A stretch of 36,105 nt of DNA from a virus. Made by a program: the position numbers and the translations under genes. The notes below the pieces were generated by a model. That model saw nothing but the letters and a program-made list of their open reading frames with translations. It searched no databases and had not been told where the DNA came from. The stretch is taken from positions 1 through 36,105 of the IMG/VR virus record IMGVR_UViG_3300046170_000251; one strand, written 5' to 3'. Below, in pieces: positions 1 through 36,105 of the stretch. Positions within the stretch are counted from its first letter, which is position 1. Each line of letters opens with the position of its first letter.

Positions 1-170
1 AAGATCAAACTGCAAAATTTGAAGAATTTAACACAACTGTTGAAAACGCAAAAATAGACGCAAAAGAGGAATTTAAAAATTTAAAAATGTATCAAGCTAT
101 TGAAGCAAGAGCAGAAATTTTAGCAACTGAAAAATGGATGAAAAAACAAGGAGACAAAAAAGTAAACTAA
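1..170 (+). CDS. Small hypothetical protein, 3' part (gene wraps around the contig ends)
   Basis: Open from base 3 in the frame that ends with TAA at 168-170. The visible 55 residues start DQTAKFEEF and end KKQGDKKVN; they are charged and probably helical. The same DQTAKFEEF residues recur at 36069-36095 near the right end, so the missing 5' part is there (ATG at 36020) and the gene crosses the artificial contig ends. It lies between the large ejection protein gene and the tail fibre gene, so a late, virion-associated role is possible, but I do not recognise a family. Confidence 0.6.
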   Translation, partial: DQTAKFEEFNTTVENAKIDAKEEFKNLKMYQAIEARAEILATEKWMKKQGDKKVN

Positions 171-171
171 T

Positions 172-2547
172 ATGACTATATCAACTACAATAATAAAAAG
201 CAGTTACTCTGGGAATGGCTCTACAACAGCCTTTACTTATAATTTTAAAATTACTGATGATGATGACATCCAGGTAATTATTAGATCATCAACTGGAAGT
301 GAAACTGTAAAAAGTAAAGGTACTCATTATAATGTTGCTGGAGTTGGAAACAATTCTGGAACTATAACTTTTACATCTGGTAACATACCAGCTAACGGAG
401 AGACAGTCGTATTAAGAAGATCTACTACTCAAACACAAGCAATGGACCTTATTGATAATGATCCAATGAGTGCCAACACTATTGAAACTGCACATGATAA
501 ATCAATAGCTATCAATCAAGAATTACAAGAACAAGTCGATAGATCTCTAAAACTATCAAGAACGAATACAATGACTTCAACTGAATTTACAGTTGATGCA
601 ACTAATAGAGCTAACAAAATTTTAGCTTTTGACAGCTCTGGAGAGATTGCTGTAACTCAAGAGCTTGGAACTTTTAAAGGTAACTGGGCTGCTTCTACTT
701 CTTACGAAATTAGAGATCTTGTTAAAGATACCTCTACTAATAATATTTTTATTGCTATTACAGCTCACTCATCATCTGGTTCACAACCATTAACTACTAA
801 CACCGATAGTGCAAAATGGTCTTTAATTGTTGACGCTGCAACAGCTACCACATCTTCTACATCAGCTTCTAATTCTGCTACCGCTGCTTCTAATTCAGCT
901 ACAGCAAGTGCCAATTCAGCTACAGCAAGTGCAAATTCTGCCTCAGCAAGTTCAACATCTGAAACTAATTCTGCTAATTCTGCCTCAGCTAGTGCCTCAT
1001 CTGCAACCGCTTCAGCCAATAGTGCTACAGCATCTGCTAACTCTGCTAGTGCTGCCGCTGCTACTTTTGATTTATTTGATGATGCTTTTCTTGGATCTAA
1101 ATCTTCTAATCCATCTGTAGATAATGATGGAAACGCATTGCAAGATGGAGCCTTATATTTTGATACGACTAATGATGTAATGAAAGTCTATAATGTGTCT
1201 AACACTTCTTGGCTTCAATTAACTCCAACAGTTTCAAATCAAAACAATATTAACTCAGCTGTTGCAAACGCATCCAATATTAATGCAGCTGTTGCAAATG
1301 CAAGTAATATTAATGCAGCTGTTTCAAACGCATCCAATATAAATTCAGCAGTTTCTAACGCATCGAATATTAATTCAGTAGCTGGAATTTCTACTGCAAT
1401 AACTAATGTTAATAATAATTCATCGAATATAAATTCTGTTAATGCAAATTCTGCTAATATAAATTTAACAGCTGGATCAATAACTAATGTTAATAATGTT
1501 GGCGGATCAATAGCTAATGTAAATACAGTTGCAACAAATTTAGCTTCAGTAAATAATTTTGGCGAAGTTTATCGTATTGCTTCTTCAGCTCCTAGTACAT
1601 CACTAAATGCTGGAGATTTATATTTTGATACATCAACAAATATTTTAAATGTATATGGTTCTAGTGGATGGCAAAATGCTGGATCATCAGTTAATGGTAC
1701 TTCAGACAGATTTAAGTTTGTAGCTTCTGGAACTCCAACTACTTTTAGTGGATCAGATGCTAATGGTAATACACTTGCTTATGATGCTGGATTTATAGAT
1801 GTTTATTTAAATGGTATTAAGATGGTTAATGGAACAGATGTTACAGTTACATCTGGTAGTTCTATTGTCTTTGCATCCGCTGTAACCAATGGCGATATTA
1901 TTGAAGCTGTAGCTTTTGGAACTTTCTCAGTTGCCAACATGAACGCATCAAATCTAACAAGTGGTACAGTACCAGATGCTAGAATTACTGGTGCTTATAC
2001 AGGCATTACTAATCTTACAATGTCTGGAGACTTAACAGTTGATACAAATACTTTATTTGTAGATAGTTCAAATAATAGAGTTGGAATTGGAACAAATTCT
2101 CCAGGTTTTGACCTTGTTGTTAAAGATGCTTCTGGAGCAGCAACCATTAGAGCAGAGAATGGTGCTGATAATAAAATTGTAGATTTAATTGCAGACAGTA
2201 CAGGTGGATTAGTAAGAACAATAGGTTCTTATCCTTTAGTATTTAACACTAATCAAACAGAGAGAGCTAGGATTGATGCAAATGGAAATTTATTAGTAGG
2301 AAAAACAGACCAAACTGCAAATGTTTCTGGTACAGAAATTGAAGGAAGTGGAACTATAGTTTCTACAAGAGCCAGTAACACTAATTTATTTTTAAATAGA
2401 ACTGGTAATGATGGACAACTTATTAATTTTAGAAAAGATAATTCAGTAGTTGGTAGTATTGGTACTGCTAGTGGCAAACTTAATCTTGGTACTGAAAATT
2501 GTCAAATTAGATTTAGAGATGATTTAGACAGCACTTACTCCTGCTAA
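172..2547 (+). CDS. Tail fibre protein, T7 gp17-like N-terminus (3' end frameshifted)
   Basis: 791 residues before a premature stop. Residues 1 to about 150 resemble the virion-anchoring N-terminal domain of T7-type tail fibres (SSYSGNGSTTAFTYNF, then a beta-rich stretch with YNV, GETVVLRR and an EQVDRSLKLSR segment). Residues about 223-300 are a Ser/Ala/Asn-rich low-complexity shaft, and residues about 358-420 are NINxAVxNAS repeats. Towards the C-terminus come VGIGT-type fibre repeats. The ATG at 172 overlaps no gene and follows the upstream stop directly. The stop at 2545-2547 is probably artificial: the +1 frame continues at once with TALTPANSDGSNSDNDIDLG, a typical phage fibre tail. The fibre would sit at the short tail and bind the host surface. 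Confidence is high for fibre identity, low for receptor. Confidence 0.85.
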   Translation: MTISTTIIKSSYSGNGSTTAFTYNFKITDDDDIQVIIRSSTGSETVKSKGTHYNVAGVGNNSGTITFTSGNIPANGETVVLRRSTTQTQAMDLIDNDPMSANTIETAHDKSIAINQELQEQVDRSLKLSRTNTMTSTEFTVDATNRANKILAFDSSGEIAVTQELGTFKGNWAASTSYEIRDLVKDTSTNNIFIAITAHSSSGSQPLTTNTDSAKWSLIVDAATATTSSTSASNSATAASNSATASANSATASANSASASSTSETNSANSASASASSATASANSATASANSASAAAATFDLFDDAFLGSKSSNPSVDNDGNALQDGALYFDTTNDVMKVYNVSNTSWLQLTPTVSNQNNINSAVANASNINAAVANASNINAAVSNASNINSAVSNASNINSVAGISTAITNVNNNSSNINSVNANSANINLTAGSITNVNNVGGSIANVNTVATNLASVNNFGEVYRIASSAPSTSLNAGDLYFDTSTNILNVYGSSGWQNAGSSVNGTSDRFKFVASGTPTTFSGSDANGNTLAYDAGFIDVYLNGIKMVNGTDVTVTSGSSIVFASAVTNGDIIEAVAFGTFSVANMNASNLTSGTVPDARITGAYTGITNLTMSGDLTVDTNTLFVDSSNNRVGIGTNSPGFDLVVKDASGAATIRAENGADNKIVDLIADSTGGLVRTIGSYPLVFNTNQTERARIDANGNLLVGKTDQTANVSGTEIEGSGTIVSTRASNTNLFLNRTGNDGQLINFRKDNSVVGSIGTASGKLNLGTENCQIRFRDDLDSTYSC
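1246..1365 (+). repeat. Four tandem 30-bp units coding NINxAVxNAS in the fibre shaft
   Basis: Four consecutive 10-residue units read NINSAVANAS, NINAAVANAS, NINAAVSNAS and NINSAVSNAS, followed by a degenerate fifth (NINSVAGIS). The nucleotide units differ mostly at wobble positions (for example catcc, aagt and catcg for Ala-Ser), so this is an old protein-level repeat, not a recent DNA slippage product. It probably forms a regular beta or coiled shaft section of the trimeric fibre. Confidence 0.8.
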
Positions 2548-3091
2548 TTCAGATGGTTCAAACTCTGATAATGATATAGATTTAGGTTATTCAACTATTA
2601 GATGGAGAAGATTATATTTATCTGAAGGTGTATTTCTTGGTGGCACAGGCACAGCAAACAAATTAGACGATTACGAAGAAGGAACTTTTACACCTAGTAT
2701 AAGTGGAAACTTAGGTGGTGCAAGCGGTGTAAATTTTAGCGTTAGAAATGGCTTTTATACAAAAGTTGGTAGAGCAGTATTTTTTCATGTTCATATATCT
2801 TTATCTTCTTGGACTTCTGGACCATCTGGTTCTTCTACTATTATTACTGGTTTGCCTTTTACAAATGAAAATACAACTGGCAATAATGCTTCAGTTTATA
2901 TTGGTCAATGTAATAGTTGGTCTGGTTCGGTAGCTCCTCAAGGTGGATATATTCAACCAAACGAAACTAGAATAATTTTAATGACTAATGATAGTAGCGA
3001 TGCAAGAGATAACTTAAATACATCAGTAAATACAAACACTTTAAATGGAAATGAAGAAATTAGAATTGCTGGGTATTATCAAACAGCTTAA
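2528..3091 (+). CDS. Tail fibre C-terminal part, read in the +1 frame (continuation of the fibre at 172)
   Basis: This frame is open from 2528 (after TAG 2525-2527) to TAA 3089-3091. It reads TALTPANSDGSNSDNDIDLG, then IRWRRLYLSEGVFLGGTGTANKLDDYEEGTFTP. The last part is the common DYEEGTWTP-type terminal domain of phage fibres. There is no start codon of its own with a ribosome site; it fits as the natural end of the 172-2547 protein if one extra base near 2527 is removed. The restored fibre would be about 970 residues. The next gene begins 20 bases downstream behind a good AAGGAG. Confidence 0.75.
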   Translation, partial: TALTPANSDGSNSDNDIDLGYSTIRWRRLYLSEGVFLGGTGTANKLDDYEEGTFTPSISGNLGGASGVNFSVRNGFYTKVGRAVFFHVHISLSSWTSGPSGSSTIITGLPFTNENTTGNNASVYIGQCNSWSGSVAPQGGYIQPNETRIILMTNDSSDARDNLNTSVNTNTLNGNEEIRIAGYYQTA

Positions 3092-3111
3092 CAACAACAA
3101 AGGAGACAACA

Positions 3112-3367
3112 ATGGCAATAACTAAAGAGACACAGATTGGTAAAATCGAAGTGGTCGGAAAATACAAATCAGTTCAAGTAAGAACCGATACTGTAGTTAT
3201 GGAAGATGGCGAAGAATTATCAAGAAAGTATCATAGACATGCTTTGATGCCAGACGCAGATATATCTAGATGAACACACAGAAGTTCAAGCAGTATGTAA
3301 CGCAGTCTGGACACAAGATGTTAAAGATGCTTATGCAACTTTTAAAGCTGAACAAGAGGAATTATAA
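3112..3367 (+). CDS. Small conserved phage protein between fibre genes (frameshifted)
   Basis: AAGGAG lies nine bases before the ATG at 3112. The first frame reads MAITKETQIGKIEVVGKYKS and continues to TCT AGA TGA at 3271-3273. Skipping one base (A at 3268) gives PDADISDEHTEVQAVCNAVW and runs to TAA at 3365-3367. The restored protein is 84 residues. Proteins of this form are familiar beside tail fibres in marine phages, but I know no function. As written in the sequence it is broken after 53 residues, most likely by a consensus error. Confidence 0.65.
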
Positions 3368-3371
3368 TTAA

Positions 3372-4907
3372 ATGACTAACGCAAGAGATAAAGCAAACAT
3401 ACCAGTATTAAATTTTCAATCTAAAGGTATAGATGATAATGCTACTTCTACTGCTATTACGATAGATAGTGGTCAGAATGTTGGTATTAATGGTAGTCCA
3501 AATAGCTATTCTGGTTATGGAAATTTAACACTTGGTGGAACAAGTGGTGGAATATTTGATTTAGATGTAAATGGAACAAGAACAGGCTCATTTTTAGCTT
3601 TATCTAGCGAAGTAAGAGTATCAACTATTACTAATGTTCCTTTACATTTTCAAATAAATAACGCAGAAAAAATGAGATTAACCTCTAATGGATTAGGTAT
3701 TGGTACTTCAAATCCAGGTGCAAAACTTGACGTAGTTGATAGTTCTAATTCTGTTCAAATGGTTATTAGAGGTAGGTCATCTGATAATTTTGGAATTTTA
3801 CAATTTAAAAATAATGCAGGTTCAGCATCAAAAGGAGAAATAAAATCAGATACTTCTAGTAATTTAATATTTAGAGCAGGTGCATCAACTGATGATTTAA
3901 CTATTCTTTCAGGAGGAAATATTGGAATTGGAAATACAAATCCATCATCAAAATTAGAAGTAACTGGAGCAATATTAGCATCTGTTAGTGGAACTGGTTT
4001 GCAATCAAGAGGTACTAATGCTCAAATTCATGCAGACGCATCAAGTGGTTATGGTGCTTTAATTGCTGATGGTGCAAGTGGTCAAAGTTCTCATATATTT
4101 TTCCAAACAGCAGGTTCAGATAAAGCAAGATTAACAGCAGACAGTTCTGGTAATTTCTTATTTGGTGCAGGTGGAGCAACAGAACGTATGCGTATCACAG
4201 ATGCAGGTCGTGTAGGTATTGGAGAAAGTTCACCTGATAACACACTTCATGTAAACAGTACATCATCTACAGTAACAAAATTTGAAAGAGATAGTGGTTC
4301 TAATGGAAGTTTAACAATAGGTTTTCCATCAACAAGAACAAATTTAGAAGCTAGTGGAGATATGCGTCTTACAGCAACTAGAGTTTTAATAAACAAATCA
4401 TCACCTGGAAGTTTAACAAATGCAGAAGTTATAGTAGACCATGATGGAAGTAGTACTTATGGAATTAGATTAAACAGTTCAAGCACAAGTGGTACGCAAT
4501 ATCATCAATCTTTTGACAGAGGAGAATCACAAGCAGGTTATATAACTTCAAACTCTGCAACTACGATTGCTTTTAATAATGCTTCAGATGAAAGATTAAA
4601 AGAGAATATACAAAACTCTGGTTCAGCTATTCAAGATATTAAAGATATTAAAGTTAGACAATTCGATTGGAAAGATGGAATTGATACTCATAGAGATTTT
4701 GGTTTTGTAGCACAAGAATTAGTTAATGTAGTACCAGAAGCAGTATCTCAAGGAACAGATGAATTAAATGACAATGGTAAACCTATTAGAAGTTGGGGTG
4801 TAGATTACTCTCACATTGTACCTAGACTTGTTAAAGTTTGCCAAGAACAACAAACTAAAATTGAAAGTTTAGAAGCAGAAGTAACTGCTCTAAAAAACCA
4901 ACCATAA
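3372..4907 (+). CDS. Second tail fibre/spike protein with C-terminal S74 intramolecular chaperone
   Basis: 511 residues. The N-terminus MTNARDKANIPVLNFQSKGI is a common start of marine phage fibre proteins. The middle has repeated GIGTSNPGAKLDV, GIGNTNPSSKLEV and RMRITDAGRVGIGESSP motifs, the beta-helical repeats of fibres. Residues about 405-510 match the peptidase S74 chaperone: SDERLKENIQ, then FDWKDGIDTHRDFGFVAQEL. In that family the domain folds the trimer and then cuts itself off before a Ser in SDxRLK, using a Ser-Lys pair; Ser405 and Lys410 are present. The C-terminus is a coiled coil (QEQQTKIESLEAEVTALK). It shares the late operon with the fibre at 172, so the virion may carry two adhesin types. 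Confidence 0.85.
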   Translation: MTNARDKANIPVLNFQSKGIDDNATSTAITIDSGQNVGINGSPNSYSGYGNLTLGGTSGGIFDLDVNGTRTGSFLALSSEVRVSTITNVPLHFQINNAEKMRLTSNGLGIGTSNPGAKLDVVDSSNSVQMVIRGRSSDNFGILQFKNNAGSASKGEIKSDTSSNLIFRAGASTDDLTILSGGNIGIGNTNPSSKLEVTGAILASVSGTGLQSRGTNAQIHADASSGYGALIADGASGQSSHIFFQTAGSDKARLTADSSGNFLFGAGGATERMRITDAGRVGIGESSPDNTLHVNSTSSTVTKFERDSGSNGSLTIGFPSTRTNLEASGDMRLTATRVLINKSSPGSLTNAEVIVDHDGSSTYGIRLNSSSTSGTQYHQSFDRGESQAGYITSNSATTIAFNNASDERLKENIQNSGSAIQDIKDIKVRQFDWKDGIDTHRDFGFVAQELVNVVPEAVSQGTDELNDNGKPIRSWGVDYSHIVPRLVKVCQEQQTKIESLEAEVTALKNQP

Positions 4908-4922
4908 TAAGGAGAAAATAAT

Positions 4923-5210
4923 ATGGCAACAACATACGAATGGTCTTTCCCAAATTTTGAGACAGACGCAGATAACAAAGTTTCTGTTATCCATTGGAGA
5001 TATACAGCAGTTGATGGAGATAATTCAGCAACTATGTATGGTTCTGATGGTCAATCAGAATTAAACTTTGACACAATGAGTAAAGAAGATGCTATAGCTT
5101 GTGTATTAGAGCATTCAGATACTACTGAAGATGATATGAAAGCTAATCTTGATGCACAAATCGCATCACAAAAAGCACCTACTTTAACGTCTAAAACTAA
5201 GGAGTGGTGA
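4923..5210 (+). CDS. Hypothetical protein, 95 aa, possible fibre-associated
   Basis: AAGGAG precedes the ATG by nine bases. The protein starts MATTYEWSFPNFETDADNKV and has an acidic, beta-rich first half (HWRYTAVDGDNSATMYGSDG) and a helical second half. It resembles a short uncharacterised family often found right after fibre genes of marine and enteric phages. It may assist fibre assembly, but only position suggests this. It is intact and four bases from the next gene. Confidence 0.7.
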   Translation: MATTYEWSFPNFETDADNKVSVIHWRYTAVDGDNSATMYGSDGQSELNFDTMSKEDAIACVLEHSDTTEDDMKANLDAQIASQKAPTLTSKTKEW

Positions 5211-5213
5211 TAC

Positions 5214-5423
5214 ATGAACTTTAAGTTTGATGATAAAGATTACGATAGCGATAAGCTATCTGATAATGGCAAATTATATTTAGGTAAGTTGCAACAAATT
5301 CAAGCTAAACAACAACAGTTAAACTTGGAGATGGCAGACGTAAATATATTGCAAGGTCATTATTCTAATCTTCTAAAAGCTGAACTTCCTAAAGATGAAG
5401 TTAAAGAAGATAAAAAAGACTAA
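5214..5423 (+). CDS. Hypothetical small helical protein (DUF6447-like)
   Basis: 69 residues, starting MNFKFDDKDYDSDKLSDNGK. The LGKLQQIQAKQQQLNLEMAD stretch is a Gln-rich amphipathic helix and the tail is Lys/Glu-rich. The pattern matches the small DUF6447-type phage proteins as I remember them; their function is unknown. The TAA overlaps the start of the next gene by one base (TAATG), so translation is probably coupled. Confidence 0.65.
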   Translation: MNFKFDDKDYDSDKLSDNGKLYLGKLQQIQAKQQQLNLEMADVNILQGHYSNLLKAELPKDEVKEDKKD

Positions 5424-5659
5424 TGCCTAAGAAGAAATCCTCAACATCTCTTGCTCAACAAAGTGTAGGTATAAGATTATCTTCACATGAAAAGACATGT
5501 AGTGAGAGGATGGCTCATCTTCTAAAATCAATTGAACGATTAGAAAAAAAAGTAGATACACTTTCCGATAGTGTTTCAAAAGGCAAAGGCATAGTAGCTG
5601 TCTTAGTATTCCTAGGATCTTTAGTTGCTGCTTGCATAGGTTACTTCAACATAAAATAG
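5423..5659 (+). CDS. Coiled-coil protein with C-terminal membrane segment (XhlA-like, lysis module)
   Basis: 78 residues. The first half is basic and helical (HEKTCSERMAHLLKSIERLE, then KKVDTLSDSVSKG), and residues about 57-76 form one hydrophobic segment (IVAVLVFLGSLVAACIGYF). This layout, amphipathic helix then a single C-terminal transmembrane helix, is that of XhlA/hemolysin-type accessory lysis proteins. It stands directly before the endolysin and holin genes, which supports a lysis or membrane role. It could also be an unrelated membrane-anchored protein. Confidence 0.65.
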   Translation: MPKKKSSTSLAQQSVGIRLSSHEKTCSERMAHLLKSIERLEKKVDTLSDSVSKGKGIVAVLVFLGSLVAACIGYFNIK

Positions 5660-5667
5660 GAAATCAA

Positions 5668-6069
5668 ATGACAATGATAAGAGAGCCAGGCAACTGGCAA
5701 GAGGATTGGTGTAACTTTAAACCAGATGAATTTAGGTGTAGTTGTTGCAACAGATTAGAGATTGCATCTGAGCTTGTAGATATGCTTCAGACCGCCAGAG
5801 AAGCTCTAGGAGTGCCATTGACACTTACCTCTGCTTACAGATGTCCAGATCATAATAGTAAGGTCTCCTCTACTGGTATCTCTGGACCACACACAACAGG
5901 ATATTCAGTTGATATACATGTTTCAAACTCTCAACATAGAAAACAATTAATATCTTACTTTGCAGACAAAGTTTCTGGATTAGGAATTGCTAAAACTTTT
6001 ATTCATATCGATTTATTAAATAATGATCTTGGCTTTGATGCCAGACCTAACTGTTGGTTATATTCATAA
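5668..6069 (+). CDS. Endolysin, M15-type D-Ala-D-Ala carboxypeptidase/peptidoglycan peptidase
   Basis: 133 residues from the ATG at 5668, which has AGGA seven bases upstream. An in-frame earlier start at 5632 would overlap the previous gene and add no family sequence. Zinc-site residues fit the M15 peptidase pattern: SGPHTTGYSVDIHV supplies His75 and Asp82, and FIHIDL supplies His113. LTLTSAYRCPDHN is the usual conserved strand and loop. It would cleave peptide cross-links in the host wall at the end of infection. No signal peptide is seen, so export depends on the holin encoded next. The TAA overlaps the holin ATG by one base. Confidence 0.88.
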   Translation: MTMIREPGNWQEDWCNFKPDEFRCSCCNRLEIASELVDMLQTAREALGVPLTLTSAYRCPDHNSKVSSTGISGPHTTGYSVDIHVSNSQHRKQLISYFADKVSGLGIAKTFIHIDLLNNDLGFDARPNCWLYS

Positions 6070-6425
6070 TGTGGTTTGCTTTACTTAAAAATCCGCTAAC
6101 AAAACTTATAGCTGAAAAGACTATTGGAGCTGTTACTCATAAATTAAAAAAGAATGCTATTATAAAACAGAAAGAACTGGATCATATTAATTCAGTAGAT
6201 ATTCAATCTCTTAAAAGCAGCGATAACAGTTTAAAGGATGAGTGGTTAGTTATTGTATTTAGTCTAATTTTTTTAGCTCATTTTGTAGGACCACTTCAAG
6301 AATATATGCTGCGTGGCTGGGAGATCCTAGAGTTAGCTTCAGACTATTTCTGGATAATCATTTTAACTATTGTTGGTGGATCTTTTGGATCGTCTGGAAT
6401 TACTAAATTTTTGAAGAAGAAGTAA
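6069..6425 (+). CDS. Holin, 3TM/GTA-release type
   Basis: 118 residues from ATG 6069 (overlapping the endolysin TAA). A basic helical N-terminal part (residues 1-55) is followed by DEWLVIVFSLIFLAHFVGPL, a short loop, and DYFWIIILTIVGGSFGSSGI, then a basic tail KFLKKK. The DEW(L) start of the first helix, the Trp-rich middle and the final glycine-rich helix match the three-TM holin family known from gene transfer agents and many phages. It would permeabilise the inner membrane so the endolysin reaches the wall. Confidence 0.75.
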   Translation: MWFALLKNPLTKLIAEKTIGAVTHKLKKNAIIKQKELDHINSVDIQSLKSSDNSLKDEWLVIVFSLIFLAHFVGPLQEYMLRGWEILELASDYFWIIILTIVGGSFGSSGITKFLKKK

Positions 6426-6559
6426 TGGCTAAAAAGTTTAAGGATTTCTTTGTTAGAGATAAGCCTAAAAAAAGAGGACCTGGACAACATAAAAAATCAA
6501 AATCTAAATCAGAAAAATTACAACAAAAGAACACTAGATATAAAGGCGGTGGCAGATGA
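6425..6559 (+). CDS. Tiny basic protein, 44 aa
   Basis: ATG 6425 overlaps the holin stop (TAATG) and the frame runs to TGA 6557-6559. The product begins MAKKFKDFFVRDKPKKRGPG and is rich in Lys, Arg, Gly and Ser, ending TRYKGGGR. The start is translationally coupled on both sides (TAATG upstream, ATGA downstream), which supports a real gene. No family is recognised; the charge suggests nucleic-acid or membrane-surface binding. Confidence 0.55.
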   Translation: MAKKFKDFFVRDKPKKRGPGQHKKSKSKSEKLQQKNTRYKGGGR

Positions 6560-6693
6560 GAGCTATCTTAAAGGTCATTGTAAGGCTGCGTATGGCTTAT
6601 GCAGATATGAGAGGTCATCATGGCAAGAGATGGAACTATGAGCCTTCTAAACACTACATGAGAGGTAGATATAAGAATGACAAAAAAAACTAA
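6556..6693 (+). CDS. Tiny basic protein, 45 aa
   Basis: ATG 6556 overlaps the upstream TGA as ATGA. The frame runs to TAA 6691-6693 and overlaps the next gene start at 6677 by 17 bases. The product starts MRAILKVIVRLRMAYADMRG and continues HHGKRWNYEPSKHYMRGRYK. It has many Arg, Tyr and His residues. No known family. Coupled starts and the absence of other good frames here support it. Confidence 0.5.
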   Translation: MRAILKVIVRLRMAYADMRGHHGKRWNYEPSKHYMRGRYKNDKKN

Positions 6694-6865
6694 TACAGCA
6701 TTGATAGCTTTGTTAGGAACTATACTTCTTGGATTATCAACCTGGGTTTTAATATCCATAATAGAGCTCCAATCACAAATAAGTTTTATTCAAAGTGAGC
6801 TAGTAAATTTAGACAAGACTATTGGTCGGATCTTTTATTGGTTCGAAAAATTTACAAATAATTAA
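6677..6865 (+). CDS. Small membrane protein with one N-terminal TM helix
   Basis: 62 residues. After MTKKTN comes a hydrophobic helix (TALIALLGTILLGLSTWVLI), then a heptad-like helix (IIELQSQISFIQSELVNLDK) and an aromatic end. It looks like a type II membrane protein with a periplasmic coiled coil. Being next to the holin and endolysin, it could be a spanin-like or antiholin-like factor, or an envelope protein for superinfection exclusion. No family match is claimed. Confidence 0.6.
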   Translation: MTKKTNTALIALLGTILLGLSTWVLISIIELQSQISFIQSELVNLDKTIGRIFYWFEKFTNN

Positions 6866-6876
6866 ATCAATTAAAT

Positions 6877-7098
6877 ATGCGTAAAAGCAGAAAGCTAGTA
6901 ATAGCTGTTAAGTGCGACTACTGCAAAACTGAAACTGAAAATTTTATCTGTAACGAAAAAGGTTTGAGATTTTGTAGAATACAAACTCCAGGTTATCCAC
7001 CAGATAAGGATTGCCAGGCTGAACACACAAGGACTAAAAATGTACAAAAAAAAGAAAAAAGCAAAAGCTTATTCTCACAAAAAGAAATCAGCTTTTAA
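6877..7098 (+). CDS. Small Cys-containing protein, possible zinc knuckle
   Basis: 73 residues, MRKSRKLVIAVKCDYCKTET then FICNEKGLRFCR and DKDCQAEH. CxxC at residues 13-16 followed by further Cys and a CxxxH could bind zinc. The second half is Lys/Ser-rich and is overlapped by a small gene in another frame (7040-7114). It is the last or next-to-last gene before the attP region. Function unknown. Confidence 0.55.
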   Translation: MRKSRKLVIAVKCDYCKTETENFICNEKGLRFCRIQTPGYPPDKDCQAEHTRTKNVQKKEKSKSLFSQKEISF

Positions 7099-7114
7099 AA
7101 AGAAAAAAAGATAA
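7040..7114 (+). CDS. 24-aa lysine-rich peptide, overlapping frame
   Basis: ATG 7040 to TAA 7112-7114 gives MYKKKKKAKAYSHKKKSAFK ending KKKKR. More than half the residues are Lys or Arg. It overlaps the 3' part of the 6877 gene by 59 bases in a different frame. A GGACTAAAA stretch upstream is at best a weak ribosome site. Short Lys-rich proteins are common in related small phages, but chance in A-rich DNA cannot be excluded. Confidence 0.35.
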   Translation: MYKKKKKAKAYSHKKKSAFKKKKR

Positions 7115-7260
7115 AATCTCCTACCTGGCACATCCTATCACTTCAAAAGTGAATCTAAATATAGTGAATTTGCTATATAATAAAATCCTAACTTATGTTA
7201 TTAGAGTAGTTGACTGATTTGTGGTTTTAAGAATTAGTGAATTTTTTTTCACTATTTATT

Positions 7261-7289
7261 TTGACAGTCATCTAGGATCGTATTAAAAC
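7261..7289 (+). promoter_or_regulatory. Sigma70-like promoter reading into the tRNA-Asn 5' half
   Basis: TTGACA (7261-7266, a perfect -35) is followed after 17 bases by TAAAAC (7284-7289; 4 of 6 matches to TATAAT). TATTAA at 7281-7286 is an alternative. Transcription would begin near 7296, about 12 bases before the tRNA 5' end at 7308. In the free phage it drives only a half tRNA. After integration it would drive the restored tRNA-Asn gene. Confidence 0.5.
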
Positions 7290-7307
7290 ACATTGTTTTT
7301 AAAACAT

Positions 7308-7345
7308 TCCTCGGTAGCTCAGTTGGTAGAGCAGTTGACTGTTAA
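7308..7345 (+). other. attP: attP core: 5' half of a tRNA-Asn gene
   Basis: The 38 bases read as tRNA positions 1-38: acceptor strand TCCTCGG (7308-7314), TA, D-arm GCTC-AGTTGGTA-GAGC (7317-7332), anticodon 5' strand GTTGA (7334-7338) and anticodon loop CTGTTAA (7339-7345), with anticodon GTT for Asn at 7341-7343. The match stops exactly after the loop; the 3' anticodon strand, T-arm and acceptor 3' strand are absent. It lies 213 bases before an integrase gene. This is the identity segment for integration into a host tRNA-Asn gene, and it is not a working tRNA. Confidence 0.85.
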
Positions 7346-7440
7346 AATGACCTCATTCCTCACAGACCAGTTGTAAAACAACTAACAACTGAAAGGTTAA
7401 GCCAATGTTATTATTTTCCAAGACAATATCGGAAGATAAT

Positions 7441-7467
7441 TTGTTCTCAGAAAACTGTCACTATAAT
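7441..7467 (+). promoter_or_regulatory. Candidate integrase promoter with perfect -10
   Basis: TATAAT at 7462-7467 is a perfect -10. Upstream is TTGTTC (7441-7446, 15-base spacing) or TTTGTT (7440-7445, 16-base spacing) as a weak -35. The -10 lies between TCACTAT (7458-7464) and ATTCACTATTT (7466-7476), so binding of integrase or another protein to these repeats would block it. The int ATG is about 92 bases downstream. Confidence 0.45.
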
Positions 7468-7558
7468 TCACTATTTCCAAATAGTGATACACTTACTGCT
7501 AGTTATATTAGAGCTAAATTATTCTTGGAAAGTTATCTCATGAAGCTATTAAATATAT

Positions 7559-8842
7559 ATGAGCAAACTATATAGAGTAACACCAAAAAATAATAAGTGG
7601 ATAATTCAAAATATAAACGACAGATCTACAGTATCTGATAAGCCATTTATTAAAAAAACAGATGCTGAAAATGCAATGTATGCAATGATAGCTTCTGAAG
7701 GAAATCAAATCACATCAACACCTACTCTTCTTACATTTAAGCAAGCATTCAAAAAATTTGCTGATTGGAAGATGAGCTTATATTCTCCAGATGGAAGAGT
7801 TAGTGAGCATTCTCTAAAAAGATATGACCAGGAGTATAGATTAAGAATATCTAAATATATGGATGACCAAGTATCTTGTAAGGATTTTGGTATCACACAT
7901 ATGGAAACCTACCTGGATAAACTAAAAGCAGCTGGAGTTAGTTTTAAAGCGATGCGTAAATCTGTAAAAGATATTAAGCATTTTTTAAGAAGAGCTAATG
8001 CTGTTGGTCAAGATCCTAATCTTTCTATGTTGACTTATAATATTTACGATCATTTGGGAGTAGTTCCTCAAGATGATGATCTTATTTATACAAGAGAAAT
8101 AGACATTAATATTTTAAGTGAAGAAAAAGTTGCTGCAATAATTAATGATTTATATGAAGGAATGAAAGTTGGAGATTTAGACAAGACTAATACATTTGCG
8201 ATTTTTTGTATGTTGTATTTCTTTGGTTTAAGAGCATCTGAATTATCTGGTATTAAAAAAGATTTTCATCCAAAACATTCATGCGTTGATATGGAAAACA
8301 ATTTTTTAAAGATCAGAGGTATTTACAAAGAAGGTAAATACATAAACAAAACTAAAAATAGAGGTAGCAAAAGAGACATTGAAATAGATGTTGATGCTAG
8401 AAAATTTTTAGATATGTGGCTGTATTATCGTATGGAACATAAACCAGATAATGTTTGGTTACTTGCTGGAAAAAATGGTGGACCAATAAGTTATACCTAC
8501 ATAAGAGATCGGATTTGGAAAACTTATGCAAAACATGGATTGGCAGAAATAGAATATAAATATGCTGGTCATGTTAGAGTTATCTCAACTCCATTAAAAG
8601 GTTTTCCAACAAAAGTATTTCGTCATAGATTTGGATCTCACATGATTACAGCTATGAATAGTAATCCTTTGTTAGATCGTAACAGAGTTAAAAACGAAAT
8701 TGGTCATACCAAGTTCTCAACATCTTCTGATATTTATGGAAATAAATTAATTAGAGGTACTGATAAAGAGAGAGCTGCTTTAGCAAAAGTAAAAGCGATT
8801 GCTAATAAATCAAATATATTTTCTAAAATAATCGAAAAATAA
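7559..8842 (+). CDS. int: Tyrosine recombinase integrase
   Basis: 427 residues. An N-terminal arm-binding-like part is followed by a SAM-like core-binding domain (about 60-150) and a catalytic domain (about 185-400). Visible catalytic residues: Arg225 in FFGLRASELSG, Arg355 in TKVFRHRFGSH, His383 in IGHTKFSTSS and nucleophile Tyr393 in SDIYGNK. The first His of the usual HxxR box is replaced by Lys352 (KVFR), a known variant. It would insert the phage at the tRNA-Asn gene whose half copy is at 7308-7345, and excise it with help from a directionality factor such as the HTH protein at 13666-13926. It faces a convergent minus-strand operon across a hairpin. Confidence 0.93.
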   Translation: MSKLYRVTPKNNKWIIQNINDRSTVSDKPFIKKTDAENAMYAMIASEGNQITSTPTLLTFKQAFKKFADWKMSLYSPDGRVSEHSLKRYDQEYRLRISKYMDDQVSCKDFGITHMETYLDKLKAAGVSFKAMRKSVKDIKHFLRRANAVGQDPNLSMLTYNIYDHLGVVPQDDDLIYTREIDINILSEEKVAAIINDLYEGMKVGDLDKTNTFAIFCMLYFFGLRASELSGIKKDFHPKHSCVDMENNFLKIRGIYKEGKYINKTKNRGSKRDIEIDVDARKFLDMWLYYRMEHKPDNVWLLAGKNGGPISYTYIRDRIWKTYAKHGLAEIEYKYAGHVRVISTPLKGFPTKVFRHRFGSHMITAMNSNPLLDRNRVKNEIGHTKFSTSSDIYGNKLIRGTDKERAALAKVKAIANKSNIFSKIIEK

Positions 8843-8854
8843 TTAGGTATCAAA

Positions 8855-8890
8855 GGTCATGGAGGCTGCAAGATCGCAGTCTCTGTGGCT
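8855..8890. terminator. Hairpin between convergent int and the minus-strand operon
   Basis: A 12-bp stem (8858-8869 with 8876-8887, three G-U pairs) has core GAGGCTGC/GCAGTCTC and loop AAGATC. It can extend by three weak pairs to 8855-8890. There is no clean U-tract on the plus strand. On the minus strand the stem is followed by an A/T-rich run. It sits exactly where convergent transcripts meet, so a bidirectional or factor-assisted terminator is the natural reading. Confidence 0.5.
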
Positions 8891-8899
8891 GTGAGGAGC

Positions 8900-9343
8900 T
8901 TAATTTTTCTTTAATTTATTAAAAATTGCGTTCAATCTTGTATTGTATCTAATTAAGCCTTGTATAGATGTCATAAACATTATGTTTCTATTATTCTTTT
9001 TAACTAAAGGCTCTGCAACTTTTATAGTTTCAGTCATATCATCATTAAGTTTTTTTACTTCATCAATCAATTCTTGACTATAAACACCAAGGTAATCGTT
9101 ACCTTCTCTAATAATATCGTTTTCTTTTTTTAGATATTCATTCTCTTTTTTTAATTTTGCTACTTCTTTGTGTAGCTCTCCATTCATATACTTATGCTGC
9201 TTTTCAATATTTGCCATTTCAGCATTAGCCTTTTTTAACTGCTCTAGTTCTATTTGGTATAATTGAATATCTTTATCAAGTGATGCGATCAGCTTCTGAT
9301 GGTCTTTATCTAATATAATTTTTTCTTGAATTTTATTCTTCAT
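8900..9343 (-). CDS. Coiled-coil hypothetical protein, last gene of the minus-strand operon
   Basis: 147 residues from the ATG at 9343, chosen because AAAGGA lies eight bases before it. A start at 9352 would put the same AAAGG directly against the ATG. The protein begins MKNKIQEKIILDKDHQKLIA and is almost one long heptad-rich helix (EVAKLKKENEYLKKENDIIR). It ends with a short globular part (IQGLIRYNTRLNAIFNKLKK). It overlaps the upstream gene stop by 11 bases. Such a coiled coil could be structural or a partner protein; no function is recognised. Confidence 0.65.
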   Translation of the reverse strand: MKNKIQEKIILDKDHQKLIASLDKDIQLYQIELEQLKKANAEMANIEKQHKYMNGELHKEVAKLKKENEYLKKENDIIREGNDYLGVYSQELIDEVKKLNDDMTETIKVAEPLVKKNNRNIMFMTSIQGLIRYNTRLNAIFNKLKKN

Positions 9344-9659
9344 CTGGCTCATCCTTTGGATAATTAATTCTATGAGCTGATTGTCTATCAGCATCATCCA
9401 ACACTTCATCCATCACCAAATCATACATACCATTAGGATTTTCAATAAATGCTATTTCTGCTTTTGTTTCCTTTATAATTTGTTTGCAATGGTCTTTTGC
9501 TTGCTCCAAAACAACAGTTAAATTAGGAAAATTAGAAGGATATACTCCATAAATATAGAGATCATTTACAGCTGCTGCTACTCTACTCAATCCTTGGTAT
9601 CTTCTTTTTAATCTTTGAACTTTACTATCATAATCTAAATCGACTGGTGCTTTACTCAT
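9333..9659 (-). CDS. Hypothetical protein, 108 aa
   Basis: Starts MSKAPVDLDYDSKVQRLKRR and has a helical first half (YQGLSRVAAAVNDLYIYGVY), then an amphipathic helix (VVLEQAKDHCKQIIKETKAE) and an acidic tail ending EPDEE. The start codon overlaps the preceding 54-aa gene by eight bases (ATGAGTAA). No known domain. An early-operon accessory role is all that can be inferred. Confidence 0.6.
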   Translation of the reverse strand: MSKAPVDLDYDSKVQRLKRRYQGLSRVAAAVNDLYIYGVYPSNFPNLTVVLEQAKDHCKQIIKETKAEIAFIENPNGMYDLVMDEVLDDADRQSAHRINYPKDEPDEE

Positions 9660-9816
9660 TTAATTTTCTCCATCTAGTATTATCTATTTTTATTTCCATA
9701 TCTTTGACCTCCTGGGAGAGAGGCTCTGTTCCTTCAGTACCTTTTTCTTCAGATTCAAAAGTTTCCTCAAGAACAAATGCCGCTTCTCCAGTTGTTGTTT
9801 TAATTATTTTTGCCAT
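9652..9816 (-). CDS. Small acidic protein, 54 aa
   Basis: ATG at 9816-9814, stop at 9652-9654. It begins MAKIIKTTTGEAAFVLEEET and is followed by an acidic Glu/Thr-rich stretch, then KDMEIKIDNTRWRKLNE. It overlaps the gene upstream by 17 bases and the gene downstream by 8, as its neighbours do. The frame fills what would otherwise be a 140-base hole in a tightly packed operon. Function unknown. Confidence 0.6.
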   Translation of the reverse strand: MAKIIKTTTGEAAFVLEETFESEEKGTEGTEPLSQEVKDMEIKIDNTRWRKLNE

Positions 9817-10042
9817 CTGGTATTTCTAGGTCATGTGGTCTAGTTACACTTTCGACAACATTACCTTTATTTCTAGTTGATTGGACTAATGGAACATTAT
9901 TACTTAAACCAACTGCTATAAGCTCTCTGCTTCCAGTTGTTTTAGGTTCATGCCATAAACTAATCATATATTTACAATCAGCATCTGGATAATCTTGCTC
10001 TTCAATATCAATGTGAAAAAATTGAGATCTATATATAGCCAT
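9800..10042 (-). CDS. Hypothetical protein, 80 aa
   Basis: Begins MAIYRSQFFHIDIEEQDYPD and continues ADCKYMISLWHEPKTTGSRE, then LIAVGLSNNVPLVQSTRNKG. It looks like a small alpha/beta fold with no known motif. The ATG overlaps the stop of the upstream regulator by one base (TAATG), so expression is coupled to it. Confidence 0.6.
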   Translation of the reverse strand: MAIYRSQFFHIDIEEQDYPDADCKYMISLWHEPKTTGSRELIAVGLSNNVPLVQSTRNKGNVVESVTRPHDLEIPDGKNN

Positions 10043-10440
10043 TATTTATCCTCCAATATTGCATCGTATGTAGCTCTCATTTTAGGATCATGCTCAAGAT
10101 GTGTTAAAGGCATTGGATATTCATCTGCAAAATCTTCATACTTACTTGCATCAAATGCTGGTGCTGCATCTAATACTTCATTAGATTTTGTCGATCTATG
10201 AATGAAAGTTGGATCTACCAAATCATCTGTTTTAACTTTATAGAAATCTGCAATGTGTTTTAATCGATAAGCTGATGGAATAATATCTCCAGCTTCATAC
10301 TTTTGAACATTTTGATGACTTACACCTAAATGATAAGCCAAAGACTTTTGCGGCATCCCAGTTTGTAATCTACAAAACCTCATATTAGATCCAAGCATTT
10401 CACAAAAACTTATAAACTTTTGGTCTCTAATTACTTTCAT
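10042..10440 (-). CDS. XRE/Cro-CI-type transcription regulator
   Basis: 132 residues from the ATG at 10440, which has GGAGG eight bases upstream; longer in-frame starts run back into the preceding gene. Residues about 17-72 are an HTH_3 domain: LGSNMRFCRLQTGMPQKSLA, then YHLGVSHQNVQKYEAGD, where the recognition helix is SHQNVQKYE, followed by IPSAYRLKHIADFYKV. The C-terminal half is acidic with no peptidase motif. It could be a Cro-like repressor or antirepressor in the lysis/lysogeny switch. Its position deep inside the early operon suggests it acts after that operon is switched on. Confidence 0.8.
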   Translation of the reverse strand: MKVIRDQKFISFCEMLGSNMRFCRLQTGMPQKSLAYHLGVSHQNVQKYEAGDIIPSAYRLKHIADFYKVKTDDLVDPTFIHRSTKSNEVLDAAPAFDASKYEDFADEYPMPLTHLEHDPKMRATYDAILEDK

Positions 10441-10708
10441 TATAGACCTCCATAAATTTTTTAATTTGTGCCTGGATGGCTGGAACATTTAGCTCTGGTG
10501 TTCTTTCAGCTGTTGCAGCAAAACAAGCATTAGGCATTTGCTGAAACTTTGTATGAAGATTTAGGAAATAACCTATTTCTCCATCATTAGTATTTTTCTT
10601 TTTTAAATACCAAGCGGTATTATCTAGTCTTGTGTATGGACCAGTTTTTTTATTTAAGAAAGCTTCTTTGTCATAAGAGATATAACTTTCTCTTTTTTTT
10701 CTACTCAT
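10427..10708 (-). CDS. Hypothetical protein, 93 aa
   Basis: Begins MSRKKRESYISYDKEAFLNK, with GPYTRLDNTAWYLKKKNTND in the middle and a helical C-terminus (PAIQAQIKKFMEVYNESN). It overlaps the downstream XRE gene by 14 bases and the upstream gene by four (ATGA-type). The ribosome site of the XRE gene is inside its last codons. No family recognised. Confidence 0.6.
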   Translation of the reverse strand: MSRKKRESYISYDKEAFLNKKTGPYTRLDNTAWYLKKKNTNDGEIGYFLNLHTKFQQMPNACFAATAERTPELNVPAIQAQIKKFMEVYNESN

Positions 10709-11007
10709 AATAAATCCTCCATCAATGAGTTGCGGTTAAGTTGAGTAGCAAGAACAGAAATAAGTCTTGCTGCTATGTGTTTGGGAAACTCTATTGTTTC
10801 TCCATGATTTGATAGCAACAGCAGCTCCTCCTGGAGCAGCGGCAGTTGGTCGAATTTTTCATGATCCATTTTCTGGCATATTGATTGAATAAATTGAGCA
10901 TGGTGCAGTTTCTGCTCTTCCAGCAACAAGTTTTCCTTTTGATTAGGAAACTTTAAAATATTAGTTTCAACTTTAACTTCTTGGCTCTGGTTTTTTTCTG
11001 TACTCAT
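10705..11007 (-). CDS. Hypothetical protein, 100 aa
   Basis: Begins MSTEKNQSQEVKVETNILKF. The rest is Leu/Glu/Gln-rich helix (LLLEEQKLHHAQFIQSICQK) ending in AARLISVLATQLNRNSLMED. It overlaps both neighbours. It could be a small helical partner protein; no function is recognised. Confidence 0.58.
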   Translation of the reverse strand: MSTEKNQSQEVKVETNILKFPNQKENLLLEEQKLHHAQFIQSICQKMDHEKFDQLPLLQEELLLLSNHGETIEFPKHIAARLISVLATQLNRNSLMEDLL

Positions 11008-11107
11008 TTTTTATATATTCTTGATATTCAATTCTAAATTTTTCATCTTTTTCAAAAGTTGATCTACCATTTAGCTCTTGGTTTAGTTTGAACTCCAAGT
11101 AACTCAT
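10973..11107 (-). CDS. Small charged protein, 44 aa
   Basis: From ATG 11107: MSYLEFKLNQELNGRSTFEK, then DEKFRIEYQEYIKNEYRKKP. It is helical and highly charged. It overlaps the 3' end of the DUF6378-like gene by 44 bases and the next gene by 35, which is more than usual here, and its ribosome site (AGAG) is weak. A longer version starting at 11176 would lie mostly inside the upstream gene. Moderately likely to be real. Confidence 0.45.
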   Translation of the reverse strand: MSYLEFKLNQELNGRSTFEKDEKFRIEYQEYIKNEYRKKPEPRS

Positions 11108-11396
11108 CGGTATCAATCTCTTCTGATTTTTCTTTGTGCATGTCATGTGCTTGAACGATGTAAGCCAAAGCGTCATCGTAACTATCTTCTTTAAATTTAT
11201 GTGTAGCTCTAATTAATTTTGCTTGAGCATAGAGTAATGGAACTTGCCATCCTTCTATTGGTGCGATTAAATGTTTGTCCAAGATTATGGACCATGACGA
11301 AGCAATCTTATTCATATTATCTTCGAAAGATCCATATTGATCTTGTCTGGAACTTTCTAGTTCCTCCAGGCGGTTATGAAGTTTTTTTCTTGGCAT
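11064..11396 (-). CDS. DUF6378-like phage protein
   Basis: 110 residues from the ATG at 11396 (AAAGG five bases upstream); earlier starts lie in the ribbon-helix-helix gene. The segment RQDQYGSFEDNMNKIASSWS, then WQVPLLYAQAKLIRATHKFK and EDSYDDALAYIVQA, follows the DUF6378 pattern of a YG..e.n...ia..W start, a helix ending in K..R, and a D.w.D..gY end. This family is widespread in phages near nucleotide or recombination genes, with unknown biochemistry. The C-terminus is acidic, then basic. Confidence 0.65.
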   Translation of the reverse strand: MPRKKLHNRLEELESSRQDQYGSFEDNMNKIASSWSIILDKHLIAPIEGWQVPLLYAQAKLIRATHKFKEDSYDDALAYIVQAHDMHKEKSEEIDTDELLGVQTKPRAKW

Positions 11397-11550
11397 CCTT
11401 ACCTTTAAAATCCTCATGACCTCTTTGAACATAAAACTCAACAGTCTTTGACATACTTATCGGTAGCTCAAATCTTTTTTGAGAAAGCTCTTCAAGTAAC
11501 TGATAAGTTTTTATATTGATGGCAACACTCTTAAATTTATCTGGATCCAT
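11374..11550 (-). CDS. Ribbon-helix-helix (Arc/CopG-type) regulator
   Basis: 58 residues: MDPDKFKSVAINIKTYQLLE, then ELSQKRFELPISMSKTVEFYVQRG in two stretches. The pattern of a beta strand (FKSVAINI), helix A (KTYQLLEELSQKRF), a turn (ELPIS) and helix B (MSKTVEFYVQRG) is that of an RHH DNA-binding protein, which works as a dimer with the strands in the major groove. GGAGG stands seven bases before the ATG. It overlaps the next gene by 23 bases. It may regulate early transcription; its targets are unknown. Confidence 0.72.
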   Translation of the reverse strand: MDPDKFKSVAINIKTYQLLEELSQKRFELPISMSKTVEFYVQRGHEDFKGKDAKKKTS

Positions 11551-11552
11551 TT

Positions 11553-11831
11553 TTAAGCCTCCAACTCTGCTGGATTAAAACTTGTATCTCCAGGTGTTGC
11601 AGCAGCAGCATCTTCATCAAGTTCAACTCTGTAGAAAGTATAAAACTCAGTACCTTCTGCCATCTTGCCTTTGCCGCTAGCTTTTTGTTTATAAGCACCG
11701 AAACGATGTTTAACTCCATCAACAACAATAGTTCCTGACATATCGTATGATTGAGGAGATTTTTTATTGGTCGCAATGAAAGCAGCTCCTAGGTCTGGTC
11801 TTTCTTTTTTTGGTGTATCAAAATCTGACAT
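11553..11831 (-). CDS. Small beta-rich protein beside the annealing protein, possible ssDNA-binding partner
   Basis: 92 residues. MSDFDTPKKERPDLGAAFIA leads into SGTIVVDGVKHRFGAYKQKA and FYTFYRVELDEDAAAA, ending in a short acidic tail. The G-x-I, HRFGAY and FYTFYRV strands suggest a compact beta-barrel-like fold, and an acidic C-terminal end is common in single-strand binding proteins. It is coupled (ATG overlaps TAA by one base) to the annealing protein gene. The function is inference only. Confidence 0.5.
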   Translation of the reverse strand: MSDFDTPKKERPDLGAAFIATNKKSPQSYDMSGTIVVDGVKHRFGAYKQKASGKGKMAEGTEFYTFYRVELDEDAAAATPGDTSFNPAELEA

Positions 11832-12412
11832 TATATAACTCCTTTGGTTTGCAGATTAGTTTTGTGAACTTGGAAATCTTCCATAAATGTTGTGTAAGCA
11901 ATTGGATTTTTAATTTTCAATTCACCTAACATTGATTTATTTTTAGATAACCATTCTTGGTAAGAACCTTTGTGAGACACAGCCTCTAAATCTTTTAAAG
12001 CCTGTTGGATCTTTTTGTCTTGCTGCATGATTGCAGTAGAAACTTCTTCAGCAGATGCAATTCCATCAGATATAAATCCTAGAAATGCTAGACCTCTACC
12101 AATTGCAGATGTTTCGCAATTCTCAAGAGCTGAAGTTTGGTTAATTTTACTGGCATTTCGTTTCTCTTCCGCATGACCAGTAGAAACATGTTTATCATCG
12201 ATAAAAATATCAGCTTGCATAACAACACTTTCTTTATCCATATGTTGAATCTTAGAAATGATGTCTAAAGAGCATCCTAAAGCTCTTCTTGCTAATGCTA
12301 CTCTTAATGCAACTGTTGCATACGATTTTCCATGTATTGGAATTGTTTGTCCATCTAATGATTTTTTAAATTCATTTACAGCTAGGACCAGCTTATCTTT
12401 TATATCAGCCAT
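11831..12412 (-). CDS. Single-strand annealing recombinase, ERF/Sak-like
   Basis: 193 residues. KSYATVALRVALARRALGCS (about 29-48) and a strand (VVMQADIFIDD) lead to the signature at about 93-124: TSALENCETSAIGRGLAFLG followed by SDGIASAEEV. ENxETSAIGRAL is the hallmark of ERF-type annealing proteins in phages. It would coat single-strand DNA made by the RecB-like exonuclease encoded two genes upstream and anneal homologous ends, giving recombination and recombination-driven concatemer formation. The phage has no polymerase of its own, so this pair may be its main DNA-metabolism tool. Confidence 0.75.
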   Translation of the reverse strand: MADIKDKLVLAVNEFKKSLDGQTIPIHGKSYATVALRVALARRALGCSLDIISKIQHMDKESVVMQADIFIDDKHVSTGHAEEKRNASKINQTSALENCETSAIGRGLAFLGFISDGIASAEEVSTAIMQQDKKIQQALKDLEAVSHKGSYQEWLSKNKSMLGELKIKNPIAYTTFMEDFQVHKTNLQTKGVI

Positions 12413-12522
12413 AAGGTTAAACCTCCTATAGTTAAAATTAAAAGAGCCGATAAAATTCTTCTTTTAATTTGTTGTTTGTGTTGGTCCAATTTTTTTTGGA
12501 TGTAAAAATCTTCTAACTTCAT
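12400..12522 (-). CDS. 40-aa single-pass membrane protein between exonuclease and annealing genes
   Basis: ATG 12522 overlaps the exonuclease TGA as ATGA and the stop at 12400 overlaps the annealing gene start by 13 bases. The product reads MKLEDFYIQKKLDQHKQQIK then a positive patch KRR and a hydrophobic helix ILSALLILTIGGLTLWLI. This is a short cytoplasmic amphipathic helix plus one C-terminal transmembrane helix. The double overlap strongly supports translation. Possible roles are a membrane anchor for replication or recombination, or an anti-host or exclusion peptide. No family recognised. Confidence 0.6.
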   Translation of the reverse strand: MKLEDFYIQKKLDQHKQQIKRRILSALLILTIGGLTLWLI

Positions 12523-13616
12523 GATAACTTCCATAAAAGTTTTGCTTCTTTAAGTAATTCTGTTGGCATTCCATTCCATGCAAATGGATGATCTAAATTC
12601 ATATCCATCATTCCAGCAGCTTCTTCAATAATTTCATCTCTGCTTAAATGTTCATGTAATGCTAAAATTTTTTCTCTTCTTCTAAAAGTATTAAACATTA
12701 TTTGTAAATTTCTTTTCATACCTTCAACTGTTAGATGATGGCAATTGGTGCTATCAAAAATAGTGTAACCATCTTTTGTTGCATAAAGTAAATATGCTGG
12801 AACTTTAAAATCAAAATGTGCTGCATAAGTTGCTACTTGAACACAATGATTAAAACTAGCGGTAGCTGGTAACGGAGAAACAAGAAAACTACGATTACCA
12901 TCCTTTTTGATCTTGCCTAGACGAGACCATTTAGTTTTTAGTTCAATAATCTTATGTGGAAAGGCATCTGTATGAAGAGATGTCGGACTACTCTCATGAT
13001 GAGGATCACCGAACACATGATTATTGATACTACCATAATCAAAATCAATACGACCTACTGTGGGAAGAAAAGACGAAAGGAAACCACTAGGAGATTGTAT
13101 TGATATTTGTCTTTCGCAAGTAATAGGACTTGCCACCGCTAGTTTTGCTAAACCATCCAGAGCATGATTAATTACTACTGGAATTTCTTCTAAATATTTT
13201 TGTTTTTTGTCGCTATCCTTTTCATCGGTAGGAACATATTCTTTTAATTTTTCTATCTCTTCTTGGAGAGCTGCATCTTTTGTAATTTTTTCATTTGTTG
13301 TTGCTGCAACTTTTTTCTTTACTGGATGTAATTTATAAATTGTGTCTGCATAAATTCTTTGCAAAACTTCTCCAACAATTTTTCCACTTTCCATTGCTGC
13401 ATTTGATGGAAGTAATTCTCTTCGCATCTTTTGGTCCATCCAAACATATTTGAATAACCAAGCTGCATCTGGAATTACAAATTGAGTTGGTGAGAAATGA
13501 TTTATATTTAATTTTTGAGCAAAGAGAGGAAGAGTATTTTCTAAAGCTTCTGCTAAAGGATCTGAAACTTTTGGTTCAGTTTGTGAATTTGATTTTATTA
13601 TCATATGAAAGGACAT
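12519..13616 (-). CDS. RecB-like PD-(D/E)XK exonuclease
   Basis: 365 residues, GGAGG before the ATG at 13616. The Cas4/RecB nuclease order is visible: INHFSPTQF (about 38-46) with a following WLFKYVW, an Asn/Glu-Ser-Gly-Lys helix (AAMESGKIVGE, 73-83), Asp191 in GRIDFDYG, Glu225 and Lys227 in IIELKTKW, and Gln260/Tyr264 in the QVATYAAHF motif. These residues bind metal and cut DNA in the family. With the annealing protein it forms a Red/RecET-like recombination pair. Upstream (13644-13666) is a candidate repressor operator. Confidence 0.82.
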   Translation of the reverse strand: MSFHMIIKSNSQTEPKVSDPLAEALENTLPLFAQKLNINHFSPTQFVIPDAAWLFKYVWMDQKMRRELLPSNAAMESGKIVGEVLQRIYADTIYKLHPVKKKVAATTNEKITKDAALQEEIEKLKEYVPTDEKDSDKKQKYLEEIPVVINHALDGLAKLAVASPITCERQISIQSPSGFLSSFLPTVGRIDFDYGSINNHVFGDPHHESSPTSLHTDAFPHKIIELKTKWSRLGKIKKDGNRSFLVSPLPATASFNHCVQVATYAAHFDFKVPAYLLYATKDGYTIFDSTNCHHLTVEGMKRNLQIMFNTFRRREKILALHEHLSRDEIIEEAAGMMDMNLDHPFAWNGMPTELLKEAKLLWKLS

Positions 13617-13643
13617 ATAAGACCTCCATATAATATGTAAATG

Positions 13644-13666
13644 AGTTTATGCGATATGGATAAACT
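13644..13666. promoter_or_regulatory. Operator-like 23-bp palindrome upstream of the exonuclease operon
   Basis: Half-sites AGTTTATGC and GGATAAACT are separated by GATAT. The arms match at 8 of 9 positions. A near copy lies at 15319-15341 between the divergent early operons (TTTATGCGAT-T/A-TGGATAAACT shared when the second copy is read on the minus strand). The site lies 28 bases before the exonuclease ATG and overlaps the last base of the HTH gene at 13666. An AT-rich promoter-like stretch (ATATTATATGG on the minus strand) lies between it and the gene. I infer binding of the 451-aa repressor. Confidence 0.65.
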
Positions 13667-13926
13667 TAATTTTCGCTAACCTTCGCATTAGTACGCTTAC
13701 CTCCGATTTCAACGACAGTCGCTTTTTTGTTCTTAATATGTTTCATGAACCATTCAACAAAAGCTACTCTTGGATATAAAATTGTATCTCCTAATCTAAA
13801 ATGTATTGGACTATCCATATCTTTTTTTAATCTCCATTCTTTTAAAGTACCTCTTTTAATTTGGAAATCTTTTTCAATATCATGATCTGTTGCAGTTTGT
13901 TTTTCTTTAATCCAATCTTCAAACAT
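13666..13926 (-). CDS. Excisionase-like winged HTH protein (HTH_17/AlpA-type)
   Basis: 86 residues: MFEDWIKEKQTATDHDIEKD, then FQIKRGTLKEWRLKKDMDSP and IHFRLGDTILYPRVAFVEWF. The order helix, recognition helix (RGTLKEWR), then a wing with DSPIHFRLGDTILYPR and a closing W helix is typical of MerR-fold phage excisionases and AlpA-like regulators. It may bend attL/attR for excision with the integrase, or act as a regulator. It directly follows the large repressor gene (one-base overlap), so it may also be made in the lysogen unless controlled after transcription. Confidence 0.72.
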   Translation of the reverse strand: MFEDWIKEKQTATDHDIEKDFQIKRGTLKEWRLKKDMDSPIHFRLGDTILYPRVAFVEWFMKHIKNKKATVVEIGGKRTNAKVSEN

Positions 13927-15281
13927 TATTTTTTACCACCGACAATTTTTAATTTTGCTCTACTATCTCTGTTAATTTTTTCTCCAATTTTTTGAAATAA
14001 ATTAATTTTTTGTTTTTCTTTTTCTGCGTACATTTGTTGTTCAATAGCTATAGAAATTTTTCTCATATCTTCTCTTAATTTTTTTTCTTGTTCTTCAGCA
14101 TATCGATAAGCTTTTTGTGCTGTCGCTTTTATTTTTGCTGCTTCTGCTTTTGTAGCTTTTACAACATCTCCAAGATCTTCTTGGTATTTATTTTTTGCTG
14201 CTAATAAATTTTTTGTTTTTTCTAATTCAGCTGCAAGCATTTCTTCTTTTCTAAATAAAGCTGATTGTGGAATTGTTTTTTTTAAATCAGTTTGATCTTT
14301 AACAGCATCTGGATTTAATAGAGCTGCAACTGGTGTAATAAATTTTGGTGTAAAGTTTTTTAAAATAAATTTATGTTCAGCAGATATATATGGATCTGGA
14401 TTAATTAAATTACATTGACCTCTTACTTCTTCATACAAACCAAAATAATATCTTGTTTCTGTATCATCATCTCCAAATGGACTTGCTGGCATTTCAACAC
14501 CAACTACACATAATTGATTTAAAATATTATTTTCTTTATTTTCTGCTCTGTAATAAAAAGCAATTTTATTGTCGTACATTGAACCTCTTGCAGAAATTTT
14601 GATTGCTTTAACATCTTCTCTGTAAAGATCTCTTGGAACAATTACATTTTCAAAATCTTTATCATCTACTGCATAACTAAATAATCTACCTGGGTTATAA
14701 GTATCTTCTAATTCTGTATGGTTAAGCAAATCAACTTTAGCCCAGACTGGACAAGTTTTTTTATCAAACATTAAATCAACTGGATCGCAATTAAGTTTAT
14801 TTGCATATTCCATAGCAATCTCTCTTGAGATTTCTCTTCCGCCACTTACATGATGATATAAAGATGGTGCTTTAATTCCAGTTTTTTCTGCAAACTGTCT
14901 TGCTGTATAACCAGTATTTTCTATGGCTCTTCCTAATAAAGTTCCAGGTGATGTTGTTTCATTAGTTGAAAATTTTGTTTCTTCAAAAGCTTTTGAGAAT
15001 TTATCAATCATCTCTGCTCTTTGACGATCATTTTTTTTTCTAGCAATTACATCAATAGCTCTTTTAAAAATAGCTCCTTCTGGTCCATAAAGGTGAAGTC
15101 TTTTTTGCTGTACATCTGATTGATTAAATTTTTTTTTGTAAATAAATAAAACATCAGCCATTTGTGTTCCAAGCAATCCGCCTTTAATTGTTCTTACAAT
15201 TTTAAAATCGATTAGTTCGGCAACATTAGACCAGTCGCCTATTTGCCTCTCTTTAATTGGATATTCTTTAATATCTGACAT
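13926..15281 (-). CDS. Large XRE-type repressor with S24-like middle and coiled-coil tail
   Basis: 451 residues from the ATG at 15281; an upstream TTG would add a hydrophobic run and overlap the operator. Residues 1-110 are an unknown alpha/beta domain with FKIVRTIKGGLLGTQMADVL and RKKNDRQRAEMIDKF. Residues about 113-172 are an XRE helix-turn-helix: GYTARQFAEKTGIKAPSLYH with HVSGGREISREIAM, which resembles repressor HTHs. Residues about 176-320 are beta-rich with ISARGSMYDN, recalling the G-S-M of LexA/CI S24 domains, but I do not see a clear catalytic Lys. Residues about 345-425 are a coiled coil. It is the best lysogeny repressor candidate, controlling the palindromes at 15319 and 13644. 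Confidence 0.7.
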   Translation of the reverse strand: MSDIKEYPIKERQIGDWSNVAELIDFKIVRTIKGGLLGTQMADVLFIYKKKFNQSDVQQKRLHLYGPEGAIFKRAIDVIARKKNDRQRAEMIDKFSKAFEETKFSTNETTSPGTLLGRAIENTGYTARQFAEKTGIKAPSLYHHVSGGREISREIAMEYANKLNCDPVDLMFDKKTCPVWAKVDLLNHTELEDTYNPGRLFSYAVDDKDFENVIVPRDLYREDVKAIKISARGSMYDNKIAFYYRAENKENNILNQLCVVGVEMPASPFGDDDTETRYYFGLYEEVRGQCNLINPDPYISAEHKFILKNFTPKFITPVAALLNPDAVKDQTDLKKTIPQSALFRKEEMLAAELEKTKNLLAAKNKYQEDLGDVVKATKAEAAKIKATAQKAYRYAEEQEKKLREDMRKISIAIEQQMYAEKEKQKINLFQKIGEKINRDSRAKLKIVGGKK

Positions 15282-15287
15282 GTCCTT

Positions 15288-15316
15288 TATATAGTAATAC
15301 AACCAGGAAAAGTAAA
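15288..15316 (-). promoter_or_regulatory. Promoter for the repressor operon, predicting a leaderless mRNA
   Basis: On the minus strand TTTACT (15316-15311) and TATATA (15293-15288) are 17 bases apart. Transcription would start at about 15282-15281, at the repressor ATG itself. Only AGGAC immediately before the ATG could act as a ribosome site, and it would be too close. Lambda cI from PRM is a known leaderless case. The operator at 15319-15341 lies just upstream of the -35, the place expected for activation or repression. Confidence 0.5.
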
Positions 15317-15318
15317 GG

Positions 15319-15341
15319 AGTTTATCCAAATCGCATAAATT
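15319..15341. promoter_or_regulatory. Operator-like palindrome between divergent early operons
   Basis: Half-sites AGTTTATCC and GCATAAATT surround AAATC; the arms match at 7 of 9 positions. On the minus strand the core is nearly the same as the element at 13644-13666. It lies 38 bases from the ATG at 15281 and 38 bases from the ATG at 15379, midway between the two operons. TTGACT at 15345-15350 next to it may be the -35 of the rightward promoter, though I see no convincing -10. Confidence 0.65.
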
Positions 15342-15378
15342 TAGTTGACTATCTATCTGAGCAATTTATTGAGGTTTA

Positions 15379-15876
15379 ATGGCTAGAACAGAGCAATATC
15401 CAGGTGTTTTAAAGACACCATACTCAATTTGGCATAGAAACCAACATAATGGCATTGCATATAGTGATATTGATAAAATTTCTCAATGTCCAGCATGCGG
15501 AAAAGCCTTGTTTTTAGCTGATTTAATATTCAATGCTAATGAGCAATATAAAACAAAGCCTTTTTATACAAAGAGAATTTATTTAGAAATTGCAACAGCT
15601 CTTCAAATACCTTTTTTTGAGCTCTATTACACAACAGAAGGCAAAGCAGATAATGGACCATTAGAGAGGCTTTCTGTTCGAAGAATAGCACCTACTAAAG
15701 GAGAGCTGCATCACATTAATTTAGATGGTTGGTTACAATATTTAGAATTTAAGGTCCAGGAACATATTCCAGTTTGCCAATCTAAATCTTACTTACTTAA
15801 AAGAGTTTCAGAAAATAACGAACACAACAAAAACTTCACCAGGAGAAATAACTATGTCAAACTTTTATCTGTCTGA
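15379..15876 (+). CDS. Hypothetical early protein with CPxCG motif
   Basis: 165 residues behind a good GAGGTTTA ribosome site; first gene of the rightward early operon. MARTEQYPGVLKTPYSIWHR precedes ISQCPACGKALFLADLIFNA, one half of a zinc ribbon. Only one CxxC is clear, with Cys133 in HIPVCQ and several His residues as possible extra ligands. The rest is helical with IYLEIATALQIPFFELYYTT. Possibly a regulator; function unknown. Confidence 0.65.
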   Translation: MARTEQYPGVLKTPYSIWHRNQHNGIAYSDIDKISQCPACGKALFLADLIFNANEQYKTKPFYTKRIYLEIATALQIPFFELYYTTEGKADNGPLERLSVRRIAPTKGELHHINLDGWLQYLEFKVQEHIPVCQSKSYLLKRVSENNEHNKNFTRRNNYVKLLSV

Positions 15877-16369
15877 TCCTAACATCTTAACTGCACCATT
15901 AAATATGCAAGAGTTTAAAATTTATAATTATCTTTGTAAAAATTATAATGTAACAAAACATACTGCTTATGTGCGGCTAGTTGATATTGCTGGGTTATTC
16001 CAATTAACAACAAAAGAAGTTGAAGAAATTTTAATAAAGTTTTGCCAAATTAAAGTCAACGATTTGCCATTAATGAATATCATAAAAGATAAATACAATA
16101 TCTATTCTATGCCAAGCCATAAACATTTTTTAGAAACTATAGGATTTAAACAGAATAATTCTTACAAAGGTTTTAAAGCAATAAATGGTTACATAAAACA
16201 AGTTCATGACAAAGAACAAAAAATTATCAAAAAATATTTATATCCAGGATTAGATTATTGGGATCTCTTGGATAAACTAGAAAGTTTGCCAACAGAAGAG
16301 TTCAAAAAGATTAAAAAAGAGCAATTACAATATCCATGGATTTTGAAAGATGTCAAAACTAGAGCATGA
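15854..16369 (+). CDS. Hypothetical early protein with possible winged-helix N-terminus
   Basis: 171 residues; AGGAG eight bases before the ATG, inside the upstream gene. The start MSNFYLSDPNILTAPLNMQE leads into FKIYNYLCKNYNVTKHTAYV and DIAGLFQLTTKEVEEILIKF, a helix-turn-helix-like order seen in replication initiators and regulators. The C-terminal half is Lys-rich and helical. Since the phage has no obvious replication initiator, this is a weak candidate, by position and domain guess only. Confidence 0.55.
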   Translation: MSNFYLSDPNILTAPLNMQEFKIYNYLCKNYNVTKHTAYVRLVDIAGLFQLTTKEVEEILIKFCQIKVNDLPLMNIIKDKYNIYSMPSHKHFLETIGFKQNNSYKGFKAINGYIKQVHDKEQKIIKKYLYPGLDYWDLLDKLESLPTEEFKKIKKEQLQYPWILKDVKTRA

Positions 16370-16808
16370 AATAAATCAATATCTTTATGTAAGAACTAAC
16401 ATAATTAATATTCTTGCGGATGCAGCAGTTGCAGAAAGATTTATAAGAGCTCCTAGCAATAAAAGGTGTCCTAGTATGTATCAGATGCTAGAAACTTATT
16501 ACGATAAAAAAGACTGGGGTTATCATGCAGAGCCAAAATTAAAGTTAAGAGGTACTCCAAAGCAAATGCAAAATTATGATACAGCAATAGATCTGTTATT
16601 AATGATTGATACAGATATAGAAGAAGATCCAGTATTGATGCGTAAGATTTCATGGATGAGAGCAAACAGAAATAAATGGACTGTAATTGGAAAGTATTTT
16701 GGTATTAATAGAACAAGTGTAAAGAGAATGTATGATAGAGTATTGGATAAGCTATCAAATAAAATTATTACTCAAAGTGTTGACATACTATCCAAAAAGT
16801 TTAGTTAA
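16350..16808 (+). CDS. DUF6362-like HTH protein, candidate late-gene regulator
   Basis: 152 residues; overlaps the upstream gene by 20 bases. The N-terminus has AAVAERFIRAPSNKRCPSMY. The C-terminal part reads LMRKISWMRANRNKWTVIGK then YFGINRTSVKRMYDRVLDKL, a sigma-region-4-like HTH with recognition helix NRTSVKRMYDRVL. This matches the DUF6362 pattern of phage proteins encoded just before the small terminase. Its place, directly upstream of a promoter plus terminator and then terS, is that of lambda Q, and of ArpU/RinA late activators in other phages. I infer control of late transcription; the family itself has no proven function that I know of. Confidence 0.65.
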   Translation: MSKLEHEINQYLYVRTNIINILADAAVAERFIRAPSNKRCPSMYQMLETYYDKKDWGYHAEPKLKLRGTPKQMQNYDTAIDLLLMIDTDIEEDPVLMRKISWMRANRNKWTVIGKYFGINRTSVKRMYDRVLDKLSNKIITQSVDILSKKFS

Positions 16809-16810
16809 TT

Positions 16811-16887
16811 AACTTATCCTCAAATATTTTTATAAAATAAATCACATAGGATAATAAATCAAAAAATAATAATTGATAAGTTATCCT
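16811..16887. repeat. TTATCCT repeats and inverted repeat upstream of the late promoter
   Basis: TTATCCT occurs at 16814-16820 and 16881-16887, and inverted (AGGATAA) at 16848-16854, about one every 33 bases. AACTTATC (16811-16818) is inverted as GATAAGTT (16875-16882). The last copy lies between the -35 and -10 of the promoter at 16873-16900. The sites could bind the HTH protein encoded just upstream or the small terminase, or be replication iterons. Confidence 0.5.
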
Positions 16888-16900
16888 GGAGCTATAAAAT
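16873..16900 (+). promoter_or_regulatory. Candidate late promoter (PR'-like)
   Basis: TTGATA (16873-16878) and TAAAAT (16895-16900) each match five of six consensus bases and are 16 bases apart. Start would be near 16907. An intrinsic terminator follows at once (16913-16954), so without antitermination only a leader of about 45 bases would be made. The 16988 gene and all late genes are downstream. Confidence 0.55.
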
Positions 16901-16912
16901 AATAGTAACTGC

Positions 16913-16954
16913 TTTCAAACAGAATAATACAAACTGTTGAAACTATTTTTTTTT
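16913..16954 (+). terminator. Intrinsic terminator upstream of terS
   Basis: TTTCAAACAG (16913-16922) pairs with CTGTTGAAA (16934-16942) apart from one bulged A, leaving an 11-base loop. It is followed by CTA and nine T (16946-16954), then more pyrimidine-rich sequence to 16969. The stem has only three G-C pairs, but the T-tract is strong. It may end the early operon, the short leader from the promoter at 16873, or both. Confidence 0.6.
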
Positions 16955-16987
16955 CTTCTTTTTTTTTTCAATCAATAATTAGTAACA

Positions 16988-17203
16988 ATGAAATTTAAAC
17001 TGCCTTGTGAAACATTGACGAAACAAGGAAAGAGACCTTGTAGAGCTCCTGGCATAGTAATGAAGAATGGTCGAATAAGGTGCAAAGTACATGGTGGTTA
17101 TTCAACTGGTCCTAAAACTAAAGAAGGTAAAGCAAGATCTGCCAATAATATAATTAAATACAATGAGCAAAGAGCTAGTAATAAACGACAAATTAACGAA
17201 TAA
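16988..17203 (+). CDS. Small CCCH/HGG-motif protein next to terS
   Basis: 71 residues: KLPCETLTKQGKRPCRAPGI, then NGRIRCKVHGGYSTGPKTKE and GKAR. Cys7, Cys18, Cys32 and His35 could bind one zinc. The CxxHGGxSTGPKTxEGxAR stretch is a conserved motif of short phage and alphaproteobacterial proteins of unknown function, usually beside terminase genes. It overlaps terS by 41 bases. A packaging or late-control role is plausible. Confidence 0.65.
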   Translation: MKFKLPCETLTKQGKRPCRAPGIVMKNGRIRCKVHGGYSTGPKTKEGKARSANNIIKYNEQRASNKRQINE

Positions 17204-17606
17204 GATTTGTACTGAATTGATGAATGGTATTCCACTTGCTAGACTTGCAAGACAAAAGGATATGCCAAGCTTAACCAGAATTTACAAAGAGATCACAAAC
17301 AACAAATCATTCCTTGAAAGAATAAACGAGGCAAGACGCATTGGTGCTCAAACTTATATTGAGAATGCAATGGATGAGTTGGAACATGCTGACAACAGAA
17401 ACATAATGATTGTTAGAGAGAAAGTAGGATTAGCCAAATGGTTGGCATCTAAACTAATTCCAGTTTATGGAGATAGACAAGAAGTTAAGACTGATACAAC
17501 AATAGAGATTAAATGGAATACTGCTGTTATTCCTACTGATAAGAATGTTGTTGATGTAACTCCTACTGTTGAAGAGATCGGTATTATAAAGGACAAACAA
17601 AGTTAG
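17163..17606 (+). CDS. terS: Terminase small subunit (Sf6-like)
   Basis: 147 residues. The N-terminal HTH-like part reads LTNKICTELMNGIPLARLAR, QKDMPSLTRIYKEI and then NNKSFLERINEARRIGAQTY, the pattern of Sf6-type small terminase (SLxxIC..xMPS.., F...Y..AR). It continues with VREKVGLAKWLASKLIPVYG and a strand-rich tail that would form the oligomer barrel. It recognises the packaging site and recruits the large subunit. Sf6-type systems usually package by headful, which fits a circularly assembling genome. Confidence 0.78.
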   Translation: MSKELVINDKLTNKICTELMNGIPLARLARQKDMPSLTRIYKEITNNKSFLERINEARRIGAQTYIENAMDELEHADNRNIMIVREKVGLAKWLASKLIPVYGDRQEVKTDTTIEIKWNTAVIPTDKNVVDVTPTVEEIGIIKDKQS

Positions 17607-17679
17607 GTCTTGCGTCATGAGGTTTGGTTATAGAGAAGTAATTCACTATTAATCACTACCTTGCTTAAATTAATTAATG

Positions 17680-17720
17680 ATTACTTGCTAGAGTAATTGA
17701 CTGTCCATCAATTAAGTAAT
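17680..17720. other. Nested hairpin with tRNA-anticodon-arm look between terS and terL
   Basis: Outer stem ATTACTT (17680-17686) pairs perfectly with AAGTAAT (17714-17720). Inner stem AATTGA (17695-17700) pairs perfectly with TCAATT (17708-17713) around a 7-base loop CTGTCCA. An 8-base bulge lies on the 5' side only. TAGAGTAATTGACTG (17689-17703) is 13/15 identical to the D-stem/anticodon part of the attP tRNA half. It could be an RNA processing site, packaging site or tRNA-derived fragment. Confidence 0.5.
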
Positions 17721-17828
17721 GATTTCTCCAGGAAAAGCTTTTTAGTTTCCGTAAAAGAGGACCACACCACAAAAATGGTACTGCGTATTTATTACATATA
17801 ATCATCGGTGCAACACAGACACAAACAC

Positions 17829-18017
17829 ATGAACAAAAAGATTAAGAACAAATTTAAAAATATATCAGCTTATAGTTTTACAACATATAACAACGAGCTA
17901 GTAGTTAGCTTTGATGGATTTGAAGATCAAAAAGATATTTTAGAGTTTGCAGATTTTGTATTTGCTAAAATTAAGATGAGGTATTGGCATTCAGAGAATG
18001 TTCCAACTTTTCATTAA
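17829..18017 (+). CDS. Small hypothetical protein before terL, 62 aa
   Basis: From ATG 17829: MNKKIKNKFKNISAYSFTTY, then NNELVVSFDGFEDQKDILEF and ADFVFAKIKMRYWHSENVPT. It looks like one small alpha/beta domain. A GTG at 17808 would add seven residues; neither start has a clear ribosome site. Its TAA overlaps the terL ATG by one base, so it may set terL expression by coupling. Confidence 0.6.
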   Translation: MNKKIKNKFKNISAYSFTTYNNELVVSFDGFEDQKDILEFADFVFAKIKMRYWHSENVPTFH

Positions 18018-19288
18018 TGCAAGTTACAATTCCATATACTCCAAGAAAAGCTCAAGCTTATATACATGAGAATTTAGATAAGTTTAGATATAGCCTACTC
18101 TGTTGTCATAGGAGGTTTGGCAAAACTGTTTTGTGTATTAATCATTTAATCAAAGCAGCGATGACAAGTAAAAATCATCAACCAAGATATGCCTATATAG
18201 CTCCTACTTATAGCCAGGCAAAAAAGATAGCTTACGATTACCTAGTTCATTTTACAAAAAATATTCCAGGTATGAAATATAATCAGACAGAGTTAAGAGC
18301 TGATTTTATAAATGGTGCTAGGATTACTCTGTTGTCATCTGAAAATCCAGATAGCATAAGAGGTATTTATTTAGATGGATGTATTATTGATGAGACTGCA
18401 CAAATTAATTCAGAGCTTATTAATGAAGTAATTACTCCAGCTCTTTCTGATAGAAAAGGTTTTATGACTTTAGTTGGAACTCCTAAAGGAATGGCAAATC
18501 TTTTTTATGATTATTATCAAAAGGCTCAAGGAGATCCGAATTGGTTTTTGCATATAGCTAAAGCAAGTGAAACAAAGATAGTTGACCAGGATGAATTAGC
18601 AGCAGCTTTGGCTGTGATGGGATCTCAAAAGTATGAGCAAGAATTTGAATGTTCTTTTATTGGTAATATTCAAGGCTCTATATATGGAGATATTATTGCC
18701 TCTTTGGAGGACAAAAAGCAGATAACAAGAGTACCAGTAGATCCAAGCTATCCAGTAAATGTAGCCTGGGATCTAGGTTTTAATGATGCAACAAGCTTAA
18801 TATTTTTTCAACAGATTGGACACATGATCCATATTGTTGATTTTTACGAAAACAACAATGAGCCTCTGCCTCACTATGCAGAAGTTATAAAAGAAAAAGA
18901 TTATATCATTGGTCAAAATTATGGACCACATGATTTAGAACAGACAGAATTTGGATCTGGTAAAACCAGAAGAGAAGTAGCATATCAAATGGGATTGCGT
19001 TTTAAAGTTGCTCCAAGAATGGCAATTGAAGATGGCATCCATGCTGTAAAAATGTTGTTACCTAGATGTCTTATAGATGTCGATAACTGCACAAAATTAA
19101 TAAATGCTTTAAGGCATTACCATCGTAAGTTTTCTGACAAAGAAAGAACTTACAAAATTAAACCAGTCCATGATTGGAGCTCACATGCAGCAGATGCGTT
19201 AAGAACTCTAGCAACTGGAATACAAGAAAATAAATTTAACCAAAACAAACGACAGCAAATCGCTGACACAAATTACAAGGTACTTTAA
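18017..19288 (+). CDS. terL: Terminase large subunit
   Basis: 423 residues from ATG 18017 (overlapping the upstream TAA). ATPase: Walker A HRRFGKT at 31-37, Walker B CIIDE with Asp125 and Glu126, and coupling motif LVGTPKG. RNase H-like nuclease: NVAWDLGFNDATSLIFF, then YGPHDLEQ and HDWSSHAADALR supply the metal-binding Asp residues. It pumps DNA into the prohead at the portal and cuts the concatemer. Length is normal to slightly short for a podovirus terminase. Intact. Confidence 0.95.
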   Translation: MQVTIPYTPRKAQAYIHENLDKFRYSLLCCHRRFGKTVLCINHLIKAAMTSKNHQPRYAYIAPTYSQAKKIAYDYLVHFTKNIPGMKYNQTELRADFINGARITLLSSENPDSIRGIYLDGCIIDETAQINSELINEVITPALSDRKGFMTLVGTPKGMANLFYDYYQKAQGDPNWFLHIAKASETKIVDQDELAAALAVMGSQKYEQEFECSFIGNIQGSIYGDIIASLEDKKQITRVPVDPSYPVNVAWDLGFNDATSLIFFQQIGHMIHIVDFYENNNEPLPHYAEVIKEKDYIIGQNYGPHDLEQTEFGSGKTRREVAYQMGLRFKVAPRMAIEDGIHAVKMLLPRCLIDVDNCTKLINALRHYHRKFSDKERTYKIKPVHDWSSHAADALRTLATGIQENKFNQNKRQQIADTNYKVL

Positions 19289-19289
19289 T

Positions 19290-19514
19290 ATGGGATCAAT
19301 CTTTAAACCAAAGATGCCAGCACCTCCAAAAATTGTCATGCCTGAGCCAGAAGAAGCTCCAGTATATGTAGATGATGAAAGAGATGAGGAAGCTGAAGCA
19401 GAATTAAAAAAAGTCGAAAAAAGAAGAAAAGGAAGAAGATCTACAATTTTAACTGGCTCTGGCTTGAATGAGATTGAAGATCAAAACATTAACAAAAAAT
19501 CACTAATAGGATAA
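19290..19514 (+). CDS. Small virion-module protein with GRRSTILTG...KKSLIG end
   Basis: 74 residues. A Pro-rich start (MGSIFKPKMPAPPKIVMPEP) and acidic helix lead to a C-terminal motif KRRKGRRSTILTGSGL ... NKKSLIG. The same kind of ending occurs in the next gene (KRKRGRKTKTILSS ... SRRTLLG). Proteins with this tail are regularly found between terL and portal genes in short-tailed phages. The shared end suggests binding to a common partner, perhaps portal or capsid. Confidence 0.65.
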   Translation: MGSIFKPKMPAPPKIVMPEPEEAPVYVDDERDEEAEAELKKVEKRRKGRRSTILTGSGLNEIEDQNINKKSLIG

Positions 19515-19519
19515 ATATT

Positions 19520-20104
19520 ATGGGCGGACCAAGTACAGGCGGCGGCGGCGGTGGTGTCGGACCAGCTGGAGTTAAAGTTAGTAAAGCTGGTAAGAAAACT
19601 TACGGAACTAAAAAAGATGCAAAAAAAACTTCATCAAGAAATGAAGTAAGAAAAGCAATAAAAGAATTTGAACCTTTGCCAGTAAAAATAATTAAAGCTA
19701 TTGCTGAAGTTCCAAAGAAAAATAAGAAATCTAAATCTGGCGATGTCTATGGTGGCAAAACTGCTGGTTACAATGAAGCTAAAGAAAAAATTGATTACAA
19801 AGCTCCAACAACACCAATAGGAGGTAATGATGGAAATGATAATCCTCCTCCTAAAATAGAAACTAAAAAATCTATTGAGCAACCAAAAGTTAAATCTCAA
19901 ATGGATAATACTGAAGTTAAATCAAAAAATATTACAGCTGATAAAACTGCTCCAACAACAACTGAAATGCCAACTGAAACTGAATTAACTGAAGATGAAA
20001 AGTTAATTAAGAGAAAAAGAGGTAGAAAAACTAAAACAATTTTATCCTCTGTTACTGGCGACAATACTAAAGCAACATTAAGTAGAAGAACTTTATTAGG
20101 ATAA
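19520..20104 (+). CDS. Basic, low-complexity virion-module protein
   Basis: 194 residues. A Gly-rich start (MGGPSTGGGGGGVGPAGVKV) is followed by Lys-rich, Pro/Thr-rich sequence, probably largely disordered, and the C-terminal motif KRKRGRKTKTILSSVTGDNT ... SRRTLLG shared with the upstream gene. It may be a diverged, extended paralogue of it. It lies between terL and portal. Possible roles are a DNA-binding head protein or an assembly factor; not proven by sequence. Confidence 0.6.
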   Translation: MGGPSTGGGGGGVGPAGVKVSKAGKKTYGTKKDAKKTSSRNEVRKAIKEFEPLPVKIIKAIAEVPKKNKKSKSGDVYGGKTAGYNEAKEKIDYKAPTTPIGGNDGNDNPPPKIETKKSIEQPKVKSQMDNTEVKSKNITADKTAPTTTEMPTETELTEDEKLIKRKRGRKTKTILSSVTGDNTKATLSRRTLLG

Positions 20105-20107
20105 TTT

Positions 20108-20260
20108 ATGGCTAAAAGAGGATTATACGCAAACATCCATGCGAAAAGAAAAAGAATTAAAGCTGGCTCAAAAGAGAAGATGCGTAAAGCTGGAACTAAA
20201 GGCAGACCAACAGCTAAGCAATTCAAAAGAGCTGCAAAGACAGCTAAAAAAAGAAGATAA
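20108..20260 (+). CDS. Tiny basic protein, 50 aa, before portal
   Basis: ATG 20108 to TAA 20258-20260, overlapping the portal ATG by one base. MAKRGLYANIHAKRKRIKAG then SKEKMRKAGTKGRPTAKQFK and a Lys/Arg-rich end. The MAKRGLYANIHAKR start is a recurring small phage protein I have seen beside portal genes; its role is unknown. Its charge suggests DNA or capsid-interior binding. Confidence 0.7.
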   Translation: MAKRGLYANIHAKRKRIKAGSKEKMRKAGTKGRPTAKQFKRAAKTAKKRR

Positions 20261-21876
20261 TGCAATCACAAGAATTTAGGACTTTAGCTAAACAGCTAAA
20301 AGACAACCTATCTAGGTTAATGGAAAAAAGATCAAACTGGGAAAGCCATTGGCAAGAAGTATCAGATTTGATGTTACCTAGAAAAGCAGAGATCACAAAA
20401 GAACGAGCAAGAGGCGATAAACGACATACACAGATATTTGATGCAACGGCTGTACATGCTCTGGAACTTTTGGCTGCATCTCTGCATGGTATGTTGACTT
20501 CATCAGCGAATAGATGGTTTTCATTAAGATTTAAAGAAACCCAATTAAATGAAAGCGATGAAGCGAAAGAGTGGTTAGAAGATGCCACACAGCGAATGTA
20601 TGATGTAATTTCTAAATCAAACTTTCAACAAGAGATATTTGAAGCATATCATGATCTGATTGCCTTTGGAACTTCATGCTTAATGATTGAAGAAGATCAG
20701 GAAGATATTTTAAACTTTTCTGCAAGACACATTAAAGAACTTTATATTCAAGAAAATAAAAAAGGTTTTGTTGATACAATTTATCGAAGATTTAAAATGC
20801 CAGCTCAAGCTGTTGTTTCTAAATTTAGTTTTGAAAATGTTTCAAGAGAAGTACAAAATACATCAAACAAAAATCCTTTTGATGATATAGATTTAGTTCA
20901 TGTTGTAAGACCAAGATTAGATTACGATCCTGATAAAAAAGATAAAAAGAATATGCCATTTCAAAGTATTTATTTTGAATATGGTAGTGGACATATAATT
21001 TCTTTTGGTGGTTTTTTAGAAAATCCTTATGTAGTTCCAAGATACTTAAAAGCATCTACTGAACAATATGGAAGATCGCCAGGCATGAATGCTTTAGCTG
21101 ATGTTAAAGTTTTAAATAAGATGGTAGAAAATAGTTTAAAAGCTGCTGCCAAACAAATTGATCCTCCTCTACTCATTCCAGATGATGGTATGTTAGCTCC
21201 TATTAGAATGGCTCCAGGTTCTATAAATTTTTATCGGAGTGGATCAAGAGATCGTATAGAGCCGCTAAATATTAATGCAAACACAGCAACTACTTTGAAT
21301 AATGAAAATCAAAGAAGAGATGCCATTAATAAAATGTTTCATATCGATCAGTTAGTTGTAACTGAAAATAGAAACATGACAGCGACTGAAGTTGTCCAAA
21401 GACAAGAAGAAAAGATGAGAATACTTGGTCCAGTTTTAGGTAGATTACAATCTGAATTATTATCTCCATTAATAACTAGAGTATTTAATATTCTTTTAAG
21501 AAATGGATTGTTTATGCAATCACCAGATATTCTTATGCAACAAGAATTAAAAATAGAATTTGTATCACCAATGGCTTTAGCTCAAAGAGGACAAGAGTTA
21601 CAATCTTTAATGAGAGGATTAGAAATATTTGGTTCACTTGCTCAAACAATGCCAGTTATGGATTACATCGATGAAAATGGATTAGTTAAAAACATTATTG
21701 ATATTTTAGGATTACCAGCAAAAGTAATTAAATCAGATGCAGAAGTAGAACAAATTAGAGCTGAAAGAGCTCAACAAGAAGCACAACAAATGGAAATGCA
21801 ACAACAAATGGCTGAAACTGAAATGGCTAAGAATGCAGCACCATTAGCAAAAGTTGTTCAAGATGGATCACAATAA
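20260..21876 (+). CDS. Portal (head-to-tail connector) protein
   Basis: 538 residues, the usual size for the T7 gp8-like family. Family-typical stretches are NWESHWQEVSDLMLPRKAEI, ATAVHALELLAASLHGMLTS (then SANRWFSLRF), FQQEIFEAYHDLIAFGTSCL and GRSPGMNALADVKVLNKMVE. The C-terminus is a Gln/Met/Glu-rich coiled coil (EAQQMEMQQQMAETEMAKNA). It forms the dodecameric vertex ring through which DNA passes, binds terminase during packaging and later the tail-tube protein. Intact. Confidence 0.92.
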   Translation: MQSQEFRTLAKQLKDNLSRLMEKRSNWESHWQEVSDLMLPRKAEITKERARGDKRHTQIFDATAVHALELLAASLHGMLTSSANRWFSLRFKETQLNESDEAKEWLEDATQRMYDVISKSNFQQEIFEAYHDLIAFGTSCLMIEEDQEDILNFSARHIKELYIQENKKGFVDTIYRRFKMPAQAVVSKFSFENVSREVQNTSNKNPFDDIDLVHVVRPRLDYDPDKKDKKNMPFQSIYFEYGSGHIISFGGFLENPYVVPRYLKASTEQYGRSPGMNALADVKVLNKMVENSLKAAAKQIDPPLLIPDDGMLAPIRMAPGSINFYRSGSRDRIEPLNINANTATTLNNENQRRDAINKMFHIDQLVVTENRNMTATEVVQRQEEKMRILGPVLGRLQSELLSPLITRVFNILLRNGLFMQSPDILMQQELKIEFVSPMALAQRGQELQSLMRGLEIFGSLAQTMPVMDYIDENGLVKNIIDILGLPAKVIKSDAEVEQIRAERAQQEAQQMEMQQQMAETEMAKNAAPLAKVVQDGSQ

Positions 21877-22084
21877 ACAAATACAAAAAAAATTAGATCA
21901 GCTTAGGAACGATTACAAAATAGTTTTTGGATCAGACGAAGGCAAAAGAGTTTTAGAGGACATCTCTATAAGATGTCATGAGAGTTCGACTACTTTCTCA
22001 AAAGATAACAGTCATGAGACAGCTTTTTTAGAAGGACAAAGATCAATTCTTATCTTCTTAAAAGCAATGCTTAAATCAAAATAA
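21863..22084 (+). CDS. Bbp19-like small head protein
   Basis: 73 residues from ATG 21863 (inside the portal 3' end, 14-base overlap). KKLDQLRNDYKIVFGSDEGK then RVLEDISIRCHESSTTFSKD and ETAFLEGQRSILIFLKAML. The pattern F.t..G..VL..l...c...~f......~a.~eG.R.~~~~i matches the Bbp19-like family found after portal genes in podoviruses. Probably a minor virion protein. Confidence 0.7.
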   Translation: MDHNKQIQKKLDQLRNDYKIVFGSDEGKRVLEDISIRCHESSTTFSKDNSHETAFLEGQRSILIFLKAMLKSK

Positions 22085-22097
22085 CCAATAGGTATAT

Positions 22098-22943
22098 ATG
22101 GAAAATCAGACAACTGCACCAGAGGTGCAATCTGAACAAACGACAGATGTTGTTCAGAATAATACTGTAGCAACGGATGTTGTAAGTAACCAGGAAACAA
22201 ATTTTAAAGATTTAATTCCTGAAGGTTTCAAAGAAGAAAAGTCTTTGGACAATTTTAATAACATGGAAGATTTCGTAAAAAGTTATCTCCATGCACAAAA
22301 GTTAGTTGGAGCTGATAAAATTCCAGTTCCTAACAAACATGCAACCGATGAGGATTGGAATGAAGTATTTAAAAGATTGGGTGCTCCAGAAACTCCAGAA
22401 GATTATCAATATAATCTCAAGGATGTGGAATTGGATCAAAACCAAGTTCAAGAGTTTAATAAAACTGCTCATCAATTAGGATTACTTCCTAAACAAGCTG
22501 AAGGTCTTATTAAATTTTATAATGAGATGAATGGTAATATTGCAGTATCAGAAGAAGAAGCTGCATCACAAGCTCAATTAGTAACAGAGACTGAACTTAA
22601 AAAAGAGTTTGGACCACAATTTGCTAAAAGACTTGACCAGGCTAAAAAGCTTGCAGTTAATTCTTTAGGATCAGATTTTTTAGAAAATACTTTTCTTAAA
22701 GATGGATCAAGAATTGGAGACAATATTAAAGTCATCAAAGCCTTTTCTGAACTAGCTGATAAATTATCTGAAGATGAAATCATTAAAGGTGATGGATCTG
22801 AATATATGACAGCTAAAGATATAGAAAAAGAGATCAACGAACTTACTCAAGAAGGATCTGCTTATTGGAGCAAAACGCATCCAAATCATCAAAAAGCAGT
22901 TCAAGAAGTCTTGAAGTTAAGAGAGATGCTCAATGGCGGATAG
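22098..22943 (+). CDS. Capsid assembly scaffolding protein
   Basis: 281 residues, acidic and helical. A disordered Gln/Thr/Val-rich start is followed by FKDLIPEGFKEEKSLDNFNN, EDFVKSYLHAQKLVGADKIP and LGAPETPEDYQYNL. The K-x-LxxF.n...~~kSY~~aqkliG...~~P....d...~~~~~~lG.P..p..Y pattern is typical of podovirus and siphovirus scaffolds. The C-terminus is the helical capsid-contacting end. It would line the prohead during assembly and leave before packaging. Position between portal and capsid agrees. Confidence 0.87.
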   Translation: MENQTTAPEVQSEQTTDVVQNNTVATDVVSNQETNFKDLIPEGFKEEKSLDNFNNMEDFVKSYLHAQKLVGADKIPVPNKHATDEDWNEVFKRLGAPETPEDYQYNLKDVELDQNQVQEFNKTAHQLGLLPKQAEGLIKFYNEMNGNIAVSEEEAASQAQLVTETELKKEFGPQFAKRLDQAKKLAVNSLGSDFLENTFLKDGSRIGDNIKVIKAFSELADKLSEDEIIKGDGSEYMTAKDIEKEINELTQEGSAYWSKTHPNHQKAVQEVLKLREMLNGG

Positions 22944-23136
22944 ATTTGAGCCAGGTGAAATAATAACAGAAGAAGAAGTTAGACTTGAATGTTTAAGACT
23001 AGCAACTGAATTTGGACCAGAGAATGATCGAAGAGATCCTCTGCCAATAGCTGATAGTTATTATTCCTGGGTAACAAAAAATTCTAAGCGACAATCTGAA
23101 AAGACCGCTAAGAAAAAAGACAAAGTGAAGTCTTAA
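22933..23136 (+). CDS. Small hypothetical protein between scaffold and capsid genes
   Basis: 67 residues: MADRFEPGEIITEEEVRLEC, LRLATEFGPENDRRDPLPIA, DSYYSWVTKNSK and a Lys-rich end. It overlaps the scaffold gene by 11 bases. Mostly helical; the motif DPLPIADSYYSWV seems conserved-looking but I cannot name a family. Possibly a head-assembly factor. Confidence 0.6.
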   Translation: MADRFEPGEIITEEEVRLECLRLATEFGPENDRRDPLPIADSYYSWVTKNSKRQSEKTAKKKDKVKS

Positions 23137-23152
23137 AATTTACAGATGCGAC

Positions 23153-23165
23153 CTCCATCCTGGAG
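23153..23165 (+). other. Short stable hairpin upstream of the capsid gene
   Basis: CTCCA-TCC-TGGAG forms a tight 5-bp stem in the 78-base gap before the major capsid gene. No T-tract follows, so it is unlikely to terminate. It could mark an RNA processing or stabilising site raising capsid mRNA, as hairpins do before other phage capsid genes. Weak evidence. Confidence 0.3.
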
Positions 23166-23214
23166 ATAACCAAGTCGATTAACATTAACCAACAACAATA
23201 AGGAGATTTGAAAT

Positions 23215-24078
23215 ATGTCAAATCAAATTACTACAGCTTTTGTACAGCAGTATTCAAACAATGTACAAATGCTATCACAACAAAAAGGCTCATTACTGAG
23301 ATCTGCTGTTGATGTTGAAACTGTTGTCGGCAAGAATGCTTTTTTTGACCAAGTTGGCGTAGCCTCTGCGGTTAAAAGAACTACTAGACATGCTGACACT
23401 CCACAGATGGATACACCACATGCAAGAAGAAGAGTTAGCCTTGTTGATTACGAGTATGCTGATCTTATCGATAACCAAGATAAAATTAGAACTCTAATCG
23501 ATCCGACATCATCTTATGCTACTGCTGCTGCTTACGCATTAGGAAGAGCACAAGACGATGAAATTATCGCTGCATTATCTGGAACTGCATTTACAGGAGA
23601 GACTGGATCTACATCTACTGCTCTTCCGACTGCACAAAAGATAACTGAAAGTGGTACTGCTGGTTTAACTATTGCTAAATTAAGAAGTGCAAAAGAACTT
23701 CTTGATGCTGCATCTGTTGATCCATCAATTACTAGATACATTGCAGTTGGACCCAGACAGATAACTGACCTTTTGGGAACAACAGAAGTTACATCTAGTG
23801 ATTTTAACTCTGTAAAAGCTCTAGCGAATGGAGAAGTTAATTCATTCTTAGGCTTCAACTTTATCGTGTCTAACAGACTAGACATCGCATCATCTAAAAG
23901 ACTTTGCTTAGTATGGGCAATGGACGGATGTAAGATGGCTATCGGTCAAGATTTGATGACTAGAATTGATGAGAGATCTGACAAAGGTTATGCTCATCAA
24001 GTTTATGTTTGTCAAAGTCTTGGTGCGACTAGAATGGAAGAATCTAAAGTTGTAACAATCCAAGCTCATGAAGCTTAA
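23215..24078 (+). CDS. Major capsid protein
   Basis: 287 residues with the strongest ribosome site of the region (AAGGAG, nine bases before the ATG). MSNQITTAFVQQYSNNVQML then VGKNAFFDQVGVASAVKRTT, ADLIDNQDKIRTLIDPTSSY and GRAQDDEIIAAL give the HK97-fold N-arm, E-loop and spine-helix pattern of the podovirus capsid family. The late part has ITRYIAVGPRQITDLLGTTE and FLGFNFIVSNRL, the typical P-domain end. It is short for a capsid protein, which fits the small genome. A hairpin (24559-24586) follows the next gene. Confidence 0.88.
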   Translation: MSNQITTAFVQQYSNNVQMLSQQKGSLLRSAVDVETVVGKNAFFDQVGVASAVKRTTRHADTPQMDTPHARRRVSLVDYEYADLIDNQDKIRTLIDPTSSYATAAAYALGRAQDDEIIAALSGTAFTGETGSTSTALPTAQKITESGTAGLTIAKLRSAKELLDAASVDPSITRYIAVGPRQITDLLGTTEVTSSDFNSVKALANGEVNSFLGFNFIVSNRLDIASSKRLCLVWAMDGCKMAIGQDLMTRIDERSDKGYAHQVYVCQSLGATRMEESKVVTIQAHEA

Positions 24079-24097
24079 TCAATAGGAGAAATATAAT

Positions 24098-24547
24098 ATG
24101 GCTAATTCGATACAATATGCGAAAACTGTTAGTGTTCCTTCTGAAAAGATTAAGACTAACGAACTAAGCGGTAGAGTAAGAGCTGCATTTGCTGAATACG
24201 AAGCATCTGCGGAGCAATCAACTATCACTATGTTTACAATACCAAATGGTGCAAGAATGCTATCTGGTGCTGTTAGTTATGATGCTTTAGGATCATCAAC
24301 TACAATTTCTGTAGGTTATGCTGCTCATAAAAAAGCAGACGGAACAGATCAAGCTCTTGATGTAGATGAATACAAAGCTGCGGCTGCGTCAACATCTGCT
24401 CAAAGTGTTTCTGTTTTAGATACAATGGCTTTAGGAAAAAACTCAGTAGCGGATGCAGATAAAGATGGTGTTCCAGTTACAGTAACATTGGCTGGTGCTA
24501 ATGGTACAGGAACTATCCAACTTCAGATGTTCTATGTTATTGACTAA
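24098..24547 (+). CDS. Probable capsid decoration or head structural protein
   Basis: 149 residues behind AGGAG, directly after the capsid gene. MANSIQYAKTVSVPSEKIKT leads into a beta-rich body (FTIPNGARMLSGAVSYDALG, then TISVGYAAHKKADGT) and ends VTLAGANGTGTIQLQMFYVI. The beta-rich composition, strong ribosome site and location between capsid gene and hairpin suggest a virion protein made in quantity, such as a decoration protein. Marine short-tailed phages often have a similar gene here. Confidence 0.65.
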   Translation: MANSIQYAKTVSVPSEKIKTNELSGRVRAAFAEYEASAEQSTITMFTIPNGARMLSGAVSYDALGSSTTISVGYAAHKKADGTDQALDVDEYKAAAASTSAQSVSVLDTMALGKNSVADADKDGVPVTVTLAGANGTGTIQLQMFYVID

Positions 24548-24558
24548 TAACTAATTTT

Positions 24559-24586
24559 GTTTGGCGGATGAAATACTCCGCCAAGC
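24559..24586 (+). terminator. GC-rich hairpin after the capsid/decoration genes
   Basis: TTGGCGGA (24561-24568) pairs perfectly with TCCGCCAA (24577-24584) around TGAAATAC; G24559-C24586 and T24560-G24585 extend it to ten pairs. It is the most stable hairpin seen in the window, but it is followed by AATAGTAAA, not a T-run. It may be a partial terminator or 3'-end stabiliser that raises capsid mRNA over tail mRNA. Confidence 0.6.
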
Positions 24587-24595
24587 AATAGTAAA

Positions 24596-24871
24596 ATGCC
24601 AAGAGCAATAAGAAGAAATAAAAGAAATTACAGACCTACTAAAAAAGGTGCTGGAATGACAAAGGCTGGAGTTAAAGCTTATAGAAAAGCTAATCCAGGA
24701 TCAAAATTAAAAACCGCAGTAACTGGTAAAGTTAAAAAAGGATCAGCTGCTGCTAAAAGAAGAAAATCATATTGTGCAAGATCTTTAGGACAACTGAAAA
24801 GATCTTCTGCAAAAACTAAAAATAATCCAAACTCAAGGATCAGACAAGCTAGACGAAGATGGAAATGCTAA
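24596..24871 (+). CDS. Basic DUF6321-like protein
   Basis: 91 residues, about one-third Lys/Arg: TKKGAGMTKAGVKAYRKANP, GSKLKTAVTGKVKKGSAAAK, RRKSYCARSLGQLK and NPNSRIRQARRRWKC. The GAGMTxxGVxxYRxxNPGSKL and SRIRxARxRWxC motifs are the conserved parts of the DUF6321 family in marine phages. Unknown function; charge and late position suggest DNA binding inside the head. Confidence 0.75.
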   Translation: MPRAIRRNKRNYRPTKKGAGMTKAGVKAYRKANPGSKLKTAVTGKVKKGSAAAKRRKSYCARSLGQLKRSSAKTKNNPNSRIRQARRRWKC

Positions 24872-24872
24872 A

Positions 24873-25097
24873 ATGAAATATATCATAGTTTTATACATGT
24901 GTTCTTTTTCAACATCACCTCCTCAATGTATGCCTGGACAAGTTTTAGGAATAGAATTTAATACTTATGACCAATGTATTTTAGAAGGTTACTTGCAGTC
25001 TTATAAAAATCTAAAAAAATTAAGTAGTGAAGAAATAAATAATAATCAATTAGCAATCAAATTTGATTGTAAAGAAATCAAGGTGGAGAATATTTAA
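24873..25097 (+). CDS. Small Cys-containing protein, possibly exported
   Basis: 74 residues: MKYIIVLYMCSFSTSPPQCM, PGQVLGIEFNTYDQCILEGY, LQSYKNLKKLSSEE and FDCKEIKVENI. The hydrophobic start IIVLYMCSF resembles a short signal peptide, and four Cys suggest two disulphides in the periplasm. It overlaps the next gene by one base. A late, possibly periplasmic protein in an operon of virion genes is unusual; role unknown. Confidence 0.6.
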   Translation: MKYIIVLYMCSFSTSPPQCMPGQVLGIEFNTYDQCILEGYLQSYKNLKKLSSEEINNNQLAIKFDCKEIKVENI

Positions 25098-25675
25098 TGG
25101 CATCAGTAGTAGATATGTGTAATTCAGCTCTTAATTTATTAGGAGCATCAACAATCTCAGCATTAACTGACGATAGTAAAAATGCCAGATTATGTAATCA
25201 AAGATATGAGCCAGTAAGAAATAGAGTATTTAGATCTCATGCCTGGAACTGCTTGCACAAAAGAGTTCAATTGGCTCAAAACAGTACAGCTCCAGTAGTA
25301 GAATATTCATTTGCTTATGCTCTTCCTTCAGATTGTTTAAGAGTTTTAAAAGTTCACAACGGATCTACAGACAGTATTAAATCGGATATTGATTATAAAT
25401 TAGAAGGCAAAAATATTGTAACTAATGAAGGTACTGTTTTTATAATTTATATTGCTAAAATAACTGATCCAAACGAATACGATACTTATCTTCAAGAAAG
25501 TATTTCTCATCAACTTGCTGCTGATCTTGCTTATGCAGTTACAAACAATGCAACTCTAGCTGATAAATATATGGTTAGAGCAGATGAAAGATTAAGAGAA
25601 GCAAGATTTATAGATGCAACTGAAAACTCACTAGGTACTATTGAAAGCTCTGAATTTACAGATGCTAGATTATAA
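25097..25675 (+). CDS. Tail tubular protein A-like (T7 gp11-like, adaptor ring)
   Basis: 192 residues, normal for the family. ASVVDMCNSALNLLGASTIS, DDSKNARLCNQRYEPVRNRV and FRSHAWNCLHKRVQLAQ are the classic gp11/gp4-type gatekeeper motifs. YSFAYALPSDCLRVLKV is the conserved strand pair before the C-terminal helices (LQESISHQLAADLAYAVTNN). It would form the ring between portal and nozzle. Confidence 0.88.
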   Translation: MASVVDMCNSALNLLGASTISALTDDSKNARLCNQRYEPVRNRVFRSHAWNCLHKRVQLAQNSTAPVVEYSFAYALPSDCLRVLKVHNGSTDSIKSDIDYKLEGKNIVTNEGTVFIIYIAKITDPNEYDTYLQESISHQLAADLAYAVTNNATLADKYMVRADERLREARFIDATENSLGTIESSEFTDARL

Positions 25676-25893
25676 TGTCCAAATCAGCTTTTGATCCAAG
25701 ACTATTAGAAAAATATTCTGAGCCTAAATCACTTCTTCATTTTCAATGGGGAGATGACAATAAAGTTTATCGATACGCATTAGTAGAAATTATTAACGAA
25801 CATGAAATTGATCCTACTTCTAAATGTAAAAGAGAAGAACAAGGATTAAGCCAACAAGAAATTTTTAGAAAAATATGCCAAGAACAACATTAG
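25675..25893 (+). CDS. Small hypothetical protein between tail-tube genes
   Basis: 72 residues: MSKSAFDPRLLEKYSEPKSL, LHFQWGDDNKVYRYALVEII, NEHEIDPTSKCKRE and a helical end. It starts one base inside the previous stop and overlaps the next gene by 19 bases. No family recognised; its place suggests a minor tail or assembly factor. Confidence 0.6.
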   Translation: MSKSAFDPRLLEKYSEPKSLLHFQWGDDNKVYRYALVEIINEHEIDPTSKCKREEQGLSQQEIFRKICQEQH

Positions 25894-27893
25894 CTTTAAC
25901 TTCTTTTGTATCTGGAGAATTTTCTCCTAAAATGGAAGGTAGAACAGACTTTGATAAATATAGCTCAGGTGCAAAAACTTTAGAAAATTTTTTAGTACAT
26001 CCTCAAGGAGCAGCAACAAGAAGAGTTGGAACTCAATTTATTGGAGAAGTAAAATCTAGTGCTGCTAAAACAAGATTAATACCTTTTGAATTTTCAACTA
26101 CTCAAACTTATGTTTTAGAATTTGGAAATAATTATATAAGATTTTTTAAAGATAAAGGACAGATCTTATCTGGTGGTAGTCCTTACGAAATATCCTCACC
26201 TTATTTAACAGCTGAACTTTTTGATATTAAGTGGGCTCAATCAGCAGATGTCATGTACATTTGTCATCCGAACCATCAAGTAATGAAGCTTTCAAGAACT
26301 GGACATACATCATGGTCATTAGCTGAAGTTGATTTTACTGATGGACCTTATCTTGCAACAAATAATACAACAACTACTTTAACACCAGCTTCTGCTTCAA
26401 CTGGAACTGGAGTAAATATAACTGCCTCTGCGGTTACTGGAATAAATGGTGGTGCTGGTTTTCAAACAACTGATGTTGGAAGAATAATATCTTTTAATTC
26501 TGGTAAAGCTAAAATTACATCAAGGACCAATACGACAGTTGTTGTTTGTACAATTACAACAGCATTTACAAATACAAATGCTACAGCAGCTTTTGAATTA
26601 GGAGCATTCTCCGATACAACTGGACATCCTTCATGTGTATCATTTTTTGAACAAAGATTAGTATTTGCTGGAACAACAGATGAGCCTCAGACATTATTTT
26701 TTTCTGCTGCTGGTGATTACGAGAACATGACTACTGGAACTAATGCTGGTGATGCTATGGTTTACACAATTGCATCAAATCAAGTTAATGCCATAAGATA
26801 CATGAAAGCAGTTAGAACTTTAGTTGTTGGAACTTCTGGAGGTGAATTTACTGTATCAGCAGATGGTACAGATGCTTCTATTACACCAACAAATATTACA
26901 ATTAAAAAACAAAGTTCATTTGGATCAGCTAATGTTGATGCTATTCCAGCTGGTAATGCAATTTTGTTTTTACAAAAAGCTAGAAGAAAAATTAGAGAGT
27001 TGCAATACAACTTTGATAGTGATGGTTATCAAGCACCAGATCTAACTGTTTTAAACGAAACAGCTACAGATACTGGTATTAATGAAATGTCTTTCCAACA
27101 AGAACCAAGTAGTATTATTTGGTGTGTTAGAGATGATGGCATATTAGCAGCTTTAACTTATCAAAGATCAGAAAATGTTGTTGCCTGGACAAGACATATT
27201 TTCGGTGGAGTATTTGGTAATGGAAATGCTGTATGTGAAAGTGTTGCAACTATTTCTGGAACTTTAACAGAAGATGAAGTTTGGGTTATTGTTAAAAGAA
27301 CAATTAATGGTGCAACTAAAAGATATGTAGAATGTTTTTCAAATTTTGATTTTGACGAAACTACATCTACAGATTTTAAATTTTTAGATAGTCACCTCTC
27401 CTACTCTGGATCTTCAGTATCATCATTAAGTGGATTAAGTCATTTAGAAGGTCAATCAGTTTCTATATTGGCTGATGGATCTGTACATGCAAACAAAACT
27501 GTAAGCTCAGGTGCGGTTTCTTTAGATAGAGCAGTTACTAAAGCTTGTATTGGTTTATCTTACGATAGTGTTTTGCAAACAATGAGAATTGAAGGTGGAG
27601 CTGCTGAAGGTACTTCACAAGGTAAAACAAAAAGAATTTCAAAAGTTGTTTTAAGATTATTTGAAACTGTTGGTGTCAAAGTAGGACCATCATTAACAAA
27701 TCTTGAGACAGTTCCATTTAGAACAACTTCAAGTAATTTATCTGCTCCAGTTAATACTTTGCTAGCTGGTGATAAAGAAATTGAATTTAATGATGACTAT
27801 AATTCGGATGGCTTTATATTTATTAAACAAGATCAACCTTTGCCTTGTTCAATACTTTCAATTTATCCAACTCTAGTTACATCGGATGGCTAA
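25875..27893 (+). CDS. Tail tubular protein B-like (T7 gp12-like nozzle)
   Basis: 672 residues. The start TSFVSGEFSPKMEGRTDFDK then YSSGAKTLENFLVHPQGAAT, RRVGTQFIGEVK and FEFSTTQTYVLEFGNNYIRF is the unmistakable nozzle-protein N-terminus. Later parts include SFFEQRLVFAGTTDEPQTLF and FLQKARRKIRELQYN, also family motifs. It forms the hexameric tail tip that opens for DNA release and carries the fibres. Intact. Confidence 0.9.
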   Translation: MPRTTLALTSFVSGEFSPKMEGRTDFDKYSSGAKTLENFLVHPQGAATRRVGTQFIGEVKSSAAKTRLIPFEFSTTQTYVLEFGNNYIRFFKDKGQILSGGSPYEISSPYLTAELFDIKWAQSADVMYICHPNHQVMKLSRTGHTSWSLAEVDFTDGPYLATNNTTTTLTPASASTGTGVNITASAVTGINGGAGFQTTDVGRIISFNSGKAKITSRTNTTVVVCTITTAFTNTNATAAFELGAFSDTTGHPSCVSFFEQRLVFAGTTDEPQTLFFSAAGDYENMTTGTNAGDAMVYTIASNQVNAIRYMKAVRTLVVGTSGGEFTVSADGTDASITPTNITIKKQSSFGSANVDAIPAGNAILFLQKARRKIRELQYNFDSDGYQAPDLTVLNETATDTGINEMSFQQEPSSIIWCVRDDGILAALTYQRSENVVAWTRHIFGGVFGNGNAVCESVATISGTLTEDEVWVIVKRTINGATKRYVECFSNFDFDETTSTDFKFLDSHLSYSGSSVSSLSGLSHLEGQSVSILADGSVHANKTVSSGAVSLDRAVTKACIGLSYDSVLQTMRIEGGAAEGTSQGKTKRISKVVLRLFETVGVKVGPSLTNLETVPFRTTSSNLSAPVNTLLAGDKEIEFNDDYNSDGFIFIKQDQPLPCSILSIYPTLVTSDG

Positions 27894-28347
27894 TTTTAAA
27901 ATAATTCCTTACGAAAGACATCATGGCGATGAAATGGTTGAGTTTGGATTAAACCATAAACTAATGGATATAGATGCAAGTTATACGGAAACTAGAATTG
28001 ATACTAAAGTTTTTGGTCTTTCATTCACTTTATTGGCTGACAATGAGCCTATACTTTCTGGTGGGATTATTCCTCTTTGGGATGGAGTTGCTGAAGGCTG
28101 GGTTATGGCAAGTAAAAAAGTTCATAACTATAAAATTAAATCAGCTTCTGCGGTCAAGAGAAGATTAGATTTACTTTGTAAGAATAACGAAGTTTGGAGA
28201 TTGCAAACAGCAGTCAAAGAAGAATTTACAACTGGTATTCGGTTTGCCGAATGGCTTGGATTAAAAAACGAAGGTTTGATGACCATGTATGGTCCAGACC
28301 AAACTAACTATTATAGGATGTCAAAAATATATGAGCTTCATAGGTAA
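27886..28347 (+). CDS. T7 gp13-like/DUF2833 internal virion protein A
   Basis: 153 residues, an acetyltransferase-like fold: MANFKIIPYERHHGDEMVEF, ADNEPILSGGIIPLWDGVAE, GWVMASKKV and FAEWLGLKNEGLMTMYGPDQ. The order matches the gp13/DUF2833 family located between tail-tube and gp14-like genes. In T7 gp13 is needed for assembly of the internal proteins. It overlaps its neighbours by 8 and 17 bases. Confidence 0.78.
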   Translation: MANFKIIPYERHHGDEMVEFGLNHKLMDIDASYTETRIDTKVFGLSFTLLADNEPILSGGIIPLWDGVAEGWVMASKKVHNYKIKSASAVKRRLDLLCKNNEVWRLQTAVKEEFTTGIRFAEWLGLKNEGLMTMYGPDQTNYYRMSKIYELHR

Positions 28348-28803
28348 TTTAGCAGCGGCTGGTGGTGCAAAAGCAATCGGTAAATATAATGCAAGTGTAG
28401 CTTACGAAGAAGCACAATACGAAAGAAAGAAAGCAGCTGTAAAACAAAAAGTATATAATACAGTTGAGAAGCCAAGATTACTAGATCAACAGGATCAACA
28501 GTATTCAGATTTTTTTGTTAAGTCTTTAAGATCAGGTGCAGAGATGAGAGCTGGCACAACTCCAATGCTTGTTGCTATCAAAAACAAACAGTTACAATCT
28601 TTTGATGTAGCAATAGCAGATTACAATTCTAAAGTTGCAGTAACAGATATGATTAATCAATCTATATTAATTGAAGCCAGAGGCTAGAGGCGAAGAGTTC
28701 AAAGGTAAGATGACAGCCAATACAGAATACATGAAAGCTGCTGGAAGCTTACTTATCTATGGGATCTAAATCTCAAGATGCTGGAAGGTTAGTAATTACA
28801 TAA
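28331..28803 (+). CDS. Internal virion protein, T7 gp14-like (two frameshifts near the end)
   Basis: From ATG 28331: MSFIGNLAAAGGAKAIGKYN, ASVAYEEAQYERKKAAVKQK, then YSDFFVKSLRSGAEMRAGTT and an alanine-rich helix. This is the pattern of podovirus internal virion protein B, which enters the envelope at DNA ejection. The written frame stops at 28685-28687. Removing one base near 28679 restores EARGEEFKGKMTANTEYMKA, and a second near 28755 restores SMGSKSQDAGRLVIT with TAA at 28801-28803, which then overlaps the next ATG exactly as expected. The restored protein is about 156 residues. Confidence 0.78.
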
Positions 28804-30482
28804 TGGCAAAGTTAGAAATTTTTAATAGTAATGCTAATATAAAAGATAGTAATACTCCAAGATCATCTGCTCTTGCTTTACCATTATCTTTAGCAACTCA
28901 AAGAGGTGCAGCTGTTACAGATGTTGCAAAATCAATCGCAAGTATTCAAAAGGATATGTATGCTATTGAAGATACTAATAATTATAATAAAGCAATACCA
29001 GCTATAAATTTAGAGATAGAAAAAAAATATTCTAAATATAAAGAAAGCAGAGATACAGAAGCTCCTAATAAATTAATTAAAGATTTAGAACCAAGTAATT
29101 TTAAAACATTTTTAGATGGTCAAAGTATTCCAGTTCAAAGATTATTAAAAAGTAAGCTTGCAGAAAAATCTTCTTTATTAGTTCCTAAATTAAATAGTCA
29201 AATTGTAGAAAATAATATTAGTGATTTTAAATTAAGATTAGGAGAAAGTTTTGATATAGCAATTAATCAAATGATAAGTAAAGACCAGGCAGAGATGGCT
29301 ATTGGTAATGTTGCTTTTGAAAAATTAATAAATAATAAAGCTGCTGCTGCTTATATTGGTGAAGAAGCATTTGATAAATTAGTTAAAGCTAAAACTAAAA
29401 TTAAAAACAATTTATTATTAAATGTTAATCTTCAAGTTAATCCAAAAGAAGTTTTAGAAAACCAAGAAGCTTTAATTGAAGCAGTTGGTGAAGATGCTGC
29501 TAAAGAATATATTTTTAAAGCACAAACAGCTCTTATTTCAAAAAGAGTTGATGGTGAGCAAAAAGAAAGAATACGAGATTTACAAGATCAAGAAACTAAA
29601 GTTGGTGCATTTACAGAAGTCTTATTAAGAATTGATAAATTTCAAAAAAATAAAGATGATGATGTAGCTGCAAATGAAATGCCTACTATTAATGAAGTTT
29701 ATCAAATGTATGAAAATGGCATCATTAATGAAGCTATGTTCACTAAGATTTCAGATTTTATGACTGAAAAGGATCAAGATGGAATGACTGATAATGAATT
29801 GTTTATGGCAATTACTACTCAAATTCATTCAGCAACAACTGTTCAACAATTAGACGATATTAAGAAGTCATATATTACAGATAACAATCTTTTAAAACAG
29901 ATGGCTATGGATGACATATCTGCATTTAATTCTCTTATAGATAAAGCTAAAGGAGATTTTGAAAGTCATAAAGATTACAAATTTTATTCTAAATTAATAA
30001 ATGCAAACATAAGAAACATCTCAAGAGTTGGAGGTACAAAGGCTCAAGCAGTTGCTGCTGCAATTGCTAATAAAGAACAATTTATTTTAAAAAGTTACAA
30101 CTCAAAAGTATTAGATGGGATGACACCAGAAAATGCTTATTTATCTGTTCTTGAAGAAGATTTTAACGAGGATCATATTCCAACTTTAAGTACAATACCA
30201 TTTCCAGTTAGAAATGTTAAATTTAAAGATGCTCTTAAAAAAGATGAAAATTATTTTGATACAGTTGCTAAACAAGTTTTAGATAGATTTGAAGCTTCTA
30301 ATAAATCATCCTTTGATGCAAAAAGATTAATTGATGATCTAGACCAAATAAATTTTGCAAGAGATGTTTATCAAATAAGATTCAGAGTTGCACCAGGTCA
30401 ATCTGATGATGAAAAATTTGAGTTTGCAACTCAAGAAGGATTTTCAACAAGCCAATTTAGAATTAAAGAAAGTGAAATGTAA
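28803..30482 (+). CDS. Internal virion protein, T7 gp15-like by position
   Basis: 559 residues, almost all helical with little Cys or Trp. It starts MAKLEIFNSNANIKDSNTPR and has SLATQRGAAVTDVAKSIASI, then repeated Glu/Lys/Asn-rich helices. Order (after gp13- and gp14-like genes, before the giant protein) and composition match gp15-like ejection proteins that form the periplasmic channel. Sequence alone would not prove the family. Intact; the stop overlaps the next ATG by one base. Confidence 0.65.
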   Translation: MAKLEIFNSNANIKDSNTPRSSALALPLSLATQRGAAVTDVAKSIASIQKDMYAIEDTNNYNKAIPAINLEIEKKYSKYKESRDTEAPNKLIKDLEPSNFKTFLDGQSIPVQRLLKSKLAEKSSLLVPKLNSQIVENNISDFKLRLGESFDIAINQMISKDQAEMAIGNVAFEKLINNKAAAAYIGEEAFDKLVKAKTKIKNNLLLNVNLQVNPKEVLENQEALIEAVGEDAAKEYIFKAQTALISKRVDGEQKERIRDLQDQETKVGAFTEVLLRIDKFQKNKDDDVAANEMPTINEVYQMYENGIINEAMFTKISDFMTEKDQDGMTDNELFMAITTQIHSATTVQQLDDIKKSYITDNNLLKQMAMDDISAFNSLIDKAKGDFESHKDYKFYSKLINANIRNISRVGGTKAQAVAAAIANKEQFILKSYNSKVLDGMTPENAYLSVLEEDFNEDHIPTLSTIPFPVRNVKFKDALKKDENYFDTVAKQVLDRFEASNKSSFDAKRLIDDLDQINFARDVYQIRFRVAPGQSDDEKFEFATQEGFSTSQFRIKESEM

Positions 30483-31312
30483 TGAGTGATTTAATTAATA
30501 ATGTTTATTTGCCTGACTTTAAAAAAAGATCAATTCGTGAAAGTGATGCTTATAAATTATTAAGTGAAAACAAAAAAGATACATCAGTTCTTGAAGGATA
30601 TGAAAATCATCCAGATGCTGGAGTAGTTAATTTCGAAAGCTTTGATAAATTTTTAGGTGAAGGCGGTACTAAAGAAGAATGGATTGCAAGGCATGCAACA
30701 CCAGAAGTACAAAAAGAATTTTTTGGTAATGTTGGCGACTTCATACTTGAGACTGGTAAAGATCAAGTTTTAAGTTTAGCAACTGCTGTTGTTAATGGTG
30801 CAGATGTTGCAACGAACTTGATGCCATTGTTTGTTAAAGCTTTAGATAAATCTCCTTTATTTGGAAATCAAGATTTATTGGTTAGCGATCAAACTGAAGA
30901 ACAAGTTTATAATTTTGCGAATACTGTTTCAAACAACTTAGGACAAGTAAGAGATTATTTAAAAGAATTTAAAAAAGATGACAATATGGTCTCTCAATTT
31001 TTAGGAGTTATGTCTCAAGACCTACTCTACTCTGTTCCAATTTATAATAAATTAAGATCAGCTGGTATTTCTAAATATCCAGCCTTTTTTATATCTGGTG
31101 GTATTGGTGGAGCAATCGGTATTGAAAAGAAAATATTTGATGCAGAAAGCACATTCTCTCAAGAGTTCTTTTCTAAAGATATTATAGAACTTAAAAATCT
31201 AATTGGAATTTTACCAGATACTCCAGAAGATAAGATAGCAGATGAAGTAATCCAAGCATTAGAATATGGAGCATTCTCAACAGCTATACCTGGGATCATA
31301 GATAGCTTTTAA
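30482..31312 (+). CDS. Large virion/polyvalent protein, N-terminal part (frameshifted at 31308)
   Basis: 276 residues: MSDLINNVYLPDFKKRSIRE, ESFDKFLGEGGTKEEWIARH, hydrophobic helices ATAVVNGADVATNLMPLFVK and FFISGGIGGAIGIEKKIFDA, ending AIPGIIDSF. The next frame begins KFMKRYIPAFAGGAA, and losing one T from TTTT at 31307-31310 joins the two smoothly (DSFKFMKRY). So this is the first part of a protein of about 910 residues ending at 33221. The hydrophobic helices suit a DNA-ejection protein that inserts into the membrane. A natural frameshift signal is possible but less likely given the other errors nearby. Confidence 0.65.
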   Translation: MSDLINNVYLPDFKKRSIRESDAYKLLSENKKDTSVLEGYENHPDAGVVNFESFDKFLGEGGTKEEWIARHATPEVQKEFFGNVGDFILETGKDQVLSLATAVVNGADVATNLMPLFVKALDKSPLFGNQDLLVSDQTEEQVYNFANTVSNNLGQVRDYLKEFKKDDNMVSQFLGVMSQDLLYSVPIYNKLRSAGISKYPAFFISGGIGGAIGIEKKIFDAESTFSQEFFSKDIIELKNLIGILPDTPEDKIADEVIQALEYGAFSTAIPGIIDSF

Positions 31313-31316
31313 ATTT

Positions 31317-33221
31317 ATGAAAAGATATATACCAGCTTTTGCTGGAGGTGCTGCTATTACAACAATGTCTGGAGATGATGCAGAAGCATCACCATTTAAA
31401 GCTATCGTTAATGCAGTTAATAAAGTTCCAGTCTTTAAATCAGCTGTAATAGATGCAACAACTAAATTGCCAAACAAAGGATCTGGAGAACAAATATTTA
31501 AAACAATTTCTAATACTCCTGGAGTTAAAGCAAGTGAGCTTAAATGGATTGGTATTGAAGATTTTTTAAAAAATAAAAAAAATATTACAAAACAAGAAGT
31601 AGTTGATTTTATTGAGGCTAATAGAATTGATGTAACAGAAGTTTTAAAACCAAAAGCTGGAAAAGATTTTGGAATGTACTCTGATATGTTGGCTAGTGCT
31701 CAAACAAAAAGAGATAATTTTGCTAGAGAAATGTTTCAAATAAATGATGACATAACAGAATTAGATTATGATAATTTCTTAATTAAAAATGAAGTTCCTC
31801 CAGAAGAAGTTGGTAAAGCTACTGCTGGAAACGAAAGAATGACATTTAGTGGATTAAAAAGAAATCCTATTGGAGAAATTGTTAGAAGTTTTAATGATCC
31901 AAATACATTTGCAGTAGATTTTGAAGATATAATTAGAACTTTTAAATCAGATGATATGCCAGGTCATGTTGAATTTTATATTGTAGAAAATTTTGACAGA
32001 GGAGCAGCTCAAGTAATTAGCAAAGATCAATTCCTTAATAAGAATAAAGATATATTTACTGATAAAGGAGAGTTTGTAACCAAAAGATATGAGCTAGAGC
32101 ATATTGCTAGAATGGAAAATAAAGAGCTTCAAAAATTTGCTTTAGAAATGGAATATAGAGATCTTAAAGCTCAACAATCAGAAAATATAGGATCTACTCA
32201 ATTTGAAAGATACACATCTCCAGGCGGAGAAGATTATAAAGAACTTATTTTAAAGTATAGACAAAAAGATGAAAAAGGTTTTGCTAAAGCAATTCCAGCG
32301 GAAACTGGAGTTACTAAATATGATAACATAGATAGTTTGGCAATCGAACAAAGTCCACATTTTAACGAAATAAATGAACTTGCTCATGTTAGATTTAAAA
32401 CTAGAGATCTTGATGGTAAAAAAGTTTTAGCAGTTGAAGAAATGCAATCTGACTTGGTCCAAGCAATAATACAAAATAATGATAGTTTTACTCAAGGCGG
32501 CAGTCAATATGCTGTAAAAGATTTTCCATTTAAGAATAACTGGTACGAACTAGCAATTAAAAGATTGGCTAGATATGCAGCTGATAATGGCTTTGATGCT
32601 ATCTCAATTAGTAAAGGATCTGTCGTTCAAGATAGATATAATCTAACAAAAAGAATAGATGACTTTGAGATAGGCTCTTTTGATTTAGCAAGAAGAGAAG
32701 TTGGATTAGATGCTCAAGACCAAAATGGTGTTCTACAAATATCTAATCTTTATAAATTTGATGAAGTAGAAAAAGAATTTGGCAAAGATGTTTTAGATAG
32801 AATTATCTCAAAAGGTAAAACTTTAAAACAAGCTGATTATGATAATGGAAATAATTTCCTTAAATTTAATAAACCTCTTATAATTGGTGGAGAAGGCAAA
32901 AACAGCTTATATGATAAAGTTCTTCCAGCTTATCTTAAAAAATATGGGAAAAAATTTAATGCCAAAGTTTATGATGATAAAATTCCAAGAAAAGAAACTG
33001 CTTTTGATGATGAGATTGGAGAACAAATAGAATTAGATAGCCTTCCTTCAGATGCAATCCCAGTAACAGTATTAGAATTATCAGATGAGATGAAAGTTGG
33101 AGTACAAAGTTCAAGTCAACCTCTGTTTGAATTACTTGGTGGAGTAAGTTTAGCAACCTGGGGAGCTCAAGCAGTATCGGATAACATAGAAAACAATATT
33201 ATTTCACAAAAGACAAATTAA
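31317..33221 (+). CDS. Large virion/polyvalent protein, C-terminal part with LPD-like domain
   Basis: 634 residues in frame after the shift at 31308. The ATG at 31317 is internal to the restored protein. Residues about 260-420 carry the signature of large polyvalent proteins: ERYTSPGGEDYKELILKYRQ, SPHFNEINELAHVRFKTRDL followed by DGKKVLAVEEMQSDLVQAI, then PFKNNWYELAIKRLARYAAD with GFDAISISKG and QDRYNLTKRI. These HVRF...D.dG.kvL.~EE~QSD motifs are known from phage and plasmid proteins injected with DNA. The biochemical role is unknown. It fills the place of T7 gp16. Confidence 0.65.
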   Translation: MKRYIPAFAGGAAITTMSGDDAEASPFKAIVNAVNKVPVFKSAVIDATTKLPNKGSGEQIFKTISNTPGVKASELKWIGIEDFLKNKKNITKQEVVDFIEANRIDVTEVLKPKAGKDFGMYSDMLASAQTKRDNFAREMFQINDDITELDYDNFLIKNEVPPEEVGKATAGNERMTFSGLKRNPIGEIVRSFNDPNTFAVDFEDIIRTFKSDDMPGHVEFYIVENFDRGAAQVISKDQFLNKNKDIFTDKGEFVTKRYELEHIARMENKELQKFALEMEYRDLKAQQSENIGSTQFERYTSPGGEDYKELILKYRQKDEKGFAKAIPAETGVTKYDNIDSLAIEQSPHFNEINELAHVRFKTRDLDGKKVLAVEEMQSDLVQAIIQNNDSFTQGGSQYAVKDFPFKNNWYELAIKRLARYAADNGFDAISISKGSVVQDRYNLTKRIDDFEIGSFDLARREVGLDAQDQNGVLQISNLYKFDEVEKEFGKDVLDRIISKGKTLKQADYDNGNNFLKFNKPLIIGGEGKNSLYDKVLPAYLKKYGKKFNAKVYDDKIPRKETAFDDEIGEQIELDSLPSDAIPVTVLELSDEMKVGVQSSSQPLFELLGGVSLATWGAQAVSDNIENNIISQKTN

Positions 33222-33229
33222 TAGTAATA

Positions 33230-33253
33230 AATAAATAGCTTCAAATATTTATT
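33230..33253 (+). other. AT-only hairpin between the two giant virion genes
   Basis: AATAAATA (33230-33237) pairs perfectly with TATTTATT (33246-33253) around GCTTCAAA, followed by TTCAAAAAA. The stem has no G-C pairs, so it is weak. It lies in the 58-base gap after TAA 33219-33221. Possibly a minor attenuator; chance in AT-rich DNA is also likely. Confidence 0.25.
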
Positions 33254-33279
33254 TTCAAAAAATCACAGGAACAAAAAAC

Positions 33280-34224
33280 ATGGTAGTTAAGGCTATAATT
33301 AATGCCATTGGAAAATCTAATAAACCTAAAAAGTTTCCAATAGGCACAGAGAAAATTTACAAAGGAAGAGACCTAAAAGTTTATTAGAAGAAGCTCAAGG
33401 TAAGATTGAAAAGATACAAGCTGGAGAAGCAACAGCAATAGATACTATAAGTAGAGGTGATGATTATTTAAGTGTTAAAACTTCTACTGTTGCTCCTAAC
33501 TTACAACCTAAAAAAGTTGGTTATAAAGTATCTGCTCCAAAAGCTTCATCTAAAAAAGCAGTTGATGAATTTTTAACTGAAGAAGAAAAAGTTTTAAAGA
33601 ATGCAGACTTTGATGGTAACGAAAGTGATATTTTAAATTTTAATAAAATACAATCTAGTGATGATGTATTAGCTGGAATAAGAGCATTAGGTAATCAATA
33701 TAAATCTGGAATAAAAAAACAAACTAGAGGTGTTGTTACTTGGAAAGAAACAAACGAACTAGCAACTTTATTAGGTAGTGATGCTGAAACATTAACTGCC
33801 AATCTTTTAAAATTAAGTCCAGGATCTGCTTTAAGTTCACATGAGTTAAAAGCAGCAAAGAATTTATTAATTAATCAACATCAGAAATTACAAGCATTAA
33901 GAACAAAATTATTATCTGAAGGTGGAGACAATACTAAGAATGCTTTAGAGTTTGCTCAACAACATGCTTTAACTTCTGAACTAACTAAAATTTATAAAGG
34001 TGTTCAAACAGAAACAGCTAGAGCTCTTAATATTTTAAAAGAGCCAGTTGGTGATAGTCCAGATTAAAAATATTAATTTAGATCAGTTAAATAGAAAAAA
34101 CATCCTAATGAATTTAGGAGGTAAAGAGCAAATTATTAAAATTGCTGAAATGTATGGAGAAACTCCTGGTCTAGTAAATAAAATTAGATTTGCAGAAAAA
34201 GAGTTTTGGTTCAAAAACTTCTGA
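33280..34224 (+). pseudogene. Giant ejection protein gene, N-terminal part (broken into three frames)
   Basis: ATG 33280 has AGGA ten bases upstream. Frame 1 reads MVVKAIINAIGKSNKPKKFP and stops at 33385-33387. Restoring one A in the AAAA at 33375-33378 moves to a frame reading LLEEAQGKIEKIQAGEATAI, open to TAA 34065-34067. A further shift gives NINLDQLNRKNILMNLGGKE and RFAEKE until TGA 34222-34224. All joins give continuous helical sequence and lead on to the 34190-34618 frame, so this is one long gene to 36023 (about 910 residues). The breaks look like consensus errors. Confidence 0.6.
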
Positions 34225-34618
34225 TGCTTTAGTTGAAATATTTTTAAATAATATTCTGATTGGTCCATTAACACATGTAAAAAATGTTGGTGGTAACTGG
34301 ATCTATAAAGCAATGGAGAGAACTGAACGAAAGATTGCTGCTAGAATGTATGGTGGTAAAACTATCGATAGTGTTGCTGAATACGAAGATATTGCTCAAG
34401 CTTTTGGTGAACATATTGCAGTTACAAATATGTTTAGAGCTTTCAGTCAAAAATGGAAATCAGTTAAACCATTAAGTTCTAATCCACTTAAAACTTATAG
34501 TAATGCTCCTGGTGTTGAAAGCCAAATAGCTGGAACTAAATTTGAAAGTCCAGTTAATGCCTTTTCAGCAGATGCTTTTGGAGTAGATAACAAAAGTGTG
34601 ATTGGGAAAGTTTATTGA
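34190..34618 (+). CDS. Giant ejection protein, middle fragment
   Basis: This frame contains SFGSKTSDALVEIFLNNILI, then GPLTHVKNVGGNWIYKAMER and EYEDIAQAFGEHIAVTNMFR. The ILIGPLTHVKNVGGN stretch resembles a motif (L.~p.TH.~N~~gN) common in the C-terminal half of giant phage virion or polyvalent proteins. The apparent start is a TTG with no ribosome site, and the stop at 34616-34618 is followed seamlessly in the next frame (GKFIDVSGRLFTLDRIPYKF). It is therefore an internal piece of the 33280-36023 gene. Confidence 0.6.
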   Translation: MQKKSFGSKTSDALVEIFLNNILIGPLTHVKNVGGNWIYKAMERTERKIAARMYGGKTIDSVAEYEDIAQAFGEHIAVTNMFRAFSQKWKSVKPLSSNPLKTYSNAPGVESQIAGTKFESPVNAFSADAFGVDNKSVIGKVY

Positions 34619-36023
34619 TGTAAGCGGCAGACTTTTTACACTTGATCGTATTCCATATAAATTTTTACAGAATGCAGATAACTATTTTAAAAACTCTGCA
34701 TATCAAAGTGAGCTCTATGCTTTAGCTTTTAGAGATACCATTAAACAAATTAAGATGGGAAATCTTTCAAGAAATAAAGCACCAGATTATTTAGCATCTT
34801 TAGTTACTAATCCAGATGATGCTATGACAACGACAGCTTATGAAGCTGCGTTAAGAAGAACTTTTCAAACACCATTAAGTAAAAGAAATGATGTTGTAGG
34901 AGATCTAACTGGTGCTGTACAAAATTTAAAAAATGTTAAAGCTCTTAATCCAATAACAATATTATCATCTCAATATTTTACTTTTTTAAGAACTCCTGGA
35001 AATATACTTGGAGCAACTTTAGAAAGATCACCTGGAACAAATAGAATTTTAAGAAGTCATAGAGAAGCAATTGCTAAAGGTGGAGCTGATGCAGAAATAG
35101 CAAAAGCTAAAGGAGTTATGGGATGGGCTTTCTTAGCAACCTTTGTACCTTTAGGTTATTATGGAATATTTCATGGTTCAGATGTTGATGTTAGAGGAAG
35201 AAAAAAATACGAATTAAAAAAAGCTGCAAACAAACAACCTAAATCTTTTAGATTTCAAAATATTTTATCTGATGAGATACAAGAATTAACTGGTCTAAGT
35301 GGTTCTAAACTTCAAGTAAGTTTGAATGGATTTGAGCCAGCAGTTATGCTTGCAGCAGTAGCAGCTGACATCGGAGCAATCATTGCAAATATGCAAGAAG
35401 ATTTTTCTGGATGGGAAAACATACACAAAGAGTTTTACGAATTTTTAACTGCTTATGCTCTATCGATTGGAGACAATCTATTAAATACATCAGTTCTAAA
35501 TGGTGCTGGAAGATTAGCTGATCTTACATCAAACATGAAGATGAGTAATACAAAATCTGAAGTAGTTATAAGAGAAGGTAAAAAAATTATAAGTGGATTA
35601 GTTCCATTTTCTATGTTGCTTTCATACTTTGATGACCTTGGATCTGAAAAAATAGAAACAGAAAATTATGGTCTAGTTAATAGAGATGATTTTAGAAAAT
35701 TAAATATAGAGTTTAAATCTATGATCCAGAAAAATATACCTGGATTAGAAAACGATTTATATTTAGACAAAGATTGGTTGGCTATGCCAGTTCCAAAATT
35801 TGGTGTGATCTCTTCTATGGAAGAGCATCCAGTAAATATTGAAGCAGCAGAGATTGGTTACAGTCCAATTAAGCCTAGAAAGAAAATGGCTGTTACCGCC
35901 TACTCTATTGAAAATGAAAAGTTAGCAGCTGATCTTGATTATGGCATTCAAGTAAATGTTCCATTGAAAGAAAAAGAATATGCTTACTACTCTCATATAG
36001 CTGGAACTTTTGTTCGTAAATGA
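34602..36023 (+). CDS. Giant ejection protein, C-terminal part
   Basis: 473 residues. FIDVSGRLFTLDRIPYKFLQ, NADNYFKNSAYQSELYALAF, LNPITILSSQYFTFLRTPGN and RSPGTNRILRSHREAIAKGG match the C-terminal part of large T7 gp16-position proteins in marine podoviruses. A hydrophobic helix (VMGWAFLATFVPLGYYGIFH) and GFEPAVMLAAVAADIGAIIA suggest membrane insertion during DNA entry. The first ATG at 34602 is internal to the true gene. It ends with TGA 36021-36023, overlapping the ATG of the next small gene. Confidence 0.68.
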   Translation: MGKFIDVSGRLFTLDRIPYKFLQNADNYFKNSAYQSELYALAFRDTIKQIKMGNLSRNKAPDYLASLVTNPDDAMTTTAYEAALRRTFQTPLSKRNDVVGDLTGAVQNLKNVKALNPITILSSQYFTFLRTPGNILGATLERSPGTNRILRSHREAIAKGGADAEIAKAKGVMGWAFLATFVPLGYYGIFHGSDVDVRGRKKYELKKAANKQPKSFRFQNILSDEIQELTGLSGSKLQVSLNGFEPAVMLAAVAADIGAIIANMQEDFSGWENIHKEFYEFLTAYALSIGDNLLNTSVLNGAGRLADLTSNMKMSNTKSEVVIREGKKIISGLVPFSMLLSYFDDLGSEKIETENYGLVNRDDFRKLNIEFKSMIQKNIPGLENDLYLDKDWLAMPVPKFGVISSMEEHPVNIEAAEIGYSPIKPRKKMAVTAYSIENEKLAADLDYGIQVNVPLKEKEYAYYSHIAGTFVRK

Positions 36024-36105
36024 ACTTACAGCAACTTATTAATTCAGCAGATTATCAAAATCGAACAAGATCAAACAGCAAAATTTGAAGAATTTAGACA
36101 CGACT
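36020..36105 (+). CDS. Small hypothetical protein, 5' part (continues at window start)
   Basis: ATG 36020 overlaps the upstream TGA (ATGA). It begins MNLQQLINSADYQN; another frame then gives QQIIKIEQDQTAKFEEF up to 36095, the sequence that continues at base 3 of the window. One extra base near 36040-36050 would explain the change. Joined across the ends, the gene would code about 75 helical residues. Partial at the window end. Confidence 0.5.

Follow-up and report, generated by a model that had tools for sequence, protein, structure and literature searches.

A 5′ tRNA-Asn half and an upstream promoter-like pair at the probable attachment site of a temperate SAR11 podovirus

Known tRNA-targeting integrases and the site in the window

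Tyrosine integrases of bacteria that target tRNA genes typically use a core from the 3′ half of the gene, as the first-pass annotation had also stated; the alternative is a complete tRNA carried by the phage (PMC10865867). In the tRNA-dependent lysogeny of mycobacteriophages, the phage makes up for the broken tRNA with a complete tRNA that has a promoter of its own (PMC10865867). The archaeal pTN3-like integrases have the 5′ half of a tRNA gene as their attB, the rebuilt tRNA lies behind element DNA, and its expression is said to come from the integrase promoter (PMC8371274). The 5′-half situation was described in the same paper as seldom in bacteria.

The window analysed here is the whole stretch of 36,105 nucleotides from IMG/VR virus record IMGVR_UViG_3300046170_000251 (positions 1 to 36,105). 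The following features were recognised around its attachment site.

7161–7171, plus strand: putative integrase arm-type site ATAGTGAATTT in the P arm (repeat families D2 and I7; binding putative)
7235–7257, no strand assigned: putative inverted pair of arm-type sites, TAGTGAA...TTCACTATTT, in the P arm (repeats D2, D3 and I6; conserved in relatives)
7261–7266, plus strand: TTGACA, −35 hexamer of the predicted phage promoter (TTKACA conserved in relatives)
7284–7289, plus strand: TAAAAC, predicted −10 hexamer after a 17-nt spacer, with a predicted start at about 7296
7308–7345, plus strand: attP core, tRNA-Asn positions 1–38 (5′ half through the anticodon loop)
7467–7487, no strand assigned: putative inverted pair of arm-type sites, TTCACTATTT...AAATAGTGA, in the P′ arm (repeats D3 and I7; conserved in close relatives)
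7559–8842, plus strand: tyrosine integrase (Pfam PF00589, E 7e-9; PHROG integrase)

The core, TCCTCGGTAGCTCAGTTGGTAGAGCAGTTGACTGTTAA, has no second copy in the virus record. It matched positions 1–38 of SAR11 tRNA-Asn(GTT) at 38/38 bases (blastn E 1.5e-16), and the identity stopped after the anticodon loop (32–38), with position 38 the last shared base. The extent proposed for the core from the sequence alone was thus exact, and the SAR11 gene identical over these 38 bases was found. Identity to attB lay in the 5′ half and not in the 3′ half. Two SAR11 genomes gave 37 distinct tRNA sequences, of which tRNA-Asn alone had an exact run of at least 22 nt in common with the window; with the E value above, this led us to reject a chance tRNA resemblance. 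A tRNA gene search found no complete tRNA gene in the window, and a complete phage tRNA, as in tRNA-dependent lysogeny, was likewise rejected.

The same 38 bases were present, without change, in integrase-bearing relatives (viral and genome contigs), including every attP contig of the family, wherever the contigs extended that far. Beyond the core, the sequence followed the tRNA for just 0–5 more bases in 20 family members, and the 24 bases directly 3′ of it had a mean pairwise identity of 31%. If a working tRNA has to be rebuilt from the 5′ half, one would expect an unchanged 5′ half beside a drifting 3′ side.

The core ends 213 nt before the integrase start, so that the integrase lies wholly outside it. 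The closest named phage found was Pelagibacter phage HTVC028P (MW273921), which has the same 38-nt core, the pair TTTACA-17-TAAAAC and the same order of features. Its integrase belongs to the same family (61% identity), and DNA identity over the region was about 72%. No att site is annotated in the HTVC028P record, and an earlier published description of its att site is possible.

The locus resembles typical bacterial systems in having a tyrosine integrase beside attP, a core within the 30–45 bp range identical to a tRNA gene, and a tRNA rebuilt at the junction. It differs from the typical 3′-half type in the origin of the two halves: the 5′ half comes from the phage and the 3′ half from the host, which leaves the rebuilt tRNA without its native upstream DNA. 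The 5′-half core and the position of the rebuilt tRNA behind element DNA, seen at two attR loci of relatives (L033 and L066), are as in pTN3, and the geometry would fit expression of the rebuilt tRNA from the integrase promoter. However, the archaeal integrase gene is split by integration, whereas that of the window family stays whole and belongs to a bacterial podovirus. The system works like pTN3 with an unsplit integrase in a bacterial podovirus, and its kind is already known from archaea. As in the mycobacteriophages, the phage would supply the expression of an essential tRNA function after integrating into a tRNA gene, but the window phage has no complete tRNA.

Two further details of the arms were recorded. 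Positions 7197–7216 are an 85% direct copy of core bases 7322–7341 (D-arm and anticodon stem), 125 nt upstream of them; similar partial core copies occur in relatives at −105 to −118 or +193 to +203 relative to the core. At 7405–7575 lies a small ORF, judged by eye to encode about 56 aa; it begins 59 nt downstream of the core and overlaps the start of the integrase gene. ORFs of 48–55 aa occupy the equivalent place in several relatives, and the ORF of the window is perhaps a candidate excisionase or leader peptide.

Integration junctions in SAR11 genomes

Prophage junctions at tRNA-Asn, which the first-pass annotation had proposed looking for, were found in two SAR11 genomes. The single-cell genome AG-905-E11 (G001) contained both attL and attR. 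Contig 12 (attL) reads tRNA-Cys, 48 nt of native spacer, tRNA-Asn 1–38 and phage integrase, which is uninterrupted. Contig 21 (attR) reads phage arm, promoter-like pair and complete tRNA-Asn, the last being called by ARAGORN. A second genome (G074) again had both junctions; its integrase belongs to the same family but is divergent. Compared with the empty site of genome G158, the attL flank was identical at 391/412 positions and the attR flank at 300/350, ungapped. One attL locus (L022) was identical to an attP contig (L025) over 1500/1500 bases 3′ of the core and unrelated to it 5′ of the core, where it carried native-type DNA (42/45 to a native locus). These junctions belong to relatives (G001 and G074) and not to the window phage itself. 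In those relatives, it is borne out that integration parts the host tRNA-Asn from its native upstream DNA and that phage DNA comes to precede the rebuilt gene. A chance or ancient tRNA fragment with no role in integration is very improbable, since both junctions lie at exactly this core in two genomes; nothing was found in its favour beyond the fact that those junctions are known from relatives of the window phage.

A recombinase, a tRNA-identical core near it and, in relatives, integration junctions were all found, as expected of a temperate phage with a tRNA-targeting tyrosine integrase. We consider it likely that this locus serves a temperate SAR11 podovirus as attP, that the phage integrase recombines with the tRNA-Asn gene of the host, and that the phage gives the 5′ half and an upstream promoter.

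Nearly all core-bearing genomes among the 297 SAR11-family genomes sampled had one copy of the tRNA-Asn core; two copies were present in G001, G003, G074 and G297. As tRNA-Asn is apparently single-copy, the rebuilt gene has to be functional. At 26 inspected SAR11 loci, tRNA-Asn lay 43–51 nt downstream of tRNA-Cys. Other native loci had no tRNA-Cys nearby, yet shared a TTGTT...TATGTT-like stretch directly upstream of tRNA-Asn, which we infer to be the native tRNA-Asn promoter.

Strand exchange would most likely take place within the anticodon loop, as the end of the shared sequence at position 38 in the window would allow. The phage would contribute tRNA positions 1–38 and the promoter upstream of them. 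At attR, the phage arm and core would be joined to the host 3′ half, giving the complete tRNA-Asn behind phage DNA that is seen in relatives. At attL, the native upstream DNA and 5′ half of the host would lead into the integrase gene, again as seen in relatives, and the native promoter stretch would be left there, before the integrase. The TTKACA-17-TAAR pair would then transcribe the rebuilt, apparently single-copy tRNA, and in the free phage the same promoter would read through the half tRNA into the integrase gene. By this geometry, integration would be a reciprocal promoter swap.

SAR11 bacteria rank among the sea's most abundant cells. The relatives, for which both junctions and an empty site are known, offer a clear bacterial case in which a phage takes control, from upstream, of an essential tRNA gene that is apparently single-copy, the situation described as seldom in bacteria (PMC8371274).

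The promoter-like pair upstream of the core

The pair at 7261–7289 fits the sigma-70 consensus at 6/6 positions in TTGACA and 4/6 in TAAAAC. A strict promoter scan missed it, as its second hexamer lacks the final T. Such sites were not above chance in the window (7 found against 13 expected), and since the region is AT-rich and the second hexamer imperfect, the window by itself would not prove a promoter. A chance promoter in AT-rich DNA, open on the window alone, is made unlikely by conservation in relatives. The hexamers and 17-base spacing first proposed were confirmed. The distance of about 12 bases to the tRNA, also proposed, fits the predicted start and not the −10 hexamer, which ends 18 nt before the tRNA.

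A pair at 17-nt spacing near the tRNA was present in 8/8 non-redundant family attP arms, while 400 shuffles gave 0.19 on average and never more than 2. It was also present in 5/7 attR or scar loci (the latter described below), the two others (L066 and L045) having TTGCTT in place of TTKACA. The pair was absent from all 22 (17 + 5) non-redundant native loci. In a spacing test anchored on the first hexamer alone, ten sequences with spacers less than 60% identical had TAAA or TAAG exactly 17 nt after TTKACA in 10/10 cases, as against at most 3/10 at any other spacing tested; the ten are related by descent, and 10/10 is not to be read as a formal probability. The conserved pair is very probably a sigma-70-type promoter, to judge from these comparisons.

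The −35 region (7258–7273) also resembles the anticodon-loop part of the core (7333–7348), of which it is an imperfect inverted copy (88%), and it might be an integrase site overlapping the promoter. The attP could then be real and the TTKACA stretch an inverted core-type binding site for integrase or excisionase, with the tRNA expressed by read-through from other phage promoters. The inverted copy, together with ACAGT following TTK in many relatives, speaks for such a site. However, the core-like extension is missing from the distant members L010, L116, L124 and L036, which keep TTGACA, and the distance to TAAA or TAAG is always exactly 17 nt although the spacer diverges and the distance to the tRNA varies by a few nt. 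We find this explanation improbable and prefer a promoter, although part of the conservation of the −35 hexamer could come from protein binding, since the two overlap.

The scan reported no plus-strand sigma-70-like site between the core and the integrase, for which reason the same promoter probably serves the integrase in the free phage. The pair would thus probably be the promoter of the integrase too, and be exchanged in a swap, not carried as a purpose-made spare.

Long-spacer loci and other elements at tRNA genes

Six genomes (G052, G102, G110, G118, G214 and G273) had a gap of 123–199 nt between tRNA-Cys and an intact tRNA-Asn, against the usual 43–51 nt. No match to an integrase of the window's family was found in them at E 1e-5; as these are draft assemblies, the absence is not absolute. 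A phage-arm profile matched three of the long spacers (L169, E 2.7e-9; L045, E 9.5e-9; L167, E 1.2e-5) and no native locus; the best of 20 shuffles per sequence reached E 1.6. The other three (L036, L047 and L048) did not match the profile, and carry TTGACA-17-TAAATA. By eye, L036 has a stretch in common with the attR of G074. The simplest reading of these sequences is that the long-spacer loci are scars, from which the prophage was deleted while part of the phage arm and the promoter were left.

The long spacers might instead be native, with a TTGACA promoter of their own, and the segment might have been captured by the phage. The three loci lacking a profile match would agree with this, and native-like selection for a promoter would yield the same pair. 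Yet native spacers were 43–51 nt in 26 loci, and L169, L045 and L167 match the profile across the putative arm repeats, whereas native loci do not. As the matched part spans putative integrase arm repeats, deletion is a likelier origin than phage capture of host DNA, and we judge native long spacers unlikely, if somewhat less so than a binding site in place of the promoter.

Read as scars, these loci suggest that a phage promoter can persist after the prophage is lost. We regard as plausible, but evenly balanced, the wider proposal that integration swaps promoters reciprocally, with tRNA-Asn coming under the integrase promoter and the integrase under that of the host tRNA, and that the prophage was later lost in several SAR11 lineages with the promoter kept, permanently rewiring an essential gene. 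In the scars, tRNA-Cys is still 123–199 nt upstream, and read-through from it into tRNA-Asn is possible. The scar loci make it testable whether phage promoters become host promoters.

A second set of viral contigs (L118, L119, L120, L122, L127, L129, L131, L135, L137, L138, L143 and L144) carries 42–45 nt of the same tRNA-Asn 5′ half. They encode a tyrosine integrase 5′ of the core, on the opposite strand, and a hairpin directly precedes the core. The one integrase compared with that of the window, from L143, had no BLASTP similarity to it. We set this set (L118, L143 and others) aside as support for the promoter-like pair, as 1/4 of its non-redundant members fits and the integrase orientation differs.

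Genome G297 (L067 on contig 4 and L068 on contig 24) has a different element at the same tRNA-Asn site, where, by eye, a gene resembling a DNA cytosine methyltransferase adjoins the complete tRNA-Asn; it was not used as support. In genome G003 there is a phage contig in attP form, as well as a complete tRNA-Asn preceded by a TTTACAG stretch (L029/L072; L034/L071). This tRNA-Asn (L029/L072) was left unclassified, since the stretch read contained no tRNA-Cys and the phage-arm profile did not match.

Two pelagiphages carry tRNA genes of other isotypes and not the tRNA-Asn half: HTVC019P has a complete tRNA-Cys (L195, 8946–9019), and HTVC011P has, by eye, a tRNA-Leu-like sequence right after the integrase (L196, near 5590–5680). 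Both are possible cases of tRNA-dependent lysogeny.
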